Below, piece after piece: positions 1 through 64,000 of a DNA stretch of 64,000 nucleotides (its first letter is position 1; every line of letters begins with the position of its first letter). Position numbers and translations under genes: made by a program. Location: NCBI RefSeq assembly GCF_017876495.1, contig NZ_JAGIOB010000001.1, positions 3,906,001 through 3,970,000 on the forward strand, written 5' to 3'. This stretch comes from Microlunatus capsulatus (GTDB lineage Bacteria; Actinomycetota; Actinomycetes; Propionibacteriales; Propionibacteriaceae). The notes under the pieces are model-generated. The model was not told where the DNA came from, ran no database searches, and saw nothing but the letters and a program-made list of their open reading frames with translations.

Positions 1-714
1 CTGGCCGTGATCATGATCGGCTTCTACACGACCTGCGCGATCTTCGTCTTCGGCGTCCTCGGCCTGCTGCTCAAGGCCTTCACCGGGATCAACATCTTCA
101 AGCTGCTGCGCTACCTCGGCCGGGAGTTCCTGCTCATCGTCTCCACCTCGTCCTCGGAGTCGGCCCTGCCGCGGCTCATCGCGAAGATGGAGCACCTCGG
201 CGTGGCCAGGCCCACCGTCGGCGTCGTGGTCCCCACCGGCTACTCGTTCAACCTGGACGGCACGGCCATCTACCTGACGATGTCGTCGCTGTTCATCGCC
301 GCCGCGCTCGGCGACCCGCTGACGATCCCGGAGCAGATCTCCCTGCTGGTGTTCATGATGATCGCCTCCAAGGGCGCGGCGGGCGTCACCGGCGCCGGGC
401 TGGCCACCCTGGCCGGCGGCCTGGCCTCGCACCGCCCCGACCTGGTGGACGGCGTCGGCCTGATCGTCGGCATCGACCGGTTCATGTCCGAGGCGCGGGC
501 GGTGACCAACTTCGCGGGCAACGCCGTGGCCACCGTCCTCGTCGGCTCCTGGACGCGGTCGCTGGACCGCGAGCAGCTGGACGCGGTGCTGGCCGGCCAG
601 CGGCCGTTCGACGAGACGACGATGACCGACGACCACGGCGACGAGCCGGCACCGGTCGACGCCCCCGCCTCGGAGGTGACCGCCGCCGCGGTCGCACCGA
701 CCACCCAGCGCTGA
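1..714 (+). CDS. Dicarboxylate:cation symporter, DctA/DAACS family (C-terminal part)
   Basis: The reading frame is open from the first base, so the N-terminal half of the gene lies outside the window; about 237 codons remain. It matches the C-terminal core of Na+/H+-dependent C4-dicarboxylate or glutamate symporters of the inner membrane. The serine-rich re-entrant loop TSSSESALPRLI (about 145-180) and the substrate/cation motif PTGYSFNLDGT (about 232-264) are both present, followed by the helical repeat ending near 550. The last 50 residues are a hydrophilic Asp/Ala/Pro-rich cytoplasmic tail. The substrate cannot be fixed from this part. Family assignment is secure. Confidence 0.9.
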   Translation: MAVIMIGFYTTCAIFVFGVLGLLLKAFTGINIFKLLRYLGREFLLIVSTSSSESALPRLIAKMEHLGVARPTVGVVVPTGYSFNLDGTAIYLTMSSLFIAAALGDPLTIPEQISLLVFMMIASKGAAGVTGAGLATLAGGLASHRPDLVDGVGLIVGIDRFMSEARAVTNFAGNAVATVLVGSWTRSLDREQLDAVLAGQRPFDETTMTDDHGDEPAPVDAPASEVTAAAVAPTTQR

Positions 715-722
715 GCCGGCGG

Positions 723-765
723 CCACGGCGGTCCGCCCCCGGCAGAACGGGGTGCGCCGCCGTGG
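723..765 (+). terminator. GC-rich hairpin after the dicarboxylate symporter
   Basis: Perfect 9-bp arms CCACGGCGG (723-731) and CCGCCGTGG (757-765) enclose a loop that can itself pair (CCCC with GGGG). There is no T tract, and the right arm runs into the leader of the next gene. It could be a terminator or attenuator; the role is inferred from position only. Confidence 0.35.
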
Positions 766-787
766 TGCCGTGGTCCAGGATCGGGAC

Positions 788-1771
788 ATGGAGCTGCTGG
801 TGCTGGGCGGGACCCGCTTCGTCGGCCGGGCGGTGGTCGCCGAGGCGGTCGCCCGGGGGTGGGGCGTCACCGCCCTGCACCGGGGGGTGACGCCGGGCCT
901 GCCCGCCGGCGTCCGGGCGCTGCACGCCGACCGGACCGACGAGGCGGCGCTGGCCGCCGCCCTGGCCGACGTGCGCGTCGACGCCGTGGTGGACACCTGG
1001 GCGGGGGCACCGGTCGTCGCGACCACCGCCGCCCGGCTGCTGCGCGGGCGGGCCCAGCGGTTCGGCTACGTCTCCACCAGCGGGGTCTACGTCTGGGGCG
1101 AGCACGTCGACGAGTCCTCCCCGCTGGTCCCGGCCGACCCGACGGCTGGGAGCACCGACTACGCCGCGGACAAGCGCGGGGCCGAGCTGGGCGTGCTGGA
1201 GAGCTTCCCGGACGCCCTGCTGGCCCGGGCCGGGCTCATCCTCGGCCCCTGGGAGGACGTCGGCCGGCTGCCCTGGTGGCTCACCCGGACCGCCGCCGGC
1301 GGCCGGGTGGTCGCTCCCGGGCGACCTGACCGGCCCCTGCAGCTCGTCGACGCCCGCGACCTCGCCACCTGGCTGCTGGACGGCCTGGCCTCGGGGCTGG
1401 CCGGGCCCGTCGACACCATCAGCCGCTCGGGGCACGCCACCACCGCCGACCTGCTGCAGGCCTGCGTCGAGGTCACCGGCGGCGGGGCCGAGCTGGTCTG
1501 GGTGGGGGAGGAGGCGCTGGCGGCCGCGGGTGCGGAGCCGTGGACCCAGCTGCCGTGCTGGGTCCCCGAGTCGGGGGAGTTCGCCGGTTTCCTCGAGGCG
1601 GACACGCGCCTCGCCGCGGCCACCGGGCTGGTCTGCCGGCCGGTGCGGGAGACGGTGGCCGACACCTGGGCCTGGCTCCGGGCGCACGGCCCGCTGGCCC
1701 AGCGCCCGGACCGGCCGGTGCACGGGCTGCCGCCGGCGCTCGAGCGGCAGCTGCTCGACGCCGCGGGCTGA
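788..1771 (+). CDS. NAD-dependent epimerase/dehydratase family protein
   Basis: A 327-residue extended SDR-like protein. The N-terminus has the nucleotide-binding motif GGTRFVG (residues 7-13), and a Tyr-x3-Lys pair lies at Y125/K129 after the STSG stretch near residue 96. The C-terminal half is typical of nucleotide-sugar epimerase or reductase relatives. The in-frame ATG at 752 is possible, but MELLVLGG at 788 begins directly at the first beta strand of the Rossmann fold and is preferred. The gene stands alone between the symporter and a convergent thioesterase gene. The substrate is unknown; this family is often annotated only as NAD-dependent epimerase. Confidence 0.8.
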   Translation: MELLVLGGTRFVGRAVVAEAVARGWGVTALHRGVTPGLPAGVRALHADRTDEAALAAALADVRVDAVVDTWAGAPVVATTAARLLRGRAQRFGYVSTSGVYVWGEHVDESSPLVPADPTAGSTDYAADKRGAELGVLESFPDALLARAGLILGPWEDVGRLPWWLTRTAAGGRVVAPGRPDRPLQLVDARDLATWLLDGLASGLAGPVDTISRSGHATTADLLQACVEVTGGGAELVWVGEEALAAAGAEPWTQLPCWVPESGEFAGFLEADTRLAAATGLVCRPVRETVADTWAWLRAHGPLAQRPDRPVHGLPPALERQLLDAAG

Positions 1772-1820
1772 CGCGCCGGCCCGAGGTGGACGACGCGACC
1801 GGTCCGACCCGGTCAGCGCC

Positions 1821-2231
1821 TCAGCGGAGCTCGCGCTCGACCGCGCTCCGGACGTCGTCCGGGATGGGGACGGGACGCCCGGTCGCCGGGTCGACGAAGA
1901 CGTGGGTGAAGGTGCCCTCCGCAGCGGGCTCGGGGTCCCCGGCCACGAAGAGGCCGAGCTCCCAGGTGATGCTCGTGGTCCCCACCCGGCCCGCCCGCAG
2001 CCCCACCTCCAGCGTGTCCGGGTAGGACACCGGGCGCCGGTAGCGGCACGACGACGCGGCGCAGACGGCCATCCGGGTGCCGGCTCGCGGGTCCAGGCCG
2101 GTCCGCTCGATGAGCCAGCGGTTGATGGTCGTGTCCATCGCCTCGTAGTGCACGACGTTGTTGACGTGCCCGTACTGGTCGTTGTCGTTCCACCGGGTGC
2201 CGAAGGCCTGGCGGTAGGGGTAGCCGGTCAC
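1821..2231 (-). CDS. Acyl-CoA thioesterase, 4HBT hotdog family
   Basis: A 136-residue single hotdog-domain protein of the YbgC/FadM type, expected to hydrolyse acyl-CoA thioesters in the cytoplasm. The N-terminal signature WNDNDQYGHVNNVVHYE (residues 14-30) holds the catalytic Asp and the conserved GHVNN. Its length is standard for the family. It is transcribed divergently from the acyl-CoA dehydrogenase gene at 2335, with 103 bp between the starts that contain a tandem operator-like repeat. The two genes may therefore share a regulator and belong to one acyl-CoA catabolic function; that link is inference. Confidence 0.85.
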   Translation of the reverse strand: MTGYPYRQAFGTRWNDNDQYGHVNNVVHYEAMDTTINRWLIERTGLDPRAGTRMAVCAASSCRYRRPVSYPDTLEVGLRAGRVGTTSITWELGLFVAGDPEPAAEGTFTHVFVDPATGRPVPIPDDVRSAVERELR

Positions 2232-2284
2232 CGCGCGAGCCTAGACCGCCGGTCCCGGCCCGCTCGGCGGGAGAGGCGTCTACA

Positions 2285-2314
2285 CTACTGGTGAGTAACC
2301 TACTGGTGAGTAAC
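2285..2314 (+). promoter_or_regulatory. Tandem 15-bp operator-like repeat upstream of acyl-CoA dehydrogenase
   Basis: Two perfect, directly abutting copies of CTACTGGTGAGTAAC occupy 2285-2299 and 2300-2314. Each copy contains an inverted repeat TACT-GGTG-AGTA (4-bp arms, 4-bp spacer), so the region is two palindromic half-operators centred 15 bp apart. It lies in the divergent gap between the thioesterase and acyl-CoA dehydrogenase genes, 20 bp before the latter's start. This is typical of a TetR/GntR-type repressor site for fatty-acid genes. The regulator itself is not encoded nearby. Confidence 0.6.
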
Positions 2315-2334
2315 TTAGGACCGAGGGGAACGCC

Positions 2335-3570
2335 GTGACGCTGACCGAGACCACCCACCCGAGCGCGACGCCGACGGCGCAGGCCGCGGCCCCGGCGGCC
2401 CCCCGGCTGGCGTCGGACTTCTTCGGCTTCCAGGGCCGGCTGAGCGGGCCGGAGCAGGCGGCGGCGCTGCGGGTCCGCACCTTCATGGAGACCGAGGTCC
2501 GCCCGGTCGCCGACGGCTTCTGGTCGCGAGCGGAGTTCCCGCGCCACCTCATCCCGGCGCTGGCCGAGCTGGGCCTGCTCGGCGCCTTCGTGCCCGAGGT
2601 GCGGCACTTCGAGAACACCGCGGTCTACCGGGGCTGGATCGCCCTGGAGCTCGCCCGCGTCGACGCCGGCGTCGCGACCTTCGTCGGCGTGCAGTCCGGC
2701 CTGGCGATGGGCGCCGTGCACGTCGGCGGCTCCCCGGAGCAGCAGGCGTGGTGGCTGCCGCGGATGGCGACGGGCGAGGTGGTCGGGGCCTTCGGGCTGA
2801 CCGAGCCGCTCTCGGGCTCGGACTCCGCGCGCGGCCTGCGGACCACCGCCCGGCGCGAGGGCGACCACTGGGTGCTGCGCGGGGAGAAGCGCTGGATCGG
2901 CAACGGCACCTTCGCCGACGTCGTCGTCGTCCTGGCCAAGGACGTCGCCGACGGCCAGGTCAAGGGCTTCCTCGTGGCCACCGACAGCCCGGGCTTCACC
3001 GCGTCCAAGATCGAGGACAAGATCAGCCTCCGCTCGGTGCAGAACGCCGACATCATGCTGGACGACGTGGTCGTCCCCGAGGACCGCCGGCTGCCGGGCA
3101 TCCGCTCGTTCCGCGACGTCGCGACCGTCCTGCGGCTGACCCGCTGCGACGTCGCCTGGCAGGCCATCGGCATCGCGGTCGGGGCCTACGAGGCGGCGCT
3201 GGCCTACGCCCTGCAGCGCGAGCAGTTCGGCAAGCCCATCGCCGCGCACCAGCTGGTCCAGGACCTGCTGGCCCGCTGCGTCGGCAACATCACCGCCAGC
3301 ATCGCGCTCTGCCTGCAGGCCTCGGCGATGCAGGACGAGGGCGTCCAGCGCGACGAGCACTCCGCGCTGGCCAAGTCCTTCGCCACCAGCCGGATGCGCG
3401 AGACCGTGGGCTGGGCGCGGGAGATCCTCGGCGGCAACGGGATCGTGCTGGAGCACGGCGTCGCCCGCTTCTTCGCCGACGCCGAGGCGATCTACTCCTA
3501 CGAGGGCACCCGGGACATGAACTCCCTCATCGTCGGCCGCGCCATCACCGGGCACCAGGCCTTCGTCTGA
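2335..3570 (+). CDS. Acyl-CoA dehydrogenase, glutaryl-CoA dehydrogenase-like
   Basis: A 411-residue FAD-dependent acyl-CoA dehydrogenase. The flavin/substrate motif FGLTEPLSGSD begins near residue 153 and the catalytic base is Glu390 in YSYEGTRDMNSL, the position used by the glutaryl-CoA dehydrogenase subfamily; the C-terminus GRAITGHQAF also matches that subfamily. However, the Arg that binds the glutaryl carboxylate in true GCDH (within the VDSGYRS stretch) corresponds here to Ala in RVDAGVATF, so glutaryl-CoA is doubtful as substrate. The start is GTG, with AGGA and GAGGGG upstream. An Ala/Pro/Thr-rich N-terminal extension of about 25 residues is probably disordered. Controlled by the repeat at 2285-2314 (inferred). 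Confidence 0.88.
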   Translation: MTLTETTHPSATPTAQAAAPAAPRLASDFFGFQGRLSGPEQAAALRVRTFMETEVRPVADGFWSRAEFPRHLIPALAELGLLGAFVPEVRHFENTAVYRGWIALELARVDAGVATFVGVQSGLAMGAVHVGGSPEQQAWWLPRMATGEVVGAFGLTEPLSGSDSARGLRTTARREGDHWVLRGEKRWIGNGTFADVVVVLAKDVADGQVKGFLVATDSPGFTASKIEDKISLRSVQNADIMLDDVVVPEDRRLPGIRSFRDVATVLRLTRCDVAWQAIGIAVGAYEAALAYALQREQFGKPIAAHQLVQDLLARCVGNITASIALCLQASAMQDEGVQRDEHSALAKSFATSRMRETVGWAREILGGNGIVLEHGVARFFADAEAIYSYEGTRDMNSLIVGRAITGHQAFV

Positions 3571-3591
3571 GCAGTACGACGGTGACGGTCC

Positions 3592-4701
3592 TCAGAAGGT
3601 GACGACCTGGCGCAGCACGACGCCCAGCGCCAGGGCGTCGAGGGCCTCGTGCAGGCCGCCGAGCTCGAGGCGGTGCGAGACCAGCCGCTCGACGGGCAGC
3701 CGGCCCTCGCGCCACAGCTCCACGTAGCGCGGGACGTCGCGGGCCGGGACCGACGAGCCGAGGTAGCTGCCGACGACGGTGCGGGCCTCGGCGGTCAGCA
3801 GCAGCGGGGACACCGCGGCCCGCGCGTCGGGGCCCGGCAGCCCGACCGTCACCGTGGTCCCGCCCGGCGCGGTGACGGCGAGCGCGGTCTCGAAGGCCCG
3901 GGCGCTGCCGGCCGCCTCGACGACGGTGGGCGCCCGCAGGCCGCGCTCCAGCGCCTCGGCCGGGGTGAGCGCGGCGACCGCCCCCAGCTCGGCGGCCGTC
4001 GCGAGCTTCCCGCGCACCGGGTCGACGGCGGTCACCGGGTGCCCCAGCGCCTGCGCGACCAGCAGGGCCGCCATCCCGACGCCGCCCAGCCCCACCACCA
4101 GCACCGGGCTGCCCGGCTCCGGGGACGCGGCGTTGAGCACGGCGCCGCCGCCGGTCAGCACGGCGCAGCCCAGCAGGGCCGCCACCTCGGCGGGGACGTC
4201 GGCCGGCACCGGCACCACCGAGCGCCGGTCGACCACCACCTGCTCGGCGAAGGCCGACACCCCGAGGTGGTGGGCGACCGGGACGCCGTCGCGGGTCAGC
4301 CGCCGGCCGCCGCCCAGCAGGTCGCCCGCGGCGTTCGCGTCCGAGCCGGGGCCGCAGGGGAGCCGGCCGCCGGTGGCGCAGCCCGGGCAGCGGCCGCAGC
4401 GCGGCAGGAAGGTCATCACCACCCGGTCGCCGACCGCGACGTCGTCGACCCCCGCGCCCACCTCGGCGACCAGCCCGGCCGCCTCGTGGCCCAGCAGCAT
4501 CGGCGTGGGCCGCGGCCGGTTCCCGTCGACGACGGACAGGTCGGAGTGGCAGAGCCCGGCGGCCTCGACGCGCACCCGCAGCTCGCCGGGGCCCGGCGGC
4601 GCCAGCTCCAGGGCGCTCAGGGTCAGGGGCCGCGACGCCGCGAACGGCGCCGGCCGCCCGACCTCCTCCAGGACCGCTCCGGTGATCCGCACGCCCGTCA
4701 T
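3592..4701 (-). CDS. Zinc-dependent alcohol dehydrogenase (MDR family)
   Basis: A 369-residue medium-chain dehydrogenase. The catalytic zinc ligands are C51 (CHSD), H72-E73 (GHEAAG) and C179. The structural zinc site is C102-x2-C105-x2-C108-x7-C116. The NAD-binding motif GLGGVG lies at 204-209, followed by an acidic residue in TAVDP that favours NAD over NADP. The presence of both zinc sites places it with class I/III-type alcohol or formaldehyde dehydrogenases, close in style to mycobacterial adhD-like enzymes. It is convergent with the acyl-CoA dehydrogenase gene and divergent from the hydrolase at 4735. The physiological alcohol is unknown. Confidence 0.85.
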   Translation of the reverse strand: MTGVRITGAVLEEVGRPAPFAASRPLTLSALELAPPGPGELRVRVEAAGLCHSDLSVVDGNRPRPTPMLLGHEAAGLVAEVGAGVDDVAVGDRVVMTFLPRCGRCPGCATGGRLPCGPGSDANAAGDLLGGGRRLTRDGVPVAHHLGVSAFAEQVVVDRRSVVPVPADVPAEVAALLGCAVLTGGGAVLNAASPEPGSPVLVVGLGGVGMAALLVAQALGHPVTAVDPVRGKLATAAELGAVAALTPAEALERGLRAPTVVEAAGSARAFETALAVTAPGGTTVTVGLPGPDARAAVSPLLLTAEARTVVGSYLGSSVPARDVPRYVELWREGRLPVERLVSHRLELGGLHEALDALALGVVLRQVVTF

Positions 4702-4734
4702 CGTGCCAGCCGGGCCCCCGGTACGGTGACGGAC

Positions 4735-5640
4735 GTGAGCGAGTCAGGCGAGGTCCCGGCGGGGACGGCGGACGGCATCCGGATCGTGTACGAGACCTTC
4801 GGGGACCCGGCCGACCCGCCGGTGCTGCTGGTGATGGGGCTGGGGGCACAGCTGCTGGCCTGGCGCGAGGGGTTCTGCGCGGCGCTGGTCGAGCGCGGCC
4901 TCTTCGTCGTCCGCTACGACAACCGCGACATCGGGCTGTCCACGCACCTCGACGGGGCGCCGCGGCCCGACTTCGGCGCCCTGCTGGCGGGCGACCCGTC
5001 CTCGGCCAGCTACACCCTCTCGGACATGGCCGACGACGCCGTCCGGCTGCTCGACCACCTGGGGCTGGCCGCGGCCCACGTCGTCGGCGCGTCGCTGGGC
5101 GGGATGATCGCCCAGACGCTCACGGTCGACCACCCCGAGCGGGTGCTCAGCCTCACCTCGATCATGTCCACGACCGGCGACCGGTCGGTGGGCCGGGCCA
5201 CGGAGGCGGCGACGGCGACGCTGCTCGCCCCGCCCGTGAGCAGCCGGGAGGAGGCGCTCGAGCGCAGCGTCGTCTCCGCCCGCGTGCTGGGCTCCCCGGG
5301 CTACCCGGCCGACCCCGACGAGGTCCGCCGTCGCGCCGGCGAGGGCTGGGACCGCGACCACGACCCCGCCGGCGTCGGCCGCCAGCTGGCCGCGATCTAC
5401 GCCTCCGGCGACCGGACCGCCCGGCTGGCCGACGTCGCCGTGCCGACCCTGGTCCTGCACGGCGCCGACGACCCGCTGATCGACGTCTCGGGCGGCCGGG
5501 CCACGGCGGCGGCCGTGCCCGGGGCCGAGCTCGTCGTGCTCGACGGCATGGGCCACGACCTCCCGGAGGCCTTGTGGCCCCAGGTCGTCGATGCCGTCGA
5601 CGCCCTGGTCCGGCGGGCCGGATCGGCCGCGGCCGGCTGA
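4735..5640 (+). CDS. Alpha/beta fold hydrolase
   Basis: A 301-residue alpha/beta hydrolase. The nucleophile Ser120 sits in GASLGG, with an oxyanion-loop stretch MGLGAQ near residue 35, an acid in LHGADDPLID and a His in GMGHDLP near the C-terminus, so the triad is complete. It resembles esterases of the aclacinomycin methylesterase (RdmC) group, which share the RYDNRDIGLS motif seen at residues 60-69. The GTG at 4735 follows a TACGGT box (4722-4727) by 7 nt, the pattern seen at many apparently leaderless genes here; an in-frame GTG at 4726 overlaps that box and is less likely. Substrate unknown. Confidence 0.82.
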   Translation: MSESGEVPAGTADGIRIVYETFGDPADPPVLLVMGLGAQLLAWREGFCAALVERGLFVVRYDNRDIGLSTHLDGAPRPDFGALLAGDPSSASYTLSDMADDAVRLLDHLGLAAAHVVGASLGGMIAQTLTVDHPERVLSLTSIMSTTGDRSVGRATEAATATLLAPPVSSREEALERSVVSARVLGSPGYPADPDEVRRRAGEGWDRDHDPAGVGRQLAAIYASGDRTARLADVAVPTLVLHGADDPLIDVSGGRATAAAVPGAELVVLDGMGHDLPEALWPQVVDAVDALVRRAGSAAAG

Positions 5641-5668
5641 CTCGTCAGCGCCGGTCGCGAGCGGCCGC

Positions 5669-6520
5669 TCAGGCGGCGGCGAGCAGCTGGCGCAGGGTCA
5701 GCGGCGACCGGCCGGTGAGCCGCTCGACGTCGTCGGTGACGCGGGCCAGCTCGCCGGTGGCGATCGCGGTGTAGGTGCTCACCCAGGCGTCGACCTGCCA
5801 GTCGGGCACGCCGTAGTGGGCCCGGGAGGCGTAGGCCTCCTCCAGCGTCTCGGCGTGGTAGCGCACGGGGCGGCCGCGCGCGGCCGAGACCTGCGCCGCG
5901 ACGTCGGCGAAGGACAGCGCCTCGGGCCCGGTCAGCTCGTAGGTGGCTCCCCGGTGCGCGGCCGGGTCCCGCAGCACCGCGGTCGCGGCCCGGGCGACGT
6001 CGGCGCGGGCCACCGCAGCCACCCGGCCCTCGCCCGCCGGACCCCGGATGACGCCGTCCTCGCCCACCGTCTCCGGCAGGAAGTCCAGGTAGAAGGAGTC
6101 GCGCAGGAAGGTGTGCGCCAGCCCCGCCTCCTCGACCGCCCGCTCGGTCGCCCCGTGGTCGCGGCCCAGGGTGAAGACGGCGTCCGGCCCGGCGGCGGCG
6201 AAGGAGGTGTAGACGACGTGCTCGACGCCCGCCTCCGCGGCCGCCGCGACGAAGGCGCGGTGCTGGCCCAGCCGGTCCTCGTGCTCGGCGGCGGAGACCA
6301 TCAGCAGGGTCCGCACCCCGCGGAGGGCCTCGACCGAGCGCTCGCCGTCGCCGTAGCTCGACGCGACGACGACGGCGCCCGGCAGCGGGGCGACCTTGGC
6401 GGGCGTCCGGGCCAGCAGCCGCAGCGGCACCCCGGCGTCGGCCAGGGCGCGGGCGACGAGCCCGCCGACTGCCCCGGTGACGCCGGTGACGGCGACGGCG
6501 GGCAGGGCGGCGGCGTTCAT
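5669..6520 (-). CDS. NmrA-like NAD(P)-binding protein
   Basis: A 283-residue atypical SDR of the NmrA/QOR2 type. It has the dinucleotide motif GVTGAVGG (residues 13-20), RTPAK shortly after, and no conserved catalytic Tyr-x3-Lys, which is usual for this group of redox sensors and NAD(P)H-dependent reductases. The start at 6520 is preferred over the upstream in-frame ATG at 6577 because it has a good ribosome site (GAGGACCTCC) and begins right before the Rossmann fold. It lies 53 bp downstream of the GT87 gene on the same strand and may be cotranscribed. Confidence 0.8.
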   Translation of the reverse strand: MNAAALPAVAVTGVTGAVGGLVARALADAGVPLRLLARTPAKVAPLPGAVVVASSYGDGERSVEALRGVRTLLMVSAAEHEDRLGQHRAFVAAAAEAGVEHVVYTSFAAAGPDAVFTLGRDHGATERAVEEAGLAHTFLRDSFYLDFLPETVGEDGVIRGPAGEGRVAAVARADVARAATAVLRDPAAHRGATYELTGPEALSFADVAAQVSAARGRPVRYHAETLEEAYASRAHYGVPDWQVDAWVSTYTAIATGELARVTDDVERLTGRSPLTLRQLLAAA

Positions 6521-6573
6521 GGAGGTCCTCTCGTCGGGCGGCCCGGCGGCCGCGCCCCGATCCTCCCAGCCCC

Positions 6574-7809
6574 TCACCGCCGGGCCGGGGTCCGGGCCTC
6601 CGAGGACGCGACGGCGGGGGCCGGGGAGGCCACCGGTGGGCGCCGGCGGCGGAACGGCAGGCCCAGGGCCACGGCGAGCGCCAGCAGCAGCACGAGCTCG
6701 TCGGCCACCGGCCGGACGGCCCCGGGCAGCAGCGGCAGCAGGAACGGCAGCGGGAGGGTCATCAGGACCAGCACGAGCACCGGCCAGGTCCGCACCCAGC
6801 GGGCTGGCCCGGCGACGGCGCAGCCGGCGGCCAGCACCAGCGCGGTCTGGTGGTGGCTCCAGGAGACCGGGGAGGCGACGACGGCCAGCGCGCCGACGAC
6901 GACGGCCGCGGCCAGCCGCCGGCCCTGCCGGTGCAGGGCGCGGGCCCGGAGCAGGGCCAGCCCCGCCAGCAGCGCGGAGGCCAGCAGGACCAGGGCGCCG
7001 GCGGCCGGCCCGGTCCGGCCCGCGCGGGCCGCCAGCCCCCGCAGCGACTGGTTGTCCAGCTGCTCCAGCGGGATGAAGGCGGGCACCTCCAGCGCGGTCG
7101 ACCAGTAGAGCCCGGAGTCCGCCGGCCGCACCAGCCAGGCCGCCGCTCCCGCGACGACGAACGTCGCCGCGGCCACGACCGCCGCGCGGCGCCGGCCCGT
7201 CAGCCAGAGGTGGGGCAGGAACACGAGCGGGGTGAGCTTCACCGCGGCCGCCAGCCCCGTGGCCACGCCCTGCAGCCGGCGCGGCACCACGTCGAGGGCG
7301 TCCAGCAGGGCCAGCACCGTCACCAGCAGGCTGACCTGGCCGAGGAAGACCCCGCTGAAGACCGGGTAGCTGGCCAGCAGGACGCAGGCGCTGAGCGGCA
7401 GCGCGGCCGCCGGGGGCGGCCGGCGCAGCACCGGGTGGTCGCCCCGGAGGAGCACGAGGTGCGCGAGCAGCACGGTGAGCCCCACGAGGGCGAGCGTCCA
7501 GAGCACCCCGAGCGCCGCCGGCGGCAGGCCCGCGAGCGGGGCGAGCAGCAGCGCGGCGACCGGCGGGTAGCTGAAGCCGTCGCCGTTCGCGGCGCGGAAG
7601 GCGTAGAGGCCCTCGCCGCGGACCAGCGCGCCGGCGGCCTGCTGGTAGACGCGCAGGTCGGAGAGCCCGTCGGGCCCGGCGGGCAGCGTCAGGGCCATCT
7701 GGACCAGCACCGCCGTCAGCAGGACGAGGAGCCCCCAGGCCGCGGCCGCGAGGGTCCGGGGTCGGGCGGGGCGCACGTCGCCCGGGTAGCCAGCCGGGCG
7801 CCCGCTCAA
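6574..7809 (-). CDS. Glycosyltransferase family 87 (polyprenol-phosphate-mannose-dependent mannosyltransferase type)
   Basis: A 411-residue polytopic membrane protein with about ten hydrophobic helices separated by short Arg/Pro loops. The first large extracytoplasmic loop carries SDLRVYQQAAG with Asp51, the acidic residue expected for GT-C enzymes that use polyprenol-linked sugars. This is the GT87 (former DUF2029) architecture of mycobacterial PimE and Rv2181, which add alpha-1,2-mannose to phosphatidylinositol mannosides and lipomannan outside the membrane. The exact acceptor cannot be read from the sequence. Divergent from the Gfo/Idh oxidoreductase gene. Confidence 0.8.
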   Translation of the reverse strand: MSGRPAGYPGDVRPARPRTLAAAAWGLLVLLTAVLVQMALTLPAGPDGLSDLRVYQQAAGALVRGEGLYAFRAANGDGFSYPPVAALLLAPLAGLPPAALGVLWTLALVGLTVLLAHLVLLRGDHPVLRRPPPAAALPLSACVLLASYPVFSGVFLGQVSLLVTVLALLDALDVVPRRLQGVATGLAAAVKLTPLVFLPHLWLTGRRRAAVVAAATFVVAGAAAWLVRPADSGLYWSTALEVPAFIPLEQLDNQSLRGLAARAGRTGPAAGALVLLASALLAGLALLRARALHRQGRRLAAAVVVGALAVVASPVSWSHHQTALVLAAGCAVAGPARWVRTWPVLVLVLMTLPLPFLLPLLPGAVRPVADELVLLLALAVALGLPFRRRRPPVASPAPAVASSEARTPARR

Positions 7810-7878
7810 ACCGGCCCGCTAGCGTCGGCGGACGTCGGCGCCGACCCGCGGCCCGGCGCCGACGGAGGACGACGCACC

Positions 7879-8892
7879 GTGACCGCTCCCGCCCCCTTCC
7901 GCTGGGCCGTCCTGGGCCCCGGCGTCATCGCCCGGAAGTTCCTCGCCCAGCTGCCCGCCAGCCGGCGCGGCGTCCTCGTCGCCGTCGGCAGCTCCGACCC
8001 CGCCCGGGCGGCGGCCTTCGCCCTCGAGCACGGCCTGCCCGCCGCGGCGGGCACCGGCTACGCCGAGGTCCTCGCCGACCCCGACGTCGACGCCGTCTAC
8101 GTCGGCACCGTCCACACCACGCACGCCCGGCTGACCCTCGACGCCCTGGCCGCCGGCAAGCACGTGCTCTGCGAGAAGCCGCTCGCCCCGACCGCGGTGG
8201 ACGTGCAGGCGATGGTCGACGCGGCCCGGAGCGCGGGACGGAGCCTCGTCGAGGCCTACAAGTTCCGCTTCCACCCGCAGACGGCGGCCCTGCTGGCCGC
8301 GGTCGCGGAGGGCCGGATCGGCACGGTCACCCACGTCGACGCCGCCTCCACCTTCCGGGTGGCCGAGCGCACCGGACGGCTCTTCGACCCGGCGCTGGCC
8401 GGCGGGGGCGTCCTCGACGTCGGCGGCTACCCGGTCGCCTTCGCGCGCGCCGTGGCCGGGGCCGCGCGGGGGCAGCCCTGCGCCGAGCCCGAGCGGCTGC
8501 GGGCGACCGGTGCGATCGGCCCCACCGGTGTCGACGAGTGGAGCGTCGCCCAGCTCGACTTCCCCGGCGGCATCACGGCCTCGGTGCGCGCCGGGATCCG
8601 GCTGGCGGGGGCGCGCACGGCGACGGTGCACGGCTCGCGCGGGACGCTGCACCTGCCCGAGCCCTGGACGCACGGCCCCGACTCCGAGCTGGTGCTCTCG
8701 ACCACCGACGGCGGGCCGGAGCGGACCGCCTTCACCGGCGTGGCGCCGTTCGCCCTGGAGGCCGACGCGCTGGCCGACAGCGTCGGCGTCGGGGAGGCCC
8801 CGCAGATGAGCCACGCGGACTCCCTCGGCAACGCCCGGGTGCTCGACCGCTGGCGGGCGGAGCTGGGGCTCGGGAGCCCCGCAGAGGGCTGA
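7879..8892 (+). CDS. Gfo/Idh/MocA family oxidoreductase
   Basis: A 337-residue two-domain dehydrogenase acting on sugars or related polyols. The N-terminal Rossmann motif is GPGVIA (residues 13-18), and the family signature EKPLAP begins at residue 99 and carries the catalytic Lys. A C-terminal beta-sheet domain follows, with GGGVLDVGGY near residue 175. GTG at 7879 has GGAGGA at 7864-7869, and a TAGCGT -10-like box lies at 7820-7825. It resembles bacterial trans-1,2-dihydrobenzenediol/D-xylose dehydrogenase-like members. Followed by a strong hairpin at 8911. Confidence 0.87.
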   Translation: MTAPAPFRWAVLGPGVIARKFLAQLPASRRGVLVAVGSSDPARAAAFALEHGLPAAAGTGYAEVLADPDVDAVYVGTVHTTHARLTLDALAAGKHVLCEKPLAPTAVDVQAMVDAARSAGRSLVEAYKFRFHPQTAALLAAVAEGRIGTVTHVDAASTFRVAERTGRLFDPALAGGGVLDVGGYPVAFARAVAGAARGQPCAEPERLRATGAIGPTGVDEWSVAQLDFPGGITASVRAGIRLAGARTATVHGSRGTLHLPEPWTHGPDSELVLSTTDGGPERTAFTGVAPFALEADALADSVGVGEAPQMSHADSLGNARVLDRWRAELGLGSPAEG

Positions 8893-8910
8893 CCGGACCC
8901 CGGGACGACG

Positions 8911-8942
8911 AGAGCCCCGCCCACCGAGGTGGGAGGGGCTCT
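8911..8942 (+). terminator. Bidirectional hairpin between Gfo/Idh gene and tRNA-Leu
   Basis: AGAGCCCC (8911-8918) and CCCACC (8920-8925) pair with GGTGGG (8928-8933) and GGGGCTCT (8935-8942), giving a 14-bp stem with one G-A mismatch and a very tight loop. It separates two convergent transcription units (the oxidoreductase on plus and the tRNA on minus). No T tract follows on either strand. Confidence 0.6.
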
Positions 8943-8952
8943 GGGCCGTCGT

Positions 8953-9037
8953 GTCCGAGGGGGGACTTGAACCCCCATTCCCCGTAAAGGGAACTAGCAC
9001 CTCAAGCTAGCGCGTCTACCTATTCCGCCACCCGGAC
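8953..9037 (-). tRNA. tRNA-Leu (anticodon GAG)
   Basis: Read on the minus strand, the 85-nt gene has a 7-bp acceptor stem (GTCCGGG with CTCGGAC, one G-U), and a D arm GCGGAATAGGTAGAC. The anticodon stem CTAGC/GCTAG has loop TTGAGGT, giving GAG. A long class II variable arm (TTCCCTTTACGGGGAA) and the T arm GGGGGTTCAAGTCCCCC follow. It decodes CUC/CUU. The CCA end is not encoded. Confidence 0.96.
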
Positions 9038-9054
9038 TGGTGCAGCAGCAGTGA

Positions 9055-9060
9055 ACTATA
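9055..9060 (-). promoter_or_regulatory. -10 element of the tRNA-Leu promoter
   Basis: On the minus strand TATAGT lies 17 nt before the mature tRNA 5' end. A weak TTCGTC is found 18 bp upstream as a possible -35. It is the only strong -10 hexamer in the gap between the MFS gene and the tRNA. Confidence 0.55.
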
Positions 9061-9100
9061 GCAACACCCGTCCCGCACGACGAATCGGCGCCGCAGGGGC

Positions 9101-10414
9101 TCAGCGACGGCCCCGGTGCCGCCAGTGCCGGGCGATCGCGCGGGTCAGCGGGTCGATGGGCGCGCCGCCGTCGGCCCGCATCCCGGCCCGGGTCAGCCGG
9201 CGGCTGCTCCACAGGGACACGAAGCCGAAGGCCCACAGCAGGTACTGGAAGCAGAAGGCGATCTTGAAGTCGACGAGGTCGAAGGCCCCCGTCGGGGCCC
9301 GCCAGTCCAAGATCACGCCGATGGCGAAGATCGTGATCAGCGACGCCGTGAAGCCGCCCATGTTGACGATCCCCGACGCCGCGCCCAGCCGGGTCGAGGG
9401 GTTGAAGGAGCGGGCGAAGTCGAAGCCGACGGCCGAGGCCGGCCCGTACGCGGCGAGCACGAGCAGCAGCAGGACCAGCAGGGGCAGCGGGACGGTGCCG
9501 GGCCAGACCAGCACGAGCGTCCAGATCGCCACCGTGGCGAGGAGGACGCCGAAGATCAGGTTGGAGCGGCGCAGCGGGTAGGCCGCGGTCAGCTGGCCCA
9601 GCACGGGCCCGATCACCGGACCGGCCAGCACCATGACGGTGAGCAGGGCGCCGGCCAGGCCCGGGCTGTACCCCAGCCCGGCGGTCATGAAGGGGTAGCC
9701 CCAGAGCAGGGCGAAGACCATCCCGGAGAACTGGGTGCTGAAGTGCGACCAGAGCCCCAGCCGGGTGCCCGGGTGGGTGAACGAGCTGCGCAGGTCCGCC
9801 AGCGCCCGGCCCCAGCCCACCGGCACCGGGGCGGCCACGCCGACCGGCCGGTCGCGGACGGCCAGCAGCACCAGCACGGCGGCCAGCACGCCCACCGCCG
9901 CGGCCCCCAGGTAGGCCGGCGTCCAGCCGGGACCGGCCAGGGCGGCCGCCAGCGGGATCGTGCTGGCCACCTGGCCCAGCTGGCCGGCCTGGCCGGTGAG
10001 CTGGGTGACCAGCGGCACCCGGCGGGCGGGGAACCACGCCGGGATCACCCGGAGCACCGAGATGAAGGTCATGGCGTCACCCGCGCCCACCACCACCCTG
10101 GCCAGCACGGCGGTGCCGGGCGTGGTGGCCAGCGCCATCGTCGTCTGCCCCAGCGCCATCAGCAGCGCCCCGGTCACCAGCAGCAGCCGGGAGCCGAAGC
10201 GGTCGACGAGGATGCCGACCGGGATCTGCATGGCGGCGTAGACGACCAGCTGCAGCACCACGAACGTCGAGAGCACCGAGGCGCCGATCCCGAACCGCTC
10301 GGTGGCCGGAGCCGCCGCGACGCCCAGCGAGGTGCGCTGGAAGATCGCCACCGCGTAGGCCGCGACGGCCACGCCCCAGACCGCCCAGGAGCGGCGGCTG
10401 GTGGAGGTGGGCAC
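9101..10414 (-). CDS. MFS transporter
   Basis: A 437-residue major facilitator with about twelve hydrophobic helices. The loop 2-3 signature appears as GILVDRFGSRLLL near residue 70, and the protein starts with a helix carrying SWAVWGVAVAAYAVAIF. The substrate cannot be predicted; the overall style (nitrate/organophosphate-like or sugar-phosphate permease family) is shared by many actinobacterial orphans. GTG at 10414 is chosen because it starts at the first helix, and CAGGAT lies 5 nt upstream, suggesting a leaderless message. The frame stays open far upstream but only as a shadow of the M20 gene. Divergent from the peptidase gene. Confidence 0.83.
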   Translation of the reverse strand: MPTSTSRRSWAVWGVAVAAYAVAIFQRTSLGVAAAPATERFGIGASVLSTFVVLQLVVYAAMQIPVGILVDRFGSRLLLVTGALLMALGQTTMALATTPGTAVLARVVVGAGDAMTFISVLRVIPAWFPARRVPLVTQLTGQAGQLGQVASTIPLAAALAGPGWTPAYLGAAAVGVLAAVLVLLAVRDRPVGVAAPVPVGWGRALADLRSSFTHPGTRLGLWSHFSTQFSGMVFALLWGYPFMTAGLGYSPGLAGALLTVMVLAGPVIGPVLGQLTAAYPLRRSNLIFGVLLATVAIWTLVLVWPGTVPLPLLVLLLLVLAAYGPASAVGFDFARSFNPSTRLGAASGIVNMGGFTASLITIFAIGVILDWRAPTGAFDLVDFKIAFCFQYLLWAFGFVSLWSSRRLTRAGMRADGGAPIDPLTRAIARHWRHRGRR

Positions 10415-10471
10415 GCTCCATCCTGGCCCACCCCGCCCGGCCGCCCGCCCCGGTGAGACAGGATGACGGCC

Positions 10472-11785
10472 ATGGACGCCTACGCCGCGGACGCCGAGGT
10501 GGTGGCCCTGTGCCGCGACCTCATCCGGATCGACACCTCGAACTACGGCGACCAGCCCGGGCCGGGGGAGCGGGTCGCCGCCGAGCACGTCGCCGCCCTG
10601 CTCGACGAGGTGGGGATCGAGGCGGAGCTGCTCGAGCCCGAGCCCGGCCGGACCAGCGTCGTCGCCCGCTGGGAGCCCGAGGGCGTCGACCGCTCGCTCT
10701 CCCCGCTGCTGGTGCACGGCCACCTCGACGTCGTCCCGGCGAACGCCGACGACTGGTCGGTGCCGCCGTTCGCGGGCGAGGTCGTCGACGACTGCCTCTG
10801 GGGCCGCGGGGCCGTCGACATGAAGGACTTCGACGCCATGGTGCTCAGCGTCGTCCGGGCCCGTGCCCGGGCCGGGGCCGCCCCGCGCCGTCCGGTCCGG
10901 CTGGTGTTCACCGCCGACGAGGAGGCGGGCAGCGGGCTGGGCGCGCACTGGCTGGCCGAGGAGCACCCGGACACCGTCGCCGACTGCGAGCTGGCGATCG
11001 GCGAGGTCGGCGGCTTCTCCCTCACCGTCCGCGACGACCTGCGGCTCTACCTGGTGCAGACCGCGGAGAAGGGCCTGGCCTGGCTGAACCTCGTCGCGGA
11101 CGGCCGGGCCGGGCACGGCTCGTTCCGGCACGACGACAACGCCGTCACCGCGCTCAGCGCCGCCGTCGCCCGCGTCGGCGCCCACACCTGGCCGCACCGG
11201 ATCACCTCGGCCCAGCAGGCCTTCCTGGAGGCGGTGTCGGAGGCCTTCGAGGTGGAGCTGGACCCGGCCACGGTGGAGGAGACGCTGGCCCGGCTCGGCA
11301 GCATCGCCCGGATGGTCGGGGCGACGATGTCGAACACGGCCAACCCGACGATGCTCGACGCCGGCTACAAGCACAACGTCATCCCCGGCCGGGCGACGGC
11401 GGCCATCGACGGCCGCTTCGTCCCGGGCGGCGAGCAGGAGTTCTACGAGACGATCACCGAGCTGATCGGGGACCGCGTCCGCTACGAGGTCGTCACCCGC
11501 CAGGACGCCGTCGAGACCGAGTTCTCCGGCGCGCTGGTCGAGGCGATGCAGTCCTGCCTGGCCGCGGAGGACCCGGGCGCCCGCGCCGTCCCGTTCCTGA
11601 TGAGCGGCGGCACCGACGCCAAGGCGTGGGACCGGCTGGGCATCCGCTCCTTCGGCTTCGCCCCGCTCCGGCTGCCGCCCGAGCTCGACTTCGTCGGCAT
11701 GTTCCACGGCGTCGACGAACGGGTCCCGACGGCGTCGCTGGAGTTCGGGGCACGCGTCCTCGACCGGTTCCTCGACCAGGCGTGA
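10472..11785 (+). CDS. M20/M25/M40 family metallopeptidase
   Basis: A 437-residue zinc aminoacylase/dipeptidase-like enzyme. Metal and catalytic motifs are all present: HGHLDVVP (H84, D86), GRGAVDMK with bridging D116, catalytic E150-E151 in DEEAGS, a dimerisation-domain His in GHGS, and a C-terminal GMFHGVDE His. It is similar in context to mycobacterial Rv2141c, which also lies near uppP and the mshC cluster. ATG 10472 follows CAGGAT (10459-10464) by 7 nt; the ATG at 10463 overlaps that box. Expected to hydrolyse small peptides or N-acyl amino acids in the cytoplasm. Confidence 0.9.
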   Translation: MDAYAADAEVVALCRDLIRIDTSNYGDQPGPGERVAAEHVAALLDEVGIEAELLEPEPGRTSVVARWEPEGVDRSLSPLLVHGHLDVVPANADDWSVPPFAGEVVDDCLWGRGAVDMKDFDAMVLSVVRARARAGAAPRRPVRLVFTADEEAGSGLGAHWLAEEHPDTVADCELAIGEVGGFSLTVRDDLRLYLVQTAEKGLAWLNLVADGRAGHGSFRHDDNAVTALSAAVARVGAHTWPHRITSAQQAFLEAVSEAFEVELDPATVEETLARLGSIARMVGATMSNTANPTMLDAGYKHNVIPGRATAAIDGRFVPGGEQEFYETITELIGDRVRYEVVTRQDAVETEFSGALVEAMQSCLAAEDPGARAVPFLMSGGTDAKAWDRLGIRSFGFAPLRLPPELDFVGMFHGVDERVPTASLEFGARVLDRFLDQA

Positions 11786-11807
11786 GCCCGGACTACGCTG
11801 TCCGGCG

Positions 11808-12005
11808 ATGACCAAGCGCGGCGTGGAGTACGAGATCGAGAAGGTCCGGCTGGGCCGTCACCTGTCCCGGGGTGCCGTCCGCCAGCTGCTCACCGACCAG
11901 GCCGAGTACGGCGGCTGGGAGCTGACCCGGCTGCGCCGCTACCGCGACGGCACCCGCGACATCTGGATCCGCCGCAAGATCATCCGCCAGCCCGCTCAGG
12001 TCTGA
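11808..12005 (+). CDS. DUF5703 family small protein
   Basis: A 65-residue basic protein found in many actinobacteria next to M20 peptidase genes. The conserved core reads YEIEKVRLGRHLSR near the start, then GGWELTRLRRYRDGTRDIW. There are no membrane segments or catalytic motifs; function is unknown. ATG 11808 follows the box TACGCT (11794-11799) by 8 nt and there is no Shine-Dalgarno, so it is probably leaderless. Lies 22 bp after the peptidase gene. Confidence 0.85.
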   Translation: MTKRGVEYEIEKVRLGRHLSRGAVRQLLTDQAEYGGWELTRLRRYRDGTRDIWIRRKIIRQPAQV

Positions 12006-12091
12006 GCCGACAGCGCGGGAACTCGACCCCCGACGTGCTTCGAGGTCGAGGAACTGCGCACTCGCTGAGCGGGGATCGTCCAGACTGCGGC

Positions 12092-12715
12092 ATGGACACC
12101 GAGAGCTGGGCGCGACGTCGCGCGACACCGTTGACCGGAGATGAGCCGCTGCACAGGGGCGGCGAGCCCGTTCCGGCCAGCGTGCTGGACTTCTGGCGTT
12201 GGTCCTCCTCCGACCTGCTCGGCAACGCGATGCGTGGCGTCCTCGCGGAGTTCATCGTCGGGACCGCGCTGGACTGCATCGTCGGCACGGTCCGCGAGGA
12301 GTGGGACGCCGCTGATCTCAAGACCTCCGAAGGTGTCCGGATCGAGGTCAAGTCGAGCGCCTACGTCCAGTCCTGGCACCAGACGAAGGCGTTCAACCCG
12401 GTGTTCGGGATCCAGCCGACGTTGGGTTGGGACGCCGACACCAACCTCACCTCCGAGCGCAGACGGCAGGCCGACGTCTACGTGTTCTGCCTCCTGCACC
12501 ACCGGGACAAGCTGAGCGCCGACCCTCTCGACGTGAGCCAATGGACCTTCCTCGTGCTGTCGACAGAGCGTCTCAACGAGGTGTTCGACCAGCAGAAGTC
12601 GGTGACGCTCGGCAGCCTGCGCAGCCGCGCCCACCCCGCTGAGGTGAGCTATGACGGCCTCCGGGCCGGCGTCGAAGCAGCCACTACCGCGCAAGGGCCG
12701 ACCACTGTGCGCTGA
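12092..12715 (+). CDS. PD-(D/E)xK nuclease-like hypothetical protein
   Basis: A 207-residue protein I do not recognise by name. It carries the elements of a PD-(D/E)xK nuclease core in the right order: E53 in a helix (GVLAEFIVG), D72/D75 in EEWDAADL, then E85-x-K87 in RIEVKSSAY, followed by a strand ADVYVFCLL. Base composition is visibly lower in GC than its neighbours and it contains codons rare around it, suggesting recent acquisition. No methylase or partner gene lies beside it. The start at 12092 follows CAGACT by 5 nt; an ATG at 12035 is less likely. It could be a restriction or repair nuclease, or a structural relative; activity is inferred. Confidence 0.7.
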   Translation: MDTESWARRRATPLTGDEPLHRGGEPVPASVLDFWRWSSSDLLGNAMRGVLAEFIVGTALDCIVGTVREEWDAADLKTSEGVRIEVKSSAYVQSWHQTKAFNPVFGIQPTLGWDADTNLTSERRRQADVYVFCLLHHRDKLSADPLDVSQWTFLVLSTERLNEVFDQQKSVTLGSLRSRAHPAEVSYDGLRAGVEAATTAQGPTTVR

Positions 12716-12766
12716 GCGTCCTGCAGGAGGCGTCCGCACGGCCCTCGGCGCACAGTCGCGCACGGC

Positions 12767-13753
12767 TCAGGCCCCGCGCGTCCCCACCGCCGCGGGCCGC
12801 GCCGCGTTGGGCCCGCCGGAGACGTCGTCCAGGGCCGAGGCGATCTCGTGCGGCAGGGCCTGGTCCTCGGCGGCCAGCGCCGGGGCCAGCTGGCCGGGCG
12901 TCCGCGCCCCCAGCAGCGGGGCGGTGACCCCGGGCGCGTCCCGCACCCACAGCAGGGCCACCTGCAGGGGCAGCAGGTCCAGGCCCTCGGCCGCCCGGAC
13001 GACGGCCTCGACGACGCCCCGGCTGCGGTTCTCCAGGTAGGGCTCGACGAACCAGGCGAAGTGGTCGGTCGCGGCCCGCGAGCCGCGCGGCGTCCCCGCC
13101 CGGTACTGCCCGGTCAGCACCCCGCGACCCAGCGGCGACCAGGGGAAGAAGCCCATCCCGAAGGCGCGGGCGGCGGGCAGCACCTCCACCTCGGCGCGGC
13201 GGGCCAGCAGGGAGTACTCCACCTGAGCGCTGGTGATCGGGGTGCGGCCGGGGAAGGCCTGCTGCCAGGTGGCGGCCTGCGCGGTCTGCCAGCCGACGAA
13301 GTTCGAGATGCCGGCGTAGCGGACCATCCCCGCGGCGACGGCGTGGTCGACGGCGTCCAGGGTCTCGGCCAGCGGCGCGTCGCCCCACGCGTGCACCTGC
13401 CAGAGGTCGACGTGGTCGGTGCCGAGCCGGCGCAGCGAGCCCTCGAGGTCGCGGAGCAGGGCCCGGCGCGAGGTGTCGACGATCCGCTCGCCGTCGCGGA
13501 TGACGAAGCCCGCCTTGGTGGCCAGCACGACGTCGTCGCGGATGCCCATCTCGGCCACCAGCCGGCCGATGAGCCGCTCGGCGTCGCCCGCCCCGTAGGC
13601 CGCGGCCGTGTCGACGAGCGTCCCGCCCGCCTCGTGGAACATCTCCAGCAGCGAGCGGGCCTGCTCGTCGGTGGTGTCGCGGGCCCAGGTCATCGTCCCC
13701 AGGCCCAGCCGCGACACCCGCAGACCGCTCGTCCCGACCGGCCGCAGTTCCAT
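12767..13753 (-). CDS. Aldo/keto reductase
   Basis: A 328-residue (alpha/beta)8 NADPH-dependent reductase. The catalytic tetrad is complete: D48 and Y53 (VDTAAAYG), K80 (ATKAG) and H121 (WQVHAWG). It belongs to the group with YajO/Tas-like and L-glyceraldehyde 3-phosphate reductase-like members, shown by SPLGRGVLTG near residue 195. Its ATG follows TAGGGT by 7 nt on the minus strand. It is divergent from the LLM oxidoreductase gene, with only 57 bp between the two starts, so two leaderless promoters sit back to back. Confidence 0.88.
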   Translation of the reverse strand: MELRPVGTSGLRVSRLGLGTMTWARDTTDEQARSLLEMFHEAGGTLVDTAAAYGAGDAERLIGRLVAEMGIRDDVVLATKAGFVIRDGERIVDTSRRALLRDLEGSLRRLGTDHVDLWQVHAWGDAPLAETLDAVDHAVAAGMVRYAGISNFVGWQTAQAATWQQAFPGRTPITSAQVEYSLLARRAEVEVLPAARAFGMGFFPWSPLGRGVLTGQYRAGTPRGSRAATDHFAWFVEPYLENRSRGVVEAVVRAAEGLDLLPLQVALLWVRDAPGVTAPLLGARTPGQLAPALAAEDQALPHEIASALDDVSGGPNAARPAAVGTRGA

Positions 13754-13810
13754 GCCAGCGACCCTAACCGGCGCACGCCGGAGCGCCCCGGACGCCACTA
13801 CGGTGGCCCC

Positions 13811-14860
13811 ATGCGTCTCGGTCTGAACCTCGGCTACCTCGTCGGCGCGGAGGACCCGCGGGGTCAGCTGCGGCTCACCGCTCACGCGGAGGCGCTCGGC
13901 TTCGACGTCGTCTGGGCCGCGGAGGCCTACGGCTCCGACAGCCCGACGGTGCTGGCCTGGCTGGCCGGCCAGACGTCGCGGATCGACGTCGGCTCGGCCG
14001 TCATGCAGATCCCCGCCCGCACCCCGGCCATGACGGCGATGACCGCGGCCAGCCTCGACGTGCTCTCCGGCGGCCGGTTCCGGCTGGGGCTGGGCGTCTC
14101 CGGCCCGCAGGTCTCCGAGGGCTGGCACGGCGTCCGCTTCGACAAGCCGTTGGCCCGCACCCGGGAGTACCTGGCCGTCCTGGAGCTCGCGCTGGCGCGG
14201 AGGACCGTCGCCCACGAGGGCGCGCACTACACGCTGCCGCTGCCCGACGGCCCGGGCAAGCCGCTCAAGCTGACGATCGACCCGGTCCGCGAGCGGGTCC
14301 CCACCTACCTCGCCGCCGTCGGCCCGAAGAACCTCGAGCTGGCCGGTGAGCTGACCGACGGCTGGCTGGCGGTCTTCTTCGCCCCCGACTTCGCCGACGA
14401 GCAGCTGGCGGCCGTCCGGGCGGGCCGGGAGAAGGTCGGGAAGACGCTGGAGGGCTTCGACGTGGTGCCCACGTTCCCGCTCGTCGTCGGCCCCGACCCG
14501 CGCGCGTGCGCCGACCCCGTCCGCGGCTACGCGGCGCTCTACCTCGGCGGGATGGGCAGCCGCACGCAGAACTTCTACAACGCCCTCGCGGTCCGGATGG
14601 GCTACGGCGAGGCGGCCGCCGCGGTGCAGGACCTGTTCCTCGACCGCCGGCAGCGCGACGCGATGGCCGCGGTGCCCCAGGAGTTCATCGACGCCACCTC
14701 GTTGCTGGGCGACCGCGACCGGATCGCCGACCGGCTGCGGCTGCTCGCCGCGTCCGGGGTCACCACCTGCTCCGTGGTGCCGTACGGCGAGAGCCTGGAG
14801 GAGAAGCTGGCCGCCCTCACGGTGCTCGCGGAGGCGTTCGAGCGCGCGTCCGTCGGCTGA
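13811..14860 (+). CDS. LLM class F420-dependent oxidoreductase
   Basis: A 349-residue TIM-barrel protein of the luciferase-like monooxygenase superfamily in its F420-dependent actinobacterial branch. It begins with the typical first strand MRLGLNLGY, has GFDVVWAAEAYGSD near residue 32, and the family motif GRFRLGLGVSGPQ near 92. It probably transfers hydride from reduced F420 to an unknown substrate. ATG 13811 follows TACGGT (13799-13804) by 6 nt, again a leaderless arrangement. It is tail-to-tail with uppP with only 3 bp between the stops. Confidence 0.88.
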   Translation: MRLGLNLGYLVGAEDPRGQLRLTAHAEALGFDVVWAAEAYGSDSPTVLAWLAGQTSRIDVGSAVMQIPARTPAMTAMTAASLDVLSGGRFRLGLGVSGPQVSEGWHGVRFDKPLARTREYLAVLELALARRTVAHEGAHYTLPLPDGPGKPLKLTIDPVRERVPTYLAAVGPKNLELAGELTDGWLAVFFAPDFADEQLAAVRAGREKVGKTLEGFDVVPTFPLVVGPDPRACADPVRGYAALYLGGMGSRTQNFYNALAVRMGYGEAAAAVQDLFLDRRQRDAMAAVPQEFIDATSLLGDRDRIADRLRLLAASGVTTCSVVPYGESLEEKLAALTVLAEAFERASVG

Positions 14861-14863
14861 GCG

Positions 14864-15697
14864 TCAGCCCTGCGGCAGCGGCTCGAGCACGCCGGCCAGC
14901 AGCAGCGCCGCGACGAGCAGCGCGAGGCCGATCCGGTAGACCACGAACGGCAGGAACGTGTGCGTGGAGATGTAGCGCAGCAGCCAGGCGATCACCGCGT
15001 AGCCGACGACGAAGGAGATGACGGTGGCCAGCAGGATCGGCCCCCAGGCCGGTGGCACCGGGTCGCCGGCGACGTCGGCCAGCTTGAACACCCCGGACCC
15101 GACGACGGCGGGGATGGCCAGCAGGAACGAGTACCGGGCGGCGGCCTCGCGGGTGTAGCCCAGCGCCAGGCCCATGCTGATCGTCGCCCCGGAGCGGGAG
15201 ACGCCGGGCACCAGCGCCAGCGACTGGGCCAGGCCGAAGAGGACACCGTGGCCCCAGGTCAGCGAGGTGAGCGGCCGGGCGTTGCGGGCCAGCCGGTCCG
15301 CGACGCCGATGACCACGCCGAAGCCGCCGAGCATGGCGGCGGTGATCCACAGGTTCCGCAGCGCGGAGTCGATGGCGTCCTGGAACAGCAGCCCGAGGAC
15401 GACGATCGGGACCGAGCCGATGATGACCAGCCAGCCCATCCGGGCGTCGGGGTCGTCCTTCGGCACACGGCCGGCGAGCGAGCCGACCCAGCGGCTGATG
15501 ATCCGCGCGATGTCGCGGCGGAAGTAGAGGACGACCGCGGCCTCGGTGCCCAGCTGGGTGATCGCGGTGAACGCGGCGCCGACGTCCTGGCCGCCGAAGA
15601 ACTGCCCGACGATCGACTGGTGCGCGCTGGAGGAGATCGGCAGGAACTCGGTCAGCCCCTGCACCACGCCCAGCACCAGTGCCTCGAACCAGCCCAT
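14864..15697 (-). CDS. uppP: Undecaprenyl-diphosphate phosphatase
   Basis: A 277-residue integral membrane protein (BacA/UppP) that removes a phosphate from undecaprenyl diphosphate so the carrier lipid can be reused in cell-wall synthesis. The two signature loops are present: TEFLPISSSAH (E17, H26) near the N-terminus and PGVSRSG in the second half. Around eight hydrophobic helices are visible. GAGGAG precedes the ATG at 15697. Its position before the phosphatase-DUF3090-mshC block matches mycobacteria (Rv2136c next to Rv2135c). Confidence 0.94.
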   Translation of the reverse strand: MGWFEALVLGVVQGLTEFLPISSSAHQSIVGQFFGGQDVGAAFTAITQLGTEAAVVLYFRRDIARIISRWVGSLAGRVPKDDPDARMGWLVIIGSVPIVVLGLLFQDAIDSALRNLWITAAMLGGFGVVIGVADRLARNARPLTSLTWGHGVLFGLAQSLALVPGVSRSGATISMGLALGYTREAAARYSFLLAIPAVVGSGVFKLADVAGDPVPPAWGPILLATVISFVVGYAVIAWLLRYISTHTFLPFVVYRIGLALLVAALLLAGVLEPLPQG

Positions 15698-15828
15698 GCC
15701 CGCTCCTCGTCCCGCCCGTCGGGTCCCGGTCGCGGGCCCGGCGACCCACCCTAGGGGTCGTCCCCGGCCGGACCGGCGCGCTCGACCGCCCGGGGACGTG
15801 ATGCCGCCCACACGTGTAGAAGGAAGGG

Positions 15829-16395
15829 GTGACGATCCACGGCGACCACCCCTTCCTGCCCCCGGCGGACGACCGCGACCCGCTGCGCCGCTGGCGCGGC
15901 CGGATGCCCGCCCCGGTGAGCGTGTGGACGACGGAGCTGGACGGCCGCCCCACCGGCTGGACCATCTCCTCCCTGCTGCTGGCCGACGGCCGCCCGCCCG
16001 AGGTGCTGGGGCTGCTGGACGAGGAGGCCGACTTCGCCGACCAGCTGGCCGTGACGGGCCGCTTCGCCGTCAGCCTGCTGGCCGGCCCGCACCGCCAGCT
16101 CGCCGACGTCTTCGCCGGCCAGGCCCCGGCGCCCGGTGGGGTCTTCACCGTCGGCCGCTGGCGCGAGACCGCCTGGGGTCCGGTGCTGGAGGACGCCGTC
16201 GGCTGGCTGGGGGCGACGGTGACCGCGACCCGTGCCGAGACCGCGCACGCCGGCTGGGCGCTGCTCGTCCGCGGCGTCGTCGAGCACAGCGAGCTGGGTG
16301 AGCCCGACGAGCGGGGCGTGCTCTGCTCGTTCCGCGGCCGCTACCTCGCGCTGGGGGCCGGCCCCGCGGACGACCCGGCTAGCCTGCGGGCATGA
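15829..16395 (+). CDS. Flavin reductase-like FMN-binding protein
   Basis: A 188-residue split-barrel flavoprotein of the flavin reductase domain family. The FMN-contact strand is PTGWTISSLL near residue 45, and the C-terminal segment has GVVEHSELGE. The GTG start at 15829 has AGGAAGG just upstream and a TGTAGA box further up. Its stop overlaps the ATG of the phosphatase by 4 bases (ATGA), so the two may be cotranslated, although that gene also has its own TAGCCT box. The partner oxygenase, if any, is not apparent. Confidence 0.78.
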   Translation: MTIHGDHPFLPPADDRDPLRRWRGRMPAPVSVWTTELDGRPTGWTISSLLLADGRPPEVLGLLDEEADFADQLAVTGRFAVSLLAGPHRQLADVFAGQAPAPGGVFTVGRWRETAWGPVLEDAVGWLGATVTATRAETAHAGWALLVRGVVEHSELGEPDERGVLCSFRGRYLALGAGPADDPASLRA

Positions 16396-17129
16396 CGACC
16401 GTCCTGCTCATCCGCCACGGCCGCACGTCGGCCAACACCGCGGGGATCCTCGCCGGCCGGTCCTCCGGGGTCGAGCTCGACGCCGTCGGCCGCACGCAGG
16501 TCGCCGACGTCGGCACCCGGCTGGCCGGGGTCCCGCTGCGCGCCGTCGTCACCTCCCCGCTGCGGCGCTGCCGCCAGACCACCCAGGCCCTGGTCGGGGC
16601 GCGCGCCGAGCCGTGCCCGGTGCACAGCGAGCAGGGCATCATCGAGTGCGGCTACGGCGACTGGACGGGGAAGACGCTCAAGGAGCTGAGCGGGGAGAAG
16701 CTCTGGGCGACGGTGCAGTCCCAGCCCTCGGCCGTCCGCTTCCCGGGCGGGGAGTCGATGACGGAGATGAGCGCGCGGGCCGTCGGCACCATCCGCCGCT
16801 GGGACGCCACGATGGAGGCTGAGCACGGGGCCGACGCCGTCTGGGCGGCCGTCTCGCACGGCGACGTCATCAAGGCGGTCCTGGCCGACGCGCTCGGCAT
16901 GCACCTCGACGCCTTCCAGCGGATCCTCGTCGACCCGGCCTCGGTGTCGATCGTCCGCTACACCGCCAGCCGGCCCTACGTCGTGACCGTCAACTCCACC
17001 AACGCCGACCTCGGCAAGCTGCTGACCCCGCCCCCGACCAAGGCCGCTGGGTCCGACGACGACGCCGCGGTCGGCGGCGGGCTGGGCGCCGGGGGAGCGG
17101 ACGACCCTGCCGCCGGGGAGCCCCGTTGA
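16392..17129 (+). CDS. Histidine phosphatase, MSMEG_4193 family
   Basis: A 245-residue member of the branch-2 phosphoglycerate-mutase-like phosphatases. The catalytic RHG lies at residues 8-10 (LLIRHGRTSA), a second Arg in SPLRRCRQT, and the distal His in VSHGDVIKA. This actinobacterial subfamily always travels with the DUF3090 and SCO1664-like genes and often mshC, as here, yet the substrate is unknown. The last 45 residues are Asp/Gly/Ala-rich and probably disordered. ATG follows TAGCCT (16380-16385) by 6 nt. Confidence 0.9.
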   Translation: MTTVLLIRHGRTSANTAGILAGRSSGVELDAVGRTQVADVGTRLAGVPLRAVVTSPLRRCRQTTQALVGARAEPCPVHSEQGIIECGYGDWTGKTLKELSGEKLWATVQSQPSAVRFPGGESMTEMSARAVGTIRRWDATMEAEHGADAVWAAVSHGDVIKAVLADALGMHLDAFQRILVDPASVSIVRYTASRPYVVTVNSTNADLGKLLTPPPTKAAGSDDDAAVGGGLGAGGADDPAAGEPR

Positions 17130-17150
17130 GCGCCTGCTTAGGGTGGTGAC

Positions 17151-17735
17151 ATGGCGATTCTCGTGCACCGCTACGACGAACCCGACCGGTTCGTCGCCGG
17201 CACCGTCGGACAGCCCGGGGAACGTGCGTTCTTCCTGCAGGCCCGCGAGGGCAACCGCATCACCAGCGTGGCCTGTGAGAAGCAGCAGGTGTCCGTGCTG
17301 GCCGAGCACCTCGACCGGGTGCTCGACGAGGTGGTCCGGCGCAGCACCGGGGCGGCCGCCGTGCCCCCCTCCAGCACCCGGGCCCGCGACACCGACCCCC
17401 TGGACGCCCCGATCACCGAGGAGTTCCGCGTCGGCACCATGACGATCGCGTGGGACCCGGCCATCGACCGCGTGGTCATCGAGCTGTTCTCCAACGTCGA
17501 CGTGGAGGACGAGGACGCGGCCGACGACGCCGCGGAGACCGAGGAGAGCGAGCAGGTCAACGCCGACGAGGTCTTCGTCGTCAAGATCACCGCCTCCTAC
17601 GCCCGCGACTTCGTGGCCCGCGCCAACGCGCTGGTCTCCGCCGGCCGGCCGCCGTGCCCCTTCTGCCTGCAGCCGCTGGACCCCGAGGGGCACATCTGCC
17701 CGCGGGCCAACGGGTACCGGCGCCCGCTGTTCTGA
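17151..17735 (+). CDS. DUF3090 family protein
   Basis: A 194-residue protein of unknown function conserved in actinobacteria (TIGR03847 type). The N-terminus IHRYDEPDRF-like (here LVHRYDEPDRF) and GNRITSVACEKQQV are the recognisable family segments. The C-terminus carries CPFCLQPLDPEGHICPRANG, with three Cys plus a His that could bind a metal. ATG follows TAGGGT (17139-17144) by 6 nt. Second gene of the phosphatase-DUF3090-SCO1664-mshC block. Confidence 0.9.
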   Translation: MAILVHRYDEPDRFVAGTVGQPGERAFFLQAREGNRITSVACEKQQVSVLAEHLDRVLDEVVRRSTGAAAVPPSSTRARDTDPLDAPITEEFRVGTMTIAWDPAIDRVVIELFSNVDVEDEDAADDAAETEESEQVNADEVFVVKITASYARDFVARANALVSAGRPPCPFCLQPLDPEGHICPRANGYRRPLF

Positions 17736-17766
17736 TGACGCCGCCCGCTGCCCCGACGACGTCGCG

Positions 17767-18567
17767 ATGACCCACCCGGCGCTCGACGCCACCCTCGCCC
17801 ACGACGAGCTGGGCGAGGCCGAGCTGGAGATCACCGGCCGCCTGATGGAGGCGTCCAACGCCACCTTCCTCACCGAGGTGCGCACGCCCTCGGGCAGCAC
17901 GAGCAGCTGGGTCTACAAGCCCACGGAGGGCGAGCGCCCGCTCTGGGACTTCCCGCACCGCACCCTCGGGCTGCGGGAGGTCGCCGCCTACGAGGTGTCG
18001 CGGATCGGCGGCTTCGACTGCGTCCCCGTCACCGTCTTCGCCGAGGGGCCGATGGGTCCCGGCTCGCTGCAGGCGTGGGTGGAGAGCGAGCCGGACGCCG
18101 TCGCCGAGCTCGTCGACCTGGTGCCCACCACCGCCGTGCCGAGCCAGGGGTGGTTCTCCTGCGTGGAGGGCATCGGGGCCGACGACCGGCCGGTCTCGGT
18201 GATCCACGCCGACGACCCCCGGCTGCGGATGCTGGCCGTCTTCGACGTGCTCATCAACAACGCCGACCGCAAGGGCGGCCACATCCTGGCCAGCGAGGGC
18301 CGCGTGTTCGGCGTCGACCACGGCGTGAGCTTCCACACCGACCACAAGCTGCGGACGCTGCTGTGGGGCTGGGCCGGTAGCACCCTGCACGACGTCGAGC
18401 TCGAGGCCGTCGAGAAGGCGCGCGACGAGGCGCCCGAGCAGCTGACCGCGCTGCTGGACGAGCTCGAGATCGCCGCCCTGGTCCGGCGCGCCGACCTGCT
18501 GCTGAACCGGCGGCGGCTGCCCCGGCCCCGCGGCCAGTGGCCCTCGATCCCCTGGCCGCCCTTCTGA
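17767..18567 (+). CDS. SCO1664 family protein
   Basis: A 266-residue protein of the actinobacterial SCO1664 (TIGR03843) family. The order of motifs, KPTEGERPLWDF near residue 57, then NNADRKGGHIL (about 160-170) and GVDHGVSFH (about 178-186), resembles the catalytic and metal loops of phosphatidylinositol-kinase/HipA-like folds (an Asn-Asp-Asp style active site), but kinase activity has not been shown to my knowledge. It follows the DUF3090 gene by 31 bp. Its constant pairing with mshC suggests a role in thiol or phosphate metabolism; that is inference. Confidence 0.88.
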   Translation: MTHPALDATLAHDELGEAELEITGRLMEASNATFLTEVRTPSGSTSSWVYKPTEGERPLWDFPHRTLGLREVAAYEVSRIGGFDCVPVTVFAEGPMGPGSLQAWVESEPDAVAELVDLVPTTAVPSQGWFSCVEGIGADDRPVSVIHADDPRLRMLAVFDVLINNADRKGGHILASEGRVFGVDHGVSFHTDHKLRTLLWGWAGSTLHDVELEAVEKARDEAPEQLTALLDELEIAALVRRADLLLNRRRLPRPRGQWPSIPWPPF

Positions 18568-18577
18568 GCTCTCCTGG

Positions 18578-18667
18578 CTGAGCGTTCCGGGGCTGAGCGG
18601 TCCGGGGTCGGGCGGTCCGGGGTCGGGCGGTCCGGGGTCGGGCGGTCCGGGGTTGGGCCGTCCGGCG
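18578..18667 (+). repeat. Six-copy 15-bp tandem repeat upstream of mshC
   Basis: Six units of 15 bp run without gaps. Units 3-5 are identical (TCGGGCGGTCCGGGG), units 1-2 start CTGAGCG, and unit 6 is more diverged. The array fills the space between the SCO1664-like stop and the mshC promoter. The period is a multiple of three, so frames stay open through it, but no start and no neighbour support coding. Confidence 0.85.
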
Positions 18668-18715
18668 CCGGGGGCGTGGCCGGGGACCGTCCGGGCCCGC
18701 CGTTAGGGTGACGCC

Positions 18716-19960
18716 ATGCAGGCGTGGCGCTCCGGACCGGTTCCCCAGCTCGACCGTCCGGAGGGGTCGCCCGCGGTGCGGGCGTTCGACTCGGCCGCCC
18801 AGGAGCTGGTGCCCGTCGGCCCGGCCGAGGGCACCGCGCGGATGTACGTCTGCGGCATCACCCCCTACGACGCCACCCACATCGGGCACGCCAACACCTA
18901 CGTCTCCTTCGACCTGCTGAACCGGGTCTGGCGCGACGCCGGGCTCGAGGTCCTGTACGTGCAGAACGTCACCGACGTCGACGACCCGCTGATCGAGCGG
19001 GCGCACGCCACCGGCGTCGACTGGGCCGCGCTGGCCGCCGAGCAGACCCAGCTGTTCCGCGAGGACATGGAGGCGCTCAACGTCCTGCCGCCCAGCCACT
19101 ACGTGGGCGCCGTCGAGTCGGTCCCGCTGATCGTCGAGCTGGTCGCCGACCTGCAGGCCCGCGGCGTCGTCTACGCCGTCGAGGACGAGCACGCGGGCGA
19201 TCTCTACCTCGACCAGGCGCAGGACGCGGAGTTCGGCTCGCTGTCTCACCTCGACGAGGAGGCGGCCCGCCCGGTCTTCGCCGAGCGCGGCGGCGACCCG
19301 GACCGGACCGCCAAGCGGGGCGTCCTGGACTCCCTCGTCTGGCTCCGGCACCGCGAGGGTGACCCGTCCTGGCCCTCGCCCTTCGGCGACGGCCGCCCGG
19401 GCTGGCACGTCGAGTGCGCCGCCATCGCCCTGGACCTGCTGGGCCCGGACTTCGACGTCCAGGCCGGCGGCAGCGACCTCGTCTTCCCCCACCACGAGAT
19501 GAGCGCCTCGGTGGGCCGGCTGGCCACCGGCAAGCCCTTCGCCCGCGCCTACCTGCACAGCGGCATGGTCGCGCTGGACGGGGAGAAGATGAGCAAGTCC
19601 CGCGGCAACCTCGTCTTCGTCTCCCGGCTCCGCCGCGACGGCGTGGACCCGATGGCGGTCCGCCTCGCGCTGCTCGACCACCACTACCGCGACGACTGGG
19701 AGTGGACGCCGGAGCTGCTGACGGCGGCCGAGGAGCGGCTGGTCCGCTGGCGCGAGGCCGTCCGGCTGGACGCCGGGGTGGACGGCGACGCCGTCGTCGC
19801 GCAGATCCGCGCCGCCCTCGCCGACGACCTGGACGCCCCGGCGGCCCTGGCCGCCGTCGACGCCTGGGCCGGCGCCTCGTCGGTCGTCGAGAGCGACGAC
19901 GCCTACGCCCCGCAGACCGTGGCCCGTGCCGTCGAGGCCCTCCTCGGAATAACCCTCTGA
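18716..19960 (+). CDS. mshC: L-cysteine:1D-myo-inositol 2-amino-2-deoxy-alpha-D-glucopyranoside ligase
   Basis: MshC, the ATP-dependent ligase that joins cysteine to GlcN-Ins in mycothiol biosynthesis. 414 residues, the usual length. As a cysteinyl-tRNA synthetase relative it keeps the zinc Cys46 (YVCGITPYD), the HIGH motif at 55-58, WHVECAA, FPHHEMS, and KMSKS at 291-295. CysS proper is larger with an anticodon domain, absent here. ATG follows TAGGGT (18704-18709) by 6 nt. It closes the phosphatase-DUF3090-SCO1664 block. The presence of mshC fits the mycothiol-dependent nitroreductase homologue at 61241. Confidence 0.96.
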
Positions 19961-19969
19961 CCCCGGCCC

Positions 19970-19992
19970 TGAACTTGTCGAAGGGGCACGAG
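19970..19992 (+). repeat. Short REP-like core CTGAACTTGTCGAAGGGG
   Basis: Just after the mshC stop lies CCCTGAACTTGTCGAAGGGG, with near-symmetric ends (CCCT and AGGGG). The core TTGTCGAAGG, mirrored as CCTTCGACAA, is a dispersed intergenic motif I recall from many high-GC genomes. Only one copy was noticed here. Confidence 0.4.
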
Positions 19993-20036
19993 GACTCCGC
20001 CGAGGCAGTCGCCGATCTGCGTTCTTGAGGGGCACC

Positions 20037-20126
20037 CGGATCGGGCGCCGCTGTCGAAAGGAGGAGCGCGTCGACACGCTCTTCGTCGACGCGCGACGAC
20101 GTCGACAGCGGTTATAGCCCGATCCG
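20037..20126 (+). repeat. Three-tier nested palindromic element
   Basis: Three perfect 10-bp inverted repeats are nested: outer CGGATCGGGC (20037-20046) with GCCCGATCCG (20117-20126), middle CCGCTGTCGA (20048-20057) with TCGACAGCGG (20102-20111), and inner GCGCGTCGAC (20066-20075) with GTCGACGCGC (20085-20094). The final loop has 9 nt. The element lies between two convergent genes (mshC and a glyoxalase). No transposase or T tract adjoins it. Confidence 0.8.
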
Positions 20127-20148
20127 CGTCCGAGCGGAGCGAGGACCA

Positions 20149-20511
20149 TCAAAAGGTGTGGTGCACGGCCTCGACGTTGTTGCCGTCGGGGTCGCGGACG
20201 AAGGCTCCGAAGTAGCCGGCGTGGTACTCGGGCCAGACCCGCGGGGCGTGCAGGCTCGCGGTCCCGAAGGCCAGCGCGGCGTCGTGGAAGGCGATGACGG
20301 CCTCCCGGCTGGGCGCGGCGAAGGCGAGGTGGCTCTGCCGGTTGGGGATCCGGTCGGTCGCCGCCCCGATCCAGAACACCGCGTGGTCGGCGCCGTAGCC
20401 CACCGCGGGTCCGACGTCGGTCAGCATCCGGTAGCCGAGGGTCGCCAGCACGGCGTCGTAGAAGCGGCGGGCCGCGGCGAGGTCGTCCACCTGGATGCCG
20501 ACGTGATCCAT
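20149..20511 (-). CDS. Glyoxalase/bleomycin-resistance family (VOC) protein
   Basis: A 120-residue vicinal-oxygen-chelate protein. It opens with MDHVGIQVDDLAAARRFYDAVL-like sequence: the first beta strand with the metal His is at the very start, and the second module ends with RDPDGNNVEAVHH, holding the conserved Glu. Members often detoxify electrophiles or bind antibiotics; no substrate can be named. A longer frame reaches a GTG at 20586, but the fold begins at 20511. CAGGAT on the minus strand lies 7 nt before an in-frame GTG at 20514, which could be the true leaderless start. Confidence 0.85.
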   Translation of the reverse strand: MDHVGIQVDDLAAARRFYDAVLATLGYRMLTDVGPAVGYGADHAVFWIGAATDRIPNRQSHLAFAAPSREAVIAFHDAALAFGTASLHAPRVWPEYHAGYFGAFVRDPDGNNVEAVHHTF

Positions 20512-20596
20512 CACACGCCCGATCCTGGCAGCGGCGGCGTCCGGGGGGCAAGAGCCGCCGCACCGGCGTAGGAGCGCGTGCCACACTGGTCGCTGA

Positions 20597-20613
20597 CGAG
20601 TTTGTCAAACTCG
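20597..20613 (+). promoter_or_regulatory. 8-bp-arm palindrome upstream of the FMN riboswitch
   Basis: CGAGTTTG-T-CAAACTCG is a perfect palindrome with a single central base. It is AT-richer than its surroundings and sits between the divergent glyoxalase gene and the riboswitch aptamer. A one-base loop makes it a poor RNA hairpin, so a dimeric regulator site is the likelier reading. It overlaps a TTGTCA that could be a -35. Confidence 0.5.
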
Positions 20614-20615
20614 CA

Positions 20616-20739
20616 CGTGTTCCGGGGTCGGTGGAAGTCCGAGCCGGCGGTGAAAGTCCGCGACCCGATCGCAGCCAGCGACCGGTTGATGTGGTGAAAC
20701 TCCACGACCGACGGTGAGAGTCCGGATGGGAGGAACACG
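20616..20739 (+). ncRNA. FMN riboswitch (RFN element)
   Basis: The closing stem P1 is CGTGTTCC (20616-20623) with GGAACACG (20732-20739). Between them lie the conserved RFN blocks GGTGGAAGTCC, AGCCGGCGGTGAAAGTCCGC, GACCGGTTGATGTGGTGAAA and CGACGGTGAGAGTCCGGATGGGAGGAACA. FMN binding should turn off the gene downstream. The next gene is a PnuC-like riboflavin transporter, a classic target. A small hairpin with a pyrimidine-rich tail (20757-20772) may be part of the expression platform. Confidence 0.95.
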
Positions 20740-20756
20740 GGAGCAGTCGACGACGC

Positions 20757-20772
20757 GCGGGCGCCTGCCCGC
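20757..20772 (+). terminator. Possible expression-platform hairpin of the FMN riboswitch
   Basis: GCGGGC (20757-20762) and GCCCGC (20767-20772) enclose a GCCT loop and are followed by the pyrimidine-rich GTCTCTTCTTC. It could act as the attenuator or as an anti-Shine-Dalgarno structure partner; evidence is only structural. Confidence 0.35.
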
Positions 20773-20838
20773 ACGCCCCGACGTCTCTTCTTCACCCCGG
20801 GTTCAACCGTGCGACCGGACGAGTGGAAGGGACATCCC

Positions 20839-21558
20839 ATGGGATTCTCGGAACTGCTGGTGCGGTTGCTGGAGGCCAAGATCGACATCGGCCCCGGCAT
20901 CCTCTGGCGGGAGGTCATCGGCAACGTCTTCGGCCTGGCGAGCGCACTGCTCGGCATGCGCCGCAAGGTCGCCGCGTGGCCGATCGGCATCATCGGCAAC
21001 ATCTTGCTGTTCACCGTGTTCGTCGGGAGCGCCCTCGGCGGCGTCCTCGACACCCCCCAGCAGCACGACGTGTGGGGCCAGGCGGGCCGTCAGGTCTTCT
21101 TCCTGGTCGTCAGCGTCTACGGCTGGGTCCAGTGGAGCCGCTACCGCCGCAGCCACGGTGGGGGCGGGGTGGCCGTCAGGCCGCGCTGGGCCACCGGCGC
21201 CGAGCGCCTCCAGCTGCTGGTCGCCGCCGTCGTGCTGACGACGGCGTTCTACTTCGTCCTCGAGGCGCTGGGGTCGTGGGGTCCGCTCGCGGACGCCTGG
21301 ATCCTCACCGGCTCGATCCTGGCCACCTACGGGATGGCGCGGGGCTGGACGGAGTTCTGGGTGATCTGGGTCCTCGTCGACGTGGTCGGCATCCCGCTGC
21401 TGCTGGTGGCGGGCTTCTACCCCTCGGCGATCATGTACATCGTCTACGGCGCGTTCTGCGTGCTGGGGCTGATCTCGTGGGTCCGGATCCAGCGGACCGA
21501 GGGCGCCGAGGCGGTCCCCGCCGGGGTCGCCGACCCCGTGTCGGAGACCGTCGGCTGA
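20839..21558 (+). CDS. ribM: Riboflavin transporter, PnuC family (RibM/PnuX)
   Basis: A 239-residue membrane protein with about seven helices and the PnuC-family motifs [11 protein letters not shown] near the N-terminus, WPIGIIGNI, and [17 protein letters not shown] in the second half. PnuC relatives take up vitamins by facilitated diffusion; those under an FMN riboswitch in Streptomyces and Corynebacterium (RibM/PnuX) import riboflavin. The FMN riboswitch at 20616-20739 makes riboflavin the likely substrate. The ATG at 20839 is preceded by GGAAGGGA; an upstream ATG at 20809 adds only ten unrelated residues. Confidence 0.92.
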
Positions 21559-21637
21559 CCGACCGGTCGGCGTGCGGGGACGTCGGGGTCGACATCGGCC
21601 CCGGAGTCGCCGCGCGCCGGCCACTAGGCTGCCCCGC

Positions 21638-21907
21638 GTGACCACGAAGACCTTCGAGTCCCTGTTCGCCGAGCTCAGCGCCAAGGTGGCCGAGCGGGCC
21701 CCGGGCTCCAGCACGGTGGCCCGCGTCGACGCGGGCGTCCACGCCATCGGCAAGAAGGTCGTCGAGGAGGCCGCCGAGGTGTGGATGGCCGCGGAGTACC
21801 AGTCGAAGGCGGACGCGGCGGAGGAGATCAGCCAGCTGCTCTACCACCTGCAGACGATGATGATCGCCCTCGACCTCGACCTCGACGACGTCTACGCCCA
21901 CCTCTGA
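21638..21907 (+). CDS. hisE: Phosphoribosyl-ATP diphosphatase
   Basis: An 89-residue stand-alone HisE, second enzyme of histidine biosynthesis, which hydrolyses PR-ATP to PR-AMP. All-alpha MazG-like fold with the metal-binding [15 protein letters not shown] and [10 protein letters not shown] segments. GTG 21638 follows TAGGCT (21625-21630) by 7 nt without a Shine-Dalgarno. hisG follows after 62 bp with its own box, so the pair is probably not a strict operon although gene order matches mycobacteria. Confidence 0.95.
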
Positions 21908-21969
21908 GCCCGGTCTCACCGCTCTCCCGACGCCCGGGCCCGCGGGGGCCGTCCACCTAGGATGACCGG

Positions 21970-22833
21970 GTGAGCCCTGCCCGCCCGACCATCAAGATCG
22001 CCGTCCCGAACAAGGGCTCCCTGTCGGAGTCCGCGTCCGCGATGCTCCGCGAGGCCGGGTACGCCCAGCGCAGCGAGCCCAAGGAGCTGGTCCTCTTCGA
22101 CGAGGCCAACGGCGTCGAGTTCTTCTACCTGCGGCCGCGCGACATCGCCGTGTACGTGGGGGAGGGCACCCTCGACGTCGGCCTCACCGGCCGCGACATG
22201 CTGCTCGACTCCCGGGCCCCGGCCACCGAGGTGATGCCGCTGGGCTTCGGCCGCAGCCGCTTCCGGTTCGCCGCGCCCGTCGACGCCGACCTCAGCGTGG
22301 AGAAGCTGCAGGGCCTCCGGCTCGCCACCTCCTACCCGGGCCTGGTCGAGACCTACCTGGCCGACCGCGGCGTCAGCACCCGGCTGATCAAGCTGGACGG
22401 GGCGGTCGAGACCGCCATCCGGCTGGGCGTCGCCGACGTGATCGCCGACGTCGTGGAGACCGGCACCACCCTGCGGCAGGCGGGTCTCTCCCTGTTCGGG
22501 GACCCGATCCTGCAGTCCGAGGGCATCCTCATCCGGCGCACCGACGCCCCCGAGCCGCCCGGGCTGTCCCAGCTGGTCCGCCGGCTCAACGGTGTCCTGG
22601 TCGCCCGCAACTACGTGATGATGGACTACGACGTCAGCGCCGAGGTGGTCGAGGCTGCCTGCGCGATCACGCCGGGCCTGGAGTCGCCGACGGTCGCGCC
22701 GCTGGCCAAGCGGGGCTGGCACGCCGTCCGGGCCATGGTGCCCAAGCCCGACGCCCAGCAGGTGATGGACGACCTCTGGGAGCTCGGCGCCCGCGCCATC
22801 CTGGTCACCGACATCGCCGCGTGCCGGATCTAG
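21970..22833 (+). CDS. hisG: ATP phosphoribosyltransferase (long form)
   Basis: A 287-residue HisG of the long type with a C-terminal ACT-like regulatory domain, catalysing the first, histidine-inhibited step of the pathway. The N-terminus IKIAVPNKGSLSE and the phosphate loop VETGTTLRQAGL (about 160-171) are characteristic. The C-terminal 75 residues (from about MMDYDVSAEV) form the allosteric domain, so no HisZ is needed. GTG follows TAGGAT (21958-21963) by 6 nt. Confidence 0.96.
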   Translation: MSPARPTIKIAVPNKGSLSESASAMLREAGYAQRSEPKELVLFDEANGVEFFYLRPRDIAVYVGEGTLDVGLTGRDMLLDSRAPATEVMPLGFGRSRFRFAAPVDADLSVEKLQGLRLATSYPGLVETYLADRGVSTRLIKLDGAVETAIRLGVADVIADVVETGTTLRQAGLSLFGDPILQSEGILIRRTDAPEPPGLSQLVRRLNGVLVARNYVMMDYDVSAEVVEAACAITPGLESPTVAPLAKRGWHAVRAMVPKPDAQQVMDDLWELGARAILVTDIAACRI

Positions 22834-23324
22834 TGCGCCCCGCCCCCGACGCCGTCGCCCCGTCGACGCTCGTCATCCGTCCCCGCCGGCTCCGGCTGGT
22901 CGCCGCCTCGTTCGCGGTCGCCCTGGTGCTGGTCACGCTCTACGGCTGGTTCGCCCTGCCGGACGACATCCAGGTGCTGTTCACCACCTCGCAGCGGCTG
23001 ACCCTGCTGGGGGTGCTGGCTCTGCTGGTGGGGGTGATGGTGGCCCTGGCGCTGAGCGTCGTCCGGGCGGACGAGTCCGGGCTGTGGTTCCGCAACGGGC
23101 TGCGGACGCACACCGTTCCCTGGGACCGCGTGCACCAGGTGGTGCTGCGCCGCGGCGACCCCTGGGCCTTCGTGCTGCTGACGCCGGCCGACGGCAGCGC
23201 CTTCAGCGCGGACCTCGACGCCGAGAAGCGGCAGCTGATGGCCCTGCAGTACGGCGACGGGGCCGCCGCGCAGGTCGGGGTGGAGGAGCTCCGCCGCCGC
23301 CAGCGCTACTGGACGACCCGCTGA
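22821..23324 (+). CDS. Membrane protein with bacterial PH-like domain
   Basis: A 167-residue protein with two N-terminal membrane helices (about 27-45 and 60-80) followed by a short beta-rich bacterial PH domain (VVRADESGLWFRNGLRTHTVPW, then VVLRRGDPWAF). This hisG-adjacent gene is shared with other actinobacteria (Rv2120c position in mycobacteria). GTG 22821 overlaps hisG by 13 bp; an alternative GTG at 22833 would give a 1-base stop/start overlap and is equally plausible. Function unknown. Confidence 0.75.
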   Translation: MPDLVRPAPDAVAPSTLVIRPRRLRLVAASFAVALVLVTLYGWFALPDDIQVLFTTSQRLTLLGVLALLVGVMVALALSVVRADESGLWFRNGLRTHTVPWDRVHQVVLRRGDPWAFVLLTPADGSAFSADLDAEKRQLMALQYGDGAAAQVGVEELRRRQRYWTTR

Positions 23325-23334
23325 GCCCGCGGGC

Positions 23335-23814
23335 TCACTCGATCCCGCGGGACTTGAGCAGGGCCTCGATCTCGGCCATGTCGTCGTCCTGCGCCGGGGC
23401 CTGACGCTGCTGGGCGGCCGGGCCGGCGGGCTTGCGGCCGCTGACGGCCTTCGTGGTCCCGGCACCGGCGGCCGGGGCGGTCGCGCCGCGCTCGGCGCGG
23501 GTGCGCTTCGGGGTCCGGCGGGCGACGACCCCGCCCACGACCCAGAGGACGACGCAGACGGCGAGGAGGGCGAAGCCGGCCCAGATCGTCGGCGAGAGGA
23601 CGGTGCTGGAGGCCCAGCGCCCGACCGCCACGACGGCGTCCCAGACGAGGCCGAGGAGGCCGCTCAGGTAGAGGGCCAGCGGCAGCAGGGCCAGGCCGAT
23701 CCCCTGGACCATCCGGCCCTTGCGGCCCCGGCGTCCGGCGAGGATGGCGATCACCAGGCCCAGCAGGGTGAGCCCAGCGGCGAGGGGGAGGAGCACGGCG
23801 GATTCGGCTGGCAT
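23335..23814 (-). CDS. Small membrane protein with conserved C-terminal EIEALLKSRGIE tail
   Basis: A 159-residue protein with a membrane helix at the N-terminus (about 5-27), two more near 37-58 and 72-98, then a basic, Ala/Pro-rich linker. It ends with the acidic patch DDD and the short motif MAEIEALLKSRGIE. Similar tails occur on unrelated actinobacterial membrane proteins, to my recollection. No enzyme motif. Convergent with the PH-domain gene (10 bp gap) and divergent from the SseB-like gene. The start at 23814 follows CAGATT by 6 nt. Confidence 0.65.
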   Translation of the reverse strand: MPAESAVLLPLAAGLTLLGLVIAILAGRRGRKGRMVQGIGLALLPLALYLSGLLGLVWDAVVAVGRWASSTVLSPTIWAGFALLAVCVVLWVVGGVVARRTPKRTRAERGATAPAAGAGTTKAVSGRKPAGPAAQQRQAPAQDDDMAEIEALLKSRGIE

Positions 23815-23923
23815 CCCGCCAATCTGCCACAGCGGACCGCCCCGGCCGATCGGGGTGACCACCCGCTGCACCCCGGCTCCGCGGGCCCGGAGGCCGGGGT
23901 CCGGGCTCCCGTACGGTGGTCCG

Positions 23924-24457
23924 GTGGACCACGAACGCCAGCTCGCACCCTCCCCGTTCCCCGGTGACGCCGGGGTCGCCGACCCCGCCACGCGGCGGGC
24001 GCTCGCCGCGGCCGTCGGTGGCGCGGACCCGGCCGCCTACCTCCGCGCCGTCGCCGTGCTGTGCACCGACCGGCTGCTCGTGCCCGTCGTCGCCACCGCC
24101 ACCCGGCTGGGCGAGACCGTCGGCGGGCTGGCCTCGGACAAGGAGGCGGAGATGTCGGTGGTGATGCTGCAGGCCGCGGACGGCCGCCGCGCCCTGCTCG
24201 GCTTCACCGGCCTGGACGCGCTGCACGCCTGGCAGGCTGACGCCCGGCCCGTCGCGGTGACGCTCGACAAGGCCGCCCAGACGGCGCGGGCCGAGGGCGT
24301 CGCCGCGCTGCTCGTCGACTTCGCCGGTCCGCACCCGCTGGTCGTCGACGGCGAGGTGCTGGAGTCGCTCGCGGCCGGCCGCCGCCTGGTCGAGACCGCG
24401 CCGGGGGAGTTCGGCTGGCTCGTGGAGGCCGACGGCGCCGACCCCGCCGCCGGCTGA
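23924..24457 (+). CDS. SseB family protein
   Basis: A 177-residue protein with the SseB/enhanced-serine-sensitivity fold: DRLLVPVVATATRLG, then EMSVVMLQAADGRRALLGFTGLDAL and a C-terminal strand pair. It is commonly found just upstream of infC in actinobacteria, as here. Molecular role unknown. GTG 23924 follows TACGGT (23912-23917) by 6 nt, so it is probably leaderless. Confidence 0.82.
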   Translation: MDHERQLAPSPFPGDAGVADPATRRALAAAVGGADPAAYLRAVAVLCTDRLLVPVVATATRLGETVGGLASDKEAEMSVVMLQAADGRRALLGFTGLDALHAWQADARPVAVTLDKAAQTARAEGVAALLVDFAGPHPLVVDGEVLESLAAGRRLVETAPGEFGWLVEADGADPAAG

Positions 24458-24824
24458 GCGCCGGACCCGCGGACGGGGTCGCGCGCCCGGGAAGATCGGG
24501 GTCCCCGCGGGCGTTGTACCACCGTCGGCACCAGGGCTCACCCCCGGACGCTGCGCGCGCTGGGCCCGGGAGGCCCCGGGGTGGTAGCGTGGGCGCCGAC
24601 CGATCTGGCTCCTCGCCGGATCTGCAAGCGGAGACCCGATCTCCCACCCGCACGACGACAGCTCCTCGGAGCGACGGTCGTGGGGTCGGTCCACCGGAAC
24701 GGCGTACCTGCCGTCCCGTGGTGCTGGGGTCTTCGCGTGCGCGGAGGCCCTTTTCGGGTTTCCGCGCCCGTGTGCAGGTCCGGTGGTGTGCGAGGTCGAC
24801 CATCCACAACCAACTGGAGGACAT
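24458..24824 (+). promoter_or_regulatory. infC promoter and long structured leader
   Basis: This 367-bp gap holds no gene. A -10-like TAGCGT lies at 24585-24590, giving an estimated 5' end near 24597 and a leader of about 228 nt. The leader contains a strong hairpin, 24739-24750 pairing with 24756-24767 around a TTTTC loop (12 bp, two G-U). The ribosome site GGAGG is at 24816-24820, four bases before the ATC start. The long leader fits translational or attenuation control of infC-rpmI-rplT, but no known RNA family was recognised. Confidence 0.6.
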
Positions 24825-25517
24825 ATCAGCACCGAACCGCGGATCAACGATCGCATCCGTGTCCCCGAAGTCCGTCTCGTCGGCCCCGCCGGCGAGCAGG
24901 TGGGGATCGTGCGCATCGACGACGCACTCCGCCTGGCGCGTGAGTCGGAGCTCGACCTGGTCGAGGTCGCGCCGATGGCCCGGCCCCCGGTGGCCAAGCT
25001 CATGGACTACGGGAAGTTCAAGTACGAGAACGCCCAGAAGGCCCGTGAGAGCCGTCGGAACCAGACCAACACGGTGATCAAGGAGATGAAGCTCCGGCCG
25101 AAGATCGACAGCCACGACTACGAGACCAAGAAGGGTCACGTCGTGCGCTTCCTCAAGGCCGGGGACAAGGTCAAGATCACCATCATGTTCCGCGGGCGCG
25201 AGCAGTCGCGTCCCGAGCTCGGCTACAACCTGCTCAAGAAGCTGGCGGCCGACGTGGACGAGTTCGGCTTCGTCGAGTCCTCGCCGAAGCAGGACGGCCG
25301 GAACATGCTGATGGTGCTCGGCCCGCACAAGAAGAAGACCGAGGCGCGCGCCGAGGCCTCCGTCGAGCGCGACCGCCGGATGGCGGAGCGCCAGGCGGGT
25401 CTGGACGAGGAGCGCAACCAGCTGGCGGAGATCCGTGCGCAGCACGCGGCCGCCGGCCCCACCGCCCCGCGGCGACGCGGGCCGGCGGACAACCTCGACC
25501 CCGACGTCGAGGTCTGA
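24825..25517 (+). CDS. infC: Translation initiation factor IF-3
   Basis: A 230-residue IF-3 that binds the 30S subunit and proofreads initiator tRNA and start codon. The N-terminal domain begins [18 protein letters not shown] and continues [10 protein letters not shown], and the C-terminal domain has [11 protein letters not shown] and [18 protein letters not shown] charged 45-residue C-terminal extension is an actinobacterial trait. No ATG/GTG/TTG fits; ATC at 24825 stands right after GGAGG and before AGCACCGAA, so a rare ATC start is proposed, as in other infC genes that use it for autoregulation. Confidence 0.95.
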
Positions 25518-25526
25518 CCGAAGGAC

Positions 25527-25552
25527 GGGCCACCCACCCCGGTGGGTGGCCC
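25527..25552 (+). terminator. Perfect GC hairpin between infC and rpmI
   Basis: GGGCCACCCACC (25527-25538) and GGTGGGTGGCCC (25541-25552) are exact reverse complements separated by CC, so 10-12 bp can form. No T tract follows and rpmI-rplT continue on the same strand. It may be a partial terminator or an RNA-processing site setting the infC to ribosomal-protein ratio; that role is inferred. Confidence 0.45.
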
Positions 25553-25638
25553 CGCAAGGCCCGGGCGGATCACGTTCCCGTCCGGGACGCAGAGCAGGAC
25601 TGCACCACGCGGTGCGGCCACGGAAATGGAGCGGCACG

Positions 25639-25842
25639 ATGCCGAAGATGAAGACGCACTCCGGTGCGAAGAAGCGGTTCCGGATCACGGGTTCGGGCAA
25701 GGTGATGCACCGCCAGGCGGGGAAGATGCACCTCAACGAGCACAAGCCGAGCTCGCGCACGCGTCGCCTCACCGGTGACTCCGTGCTGGCCAAGGGCGAC
25801 GCCGCCAAGGCCAAGAAGATGCTCGGCAAGTACGCCGGCTGA
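25639..25842 (+). CDS. rpmI: 50S ribosomal protein L35
   Basis: A 67-residue basic protein with the L35 start MPKMKTHSGAKKRFRITGSG and the conserved HLNEHKPSSRTRRL segment. It is a component of the large subunit. It lies in the standard infC-rpmI-rplT order, 121 bp after infC. Confidence 0.97.
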   Translation: MPKMKTHSGAKKRFRITGSGKVMHRQAGKMHLNEHKPSSRTRRLTGDSVLAKGDAAKAKKMLGKYAG

Positions 25843-25893
25843 CCCGGCTCCTCCCTCCCGCACCGCTTTCCCACCCAGTCAAGGAGTACCCCC

Positions 25894-26280
25894 ATGGCAC
25901 GCGTCAAGCGTTCTGTGAATGCGCAGAAGAAGCGCCGTCAGGTCCTCGAGCAGGCCTCGGGCTACCGCGGCCAGCGCTCGCGCCTCTACCGCAAGGCCAA
26001 GGAGCAGGTCACCCACTCCCTGGTCTACGCCTACCGTGACCGCCGCGCCCGCAAGGGCGACTTCCGCAAGCTCTGGATCCAGCGGATCAACGCCGCGGCC
26101 CGCGCCGAGGGGATGACCTACAACCGGTTCATCTCCGGGCTCAAGGCCGCCGACGTCGAGGTCGACCGCAAGATCCTCGCCGACCTGGCCGTCACCGACC
26201 CCACCGCGTTCCGCGCGCTGGTCGAGATCGCCCGTCAGCACGTGCCCGCCGAGACCGCGGCCGCCGAGACCGCGGCCTGA
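25894..26280 (+). CDS. rplT: 50S ribosomal protein L20
   Basis: A 128-residue L20, needed for early 50S assembly. [30 protein letters not shown] and YNRFISGLK are the family landmarks. The last ten residues ([10 protein letters not shown]) are a low-complexity tail beyond the usual 118 residues. AAGGAG precedes the start. In other bacteria L20 represses this operon through the leader; whether it does so here is unknown. Confidence 0.97.
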
Positions 26281-26375
26281 GGATCGAGCTGAACGAGCAC
26301 GAGGAGCCCGCCCCGCGCAGCTCCCTCGGGCTCACCGCCGAGCCGGTCGCCCCGGCCCCTGCCTCGCAGGGGCTG

Positions 26376-27155
26376 GTGCGGTCGGCTCGTCGTCTGCTCC
26401 GGCGCAAGGAACGGGTCCAGGCGGGGGAGTTCCTCGCAGAGGGCCGTCAGGCCGTGGCCGAGGCGCTCCGCCGCCCCGACGTCGTCCAGGACCTGCTGGT
26501 CGCCCGCGGCGCGGTCGGCCGGCACCAGGACCTGCTCGCCGAGGCCGTCGCCGCCGGGGTCCCCGTCGGTTCCGTCCCCGACGACCAGCTGGCCACCCTC
26601 TCCGACACCGTGACCCCGCAGGGGCTGCTCGCCGTCTGCCGGGCCGTCGACGTCAGCCTCGAGGAGGCGCTCGCCGGGAGCCCGCGCCTCGTCGTGCTCT
26701 GCGACCAGGTCCGCGACCCCGGCAACCTCGGCACCGTCGTCCGCTGCGCCGACGCCTTCGGGGCCGACGCCGTCCTGGTGAGCCGGGACTCCGTCGACCT
26801 CTGGAACGCCAAGACCGTCCGCGCCAGCACCGGCAGCGTCTTCCACCTGCCCGTCGCCGTCGAGGTCGACCTGCCCACCGCCGTCGCCCGCGCCCGGGCC
26901 GCCGGGATGGCCGTCTACGGCGCCGACGGCGGCGGCAGCGACTCGGTGGAGGAGCTCGCCCGCACCGGCGGCCTCAGCCGCCCGGTGCTCTGGGTGATGG
27001 GCAACGAGGCGTGGGGTCTGCCGCCCGAGCACGCCGACCTGGTGGACGCCCTCGTCGCGCTGCCCATGTACGGCCAGGCCGAGAGCCTCAACCTCTCCAC
27101 CGCGGCCGCCGTCTTCCTCTACGCCACCGCCACCGCGCAGCGCGCCGGCTCTTGA
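26376..27155 (+). CDS. TrmH/SpoU family RNA methyltransferase
   Basis: A 259-residue SAM-dependent 2'-O-ribose methyltransferase of the trefoil-knot (SPOUT) class. The N-terminal substrate-binding segment ERVQAGEFLAEGRQAV is followed by the three knot motifs: DQVRDPGNLGTVVRCADAFG, LWVMGNEAWGL and PMYGQAESLNLSTAAAV. Position between rplT and pheS is typical for an rRNA methyltransferase in actinobacteria. GTG 26376 is used; no ATG lies upstream in frame, though a CTG at 26289 right after rplT would add 29 residues. Confidence 0.9.
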   Translation: MRSARRLLRRKERVQAGEFLAEGRQAVAEALRRPDVVQDLLVARGAVGRHQDLLAEAVAAGVPVGSVPDDQLATLSDTVTPQGLLAVCRAVDVSLEEALAGSPRLVVLCDQVRDPGNLGTVVRCADAFGADAVLVSRDSVDLWNAKTVRASTGSVFHLPVAVEVDLPTAVARARAAGMAVYGADGGGSDSVEELARTGGLSRPVLWVMGNEAWGLPPEHADLVDALVALPMYGQAESLNLSTAAAVFLYATATAQRAGS

Positions 27156-27253
27156 GCCCGCTCTGCGGCGGTCCACCCGCCGCAACCGGTTCGCCCCGGG
27201 GTGCCGCGGCTTCCTAGACTGTCCCGGTTGCCGTCTCACCCCGAGGGGAGCCC

Positions 27254-28363
27254 ATGTCCGGGCCGAACAAGAGCTACGACCCCGTCCAGGTCGCACCGCT
27301 GCACGCCGAGCAGGTCGAGGCCATGGTGGCCGAGGCGCTGGCGGCCTTCGCCGCGGCCACGACGGTGGCCGAGCTCAAGGAGGCCCGGCTGGCGCACGCC
27401 GCCGAGCGCTCGCCCATCGCCCTGGCGAACCGGGAGATCGGCGCGCTGCCGCCGCAGGCCCGCAAGGACGCGGGGGCCCGGGTCGGCAAGGCCCGCGGGC
27501 AGATCAACGCCGCCGTGAAGGCGCGCGAGGCCGAGGTCTCGGCCGCCGAGCTCGAGCGGGCGCTGGTCGAGGAGCGGGTCGACGTGACCCTGCCCGTCCA
27601 GCCGCACCCGGTCGGCGCCGTGCACCCCATCACCGGCCTGATGGCCCTGGTCGAGGACGTCTTCGTCGCCATGGGCTGGGAGGTCGCCGAGGGCCCCGAG
27701 CTCGAGGCGGAGTGGCTCAACTTCGACGCGCTGAACTTCGTGCCCGACCACCCGGCGCGCACCCTGCAGGACACCTTCTTCGTGGAGCCGGCCGACGGCG
27801 GCCTCGTGCTGCGCACCCACACCTCGCCGGTCCAGGCCCGCACCATGCTCGACCGCGAGCCGCCGATCTACGTCATCTGCCCCGGCAAGGTCTACCGGGC
27901 CGACGAGTTCGACGCGACGCACGTCCCCGTCTTCCACCAGTTCGAGGGCCTCGTGGTGGACAAGGGCATCACCCTGGGTCACCTGCGCGGCACCCTCGAC
28001 CACTTCGCCAAGGCCATGTTCGGCGACACCCGGACCCGGATCCGCCCGCACTACTTCCCCTTCACCGAGCCGTCGGCCGAGGTCGACCTGCAGTGCTTCG
28101 TCTGCCACGGCGACTCCGTCGGCCACCCGGAGCGTCCCTGCCGCACCTGCAAGAGCGAGGGCTGGATCGAGTGGGGCGGCTGCGGCATCGTCAACCCGCG
28201 CGTGCTGGCCGCCTGCGGCATCGACAGCGACGTCTACTCCGGCTTCGCCTTCGGCATGGGCGTGGAGCGCACGCTGATGTTCCGCAACGACGCCGCCGAC
28301 ATGCGCGACATGGTCGAGGGCGACGTGCGGTTCAGCCGCTCCCTGCTGGGAGTGGCCCGATGA
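27254..28363 (+). CDS. pheS: Phenylalanine--tRNA ligase alpha subunit
   Basis: A 369-residue class II synthetase subunit carrying the catalytic site. An N-terminal coiled coil (about 1-105) binds tRNA. Motif 2 appears as [21 protein letters not shown] (split across about 210-230) and motif 3 as [11 protein letters not shown] near the C-terminus. A Cys-rich loop [19 protein letters not shown] is typical of actinobacterial PheS. The ATG has GAGGGGAGCCC upstream. Forms an alpha2-beta2 enzyme with PheT, encoded 64 bp downstream. Confidence 0.96.
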
Positions 28364-28427
28364 CGGCCGTCCCCGGCACCACCGCCGCCCCGCCCCGCAC
28401 CCACAACGACACCCGGGAGACCGCCTC

Positions 28428-30935
28428 ATGAAGGCCCCGCTCAGCTGGCTGGCCGAGTACGCCGCCCTGCCCGCCGACCTCGACGGCCGCGCGCTGGCCG
28501 AGGCCTACGTCCGCGCCGGCCTCGAGGTCGAGGCCGTCGAGCAGGCGGGTGCCGACGTCACCGGCCCGCTCGTCGTCGGCCGGGTGCTCTCGGCCGAGCC
28601 CGAGCAGCACAAGAACGGCAAGACCATCAACTGGTGCCGTGTCGACGTGGGCGACCACAACGACCCCGCCGACGGCGAGCAGCCGGCCTCCCGTGGCATC
28701 GTCTGCGGCGCGCACAACTTCGGCGCCGGCGACCTCGTCGTCGTCGCCCTGCCGGGCGTCGTGCTCCCCGGGGACTTCGCGATCGCGGCCCGCAAGACCT
28801 ACGGCCACGTCTCCGACGGGATGATCTGCTCGGCCCGCGAGCTGGGCCTGGGTGAGGACCACGACGGCATCATCGTGCTGGAGGACGCCGACCTGGTGCC
28901 CGGCGCCGACGCCGCCGAGGTGCTGCACCTGCGCGAGACCGTCCTCGACCTCGACGTCACCCCCGACCGCGGGTACTGCCTCTCGCTGCGCGGGCTGGCG
29001 CGGGAGGCGGCGCAGGCCACCGGCACCACCTTCACCGACCCCGTCGACCGGCCCGTGCCCGCCGAGGTCGCCGACGGCCACCCGGTCCGCCGGGAGTCCG
29101 ACGGCTGCCCGCTGTTCGTCGCCCTCACTGTGACCGGCATCGACCCCACCCGGCCGAGCCCGCGCTGGCTGGCCCGCCGCGTCCAGCTGGCCGGCATGCG
29201 GCCGATCTCGCTGGCCGTCGACATCACCAACTACGTGATGCTCGAGACCGGGCAGCCGCTGCACGCCTACGACGCCGACCGGCTGGCCGGCGCCCTCGTC
29301 GCGCGGCAGGCGACGCCGGGGGAGCGGCTGACCACCCTCGACGACGTCGAGCGCAGCCTCGACCCGGCCGACCTCGTGATCGCCGACGACTCCGGCGCGA
29401 TCGGCCTCGCCGGCGTGATGGGCGGCGCGTCCAGCGAGCTGTCGGCGTCCACGACGTCGGTGGTGCTGGAGGCGGCGCACTTCGACGCCCTGACCCTCGC
29501 CCGCACCTCGCGCCGGCACCGGCTGACGTCGGAGGCGTCCCGCCGCTTCGAGCGCGGCGTCGACCCGGGCGCGGCCTACGCCGCCGCCCACCGCGCCGCG
29601 GCGCTGCTGGTCGAGCTGGCCGGCGGCACCCTCGAGGCCGGGGAGACGGTCAGCGGCTCGGTCCCGCCGGGCGCGACCACCGTCCTCGACGCCGACCTCG
29701 CCCCGCGCGTCCTCGGCGTCGCGCTGACCACCGCGCAGGTTGTCGGCCACCTCGAGAGCGTCGGGGCCGCGGTCGTCGTCGACGGCGCGAGCCTGCGGGC
29801 CACCGCGCCGACCTGGCGCCCCGACCTCACCGACCCCTACGACTACGTCGAGGAGGTCGGCCGGCTGGTCGGCTACGACAACATCCCGCTGGCGGTGCCG
29901 CCGGCCCCTGTCGGCCGGGGCCTGACCCCGGAGCAGCGGGCCCGCCGCGCCGTCACCGCGGCGGCCGCCGGCGCCGGCTTCGTCGAGGTGCTGAGCTTCC
30001 CCTTCACCGCGGCCGAGGACCTGGACCGGATGGGGGTGCCGGCCGACGACCGCCGGCGTCGGCTCACCCGCGTCCTCAACCCGCTGGCCGAGACGAGCCC
30101 GTACCTGCGGACGTCGGTCCTGCCCGGTCTCTTCGCCGCCGTCACCCGCAACACCAGCCGGGGCAACGACGACCTGGCCCTCTTCGAGACCGGTGCGGTG
30201 TTCTTCGCCCCGGAGCCCCGGACGGCGGCTCCGCGGCCGTCGGTCAGCGGGCGGCCCTCCGCGGCCGACCTGGAGGCGATGGACGAGGCGCTCGGCGACC
30301 AGCCGCGGCACCTCGCCGCCGTGCTGACCGGCGCCTGGCGCCGGCCCGGCTGGGACACCCCGGGCGAGCGCGCGGGCTGGACCCACGCCCTGGCCCTCGC
30401 CGACCTCGTCGGGGCGACGGTGGGCCTGCAGCTCGAGCGCCGGGCCGCCGACGTCGCCCCCTGGCACCCCGGGCGCTGCGCCGCCGTCGTGCTGCCCGGG
30501 ACCGACGTCGTCCTCGGGCACGCGGGCGAGCTGCACCCGAGCGTCATCGCCGCCTTCGGCCTGCCGCCGCGCACCGCAGCCCTCGAGATCGACCTCGACG
30601 TCCTCGTCGCCGGGGCGCCGGCGGTGGGCCGGATCGTCCCGCTGTCCTCGCACCCGGTGGCCAAGGAGGACGTCGCCCTCGTCGTCGACGCCTCGGTGCC
30701 GGCCGCCGACGTCGCCGCGGCGCTGGAGGCCGGCGCGGGGGAGCTGCTCGAGTCGGTGCAGCTGTTCGACATCTACACGGGCCCGCAGATCGGCGAGGGA
30801 CGCAAGTCCCTCGCCTTCGCCCTGCGCTTCCGGGCGGCCGACCGCACGCTGACCGACGCCGAGACCGGCGCCGCCCGGGACGCGGCCGTGGCGCGCGCGG
30901 CGCAGGACACCGGGGCGGTCCAGCGGACCGAGTGA
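28428..30935 (+). CDS. pheT: Phenylalanine--tRNA ligase beta subunit
   Basis: An 835-residue beta subunit with the usual domains in order: an N-terminal EMAP/OB-type tRNA-binding domain (LVVGRVLSAEPEQHKNGK to about 160), B3/B4 editing domain that removes Tyr mispaired to tRNA-Phe (about 215-400), B5 domain, the inactive catalytic-like core, and a C-terminal anticodon-binding (FDX-ACB) domain ending with FALRFRAADRTLTD. Length is normal. Partner of PheS. Confidence 0.96.
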   Translation: MKAPLSWLAEYAALPADLDGRALAEAYVRAGLEVEAVEQAGADVTGPLVVGRVLSAEPEQHKNGKTINWCRVDVGDHNDPADGEQPASRGIVCGAHNFGAGDLVVVALPGVVLPGDFAIAARKTYGHVSDGMICSARELGLGEDHDGIIVLEDADLVPGADAAEVLHLRETVLDLDVTPDRGYCLSLRGLAREAAQATGTTFTDPVDRPVPAEVADGHPVRRESDGCPLFVALTVTGIDPTRPSPRWLARRVQLAGMRPISLAVDITNYVMLETGQPLHAYDADRLAGALVARQATPGERLTTLDDVERSLDPADLVIADDSGAIGLAGVMGGASSELSASTTSVVLEAAHFDALTLARTSRRHRLTSEASRRFERGVDPGAAYAAAHRAAALLVELAGGTLEAGETVSGSVPPGATTVLDADLAPRVLGVALTTAQVVGHLESVGAAVVVDGASLRATAPTWRPDLTDPYDYVEEVGRLVGYDNIPLAVPPAPVGRGLTPEQRARRAVTAAAAGAGFVEVLSFPFTAAEDLDRMGVPADDRRRRLTRVLNPLAETSPYLRTSVLPGLFAAVTRNTSRGNDDLALFETGAVFFAPEPRTAAPRPSVSGRPSAADLEAMDEALGDQPRHLAAVLTGAWRRPGWDTPGERAGWTHALALADLVGATVGLQLERRAADVAPWHPGRCAAVVLPGTDVVLGHAGELHPSVIAAFGLPPRTAALEIDLDVLVAGAPAVGRIVPLSSHPVAKEDVALVVDASVPAADVAAALEAGAGELLESVQLFDIYTGPQIGEGRKSLAFALRFRAADRTLTDAETGAARDAAVARAAQDTGAVQRTE

Positions 30936-30988
30936 GGCGCGACCGCCCGGCGCCGGTCCGCCGAGCGGGTCCACCCCACCCCGATGTG

Positions 30989-32454
<1,466 letters not shown>

Positions 32455-32458
<4 letters not shown>

Positions 32459-33630
32459 GCGTCACCGCCGCCGCCGGCTTCGTCGCCGGCGGGACCACCG
32501 CCGGGCTCAAGGCCAGCGGGAAGCCCGACCTCGCCCTGGTCGTCAACACCGGGCCCGAGCAGGTCGCCGCCGCCGTCTTCACCACCAACCGGGTCAAGGC
32601 CGCGCCCGTGCTGTGGTCCCAGCAGGTGCTGGCCGACGGCCGGCTGCGCGCCGTCGTGCTGAACTCCGGCGGCGCCAACGCCTGCACCGGCCCCGACGGC
32701 TTCGCCGACACCCACCGCACGGCCGAGCACGTGGCCGCCGCCCTCACCGCGGCCGACCCGGCCGCGCCGCCCGTCGGCGCGATCGACGTCGCCGTCTGCT
32801 CCACCGGGCTGATCGGGGAGCGGCTGCCGATGGACCGGCTCACCGCCGGCGTCGACGCCCTCGCCGGGGCCCTCACCGCCGACGGCGGGTCCGCCGCGGC
32901 GGAGGCCATCATGACCACCGACACCCGCGCCAAGCAGGTCAGCTACGTCGACGAGGGCTGGTCGGTCGGCGGGATGGCCAAGGGCGCCGGGATGCTCGCG
33001 CCCGGCCTGGCCACCATGCTCGTGGTGCTGACCACCGACGCGCTCGTGGACCCCGCGCTGCTGCCCGACCAGCTGGCCAGCGCCTGCCGGCGCAGCTTCG
33101 AGCGGGTCGACAGCGACGGCTGCATGTCCACCAACGACACCGTCATCCTCATGAGCAGCGGTGCCTCCGGCGTCCGGCCCGCCCCGGTCGACTTCCAGGC
33201 CGCCCTCGACGAGGCCTGCCGCGACCTCGCCCTGCAGCTGCTCGCCGACGCCGAGGGCGCCGCCCACGAGATCGCGGTCACCGTCACCCACGCGGCCACC
33301 GAGGACGACGCCGTCGAGGTCGCCCGCGCCGTCGCCCGCAGCAACCTGTTCAAGTGCGCCGTCTTCGGCGGCGACCCCAACTGGGGCCGGGTGCTGGCCG
33401 CGGTGGGCACCACGTCGGCGGCCTTCGAGCCCGACCGGCTCGACGTCTCCTTCAACGGCGTCAAGGTCTGCGTCGACGGCAGCATCGGCGAGCCGCGCGA
33501 CCGCGTCGACCTCAGCGGGCGTTCGGTCGAGGTCAAGATCGACCTCCGCGCAGGGCCCCGCTCGGCCACCGTCTGGACCAACGACCTCACCTACGACTAC
33601 GTGCGCGAGAACGCGGAGTACTCCACATGA
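32455..33630 (+). CDS. argJ: Bifunctional glutamate N-acetyltransferase/ornithine acetyltransferase
   Basis: A 391-residue ArgJ that transfers the acetyl group from N-acetylornithine to glutamate, making the pathway cyclic. It is made as a precursor that cuts itself before the Thr of ATML (in [13 protein letters not shown], about residue 185). KGAGMLAP and [13 protein letters not shown] near the C-terminus are typical, as is [10 protein letters not shown]. It overlaps the ACT gene and argB by 4 bases each. No argA is needed for flux once primed. Confidence 0.95.
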
Positions 33631-34634
33631 GCGAGCTGCACCCGACCCCGCCGATGACCCTGGTCGAGAAGGCGTCGATCCTCACCGAGACCCTGCCCTG
33701 GCTGGAGACCTACGCCGGCAAGACCGTGGTGATCAAGTACGGCGGCAACGCGATGGTCGACGAGGAGCTCAAGCGCGCCTTCGCCCAGGACGTCGTGTTC
33801 ATGAAGCGCTGCGGCATCCACCCGGTGGTCGTGCACGGCGGCGGACCGCAGATCTCCTCGATGCTCGGCCGGCTCGGCATCCCCTCGGAGTTCCGCGGCG
33901 GCCTGCGGGTCACCACCCCCGAGGCGATGAAGATCGTCCGGATGGTCATGGTGGGCCAGGTGGGCCGCGACCTCGTCGGGTTGATCAACAGCCACAGCAC
34001 CGTCGCCGTCGGGCTCTCCGGCGAGGACGGCGGCCTGTTCACCGCCGAGCGGCGGGGCACCGTCGTCGACGGCGAGGAGGTGGACCTCGGCCTGGTCGGC
34101 GACGTCGTCGACGTCCGCACCGAGGCCGTCCAGGGCCTCATCGACTCCGGCAGCGTCCCGGTCGTCGCCGGGATCGCGCCCGACGTCCACGGCGTCGTGC
34201 ACAACGTCAACGCCGACACCGCCGCGGCGGCGCTGGCCGTGGCGCTGCAGGCCGACCGGCTGGTCGTGCTGACCGACGTCGAGGGCCTCTACCGGGACTG
34301 GCCCGCCAGCACCGACGTCATCCAGGAGCTGTCGGCCTCGGAGCTGCGCGAGCTGATGCCCAGCCTCTCCTCGGGCATGGTGCCGAAGATGGAGGCCTGC
34401 CTGCGCGCGGTCGAGGGCGGCCTCACCCGCGCGACCGTCACCGACGGCCGGGTCCCGCACGCCCTGCTCCTGGAGATCTTCACCAACGCCGGGATCGGCA
34501 CGATGGTCACCCAGGACGGCCTGGTCCGCCTGGGCAGCCGGGTGTTCCCGGCCTCGGAGCCCATCCCCCCGCACGAGTACGCCAACGGCGACTTCGGTTC
34601 CGCCGATCTCCCCACGCCCGGAGGGGCAGCATGA
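33627..34634 (+). CDS. argB: Acetylglutamate kinase
   Basis: A 335-residue amino-acid kinase, second step of arginine synthesis. The phosphate loop [11 protein letters not shown] and [13 protein letters not shown] are present, and [19 protein letters not shown] is the C-terminal nucleotide-binding segment. The N-terminal helix (residues about 8-30) is the one used by arginine-inhibited, hexameric NAGKs, so feedback inhibition is likely. The C-terminus is about 30 residues longer than common and low in complexity. Overlaps argJ and argD by 4 bases. Confidence 0.95.
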
Positions 34635-35869
34635 GCGACCTGACGATCCCCGCCGAGCTGGCCGGGGTGCCCAGCACCTCCAGCGCGGTCCTCGACCGCT
34701 ACCAGCACGCGGTGATGAACACCTTCGGCCTGCCCAAGCGTGTCTTCGTCCGCGGCGAGGGCGCCTACGTCTGGGACGCCGAGGGACGCCGCTACCTCGA
34801 CCTGCTGGCCGGGATCGCCGTCAACGCCCTCGGGCACGCCCACCCGACGGTGCTGTCCGCCGTCACCGGGCAGATCGCCACCCTGGGCCACGTCTCGAAC
34901 TTCTTCGCCACCCCGGCGCAGGTCGCGCTGGCTGAGCGGCTGGCCGCGATGGTCGACCCGGACGGCCCCGGTGACGCCCGGGTGTTCTTCACCAACTCCG
35001 GCACCGAGGCCAACGAGGCCGCCTTCAAGCTCACCCGCATGACGGGCCGGACCAAGATCATCTCTACCGAGGGCGCCTTCCACGGCAGGAGCCTGGGGGC
35101 GCTGGCGATCACCCACAACCCGAAGTACCGGGCGCCCTTCGAGCCGCTGCCGGGCGACGTCGTCTTCGTGCCCTACGGGGACGCCGAGGCCCTGGCCGCC
35201 GCGGTCGACGACACCGTCGCCGCGGTGGTGCTGGAGCCGCTGCAGGGCGAGAACGGCATCGTCGAGCCCCCGCAGGGCTACCTGGCCCGGGCCCGCGAGC
35301 TCTGCGACGCCGCCGGCGCGCTGCTCTGGGTCGACGAGGTGCAGACGGGCATGGGCCGCACGGGCGCCTGGCTCGCCCACGTCGCCGAGGGCGTCCGCGC
35401 CGACGTCGTCACGATGGCCAAGGGGCTGGGCAACGGCTTCCCCGTCGGCGCCTGCATCGCCCGCGGCCGGGCCGCGTCGATGCTGCAGCCGGGCAGCCAC
35501 GGCAGCACCTTCGGCGGCAACCCCGTCGCCGCCATCGCGGGCCTCGCCGTCATCGCGGTCATCGAGCGCGACGGGCTGCTGGAGCACGCGACGGCGATGG
35601 GGCAGCACCTGGCCTCCACGGTCACCGCGCTCGGCCACCCGCTGGTCGCGGGCGTCCGCGGCCGCGGCCTGCTGCGGGGCATCGTGCTCACCGAGCCGGT
35701 CGCCGCCGCGGTCAGCGACGCCGCCCTGGACGCCGGCTTCGTCGTCAACGCGCCCCGGCCCGACGTGCTGCGGCTCGCGCCGCCGCTGATCACCACCGCG
35801 GCCCAGCTGGACACCTTCACCGCCGCCCTGCCGGGGCTGCTCGACGCCAGCCGGGGGGTGGCGGCATGA
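34631..35869 (+). CDS. argD: Acetylornithine aminotransferase
   Basis: A 412-residue PLP-dependent class III transaminase that makes N-acetylornithine. Key features are [15 protein letters not shown] (phosphate binding), [22 protein letters not shown] with the pyridine-N Asp, and the PLP Lys in [27 protein letters not shown] contributes across the dimer. Overlaps argB and argF by 4 bases. Confidence 0.95.
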
Positions 35870-36813
35870 CCGGCACCCTGCGGCACTTCCTGGCCGACGA
35901 CGACCTCACCCCCGCCGAGCAGGCGACGGCGCTGGACCTGGCCGCGGCGCTCAAGGCCGAGCCGTACCGCCTCAAGCCCTTCGCCGGGCCGCAGAGCGTG
36001 GCCGTGCTGTTCGACAAGCCGACGCTGCGCACCCAGGCCTCCTTCGCCGCCGGCGTGGCCGAGCTGGGCGGGTTCCCGATGGTCGTCGACGCGCGTCTCG
36101 CCGGCGTCGGGGTCCGCGAGTCGGTGGCCGACGTCGCCCGGGTGCTCGGCCGGCAGGCGTCCGCCGTCGTCTGGCGCACGTTCGCCCAGGCGGACCTGGA
36201 GACGATGGCCGCGCACGCCGGCGTCCCGGTGGTCAACGCGCTGACCGACGACTTCCACCCGTGCCAGATCCTCGCCGACCTGCTGACGGTGCGGGAGCAC
36301 CGCGGCCGGCTGGCCGGTCAGACGCTGGCCTACGTCGGCGACGGCGCCAACAACATGGCGGCCTCCTACCTGCTGGGCGGGGCGACCGCCGGCCTGCACG
36401 TGCGCGTCGGCGCCCCGGCCGGGTTCCAGCCGCTCGCCGACGTCGTGGCCCGCGCGGCCGCGGTCGCCGCCACCACGGGCGGCAGCGTCGCGGTGCTCGA
36501 CGACCCGGTCGCCGCCGTCGCCGGCGCCGACGTCGTCGCCACCGACACCTGGGTCTCGATGGGGCAGGAGGGCGACGGGGTCGACCGGACCGCGGTCTTC
36601 CGCCCGTACAGCCTCACGGCGGCGCTGCTGGCCCACGCCGCCCCGGACGCGCTGGTCCTGCACTGCCTGCCCGCCTACCGCGGCCAGGAGATCGACGCCG
36701 CCGTGATCGACGGCCCGCAGTCGGTCGTCTGGGACGAGGCGGAGAACCGCCGGCACGTGCAGAAGGCGGTCCTCGTCCTGCTGGCGGGCTGGGCGGCGGG
36801 GGAGGACGCGTGA
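35866..36813 (+). CDS. argF: Ornithine carbamoyltransferase
   Basis: A 315-residue OTCase that makes citrulline from ornithine and carbamoyl phosphate. The carbamoyl-phosphate loop is [12 protein letters not shown] (canonical S-x-R-T-R-x-S/T-F shows Pro-Thr-Leu-Arg-Thr-Gln-Ala here, an unusual but recurring actinobacterial version). [12 protein letters not shown] and the ornithine loop [11 protein letters not shown] are intact. Overlaps argD (ATGA) and argR (GTGA). Trimeric cytoplasmic enzyme. Confidence 0.94.
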
Positions 36814-37381
36814 CCATGACCGCCGCCGGCCCGCTGACCAAGACCGCCCGCCACGCGCGGATCATCGCCCTGCTGGGTGCCCACCAGGTCCGCTCGCAGA
36901 CCGAGCTGGCCGAGCTGCTCGCCGCCGAGGGCGTCCAGGTCACCCAGGGCACCCTGTCCCGCGACCTCGTCGAGGTCGGCGCGCTCCGGGTGCGCGGGGC
37001 GGGCGGCCACCTGGTCTACGCCGTCCCCGGCGACGGCGGCGACCGCACCCCCCACGTCGGGGAGTTCGCCACCTTCGAGGCCCGGCTGACCCGGCTGTGC
37101 GGCGAGGTGCTCGTCTCGGCGGAGCCCTCGGCCAACCTCGTCGTCCTCCGGACGCCTCCCGGTGCCGCCCAGTACTTCGCCTCGGCCATCGACCGCGTCG
37201 GCTGGGAGTCCATCCTGGGCACCATCGCCGGCGACGACACCATCCTGCTCATCACCCGCAGCCCGGACGGCGGCGCCGCGCTCGCCGACCGGCTGCTCAC
37301 CATGAGCCGTGGCGAGCGCACCGCGCCGTCCGGCACCCCTGTCCCGCAGCACCCCTCGAACGACAGCAAAGGAAAGAACCC

Positions 37382-37385
<4 letters not shown>
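36810..37385 (+). CDS. argR: Arginine repressor
   Basis: A 191-residue ArgR with an N-terminal winged helix ([19 protein letters not shown] to [18 protein letters not shown], about 15-70) and a C-terminal hexamerisation/arginine-binding domain with [16 protein letters not shown] and [15 protein letters not shown]. The C-terminal 25 residues are a Ser/Pro-rich extension. It probably acts on the boxes at 30989-31020. GTG 36810 overlaps the argF stop; an ATG at 36816 is possible. Autoregulated as part of the operon. Confidence 0.94.
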
Positions 37386-40041
<2,656 letters not shown>

Positions 40042-40105
40042 ACGGGGCTGTCGGGGGACGGAACCCGGAGGTGGCGGCGGCCCGCACTCAGTAGGGTGGC
40101 TCCTC

Positions 40106-41380
40106 GTGACGAGCGCGGTGCTGGACGAGCTGAAGTGGCGGGGCCTGCTGGCCAACTCGACCGACGAGGAGGCCCTCGCGGCCGCGCTCGAGGCGGGACC
40201 CGTGACCTTCTACGTGGGCTTCGACCCGACGGCGCCCAGCCTGCACTTCGGCCACCTGGTCCAGCTGATCGTGGCCCGCCACCTCCAGGAGGCCGGCCAC
40301 CGGCCGCTGATGCTGGTCGGCGGGTCGACGGGGCAGATCGGCGACCCGCGCGACTCGGGGGAGCGGACGCTCAACCCCAAGGAGGTCGTCGCTGGCTGGG
40401 TGGAGCGGATCCGCGGCCAGGTGGAGCAGTACCTCGACTTCGACGGACCCGCGGCCGCGACCGTGGTGAACAACCTCGACTGGACCGGGGAGATGTCGGT
40501 CCTGGACTTCCTGCGCGACATCGGCAAGCACTTCCCGGTCAACCGGATGCTGGCGCGCGACGTCGTCCGCAAACGGCTGGACGACGGCATCTCCTTCACC
40601 GAGTTCTCCTACGTCCTCCTGCAGTCCCTGGACTACCTGGAGCTGCACCGCCGGTACGGCTGCTCGCTGCAGTTCGGCGGCTCGGACCAGTGGGGGAACA
40701 TCACCGCTGGTGTCGAGCTGGTCCGACGGGCCGACGACGCCCGGGTGCACGCCCTCGCGACCCCGCTGATGACCAAGGCCGACGGGACGAAGTTCGGCAA
40801 GACGGAGGGGGGAGCCGTCTGGCTGGACCCGGCCCTCACCTCGCCCTACGCGTTCCACCAGTTCTTCCTCAACGCGGAGGACGCCAAGGTCGTGGAGTAC
40901 CTCAAGGTGTTCACCCGGCGCAGCCACGAGGAGATCGAGGAGCTGGCCCGGCAGACGGCGGAGCAGCCGCACCTCCGGGCGGCCCAGAAGGTGCTGGCCG
41001 ACGACGTCACCGCGCTGGTGCACTCACCGCAGGAGCGGGACGCGGCGGTGGCGGCGGCTTCGGCCCTGTTCGGCCGGTCCGACCTGCGCGACCTCCCCGG
41101 TGCGGTGCTGGCCGGGGTGGTGGCTGAGCTGGGAGGGGCTGAGCTGCCGGCCGCCGACGGGATGCCGTCCGTGGTCGACGTCCTGAAGCGGAGCGGGGTG
41201 GTGGCCTCCCGGGGGGCGGCGCGACGCGCGATCACCGAGGGCGGGGCCTACATCAACAACGTCAAGGTGGCCGACGTGGACGCCGTGATCGGGGCCGACG
41301 ACCTGCTCGACGGACGCTTCGTGATCGCCCGGCGGGGCAAGCGCACCGTGGGTGCGGTGACCCTCGTCGACGCGCCCTGA
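40106..41380 (+). CDS. tyrS: Tyrosine--tRNA ligase
   Basis: A 424-residue class I synthetase. The HIGH-like motif is LHFGH in DPTAPSLHFGHLVQL, the Tyr pocket GGSDQWGNITAG, and the KMSKS equivalent KFGKTEGGAVWLD. A C-terminal S4 RNA-binding domain starts near SVVDVLKRSGV and ends GKRTVGAVTL. The KFGKT form marks the bacterial TyrRS type. GTG 40106 follows TAGGGT (40092-40097) by 8 nt. Last gene before the rrn operon. Confidence 0.96.
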   Translation: MTSAVLDELKWRGLLANSTDEEALAAALEAGPVTFYVGFDPTAPSLHFGHLVQLIVARHLQEAGHRPLMLVGGSTGQIGDPRDSGERTLNPKEVVAGWVERIRGQVEQYLDFDGPAAATVVNNLDWTGEMSVLDFLRDIGKHFPVNRMLARDVVRKRLDDGISFTEFSYVLLQSLDYLELHRRYGCSLQFGGSDQWGNITAGVELVRRADDARVHALATPLMTKADGTKFGKTEGGAVWLDPALTSPYAFHQFFLNAEDAKVVEYLKVFTRRSHEEIEELARQTAEQPHLRAAQKVLADDVTALVHSPQERDAAVAAASALFGRSDLRDLPGAVLAGVVAELGGAELPAADGMPSVVDVLKRSGVVASRGAARRAITEGGAYINNVKVADVDAVIGADDLLDGRFVIARRGKRTVGAVTLVDAP

Positions 41381-41422
41381 CGGTCCGGCCCCTCCCTGTG
41401 AGGCAGACCACAGCCCGTCGAT

Positions 41423-41451
41423 TTGAGGCGGGCCCGGTCGGCACGTAACGT
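41423..41451 (+). promoter_or_regulatory. rrn promoter P1
   Basis: TTGAGG (41423-41428) and TAACGT (41446-41451) are separated by 17 bp. The downstream TAGTCCAAGCCC is repeated at P2. The spacing and -35/-10 match a housekeeping sigma promoter; initiation would fall near 41458. Confidence 0.75.
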
Positions 41452-41628
41452 AGTCCAAGCCCCACGGGATGCAGGACACCACGAGATCTGGTTCGCCAGG
41501 TCCGGTGGCCGACCGGGGGCCAACCTCCTCGGTCGTCGTCGTCCGGGTCTGGTCGCGCTCCTCGAGCCGTCGGATCCGGGTCGCCTGGCTGCCCCGAGGG
41601 GAGCACGACCCGGGCTCCGGAGCCGGAT

Positions 41629-41657
41629 TTGACGCCAGCGTCACCTCCGCGTAACGT
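41629..41657 (+). promoter_or_regulatory. rrn promoter P2
   Basis: TTGACG (41629-41634), 17-bp spacer, TAACGT (41652-41657), followed by the same TAGTCCAAGCCC as P1. The surrounding sequence (TGCAGGACA, GATCCGGTGGCCG-like) is also shared with P1, so P1 and P2 arose by a duplication of about 206 bp. Confidence 0.8.
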
Positions 41658-41822
41658 AGTCCAAGCCCTGAGGGTGCAGGACATCGGGAAAGATCCGGTG
41701 GCCGGCCACGAGGGACCAAAACCCAGATCGGCTTTGAAAGGGATCTGTCGGCCCACTTGGTGGCAGCTCCTGATGAATGTCGGGAAGGGATTTGGAGCAG
41801 GAAGTTCGGCCCGGAAGTCGAT

Positions 41823-41851
41823 TTGACTCAAGGAAAGAGCCGCACTAAAGT
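41823..41851 (+). promoter_or_regulatory. rrn promoter P3
   Basis: TTGACT (41823-41828), 17-bp spacer, TAAAGT (41846-41851). Sequence around it differs from P1/P2 and is AT-richer. This is the closest promoter to 16S, about 290 bp upstream. Confidence 0.78.
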
Positions 41852-42146
41852 ATTACGAGTCGCCCCAAGCCGGGAAATGAAAAGTCCGGTGCGGTGTGTG
41901 AGCGAGTCTTGAGAACTTAACAGCGTGCTTAAAGTCAATGCCAAAATATGCACTATAGAAACCCGTGCCTGGCTGTGTCTGATGTTCGTCCTCATGTTGT
42001 GGGGGTGGGTGTTGGGTGTGGTTGGGGCGGATTCCTTTGAGATTGATTGATGATTGACCCAGCAATGGGTTCTGTCAGAGGTTGAACTCGTTGTTTTTGA
42101 CGCTACTGCTGGCCGGCACTTCGGTGCTGGTTGGTTTTGCGATATT
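41852..42146 (+). other. rrn leader region
   Basis: No gene is present. The leader holds TTGAGAACTTAACAGCG (about 41909-41925), a motif common in actinobacterial rrn leaders and mirrored before 23S (GAGAACTTCACAG), probably antitermination or processing related. Close to 16S, CTGGCCGGCACTTCGGTGCTGG forms a small hairpin, and CGCTACTGCTGGCCG can pair with CGGCCAGTTCTGCAGCG after 16S to make the 16S processing stem. Confidence 0.6.
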
Positions 42147-47126
<4,980 letters not shown>

Positions 47127-47128
47127 TT

Positions 47129-47163
47129 CTACAAAGATGCTACGCGTCCACTGTGAGGTTCTC
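47129..47163 (+). other. Right arm of the 23S processing stem
   Basis: Complement of 43971-44004, starting CTACAAAGATGC and ending GAGGTTCTC. Together they bring the two ends of 23S next to each other. Confidence 0.85.
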
Positions 47164-47254
47164 GAGATACGGTCGGGAACCCTCCAAGCACCACTGGTTC
47201 CACCTTCGGGTGGGGCTGGTTGTGTGCGGGAGGGTTGCGCGTCATCTCTTTAGA

Positions 47255-47373
47255 GTTTCGGTGATCATTGCGTTAGGGAAACACCCGGTCCCATTCCGAA
47301 CCCGGAAGTTAAGCCTTTCAGCGCCGATGGTACTGCACGGGGGACCGTGTGGGAGACTAGGACGTCGCCGGAC
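47255..47373 (+). rRNA. rrf: 5S ribosomal RNA
   Basis: About 119 nt, from GTTTCGGTGATCATTGCG to GACGTCGCCGGAC. The loop A/B/C segments TCCCATTCCGAACCCGGAAG and the terminal helix I are present. Ends are estimated from helix I pairing. Confidence 0.93.
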
Positions 47374-47378
47374 AACAC

Positions 47379-47424
47379 ACTTCAAGCCTGACCCCTTTCG
47401 GGGGGTCGGGCTTGAAGTATTTCT
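47379..47424 (+). terminator. rrn operon terminator
   Basis: A 17-bp stem, ACTTCAAGCCTGACCCC (47379-47395) with GGGGTCGGGCTTGAAGT (47402-47418), one G-T pair, loop TTTCGG, then ATTTCT. It stands 5 bp after 5S. Confidence 0.92.
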
Positions 47425-47448
47425 GCGTTCAGACGTGTGCAGACGAGA

Positions 47449-47482
47449 AGAAGGGGGAGGCGCACCAGCGCCTCCCCCTTCT
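47449..47482 (-). terminator. Terminator hairpin for the xylulokinase operon
   Basis: A perfect 15-bp stem AGAAGGGGGAGGCGC (47449-47463) with GCGCCTCCCCCTTCT (47468-47482), four-base loop. Read on the minus strand it is followed by TCTCGTCT. It lies 21 bp past the xylB stop, so it mainly ends that transcript and backs up the rrn terminator. Confidence 0.85.
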
Positions 47483-47503
47483 GTCGTTCTCGGACCGGTG
47501 AGC

Positions 47504-48937
47504 TCAGCCGGCGTTCTCCGTCGACACCGCGACGGCGGACGTCGAGGGGTGCCGGTCGAGCAGCACGGCGCGGTAGCGCTCGCTCAGCTCCACGGCCGCC
47601 ACCTGGTCAGCGGTCGTGGGCTCGTGCTCGCTGAGCACCGGGACCGGCCACTCGGGCAGGGAACCGGTGAGGGCCCAGGCCGCCTGCCGGGCAGCCCCGA
47701 CGGCGACGCTCTCGAAGGTGTCCGTCACCCGGATGGGCAGCCCGAACACCGCCGGCGCGATCCGGCGGACGGCGTCGGACTGGGAGGCGCCGCCGGTGAG
47801 CGTGATGGCGGTGACGGGCCCCGTCTGCTCCTGGAGCACCTGGACCCCGTAGGCCAGGCTCCACAGCACGCCCTCGATGGTGGCGCGGGCCACGTTGGCC
47901 GGCGTCATGTTCCTCAGCGTCATCCCCGACAGCTCACCGCGGGCGTCCGGCAGCGGCGGTGTCCGCTCGCCCTCCAGGTAGGGGAGGAAGGTGAGCCCGT
48001 CGCTGCCCGGCTCGGCGGACAGGGCCAGGCGGCTCAGCTCGTCCAGGCTCACGCCGAGCAGCTCGGCGGCGGCGACGAGGTTGCGCGCGCCGTTGAGCGT
48101 GCACACCAGGGGGAGGAAAGCGCCGGTGGCGTCCGCGAAGCCGGCGACGGTGCCGGTCGGCTCGTGGGTCTGGCGGCTGCTGCGGGTGAACGCGGTGCCG
48201 CTGGTCCCCAGGGACACCACGGCCTCGTGCTCCTGCAGGCCCAGGCCGAGGCCGGCGGCCATGTTGTCCCCCGTGCCCGCCGCGATGGCGATGCCCTCGG
48301 GGGTGTGGCCGACCACCTCGTCCGGCCGGGCGACCCGGGGGAGCACGAGGTCGTGGCCCAGGGCCCGGCGGACCAGGTCGTCGCGGTACCGGCCCGACGT
48401 CGCGTCGAAGTAGAGGGTGCCGGAGGCGTCACCGCGGTCGGTGGTCGGCTCGAAGGAGCGGCCGCCGATCTGCCAGGTCAGCCAGTCGTGCGGCAGGACG
48501 ACGGCGTGCGTCCGCGCCGCGTGCTCGGGCTCGGCCCGGGCGAGCCAGCGGAGCTTGGTCACGGTCATCGACGCCACCGGCACGGAGCCGACGGCGTCGG
48601 CCCACGCAGCACCCCCGCCGAGCTCGTCGATGAGGTCACGGGCGTCGGGGGCGGAGCGGTTGTCGTTCCACAGCAGGGCGTCGCGGACCAGCTCGCCGGA
48701 CTCGTCCAGGGTAACCATGCCGTGCTGCTGCCCGCCGACCGACAGCGCCTCGACGCCCTCCAGCAGTGCCGGGTCGGCGGTGGCGGTGCGGTAGGCGTCG
48801 AGCCACGCCTGCGCGCTCACCTCGCTGCCGTCGGGGTGGGGGGCTCGGCCCGTGCGGACCACGGCGCCGGTCTCGGCGTCGCAGACGACCACCTTGACCG
48901 ACTGGGTGGAGGAGTCCACCCCGGCTACGTACGTCAC
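47504..48937 (-). CDS. xylB: Xylulokinase
   Basis: A 477-residue FGGY-family sugar kinase converting D-xylulose to xylulose 5-phosphate. N-terminal DSSTQSVKVVVCD, the substrate motif GGQQHGMVTLD, LWNDNRS, and the C-terminal ATP motif LTGGASQSDAVRRI identify the XylB branch. GAGAGATGACG precedes the ATG. It is downstream of a zinc polyol-type dehydrogenase on the same strand (135 bp gap), suggesting a polyol-to-xylulose-to-xylulose-5-P route. No sugar transporter or regulator is adjacent. Confidence 0.93.
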   Translation of the reverse strand: MTYVAGVDSSTQSVKVVVCDAETGAVVRTGRAPHPDGSEVSAQAWLDAYRTATADPALLEGVEALSVGGQQHGMVTLDESGELVRDALLWNDNRSAPDARDLIDELGGGAAWADAVGSVPVASMTVTKLRWLARAEPEHAARTHAVVLPHDWLTWQIGGRSFEPTTDRGDASGTLYFDATSGRYRDDLVRRALGHDLVLPRVARPDEVVGHTPEGIAIAAGTGDNMAAGLGLGLQEHEAVVSLGTSGTAFTRSSRQTHEPTGTVAGFADATGAFLPLVCTLNGARNLVAAAELLGVSLDELSRLALSAEPGSDGLTFLPYLEGERTPPLPDARGELSGMTLRNMTPANVARATIEGVLWSLAYGVQVLQEQTGPVTAITLTGGASQSDAVRRIAPAVFGLPIRVTDTFESVAVGAARQAAWALTGSLPEWPVPVLSEHEPTTADQVAAVELSERYRAVLLDRHPSTSAVAVSTENAG

Positions 48938-49072
48938 GTCATCTCTCCTGGTCGGGTGCGTGAGCCGGTCCGACGGGTGCCGCCGGGCCGCGCTCGGTGA
49001 AGGGTTGCAGTATCCCCGGTGCCGACGCGCCGGTCGCGGGACAGGGAGCGACCCGCGTCCGCGTCGCCCGCG

Positions 49073-50101
49073 TCACACGCCGTCCAGCTCCACCGCGCTC
49101 TGGGAGCCGGGCCGGATCTGCAGCTTGCGCCCCTCGCCGCGGCGGAACATCGCGACCGCGTCGCCGTAGCCCTCGAGCGGGAAGGCGTGGCTCACCATGG
49201 CGGCGGCGTCCAGGGCGCCGGCGGCGAACATCTCGACGGCCCGGGCGTAGGAGCGCAGCTCGGCCATGGAGCCGACGACGGAGATCTCGTCGTTGTAGAT
49301 CCGGAACGGCGAGAAGGTCGCCCGCGCGTCGGCCGGCGCGACCCCGAACTGCTGGAAGGTCCCGCCGCGGCGCACCCGGGAGAGACCGTCCTCGATGGCG
49401 GCCGGAGCGCCGGTGCAGTCGATGACGACGTCCCACCCGCCGGCGCGCTGCACGTCGTCGGCGGAGGTGGCGACCCGCTCGACCCCCACCCGACGAGCCG
49501 TGGCCAGCCGTCCGGGCAGCCGGTCGACGACGGTGACCGAGGCGGCACCCGCGCGCGGGGCGAGCTGGGCCATCATCAGCCCCATCGTCCCGGCCCCGTA
49601 GACGAGGTAGTGCTCGCCCATCCGTCGCGGCAGCAGGTCGTAGCCGTGGATGGCGCAGGACAGCGGCTCCACCAGGGCGGCGAGGGCGAGGTCGACGCCG
49701 TCCGGCAGCCGGTGGACGTTGCGGACCGGTGCGACGGTCAGCTCGGCGGTCGACCCGTGGGTGCGGGCCACACCGGAGCCGTCCCAGCGCTCGCAGAGGT
49801 TGGAGCGGCCGGCGGTGCAGAACTGGCACTCGCCGCAGAACAGGGTGGGGTCCACCGAGACGCGGTCGCCGGGGGCGACCTCGTGCACCTCGGAGCCCAC
49901 CTGCTCGACGACCCCGGAGGTCTCGTGGCCCGGGATGATCGGGTACCGGGTGGGGGCGAACTCGCCGTCCAGCACGTGCACGTCCGTGCCGCAGATGCCG
50001 ACCGCCTCGACGCGGACCACGACCTGGCGCGGACCGGCGACGGGGTCGGGCACCTCCTCGACCGAGAACCGTCCCGGCTCGTGGAAGACGACCGCCCTCA
50101 C
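49073..50101 (-). CDS. Zinc-dependent polyol/threonine-type dehydrogenase (MDR)
   Basis: A 342-residue medium-chain dehydrogenase. Catalytic zinc ligands lie in CGTDVHVLDG (C38 region) and GHETSG; the structural zinc Cys are in CGECQFCTAGRSNLC; NAD motif GAGTMG near residue 172 with VDRL after it suggests NAD. This is the sorbitol/xylitol/arabinitol dehydrogenase-like group. Next to xylB, oxidation of xylitol or D-arabinitol to D-xylulose is the likely job, but threonine or other polyols are possible. The start at 50101 (GTG, VRAVVFHEPGRF) is where the fold begins. Confidence 0.85.
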   Translation of the reverse strand: MRAVVFHEPGRFSVEEVPDPVAGPRQVVVRVEAVGICGTDVHVLDGEFAPTRYPIIPGHETSGVVEQVGSEVHEVAPGDRVSVDPTLFCGECQFCTAGRSNLCERWDGSGVARTHGSTAELTVAPVRNVHRLPDGVDLALAALVEPLSCAIHGYDLLPRRMGEHYLVYGAGTMGLMMAQLAPRAGAASVTVVDRLPGRLATARRVGVERVATSADDVQRAGGWDVVIDCTGAPAAIEDGLSRVRRGGTFQQFGVAPADARATFSPFRIYNDEISVVGSMAELRSYARAVEMFAAGALDAAAMVSHAFPLEGYGDAVAMFRRGEGRKLQIRPGSQSAVELDGV

Positions 50102-50356
50102 CGCTCGTCCGTCCCGGTCCGGGTCCGTTCCGGACCCCCTGAGCACGCCCTGGAGATCATCCTGGTCACCACCCTCGGTCGACGGCGGGCCACGGCGCCG
50201 CGCTGTCCCGCGGAGGCTAACGCACGCGCCGGGGGCAGGGCGCCACCGGCACCGCAGCGGCTGCGCCGTCCGGAGGCGGCACCGCGAGGTGGTCGTCGCC
50301 GGCCCGCCCGGCCCGCCCGCTTTGCCACCGGGACGGCGGACGAGGAGGATTGGACG

Positions 50357-51823
50357 GTGGACCAGCCGAACCGCCCTGACCGACGCGACCCCGACGGCTC
50401 CAGCCGCGGTGACGGGGACCGCCGCGACGGACGTCCCGGCGGCTCCCGCCCCTACGGCAGCGCCGCCGGTCGTCCCGACCGCAGCGGTCCCGTCCGTCGC
50501 GGACCCCGACCCGAGGGCCGGGCTGGCGCCGACCGCCCGGACCGCGGCGACCGTCCCGACCGGGGGCAGCGGCCCGACCGCGGCGACGCCCGGCGCGACG
50601 ACCGCCCACCGCGTGACGACCGCTGGGGCCGCGACGACCGCGCACCGCGGGCGGACCGCCCCGCGCGGGACGACCGCGGTGGTCGCCCCGAGCGCACCGA
50701 CCGCTACGACCGCGGTGCCCGTGATGACCGGTCCCGGGACGACCGCCCCCGCTCCGACCGGCCCCAGCGCTCCGACCGGCCCGCCGCCGCCCGTCCGGCC
50801 TCGGGTCGCCCGACCGAGAGCCGCGGCGCGCGCGGCACCCGCGACCCGCGGCCGTGGGACGAGCGCCCCGCCCGCGGTGGCCGGGACGACCGTCCCCCGC
50901 GCAGCGGACCGCCCCGCGGCGACCGTCCCGACCGGGGCGACCGTCCCGACCGGGGCGAGCGGGGCGGCCGGCCTGAGCGCGGGGGCCGTCCCGACCGGCC
51001 CGGCGCCGACCGCCGGCCGCCGCGCCGCGACGAGCCGCCGCGTCCGGGTCTGGCCCGCCGGGCCGACGAGCCGTCGATCCCCGAGGGCGTCGACACCCGC
51101 GAGCTGCACCGCGCGGCGCGCGCCGAGCTGCGCGGGCTGCCCAAGGAGCTGGCCGAGATCGTCGCGTCCCACCTGGTCGTCGCCGGCCAGATGATCGAGG
51201 CCGACCCCGAGCTGGCCTACCGGCACGCCGAGGCCGCCCGCCGCCGGGCCGCCCGGCTGCCGCTGGTCCGGGAGGCGGCGGCCGAGACCGCCTACGCCTC
51301 GGGGCGCTGGGACGTCGCGCTCAGCGAGTACCGCGCGCTGCGCCGGATGACCGGCACCCACGACTACCTGCCGGTGATGGCGGACTGCGAGCGGGCGCTG
51401 GGCCGGCCCGAGAACGCTCTCAAGCTCGCCCGCGAGGCCGATCACCTGGAGCTCGACCCGGCGCTGCGGGTGGAGATGACCATCGTCGAGTCCGGAGCCC
51501 GCCGCGACCTCGGCCAGGGTGCGGAGGCCCGCCGGCTGCTGCAGCAGGCGGTCCAGAGCCAGACCGTGCGGCCTGGCCTGCAGGTCGCCGTCGCCCGGCT
51601 CCGCTACGCCTACGCCGAGGCGCTGCTGCTGGACGGCGAGCGCGAGGAGGCGCGGCGCTGGTTCGTCTCCGCCGCCAAGCTCGACCCCGAGCAGGAGACC
51701 GACGCCGCGCTGCGCGTCGACGAGATCGACGGCCTGCTCATCGACTTCGACGAGGACGACGACGAGGACGGCCCGGACGACGACGGGACCGACGGGCCCG
51801 GGTCCGACCGGGACGGCCGGTGA
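50357..51823 (+). CDS. TPR protein with long Arg/Asp-rich disordered N-terminus
   Basis: A 488-residue protein in two halves. Residues 1 to about 238 are low complexity, built of Arg, Asp, Pro and Gly in repeats such as RPDRGDRPDRG and RDDRPPRDDR, and must be disordered. Residues about 240-470 are alpha-helical tetratricopeptide-like repeats (ELAYRHAEAARRRAARLP, GRWDVALSEYRALRRM, GRPENALKLAREADHL, GEREEARRWFVSAAKLDP). The tail is Asp/Glu-rich. The position before a HAD phosphatase equals Rv1691 in mycobacteria. GTG at 50357 has GGAGGA upstream. Function unknown; RNA or protein scaffolding is inferred only. Confidence 0.85.
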   Translation: MDQPNRPDRRDPDGSSRGDGDRRDGRPGGSRPYGSAAGRPDRSGPVRRGPRPEGRAGADRPDRGDRPDRGQRPDRGDARRDDRPPRDDRWGRDDRAPRADRPARDDRGGRPERTDRYDRGARDDRSRDDRPRSDRPQRSDRPAAARPASGRPTESRGARGTRDPRPWDERPARGGRDDRPPRSGPPRGDRPDRGDRPDRGERGGRPERGGRPDRPGADRRPPRRDEPPRPGLARRADEPSIPEGVDTRELHRAARAELRGLPKELAEIVASHLVVAGQMIEADPELAYRHAEAARRRAARLPLVREAAAETAYASGRWDVALSEYRALRRMTGTHDYLPVMADCERALGRPENALKLAREADHLELDPALRVEMTIVESGARRDLGQGAEARRLLQQAVQSQTVRPGLQVAVARLRYAYAEALLLDGEREEARRWFVSAAKLDPEQETDAALRVDEIDGLLIDFDEDDDEDGPDDDGTDGPGSDRDGR

Positions 51824-52815
51824 CCGCGGCGCTCGTCGACGGCTACGACGCGGCCCTGTTCGACCTCGACGGCGTGGTCTACCTCGGGCCGGTGGCCGTC
51901 GAGGGCGCTCCCGAGGGCCTGGCCGAGCTGCGCCGGCGCGGGGTCGCGCTCGGCTACGTCACCAACAACGCGGCGCGCTCGCCCGGGGTGGTGGCCGAGC
52001 ACCTCGTGTCCCTGGGGGTGCCGGCCCGGCCCGAGGACGTCGTGACCTCCGCCCAGGCGGCGGCACGGCTGCTGCGCGAGAGGTTCGGCGCGGGAGCGCG
52101 GGTGCTGGCCGTCGGGGGTGAGGGCGTGCTCGCCGCGCTGGCCGAGCAGGACCTGGTCGCCCTGCGCTCCGCCGACGACGACCCGGTCGCGGTGATCCAG
52201 GGCTTCGGCTTCGCGCTGGCCTGGCAGGAGCTCAACGAGGCGGCCATCGCCATCAACCGCGGGGCGCACTGGGTGGCCACCAACGACGACCCGACCCGGC
52301 CCACCGACCGCGGGCTGGTGCCCGGCAACGGCGCCGCCGTGGCCGCCGTGCAGCTGGCCGTCCGGGTCCGTCCCGAGGTCGCCGGCAAGCCCCACCGGCC
52401 GCTGCTCGACGACACGGTCCGGCGCACCGGGGCGCAGCGGCCCGTCTTCGTCGGCGACCGGCTCGACACCGACATCGCCGGCGCGGTCGCGGCCGGCCTG
52501 GACAGCCTGCTGGTGCTCAGCGGGTCGCACGGCCCGCGCGACCTGCTGGAGGCGCCGGACGGGTCGCGGCCCACGCACCTGGGCGCCGACCTGCGGGCGT
52601 TGCTGCAGCCCCCGCGGGAGGCCCGGGTGGAGGGCGACAGCTGCGCGGTGGGGCCGCTGACGGCCACGGTCGAGGGGCAGAGCATCACCCTCGACGGAGC
52701 ACCGGAGGACCCGCTCGACCCCCTGCGGGCCGCGGCCCGGCTGGCCTGGCGGGCGGCCGACGCGGGCCGGCCGCTGGACGTCGACGCCGTGCTGGCCGTC
52801 CTCGGGCTGGGCTGA
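51820..52815 (+). CDS. HAD-IIA family phosphatase (NagD/Rv1692-like)
   Basis: A 331-residue HAD hydrolase. Motif I is FDLDGVVYLG, motif II VTNNAARSP, the Lys of motif III in EVAGKPHRPLL, and motif IV FVGDRLDTDIAGA. The C-terminal 70 residues form an extra domain like that of mycobacterial Rv1692, a glycerol 3-phosphate phosphatase used in lipid recycling; that substrate is plausible here. The GTG overlaps the TPR gene stop by 4 bases, so the two are coupled. Confidence 0.88.
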   Translation: MTAALVDGYDAALFDLDGVVYLGPVAVEGAPEGLAELRRRGVALGYVTNNAARSPGVVAEHLVSLGVPARPEDVVTSAQAAARLLRERFGAGARVLAVGGEGVLAALAEQDLVALRSADDDPVAVIQGFGFALAWQELNEAAIAINRGAHWVATNDDPTRPTDRGLVPGNGAAVAAVQLAVRVRPEVAGKPHRPLLDDTVRRTGAQRPVFVGDRLDTDIAGAVAAGLDSLLVLSGSHGPRDLLEAPDGSRPTHLGADLRALLQPPREARVEGDSCAVGPLTATVEGQSITLDGAPEDPLDPLRAAARLAWRAADAGRPLDVDAVLAVLGLG

Positions 52816-52818
52816 GCC

Positions 52819-53181
52819 TCAGCGCCGCCGGCGGACGGTGACCGGGCCGGCGGCGGTCGAGCCGTCGACCACCCGCCCGCCCTGCACGATCTCGGCCTCG
52901 CCGGCCGCGACCAGCCGCCGCGCCGCCCGGCGCACGGGCTCCAGCTGCGCGCGCCAGTCGTCCGCGTCGACGGCGCGGGCCACGTCGACGTCGCCGACGC
53001 CCTTCGGCGCGGTCCGCAGCAGGGTCCGCAGCCGCTCCTCGAGCGCGCGGTCGGCCTCGCTCACCCCCCGGGAGCGGCAGCCGGCGCTGCAGTAGAGGAC
53101 CTCGTCCCAGTCGCGCTCCCACTTCTTCCGCCAGGTGATGCGGCGGCCGCAGGAGCGGCACGGCTTGCTCGGCGGGGGCAC
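52819..53181 (-). CDS. DUF2256 plus DUF3253 protein
   Basis: A 120-residue fusion. The N-terminal DUF2256 is a small zinc-finger-like unit: C8-x2-C11, then WRKKW, then C31-x3-C35 ([10 protein letters not shown]). The C-terminal DUF3253 ([14 protein letters not shown] to [15 protein letters not shown]) looks like a winged helix. DUF2256 genes frequently neighbour cryptochrome/photolyase genes, and a photolyase-like gene lies 3 kb away here. Only 3 bp separate its stop from that of the HAD gene. A DNA-related role is inferred. Confidence 0.85.
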
Positions 53182-53264
53182 CCGACCAGTGTGCCGCGGC
53201 CGGCCGCGCCCCGCTCGGCCGCGGCGCCGCCGGGGCTGTCGGAGGTGGTCGCTACGGTGAGCGC

Positions 53265-54053
53265 ATGAGCGACGACAACTACGGCCTGCCGGCCGTCTCC
53301 CTCGGCCCGGTGTCCATGCCGCTGCTGGGCTTCGGGACCTGGCAGATCAGCGACGACGACGTCACCGCGGCAGTCGGCACCGCCCTGGAGACGGGGTACC
53401 GGCACCTCGACACCGCCACCGGCTACGGCAACGAGGCCGGCATCGGCCGCGCCCTCGCCGCCGCCGGGCTGGCGCGCGAGGACGTCTTCGTCACCACCAA
53501 GCTGCCCCCCGACCACGGCGGCCGGGAGCGGCAGACCATCGAGGAGAGCCTGACCAAGCTGGGCCTGGACCACGTCGACCTGTGGCTGGTGCACTGGCCG
53601 CCCGGCGGCGAGGCGGCGCCCGAGGTCTGGCAGGAGGTGGTGCGGGCCCAGCAGGACGGGCTGGTGACCAGCGTCGGCGTGAGCAACTACTCGCTGGCGC
53701 AGATCGACGAGATCACCGCGGCGGTCGGCGTCGCGCCGGCGGTCAACCAGATCAAGTGGGGCCCGCTGCTCTACGACGTCGCCGAGGTGGACGGCCTCCG
53801 CGAGCGCGGGGTGGTGCTGGAGGGTTACAGCCCGCTCAAGGCCACCGACCTCGACGACCCGGTGCTGGGCGGGATCGCGGCCGAGCACGGGGTGACCCCG
53901 GCGCAGGTCGTCATCGCCTGGCACGTGGCCCACGGCTTCGTGGTCATCCCCAAGTCCTCGCGGCCGGAGCGGATCATCGCCAACGCCGAGGCCGTCCGGG
54001 TGCCGCTCACCGTGGAGCAGGTGGAGGCCGTCGACGGCCTCGCCCGCGGCTGA
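53265..54053 (+). CDS. Aldo/keto reductase (2,5-diketo-D-gluconate reductase-like)
   Basis: A 262-residue short AKR of the AKR5 type. The catalytic tetrad is D49 and Y54 (DTATGYG), K79 (TTKLPPDH) and H110 (WLVHWP). The C-terminal NADPH motif is [19 protein letters not shown] follows TACGGT (53253-53258) by 6 nt with no ribosome site. NADPH-dependent reduction of small aldehydes or ketones is expected. Confidence 0.9.
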
Positions 54054-54109
54054 GCACCACCACCACGTCCCGCCTCTCCACCCCGACCAGACAGGACCCA
54101 GGGCCGATC

Positions 54110-55555
54110 ATGACCCGCACGGACGCACGCCCCGTGGTGCTCGCCGCCCCGGACGACCTGCTGCTGCCCGACCTGGCCGACCTGGCCGGGCCCGACGGCA
54201 CGGTGGAGGTCGTCCAGCACGCGCTGGCCGACGAGTACCTCGACACCGACGACGGCGACCTGGCCGCGGGCGGGGTGAGCCTGCGACGCCGGAGCGGACC
54301 CGTCGACGCGGGCTGGCTGCTGCGGCTGCCGGCGGGCAGCGAGCCGGCGGAGCTGGCCAGTGCGTCCAGCGCCCGGACGCCGCCGGCCGCGCTGGCCGCC
54401 GCGTCGCTCGGGCTCACCCGCGGGCACGCCCTGCGTCCGGTCGCCGAGGTCACCACGCAGCAGACGGTGACGCGGCTCGTCGGCGCGGACGGCGATCTGC
54501 GGGCCGAGGTGGCCGACGAGCGGACCAGCAGCACGACGTTGGGCCACGTGAGCCGGCTGGACCACTGGCGCACCGTGGTGGTGCGTCCCGGGGACGACGG
54601 CACCGCCGACCGGGTGGTGGCGCGGCTGCGGGAGCTCGGCGCGCGCCCGGCGGGCCCGTCCGGGCCGCTCGAGGACGCGCTGGGGCTGGCTGCGGTCGCC
54701 CCCGCGCCCGGGACGCAGACCCTCGCCGACCTCGTCGGTCGCTACGTCGGCGAGCAGTGCGACCAGATCGCCCGGGGTGACCTCGCGCTGCGGCTCGGCG
54801 AGCCCCGGGTGCACCGCACCCGGGTCGCGATCCGACGGCTCCGGAGCACCCTGCGGGTGTTCGCCGACCTGCTGGACCCCGAGCCCACCGCCCGGCTGGA
54901 GGCCGACCTCGTCTGGTGGTCGGGCCTGCTCGGCCAGGTCCGCGACCGCGAGGTGCTGGCGGCGCGACTGGCCCGCCAGCTGGCGGCCCTGCCGCCCGAG
55001 CTGGTCCTGGGCCCGGTGGTGGCCGACGTCGACGCGACCCTCGGCCGCGAGCGGGCCCAGCACCTGCGCCGGGCCGAGGCCGAGCTGGCCGGGTCGCGCC
55101 TGCTGGGCCTGCTCGAGTCCCTCGTCCGCTGGCGCACCGAGCCGCCCTTCCTCGAGGGCGCCTCGGCCCCCGCCGACGCCGTCCGGCCCTACGTCACCGG
55201 CGCCGGTCGCACAGCCCGCAAGCGGCTCCGGACTGCGGCCGGTGAGAGCCCGGGCCCTCGTCAGGAGGAGCGGCTGCACCGGGCGCGGAAGGCGGCCAAG
55301 CGGGCCCGCTACGCGGCCGAGCTCGCCGAGCCGGCGTGGCCCCGCGCGGCCCGGCACGCGCGCCGCGCCGAGAAGCTGCAGACCCTGCTCGGCGAGCACC
55401 AGGACAGCGTCGTGAGCGAGGCGTTCCTGCTGCGGGCCGGGTCGGCCGCGGGCGGTCGGCGGGGGCACAACGGCTTCACCTACGGGCTGCTGCTGGCGGG
55501 CGAGCGCCGGCGGGCGTCCCGGGTCCGGCGCCGGGTGCGCCGCCGGGCCGGCTGA
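54110..55555 (+). CDS. CYTH and CHAD domain protein
   Basis: A 481-residue protein. Residues about 1-190 resemble CYTH (triphosphate tunnel) with EYLDTDDGDLAAGGVSLRRR, but the N-terminal ExExK metal/phosphate motif of CYTH is not visible. Residues about 205-480 are a CHAD domain, an alpha-helical, His/Arg-rich polyphosphate-binding unit with VHRTRVAIRRLRSTLRVF and RLHRARKAAKRARYAAEL. CHAD proteins bind polyphosphate granules. The CYTH half may be non-catalytic. Start ATG at 54110. Confidence 0.88.
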   Translation: MTRTDARPVVLAAPDDLLLPDLADLAGPDGTVEVVQHALADEYLDTDDGDLAAGGVSLRRRSGPVDAGWLLRLPAGSEPAELASASSARTPPAALAAASLGLTRGHALRPVAEVTTQQTVTRLVGADGDLRAEVADERTSSTTLGHVSRLDHWRTVVVRPGDDGTADRVVARLRELGARPAGPSGPLEDALGLAAVAPAPGTQTLADLVGRYVGEQCDQIARGDLALRLGEPRVHRTRVAIRRLRSTLRVFADLLDPEPTARLEADLVWWSGLLGQVRDREVLAARLARQLAALPPELVLGPVVADVDATLGRERAQHLRRAEAELAGSRLLGLLESLVRWRTEPPFLEGASAPADAVRPYVTGAGRTARKRLRTAAGESPGPRQEERLHRARKAAKRARYAAELAEPAWPRAARHARRAEKLQTLLGEHQDSVVSEAFLLRAGSAAGGRRGHNGFTYGLLLAGERRRASRVRRRVRRRAG

Positions 55556-55644
55556 GGGCGGCCCACCGGACCCCGGCGCGGGCGCCCGTGGCAGGCTCGG
55601 AGGCACGGGGGCGCCGCCCGGTGCCCGCCGGAGAGAGGAAGCCG

Positions 55645-56130
55645 ATGAGTGACGAGAAGCACGGCGCGGCCAAGCTGGTCGAGCTGGCCAAGGACATCAA
55701 GGTGGCCATGTTCACCACGACCGACGACGAGGGCCACTACGTGAGCCGTCCGATGTCCGCCCAGCACGTGGAGGACGACAGCGACCTCTGGTTCTTCGCC
55801 GAGCGCTCCTCGAGCGTGGTGGCCCACATCGCCGCCCGCCCGCACGTCGGGGTCACGCTGAGCTCCAACGACACCTGGATCTCCATCGACGGCGAGGCCC
55901 AGGTCGTCGAGGACGTGGCCAAGGCCAAGGAGCTGTGGAACGCCTGGGTCGAGGCCTGGCTGCCGCAGGGTCCGGAGGACCCGGAGGTCGTCCTGATCAA
56001 GGTCGAGGGCCACACGGGCGAGTACTGGGACACCCCCGGCGGCACCGTCGCCTCGGTGCTCAGCTTCGTCAAGGCCAAGACGACGGGCCAGCGCTACGAG
56101 GGCTCGGAGAACGAGACCGTCCAGCTCTGA
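55645..56130 (+). CDS. Pyridoxamine 5'-phosphate oxidase-like protein (general stress protein 26 type)
   Basis: A 161-residue split-barrel flavoprotein-like protein. DIKVAMFTTTDDEGHYVSRPM and DLWFFAERSSSVVAHIAARPHVGVTL are typical of the GSP26 group. It probably binds FMN or F420 and may reduce small molecules under stress. The start has GAGAGGAAG upstream. Followed at once by a perfect palindromic hairpin. Confidence 0.85.
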   Translation: MSDEKHGAAKLVELAKDIKVAMFTTTDDEGHYVSRPMSAQHVEDDSDLWFFAERSSSVVAHIAARPHVGVTLSSNDTWISIDGEAQVVEDVAKAKELWNAWVEAWLPQGPEDPEVVLIKVEGHTGEYWDTPGGTVASVLSFVKAKTTGQRYEGSENETVQL

Positions 56131-56137
56131 GCTGTCC

Positions 56138-56165
56138 GGCGCCACCCGGTCGACCGGGTGGCGCC
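56138..56165 (+). terminator. Perfect 12-bp hairpin after the stress-protein gene
   Basis: GGCGCCACCCGG (56138-56149), loop TCGA, CCGGGTGGCGCC (56154-56165). It lies 8 bp after the stop and 50 bp before the end of the convergent photolyase-like gene, so it can serve both strands. No T tract. Confidence 0.7.
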
Positions 56166-56214
56166 GTCCCGGCGCCCCGACCTCGAGACCCCGCCCAGCC
56201 CCCCGGCCTCCGCC

Positions 56215-57441
56215 TCAGACCTTCAGGTCCTTCCGCCACCCGCTGAACGAGCGCAGCGTCGCCGTCCGCGGGCGGGCCAGCCAGGGCCACGGGTGCACCT
56301 CGACAGGTCGCAGCTGCGCCGACCGGCGGGCCCAGCCCGGCACGGGGGTCCAGGTGGCGGCGAGCGACCGCCCGGCCAGCTCGTCGGCGACGGAGCCCCG
56401 CCGCACCTCCAGCGGCCGCCGCTCGGCCAGGTCGCCCAGGCACTCCGCGAGGAAGACCAGCCGCTTGCCCGAGAGCCGCAGCCGCCGCAGCAGCGGCTCG
56501 TCGAAGACGAAGACCGCCGGCCGGTCGGGGTCCGAGGCCAGCGCCGGGTCGTCGTCGCCCAGGGACTCCGCCGTCAGCCACACCTCCTCGGCACCCCCGC
56601 CCTCGACCTCGGCGGGTCCCGCCGGCACGGGCCCGCGGCCCAGGTCGGGCCCGTCCACCGCCGGCCCGGGCTGGGCGTCCGGCCACTCCTGCACCGGGCA
56701 CCGGTCCGCGAGCGGGCAGCGCCGGCAGAGCGACGGCGCCCGCTTCTCCACCTGCCAGCGGCTGAACCCGTAGGCCTTCCCGCTGCCGGTGCCCGTCGTC
56801 CACTGCCAGCCCAGCCGGTTGGACGCCCGCGAGCCGTCGAGCAGGTGCGCGTACATCTCCTGCTCGCCGACCCGCCAGTCGGCCCCGGCCCGCACCGTCC
56901 ACTGCGAGGCCAGCCACATCCTGGTCTGGTTCACCAGCCAGCCGTCGCGGTGCAGCTCGTCGGTGACGGCGGCCATGCACGCCATCTCCTGCGGCCACGG
57001 CTCGCCGGTCCAGACGGCAGCCCCGGCGCTCGGCTGCTCCCGGCGGAGCGCCTGCCCGTTCGCCGTCCCCACCCGCGCGTAGAGGTGGCGGGCGTACTCG
57101 GCCCACAGCAGCTCGTCGCGGTAGCGGCTGCGGTCCTGCTGCGGCGCCGAGCGCACCGCCGACCAGACGGCGGGCAGCGTGAGCAGGCCGTGCCGCAGGT
57201 AGGGCGACATCCGGCTGGCGCCGCGGGCCGAGGGCGGCAGCACCTGGCTGCGCCGCCGCGCGTAGCCGGCGACGTCCAGGCCCGCGAGGGCGGCGTCGGC
57301 CGCGGCCTGGCCGCCCCGGAAGCCGCCGGCGACCACCCCGTCGGGACCTTCCAGGGTCAGGTCGCCGAGGTGCTCGGCGACCCACGCCTCGGCGGCGCCG
57401 GCGTGGGGGCGGGGCGGGGGCGGGGCGGGGAGGAGGGGCAC
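56215..57441 (-). CDS. Photolyase/cryptochrome-like protein with permuted domains and an Fe-S-type Cys pattern
   Basis: A 408-residue protein. Residues about 70-240 are a photolyase FAD-binding domain: SPYLRHGLLTLPAVW, ELLWAEYARHLY, GWLVNQTRMWLA, then ASNRLGWQWTTGTGSG. Residues about 286-390 resemble the antenna-binding alpha/beta domain that normally comes first: VWLTAESLGDDDPALA, AVFVFDEPLLRRL, GKRLVFLAECLGDLAE. So the domain order is swapped. C155, C239, C242 and C248 follow the C-x(80-90)-C-x2-C-xn-C order of Fe-S bacterial photolyases, and C155 sits in the same helix context. The Asp of the usual GTGTD is replaced by Ser/Gly. GTG at 57441. DNA repair or blue-light sensing is inferred. 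Confidence 0.78.
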   Translation of the reverse strand: MPLLPAPPPPRPHAGAAEAWVAEHLGDLTLEGPDGVVAGGFRGGQAAADAALAGLDVAGYARRRSQVLPPSARGASRMSPYLRHGLLTLPAVWSAVRSAPQQDRSRYRDELLWAEYARHLYARVGTANGQALRREQPSAGAAVWTGEPWPQEMACMAAVTDELHRDGWLVNQTRMWLASQWTVRAGADWRVGEQEMYAHLLDGSRASNRLGWQWTTGTGSGKAYGFSRWQVEKRAPSLCRRCPLADRCPVQEWPDAQPGPAVDGPDLGRGPVPAGPAEVEGGGAEEVWLTAESLGDDDPALASDPDRPAVFVFDEPLLRRLRLSGKRLVFLAECLGDLAERRPLEVRRGSVADELAGRSLAATWTPVPGWARRSAQLRPVEVHPWPWLARPRTATLRSFSGWRKDLKV

Positions 57442-57531
57442 GCCGCGAGTGTGCCAGCCGCCTCCGACAGCCCCGGCCGGCCGAGCGCGACCCGGCGGCA
57501 GCGGCCGGGGGAGGTGCGGCAGGATCGGGCC

Positions 57532-58344
57532 ATGGCCCACCTGCGCTGCGACTTCTACTCCGACGCCCTGGCCCTCAGCACGTCGATGACGGTGCTGCTG
57601 CCCCAGCCGACGACCACCCAGATCGGGCTGACCGGCCAGGCGGGCAGCGAGCCCCCGCCGGTCCTCTACCTGCTGCACGGTCTCAGCGACGACGACACCA
57701 CCTGGCTGCGCCGGACCTCGGTCGAGCGCTACGTGTCCGAGCTGGGCTGGGCGGTGGTGATGCCGCAGGTGCACCGCAGCTTCTACGCCGACGAGCACAC
57801 CGGCGGCGCCTTCTGGACCTTCGTCAGCGAGGAGCTGCCGGCCCTGGTGGACCGCTTCTTCCGGGTCTCCACCGCCCGCGCCGACACCTTCGTCGCCGGG
57901 CTCTCGATGGGCGGCTACGGCGCGTTCAAGCTGGCGCTGCGCCAGCCCCACCGCTTCGCGGCCGCGGCCAGCCTGTCCGGCGTGCTGGACCTCGGCGCGC
58001 TGGTCCGCAGCGGCGACCTGCCGCCCTCGCCGGACCACCGGATGCTCACCCGGATCCTCGGCCCCCAGCGGGTGCTGGCGCCCGAGGACGACCTGCTGGA
58101 GCTCGTCCGGCGGGCGGACCCGGCGGCGCTGCCGGCGCTGCACCTCAGCTGCGGCACCGAGGACGTCCTGCTGGAGGGCAACCGGACCTTCACGGCCGCC
58201 TGCGCCGCGGCAGGCGTACCCGTGACCACCGCCTACCCGCCCGGCGAGCACGAGTGGGGGCTCTGGGACGCCGGCCTCGTCGACGTGCTGACCTTCTTCG
58301 ACCAGGTGCGGCGGGGCGCGGCCGACCCGGAGGTGGCGGCGTGA
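57532..58344 (+). CDS. Alpha/beta hydrolase, esterase D/antigen 85-like
   Basis: A 270-residue esterase of the Est/FrmB-Ag85 type. The oxyanion stretch YLLHGLSDDDTTWL, nucleophile in GLSMGGYGAFKLAL (Ser about 126), an Asp near HLSCGTEDVLL and a His in GEHEWGLWD complete the triad. No signal peptide, so it is cytoplasmic, more like S-formylglutathione hydrolase or acyl esterases than mycolyltransferases. ATG follows CAGGAT (57520-57525) by 6 nt. Overlaps the next gene by 4 bases (GTGA). Confidence 0.87.
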   Translation: MAHLRCDFYSDALALSTSMTVLLPQPTTTQIGLTGQAGSEPPPVLYLLHGLSDDDTTWLRRTSVERYVSELGWAVVMPQVHRSFYADEHTGGAFWTFVSEELPALVDRFFRVSTARADTFVAGLSMGGYGAFKLALRQPHRFAAAASLSGVLDLGALVRSGDLPPSPDHRMLTRILGPQRVLAPEDDLLELVRRADPAALPALHLSCGTEDVLLEGNRTFTAACAAAGVPVTTAYPPGEHEWGLWDAGLVDVLTFFDQVRRGAADPEVAA

Positions 58345-59078
58345 TCGCGCTGGACGTCGTCGAGGGCGTGCACGCGGTCACCCACGCGCACACCAACTGC
58401 TACGTCGTGGAGGGCGAGGACGGCATCACGCTCGTCGACGCCGCCTTCCCGTCCACCTGGCCGCTCGTGGAGCGGGCCATCGCGCTGGCCGGCCGCCGCG
58501 TCGACGAGGTGCGGGGCCTGGTCATCACCCACGGCCACTTCGACCACGTCGGCTTCGCCCGGCACCTCCAGCAGCGCCACGGCGTCCCCGTGTGGGCGCA
58601 CCCCGGCGACCACCACCTGACCCGGCACCCCTACCGCTACCGGCCCCAGCAGCCGCGCCTGCTGCACCCGCTCACCCACCCGCGCGGCCTGCCCGTGCTC
58701 GCCTCGATGGTCGCCGCCGGCGCCCTGCGCGTGCCCGGGGTGCGGGCGGACCAGTCGCTGCTCCCCGGGCCGCTGCCGCTGCCCGGCGGGATGGAGGTGC
58801 TGCACACGCCCGGTCACACCGACGGCGAGTGCGTCCTGCACCTGCCCGGGCGCCGGGCGCTGCTGACCGGCGACGCCCTGGTCACCCTCGACCCCTACAA
58901 CGGGCGCCGCGGGCCCCGGGTCATCGCGCCGTCGGCCACCCACGACACCGAGCAGGCGCGGACCTCCCTGGGCCCGCTGGCCGACCTCGACGTCGACCAC
59001 GTCCTCCCCGGCCACGGGGAGGTCTGGTCCGGCGGGGTGGCTGCGGCCGTCGCCCGGGCCCGCCGGACCAGGTCCTAG
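58341..59078 (+). CDS. MBL-fold metallohydrolase
   Basis: A 245-residue metallo-beta-lactamase fold enzyme with the full metal signature: THGHFDHVG, HTPGHTDGECVL, LTGDAL and LPGHGEVW. Glyoxalase II/hydroxyacyl thioester hydrolase-like in outline. Being translationally coupled to the esterase before it, the two may act on the same ester or thiol adduct (for example in a mycothiol route); inference. Tail-to-tail with the G6PD-like gene, one base between stops. Confidence 0.88.
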   Translation: MIALDVVEGVHAVTHAHTNCYVVEGEDGITLVDAAFPSTWPLVERAIALAGRRVDEVRGLVITHGHFDHVGFARHLQQRHGVPVWAHPGDHHLTRHPYRYRPQQPRLLHPLTHPRGLPVLASMVAAGALRVPGVRADQSLLPGPLPLPGGMEVLHTPGHTDGECVLHLPGRRALLTGDALVTLDPYNGRRGPRVIAPSATHDTEQARTSLGPLADLDVDHVLPGHGEVWSGGVAAAVARARRTRS

Positions 59079-59079
59079 G

Positions 59080-60450
59080 TCAGGACCAGCCGGCCGGGCC
59101 GTCGGAGCCCGCCGGGTACTCCTCGAGCGCCACGTCGCCGGCGCGCCAGGCCTGCAGGACGGGGTCGACGATCCGCCAGCACTGCTCCGCGGTGTCCCCG
59201 CGCACCGACAGCAGCGGGTCGCCGTCCAGCACGCCCGCGAGCACCTCCCCGTAGGGCGGCAGCCGGCCGGCGCCCAGCTCGACGTCCATCTCCACGTGGT
59301 CGAGCTCCAGCGGGTCGGCGGGCCCGTTCACGTTGAGCCCGAGGGTGATCCGGTCCGGGCCCATGACCAGCCGGAGCCGGTCCGGCAGGGCGTCGCCGGT
59401 CAGCCCGACCGGCACGTGCGCCGCCGGCTTGAAGGTCACCAGCACCTCCTTGCGCTTGACGCCCAGCGCCTTGCCCGAGCGCAGCCGGAAGGGCACCCCG
59501 GACCAGCGGCCGTTGTCGATCTCCACCACCAGCTCGGCCAGGGTCTCGGTGCCCCGGTCGGGGTCCACCCCCGGCTCGGCGGCGTAGTCGGGGACGTCGC
59601 GCCCCTCGACCTGCCCGGCGGTGTAGCGGGCACGCCGGCCGGCTGTCGTCGGGTCGCCGCCCCGCACCCGGCAGGCCCGCAGCACCTGCGCCTTCGCGTC
59701 GCGCAGGTCGGTCTCGTCCACCGCCGCCGGCGGCTCCATGGCCACCAGGGCCAGCACCTGCAGCAGGTGGGACTGGATCATGTCCATCAGCGCCCCGGCG
59801 GAGTCGTAGTAGCGCGCCCGGTTCTCCAGCGCCAGCTGCTCGTCGAAGACGATGTCGACCCGCTCGACGTGCAGGTTGTTCCAGACCGGCTCGAACAGCC
59901 GGTTGGCGAACCGCAGCCCGAGCAGGTTGAGCACCGTCGAGCGGCCCAGGAAGTGGTCGACCCGGTGCACCTGTGCTTCGGGCACCAGCCGGGTCAGCAG
60001 CCGGTTGAGGTCGGCCGCGCTGGCCTGGTCGGTGCCGAAGGGCTTCTCCAGAACCAGGACGGTACCCTCGGGCAGCTCGACGTCCAGCAGCGCCGTGCAG
60101 GCCTTGACGGTCACGGCGGGCGGCAGGGCGAAGTAGAGGGCGGGCGGCGCGTCGCAGGAGGCCAGCAGCGTGCTCAGGGCGCCCCCGTCGGTGACGTCGG
60201 TCTGCTGGTAGCGGGTGGTCGCCAGCACCGCGTCGAGCGTCGCGGGGGAGACCTCGGCCGCGCCGAAGGAGGTGCGGACCCGGTCCTGCCAGGTCGCGTC
60301 GTCCCAGTCCTCCGCGCCGGCCCCGACGAGGACGAGGTCGCGGCGGTCGGGCTCGGCCTCCAGGAGGTCGGCCAGCGCCGGCAGCAGCAGCCGCCCGGCG
60401 AGGTCGCCGCTGGCGCCGAGCAGCAGGAAGGTGCGGATCGGGCTGCTCAT
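59080..60450 (-). CDS. Glucose-6-phosphate dehydrogenase family protein
   Basis: A 456-residue G6PD homologue, shorter than the usual 490-515. It keeps the nucleotide loop GASGDLAGR (residues 12-20), EKPFGTD, and the active-site RVDHFLGR, plus KRKEVLVTFK. There is no opcA, pgl, tal or tkt next to it as in actinobacterial pentose-phosphate operons, so it is probably a second, specialised paralogue. Start at 60450 (GAGGAC upstream) is preferred over the in-frame ATG at 60522. Confidence 0.88.
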   Translation of the reverse strand: MSSPIRTFLLLGASGDLAGRLLLPALADLLEAEPDRRDLVLVGAGAEDWDDATWQDRVRTSFGAAEVSPATLDAVLATTRYQQTDVTDGGALSTLLASCDAPPALYFALPPAVTVKACTALLDVELPEGTVLVLEKPFGTDQASAADLNRLLTRLVPEAQVHRVDHFLGRSTVLNLLGLRFANRLFEPVWNNLHVERVDIVFDEQLALENRARYYDSAGALMDMIQSHLLQVLALVAMEPPAAVDETDLRDAKAQVLRACRVRGGDPTTAGRRARYTAGQVEGRDVPDYAAEPGVDPDRGTETLAELVVEIDNGRWSGVPFRLRSGKALGVKRKEVLVTFKPAAHVPVGLTGDALPDRLRLVMGPDRITLGLNVNGPADPLELDHVEMDVELGAGRLPPYGEVLAGVLDGDPLLSVRGDTAEQCWRIVDPVLQAWRAGDVALEEYPAGSDGPAGWS

Positions 60451-60574
60451 CGGACGTCCTCGTTCCCAGCCGACCCGGCTGCCGCGCCCGGTCGGGAGCG
60501 GTCGGGGTCGGTCTGGGCTCACCGTACCGAGACCCCGCCCCGCGCCGGCGGAGGTCCCTTGGCAGGCTGGGGTG

Positions 60575-61216
60575 GTGACGACGAGCGCGCCCCCGCCGCT
60601 GGACCCCGGCCAGGTGTGGTGGTCGGCCCCGGCCGACGAACGGGCCGGCCGACCGCTGCTGGTGCTGCTGCACGGCCACGGGATGGACGAGCAGATGGGT
60701 GCCGGGGTGCGCGACCGGCTGCCGCCCGAGCTGGTGCTGGCCTCGGTCCGCGGACCGCTGCGGGTGCGCAGCGGCTACGGCTGGTTCCCCCTCGACGCCA
60801 GCCTGCGGGTCGAGCAGGTCGACGAGGCGGCCCAGCGGGTGGCGAGGTGGGCGGCGGGCCTGACCGGGCACCCCTCGCTGGGCGTCCTCGGCTTCTCCCA
60901 GGGCTCGTCGGTGGGCCTGCAGGCCATGCGGCTGCGGCCCGAGCTGTTCGCCTACGGCGTCGTGCTCTCCGGCTTCGCCAGCCCGCTGCCGGTGGGAGGC
61001 GACGCCGAGCTGGCCCGGCGCCGGCCGCCGGTGTTCAGCGGGCGCGGGGACGCCGACGGGCTGGTCCCCGCACCGCTGGTGGCGCTCACCGACCGGTGGC
61101 TGGCCGGGCACACGACGCTCACCCGCCGGGTGTACCCCGGGCTCGGGCACGACGTGTCCCCGGCCGAGGTCGAGGACCTGGCGGTCTTCCTGCGGGCGCG
61201 GCTGCCCGGGGCCTGA
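60575..61216 (+). CDS. Carboxylesterase/phospholipase-like alpha/beta hydrolase
   Basis: A 213-residue hydrolase of the acyl-protein thioesterase/YtpP group. LLVLLHGHGMDEQ holds the oxyanion loop, the nucleophile is in GFSQGSSVGLQAM (Ser about 111), Asp in GRGDADGLVP and His in GLGHDVS. GTG 60575 follows CAGGCT (60563-60568) by 6 nt. Substrate unknown. Divergent from the G6PD-like gene. Confidence 0.86.
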   Translation: MTTSAPPPLDPGQVWWSAPADERAGRPLLVLLHGHGMDEQMGAGVRDRLPPELVLASVRGPLRVRSGYGWFPLDASLRVEQVDEAAQRVARWAAGLTGHPSLGVLGFSQGSSVGLQAMRLRPELFAYGVVLSGFASPLPVGGDAELARRRPPVFSGRGDADGLVPAPLVALTDRWLAGHTTLTRRVYPGLGHDVSPAEVEDLAVFLRARLPGA

Positions 61217-61240
61217 GCCCCGGACGGCCGCGGGGACGGC

Positions 61241-61888
61241 TCAGTCGAAGTGCAGGCCGTCGGTGCGCTCGCGCTTCAGCTCGAAGAAGTACGGGAAGCC
61301 CGCCAGCGTGACGGTGGCGTCCCACAGCTTCCCGGCCTCCTCACCGCGCGGGATGCGGGTGATGACCGGGCCGAAGAAGGCCGTGTCGTTGACGTGGATC
61401 GTCGGCGTGCCGACCCCCTGGCCGACCTTGTCCATGCCGGCGTGGTGGCTGGCCCGCAGGGCGTCGTCGTGCTCGGTGGTGTCGGCGGCGGCGGCCAGCT
61501 CGGCCGGCAGTCCCAGCTCGGCCAGCGACTCGCGGACCACCGCGGGCAGGTCCTTGTTGCCCTGGTTGTGGATCCGGGTGCCCATCGCCGCGTAGAGCGG
61601 GGCCAGGATCTGGTCGCCCTCCTGCGCGGCCGCGGCGATGGCGACCCGCACCGGACCCCAGGCCTGCTCGAGCATCTTGCGGTAGTCGTCGGGGATGTCC
61701 TGGCCCTCGTTCAGCACGGCCAGGCTCATCACGTGGAAGTGCACGTCGATGTCGCGGACCTTCTCGGCCTCGAGGATCCAGCGCGAGGTGATCCAGCAGA
61801 AGGGGCAGAGCGGGTCGAACCAGAAGTCGGCCTTGTCCCGTCGGGTGCCGTCGGAGGGGAAGGTCGTCGTCTCGACCGTGCTGGTCAT
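61241..61888 (-). CDS. Mycothiol-dependent nitroreductase (Rv2466c-like DsbA family)
   Basis: A 215-residue DsbA-like thioredoxin-fold protein with an inserted helical domain. The active site is C28-P-F-C31-W in [12 protein letters not shown], as in mycobacterial Rv2466c, which uses mycothiol to reduce electrophiles such as nitro compounds. The cis-Pro loop is [16 protein letters not shown]. No signal peptide. GAAGGAGAACCG precedes the ATG. Consistent with mshC in the same window. Confidence 0.9.
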
Positions 61889-62128
61889 CGGTTCTCCTTC
61901 GTGGGGCCGGGGCGGGCCGGGACGTCCGGGGCCGTCGGCGTGGGTCTGCAGGGCGCAACGCCGCCCCGCGCCCCTCATGTTCCCGCGCCGCCCCGCGCCG
62001 GGCGCACCCGGAGGCCTGCGCACAGGAGCCCGGCCGCCTACGATCGGGCGCACGGCGGCCCCGTCCGGGCCGCCGGTGACCCGGCGGAGCCGTCGGGAGC
62101 AGCGCACGCAGTCTTCTCGGGGGAGTGG

Positions 62129-63013
62129 ATGCACGTGTTCGACAAGGGTGCCGAGGGAGAGCGCGGCCCGACGGCGGCGTCGGCCCTCGACGAGGACGCC
62201 GCCGCGCCGGGGTCGCCCGTGCCGCCCTCGCCCGAGCGGCTGGCCGGGGTGCTGGGCATGCTCGGGCTGGCCGAGCCGACGCTGTCCGGGGTGCTCGAGC
62301 ACCTGGTCGGTCGGGCCAGGGACCTGGTCCCGCAGGCCGACGGGGTCGTGCTCGTGGTGGCCCGCCCCCACGGCGGCCGCGAGCAGGCGGTCGTCGGCCC
62401 CGGTGCGGACGCGGTGGAGCGGCTGCAGCGCGACCTGGCCGAGGGGCCCGCACCGGACGCCGTCACGAGCGGGCGGGTGGTGCTGAGCGCCGACCTGGCG
62501 GCCGAGCCCCGCTGGCCGGGGCTGGCCGCCCGGGTGGGGGCGACCGGGGTCCGCAGCGCCCTCTGCGTCCCGCTGGGGGTGCCGGGCGAGGTGCTCGGCC
62601 ACGTCGGCGTCTACGCCGCCGGCCCCGCGGCCTTCGGCGACCGCGAGCGGCACCTGGCCGCGCGCTGGGCCGCCACGGCCGCCCGGGCCTGCGCCGAGGC
62701 CCTGGGCGCGGACGAGGAGCGCCGGGCGGGCCGGGCCCGGCTGGCCGGGGCCGACCGCGCCGCGCTGGACCGGGCCGTCGCCGTGCTCGTGGACGGGCAG
62801 GGGGTCGGGCCGGAGGAGGCGCTGGCGGTGCTGTCGCTGATGGCCCGCACCGAGCAGCGCGACCTCGCGGCGGTGGCCCGGGCCGTCGTCGACGCGCCGG
62901 CGGACGACGCCGGCCCCGGCGGTGCGGCGGCTGAGCCGGGGGACCGTCGGCCCGACGTACTAGCGTGGGCGCTGACAGCTCGGGGAGAGCCGTCCAGGCG
63001 AGGAGCAACGTGA
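62129..63013 (+). CDS. GAF and ANTAR domain protein
   Basis: A 294-residue regulator. A GAF-like sensor (about residues 60-200, with [24 protein letters not shown] and [13 protein letters not shown]) precedes an ANTAR RNA-binding domain (about 210-260, [30 protein letters not shown], given here in parts). ANTAR proteins bind twin hairpins in nascent RNA to prevent termination; its target is not obvious here. The stop overlaps the next start by one base and the 3' end carries a promoter box TAGCGT at 62961-62966. Confidence 0.8.
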
Positions 63014-63651
63014 TGGTGGTCGAGGCCGTGCAGACGTACGTCAACCTGGTGAACGGGGTGTCCCGCGCCACCCGCGAGCGCGCCCGTGCCGCCGCTCGCG
63101 GGCTGCTGGCCCAGGCCGGGCTGGAAGAGGTCGTCGACGACGCCGAGAAGCGGGTCACCAAGCTGACCGACGAGATCCTGGGCGCCAGCCGGGCCAACCG
63201 CGAGCTCCTGGAGAACCTCGTCGCCGCCGAGGTGACCAAGGTCGCCAGCCGGCTCGGCTTCGTCCGCTCCGAGGACCTGGACGAGGTGCGCGAGGAGATC
63301 GCCGAGCTGCGCGCGCAGCTGGCCCGGGACAAGGCGGCGACCACCGGTGCCCCGCGGGCCCGCAACGCCACCGCCCGCAAGGCCGCCGCCGCGGCCGCCC
63401 CGGAGCCCACGACGCCGCGCCCCGCCGCGAAGAAGACGGCGGCCGCGAAGAAGGCGGCCACGGCGAAGAAGACGGCGACGGCGACGAAGGCGGCGACGAC
63501 CGCAGGGGACGCGGCCGGTGCGCCCGCCGCCCGCCGCGCGCCGGGCCCGGGGCGGGCCACCAGCACCCGGCCGGGCGCCGCCCAGCGGCTGGCCGAGGAG
63601 GCCGGCACCCCGACCGGGGTCCCCGACCCCGACGCGGACGCCGGCGCGTGA
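63013..63651 (+). CDS. Phasin-like coiled-coil protein with histone H1-like tail
   Basis: A 212-residue conserved actinobacterial protein. Residues 1-120 are helical and amphipathic (VQTYVNLVNGVSRATRERA, LLENLVAAEVTKVASRLGF, then a coiled coil EDLDEVREEIAELRAQLA), resembling phasins of polymer granules. Residues about 130-175 are Lys/Ala-rich (AAKKTAAAKKAATAKK) like histone H1 or H-NS-like tails and could bind DNA or polyphosphate. GAGGAG lies upstream. Overlaps the small gene after it by 4 bases. Function not established. Confidence 0.75.
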   Translation: MVVEAVQTYVNLVNGVSRATRERARAAARGLLAQAGLEEVVDDAEKRVTKLTDEILGASRANRELLENLVAAEVTKVASRLGFVRSEDLDEVREEIAELRAQLARDKAATTGAPRARNATARKAAAAAAPEPTTPRPAAKKTAAAKKAATAKKTATATKAATTAGDAAGAPAARRAPGPGRATSTRPGAAQRLAEEAGTPTGVPDPDADAGA

Positions 63652-63833
63652 GCCAGCCGACCCCGCCCGACGCGGCCCCGGCCCCGCCGGCCGTCGACCA
63701 CCCCGCCGTCGCCGAGGCGCTGGCCCTGGTCGCCGACCTGGACGCGCAGCCCCTGGAGCTGCACCACGAGCGGCTGAGCCGGGTCCACGAGGTGCTGCAC
63801 GGCGTGCTGCACCCCGCCATCCCCGCGCGCTGA
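63648..63833 (+). CDS. Small conserved protein upstream of tlyA
   Basis: A 61-residue Pro/Ala-rich then helical protein (VDHPAVAEALALVADLDAQPL, ERLSRVHEVLHGVL). It overlaps the previous stop by GTGA and ends 3 bp before tlyA. A similar small gene (Rv1693) precedes tlyA in mycobacteria. No known function. Confidence 0.72.
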   Translation: MSQPTPPDAAPAPPAVDHPAVAEALALVADLDAQPLELHHERLSRVHEVLHGVLHPAIPAR

Positions 63834-63836
63834 GCG

Positions 63837-64000
63837 GTGGCCGACCGGCTCGACCGGCTGCTGGTGGCCCGCGGCCTCGCCCGCTCCCGCAGCCAGGCGG
63901 CGGCGATGGTGCTCGCCGGTGACGTGCGGGTCGACGGCGCCGTGGTCACCAAGCCGTCCGCCGTCGTCCGCGCCGACGCCGACCTCGGCGCTGACGCCGA
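63837..64000 (+). CDS. tlyA: TlyA family rRNA 2'-O-methyltransferase (N-terminal part)
   Basis: The first 54 codons of a gene running off the window. The reading begins VADRLDRLLVARGLARSRSQ and continues through an S4 RNA-binding domain (AGDVRVDGAVVTKPSAVV), typical of TlyA, which methylates 16S and 23S rRNA and confers capreomycin sensitivity. The methyltransferase domain is outside the window. Gene order (TPR protein, HAD phosphatase, small gene, tlyA) supports the call. Confidence 0.85.
   Translation, partial: MADRLDRLLVARGLARSRSQAAAMVLAGDVRVDGAVVTKPSAVVRADADLGADA

Follow-up and report, generated by a model that had tools for sequence, protein, structure and literature searches.

Photolyase-like proteins of Actinobacteria with reversed domain order and four invariant cysteines at putative iron–sulfur ligand positions

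The window, a 64,000-nucleotide stretch of the Microlunatus capsulatus genome, contains a photolyase gene on the minus strand (56215..57441) that starts with GTG at 57441 and encodes 408 amino acids followed by a stop codon; a plus-strand protein read across the same positions was rejected as a shadow frame. The encoded protein runs from a helical FAD-binding, catalytic domain (residues 16-234; 56740..57396, minus strand) through a segment with four cysteines to a C-terminal photolyase-type alpha/beta domain that is antenna-like (residues 284-395; 56257..56592, minus strand). This order, with the FAD domain first, was identical in all 39 full-length sequences that we collected (the query and 38 relatives), as was an N-terminal L4-P5 motif, the start codons of the relatives having been picked by script for proximity to that of the query. 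A putative esterase gene (PF00756) is transcribed away from the photolyase gene, and a pyridoxamine-oxidase-like gene is transcribed towards it. About 3 kb downstream, on the same strand, lies a gene for a DUF2256-DUF3253 protein (52819..53181, minus strand; PF10013, E 3e-15; PF11625, E 1.3e-15), which we propose as a functional partner and not as a part of the enzyme.

The catalytic domain was recognized by Pfam, by profile comparison, by its predicted helices and by structural search. FAD_binding_7 (PF03441) was the sole Pfam family listed for the query (residues 158-223, E 2.5e-10), in a short match that covers positions 59-124 of the model's 203. NCBIfam returned class I, DASH and plant-cryptochrome models for this domain, all far under their cut-offs, together with one weak, unrelated match. 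A profile of 37 relatives matched photolyase chains over residues 40-215 or so (E 2.3e-22) and PhrB (4dja) over residues 18-241 (E 5.3e-5). AlphaFold2, given 37 aligned sequences, modelled the whole protein with a pLDDT of 93.4 and a pTM of 0.92, as helical to about residue 240 and with alternating strands and helices from residue 286. The 50 Foldseek matches listed for this model were titled photolyase or cryptochrome, except for one ubiquitin ligase-substrate complex, with TMq values of only 0.29-0.44; Foldseek presumably aligns in sequence order and hence would cover one domain of the whole model.

Modelled alone by AlphaFold, the C-terminal domain reached a pLDDT of 82.9 and a pTM of 0.75, and its first and second PDB matches in Foldseek were class II photolyases (probability 0.99, TMq 0.50 and 0.48). 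Photolyases and cryptochromes made up seven of the 50 matches listed, among them 3zxs (TMq 0.54, rmsd 3.0), with unrelated folds as the remainder; no match among those listed reached an E value of 0.001 (best 0.022). PF00875 matched the query's C-terminal part at E 0.11 and one of the 37 aligned sequences at E 0.089. The C-terminal parts of four Deinococcus records matched that of the query (E 7e-8 to 6e-3), and three of these four loci matched PF00875 with E values of 2.3e-4 to 1e-3, all below Pfam's cut-off. We regard homology of this domain to the photolyase-type alpha/beta domain as well supported, short of proof. A preliminary description of this DNA had placed the FAD half first and the alpha/beta half second, and Pfam, AlphaFold and Foldseek agree with it, for the alpha/beta part mainly through structure. 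The description had also proposed comparing each half with family profiles, and FAD_binding_7 gave a match whereas PF00875 gave only a weak one.

We searched for relatives in several collections. A scan of genome contigs with six short peptide patterns, all taken from one protein and therefore suited to close relatives only, yielded 41 loci: 38 full-length genes, all on contigs with actinobacterial titles and 48-77% identical to the query, and three fragments (L036, L038 and L039) that were excluded from the 39 sequences. The alignment used for profile searches (A1) holds 37 of the 39, leaving out L018 and L032. Profile search with A1 detected the family in 21 of 245 genomes of the order, and a second sample of 296 actinobacterial-looking genomes contained 19 full-length carriers; these presence counts may be low, as at most 6-7 first-look candidates were scored per genome. 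One fragment, L036, is a partial copy (72% identical) on a contig titled Candidatus Melainabacteria, the only non-actinobacterial title among the 41 loci; the 296 genomes were drawn from the phylum of L036, and with 19 of them carrying the full-length family its title looks misassigned. In one genome (G400:C1:2311964-2313179) the family match fell into two pieces (3-181 and 183-409) separated by a few bases, meaning that this copy of the gene is either broken or misread.

Outside these genomes, a plasmid search gave 128 records, and among the 40 listed, the four Deinococcus records span the C-terminal part too. The two domains are fused in one gene on three Deinococcus plasmids (L056-L058) and are encoded by two open reading frames with a four-base overlap (2836-3609 and 3606-4127) on a plasmid of Deinococcus sp. 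QL22 (L055). A phage search returned nine records that matched over the catalytic domain only, and one scan of viral contigs returned no relative. Phage-labelled records from Listeria, Enterococcus and Staphylococcus (H43-H49) carried a photolyase FAD-domain match and may represent host DNA.

Four cysteines are invariant in the family. C155 (56977..56979), C239 (56725..56727), C242 (56716..56718) and C248 (56698..56700; all minus strand), the putative first to fourth cluster ligands, were each present in 39 of 39 sequences with an exact spacing of 84, 3 and 6, as first noticed in the preliminary description of the query, and C248 is followed by an equally invariant P249. The query's fifth cysteine, C334, is a cysteine in 7 of 39 sequences; in total, 23 proteins have four cysteines, ten have five and six have six. 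We rejected a chance pattern, given the exact spacing throughout and the 23 proteins with exactly four cysteines. Profile-profile alignment with eight four-cysteine FeS-BCPs from the order of the window genome, whose own FeS-BCP (L047) is one of the eight, paired all four positions (probability 89, E 2.2e-6), matching them to C338, C426, C429 and C442 of L047. The multiple alignment used for the tree paired three of the four, with C239 opposite serine or threonine; as a matter of judgement, we preferred the profile alignment, in which the CxxC motifs coincide. Equivalents of the four PhrB cysteines C350, C438, C441 and C454 are thus found completely by one alignment and for three positions by the other, which upholds the earlier proposal that the cysteines stand in register with FeS-BCP cluster ligands. 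The HHxxRLM stretch that the same proposal placed after the first cysteine has an equivalent at that point, but it reads VNQTRMW. All four cysteines were kept in 4 of 4 Deinococcus rows; the three NewPHL-type rows lacked the last three, and two of them also the first. PF10576 (EndIII_4Fe-2S) was found in 4 of 37 sequences, with a best E value of only 0.61. PhrB proteins with cysteine-to-serine changes were reported, in the accessible text, as not expressed or insoluble (PMC4619345), from which we infer a structural role for the putative cluster.

The residues that line the substrate pocket resemble those of CPD photolyases. The stretch E110-L-L-W113 (57103..57114, minus strand) aligned with the Glu and Trp of CPD photolyases at what we take to be their substrate-contact positions, and E110 and W113 were each found in 39 of 39 sequences. 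Gln replaces Glu at the E110 position in 15 of 15 PF04244 proteins and also in 8 of 16 class I/III and 1 of 4 Deinococcus rows, so that Glu here is not diagnostic. W214 was as invariant as W113 (39 of 39), in a region where the alignment with FeS-BCPs is uncertain, and W189 and W212, presumably two of the electron-transfer Trp positions, were likewise found in 39 of 39. N171 to M175 (56917..56931, minus strand) are of CPD type, with Asn in 39 of 39 and Met in 38 of 39 sequences, where the (6-4) photolyase PhrB has H366 and L370; the two residues lie 16 and 20 positions past the first cysteine, the same offsets as in PhrB. The N171 position was His in 15 of 15 PF04244 proteins and Asn in all 23 other rows (16 class I/III, four Deinococcus and three NewPHL-type), and the M175 position was Leu in the 15 PF04244 proteins. 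In PhrB, H366N and L370M were described as swaps to 'their CPD photolyase counterparts', and H366N left 0% (6-4) repair (PMC4619345, accessible text). The conserved N171 and M175 therefore indicate CPD rather than (6-4) repair, although Asn at 171 alone is insufficient to prove it. At S204, serine in 39 of 39 sequences, the family departs from the PCC 6301 photolyase, whose paired D382 is described as an FAD-contact Asp (PMC9426592).

The preliminary description had read the protein as a permuted branch of the FeS-BCPs, and here the phylogeny disagreed. We built a tree of the FAD domain from 52 rows and 192 columns, comprising 14 of the 39 sequences, four Deinococcus, three NewPHL-type, 16 class I/III and 15 PF04244 proteins; the last group (L097-L110 and L047) comes from one order and includes eight proteins with the four cysteines and seven without. 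The PF04244 proteins split from the other 37 rows with a support of 100/100 on a long branch (1.75). Forcing the 14 actinobacterial rows together with the eight four-cysteine FeS-BCPs cost 67.7 log-likelihood units (AU p 0.00025). The spacings of 84 and 6 also lie outside the FeS-BCP ranges of 86-89 residues between the first and second cysteines and 12-15 between the third and fourth (PMC3204975, accessible text), PF04244 was absent from the Pfam listing of the query and the other 36 aligned relatives, and the pocket has N171 and M175 in place of PhrB His366 and Leu370. We thus rejected placement on the FeS-BCP branch. By contrast, forcing the actinobacterial, Deinococcus and NewPHL-type rows together cost 0.06 units (AU p 0.486), which allows a single reversed-order clade without showing one, as the clade was not recovered in the tree; uniting the cysteine-bearing reversed-order proteins was similarly permitted (AU p 0.419).

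We compared the actinobacterial proteins with known systems. They share four cysteines in equivalent positions with FeS-BCPs (PhrB, RsCryB and the window genome's own L047; single-pair profile E 2.2e-6), but FeS-BCPs have the ordinary domain order, an N-terminal PF04244 domain and an HH active site. With class I CPD photolyases they share W113, N171, W214 and mostly M175 (class I/III, single-pair profile E 1.3e-19), whereas those enzymes have the ordinary order and lack the cysteine set. NewPHL-type proteins gave the best profile match after Deinococcus among four groups (E 1.4e-23); the three alphaproteobacterial rows so called from their layout lack the cysteine set that the actinobacterial proteins have, PF00875 was found in neither of the two scanned, and published accounts, as far as accessible, name their C-terminal part the Z-domain. 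An inverted domain topology has been described for NewPHL/SPL proteins (PMC13274461), which in the accessible texts have an N-terminal FAD domain and an active-site Asn (PMC9426592, PMC13274461, PMC9649867, PMC9178010, PMC9498864); 'SPL' in PMC12029717 denotes spore photoproduct lyase.

The closest published layout is that of Phr4/5 and Phr6 of marine Synechococcus and Cyanobium, for which Haney 2022, in its accessible text, describes reversed domains with a cysteine spacing of 85, 3 and 6 (C169, C254, C257 and C263 in RS9916 Phr4) and proposes (6-4) photolyase function; loss of phr4 made cells sensitive to UV-C, with no such effect for UV-B (PMC9426592). By that description, these proteins resemble the actinobacterial set in having the FAD domain first and four cysteines at 85-3-6 versus 84-3-6. 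Phr6 is fused and Phr4 and Phr5 are split, and fused and split forms also occur among the Deinococcus relatives. The cyanobacterial proteins differ in the (6-4) activity proposed for them, whereas the pocket of the actinobacterial proteins is of CPD type and Ser replaces one FAD-contact Asp. Phr7, described in the same text, has an N-terminal FAD domain and a C-terminal Z-domain without such cysteines and is of a kind shown to repair CPDs in single-stranded DNA (PMC9426592). The reversed order is therefore not a novelty, having been published for Phr4/5 and Phr6 (PMC9426592) and for NewPHL/SPL proteins (PMC13274461). To this, our analysis adds the actinobacterial set, its fused and split Deinococcus relatives and the co-occurrence with DUF2256; we found no account of the actinobacterial set in the literature searched, and the SPL set of Xu 2021 may already contain members of it.

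We then examined how the DUF2256-DUF3253 gene is distributed. A tblastn search with the protein recovered 11 fetched loci besides the window, including L049, which duplicates the L023 place. Within the fetched DNA, 6 of 41 loci had the gene close to that of the photolyase. The two genes share a strand in L023, L037 and L039, where DUF2256-DUF3253 lies directly downstream, and in L030 and L031, where it lies directly upstream; in L028 it is 1.4 kb off on the other strand. Photolyase and DUF2256 matches were 87-261 bases apart in genomes G251, G133, G155 and G106. Among the 21 carriers of the order sample, they were about 3 kb apart only in the window's genome and G412, on the same contig at 39 kb to 2.5 Mb in ten others (about 2.0 Mb in G400) and on different contigs in nine.

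Close spacing of the two genes was thus confined to a minority of genomes. Of the 245 genomes of the order, 43 had DUF2256 and 61 had PF04244. DUF2256 was present in 21 of 21 photolyase carriers versus 22 of 224 other genomes (Fisher 8.7e-19), and PF04244 in 21 of 21 versus 40 of 224 (Fisher 1.0e-14), with both tests ignoring shared descent. In the window's genus, all five carriers had both DUF2256 and PF04244, and none of the five non-carriers had either. The association was looser in the second sample of 296 genomes, in which 14 of 19 full-length carriers had DUF2256 (5 of 19 lacked it) versus 18 of 277 others. DUF2256 also accompanies PF04244 (42 of 43), and both control genomes with DUF2256 belong to the three with PF04244; the protein may therefore serve the PF04244 enzyme instead of the reversed-order photolyase. 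In the literature searched, no paper mentioned DUF2256 and photolyase together, and two mentioned DUF2256.

Upstream sequences pointed to repair in one clade. We looked for TCGAAC-N4-GTTCGA, which we take to be the actinobacterial LexA box, and found 17 similar sites with at most one mismatch in 470 kb from 38 loci. Seven of the 17 lay within about 85 bases of a photolyase gene start, all in five Rhodococcus or Rhodococcoides loci that are close kin (L003, L004, L005, L008 and L018), and two of these loci (L005 and L008) have two such palindromes in tandem. At the same threshold, no such site was found upstream of the window gene (best 5 mismatches) or of 33 of the 38 relatives. This distribution suggests SOS control in the Rhodococcus clade and, for these proteins alone, favours a role in DNA repair. 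The window genome itself has a class I photolyase (L044) and a class II photolyase (L046), both labels being our reading of the sequences, in addition to the four-cysteine FeS-BCP (L047) and the reversed-order gene.

Judged by its domain order, its catalytic-domain homology, the conservation and register of its cysteines and its CPD-type residues, the protein is an actinobacterial member of the published reversed-order, cysteine-bearing kind and most likely a CPD photolyase. Its full reading, which we consider probable, is that of a light-driven, CPD-repairing DNA photolyase with the SPL/NewPHL layout and a [4Fe-4S] cluster. FAD would be held in the N-terminal helical domain, and a cyclobutane pyrimidine dimer would be flipped into the pocket of E110, W113, N171, M175 and W214, where blue light acting on reduced FAD would drive electron transfer to the dimer and split it. 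A cluster on C155, C239, C242 and C248 would pin the end of the catalytic domain, probably for stability, as has been proposed for PhrB, and the C-terminal domain would dock like the antenna-like domain of ordinary photolyases and might bind a pigment. Binding of FAD and cluster, repair, CPD specificity, the stabilizing role and docking are thus what we infer from these features. Several points count against this reading: the Ser in place of the FAD-contact Asp, the short FAD_binding_7 match, the pairing of only three cysteines with FeS-BCPs in the multiple alignment, the (6-4) activity predicted for Phr4/6, the lack of a LexA-like site at the window gene and the presence of photolyases of both class I and class II in the genome.

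One alternative is that the proteins are reversed-order Fe-S (6-4) photolyases, with the cluster as a mark of (6-4) repair, in line with the proposal of Haney 2022 for Phr4/5 and Phr6. The cysteine set and layout are shared with Phr4/6, as described in the accessible text, and the loss of survival after UV-C and not UV-B in the phr4 mutant would fit (PMC9426592). However, Asn replaces the essential PhrB His366 in every sequence, and Met replaces Leu370 in all but one; in addition, photolyases of PF04244, the family of the known prokaryotic (6-4) enzymes, were present in 21 of 21 carriers of the order sample, although 7 of the 15 examined lack the cysteines. We therefore consider (6-4) repair unlikely. 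A cryptochrome-like light sensor or another non-repair flavoprotein, in which fold and cluster would serve signalling or the binding of nucleic acids, appears about equally unlikely. The uniform S204 and the short FAD_binding_7 match are departures from photolyases that such a role could accommodate, and a small Cys-rich DUF2256-DUF3253 protein co-occurs, but invariant E110, W113, N171 and W214 and the LexA-like sites of the Rhodococcus clade argue for repair; nothing that we found favoured the cryptochrome that the preliminary description had offered beside a photolyase.

It is less probable still that the four cysteines bind zinc or are otherwise structural, with no iron–sulfur cluster. The cluster is assigned from sequence, the spacings of 84 and 6 depart from the FeS-BCP ranges, and C239 has no cysteine partner in the tree's multiple alignment. 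Set against this, the profile alignment pairs all four cysteines with FeS-BCP ligands, the distance from the first cysteine to the active-site residue is 16 in both groups, and the Deinococcus rows keep the four cysteines where NewPHL-type rows lack the last three. The actinobacterial set extends a layout known from picocyanobacteria to a large, culturable bacterial group and uncouples the iron–sulfur cluster from (6-4) chemistry, in that the putative ligands lie beside a CPD-type pocket; the cysteine set alone is therefore no safe basis for predicting (6-4) activity. If the CPD-photolyase reading is correct, it would also help to test the proposal, made in the accessible text of PMC9649867 with reference to Xu 2021, that the family descends from a cluster-bearing CPD enzyme. 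A wider proposal is possible but doubtful: Actinobacteria, cultured type strains included, and Deinococcus may possess CPD photolyases that unite a [4Fe-4S] cluster, reversed order and a CPD-type active site, a combination near to the photolyase/cryptochrome ancestor proposed in PMC9649867, and for which DUF2256-DUF3253 would be a dedicated partner in a module with the PF04244 photolyase. For the uncharacterized DUF2256 domain, the strict co-occurrence in one order suggests a function that can be put to the test, namely in light-driven repair.

The gene neighbourhoods were compared with queries drawn from the window and five loci, namely open reading frames of at least 110 amino acids, a choice by which shared neighbours may be missed. 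A kynureninase-like open reading frame, read from sequence, lies near the photolyase gene in seven loci (L007, at 3418-4642, L006, L011, L012, L013, L034 and L040). In the window, the plus strand at about 50300-51190 has an open reading frame with long Arg/Asp/Pro/Gly-rich runs (DRPDRG-like) that are probably disordered and precede a helical region.
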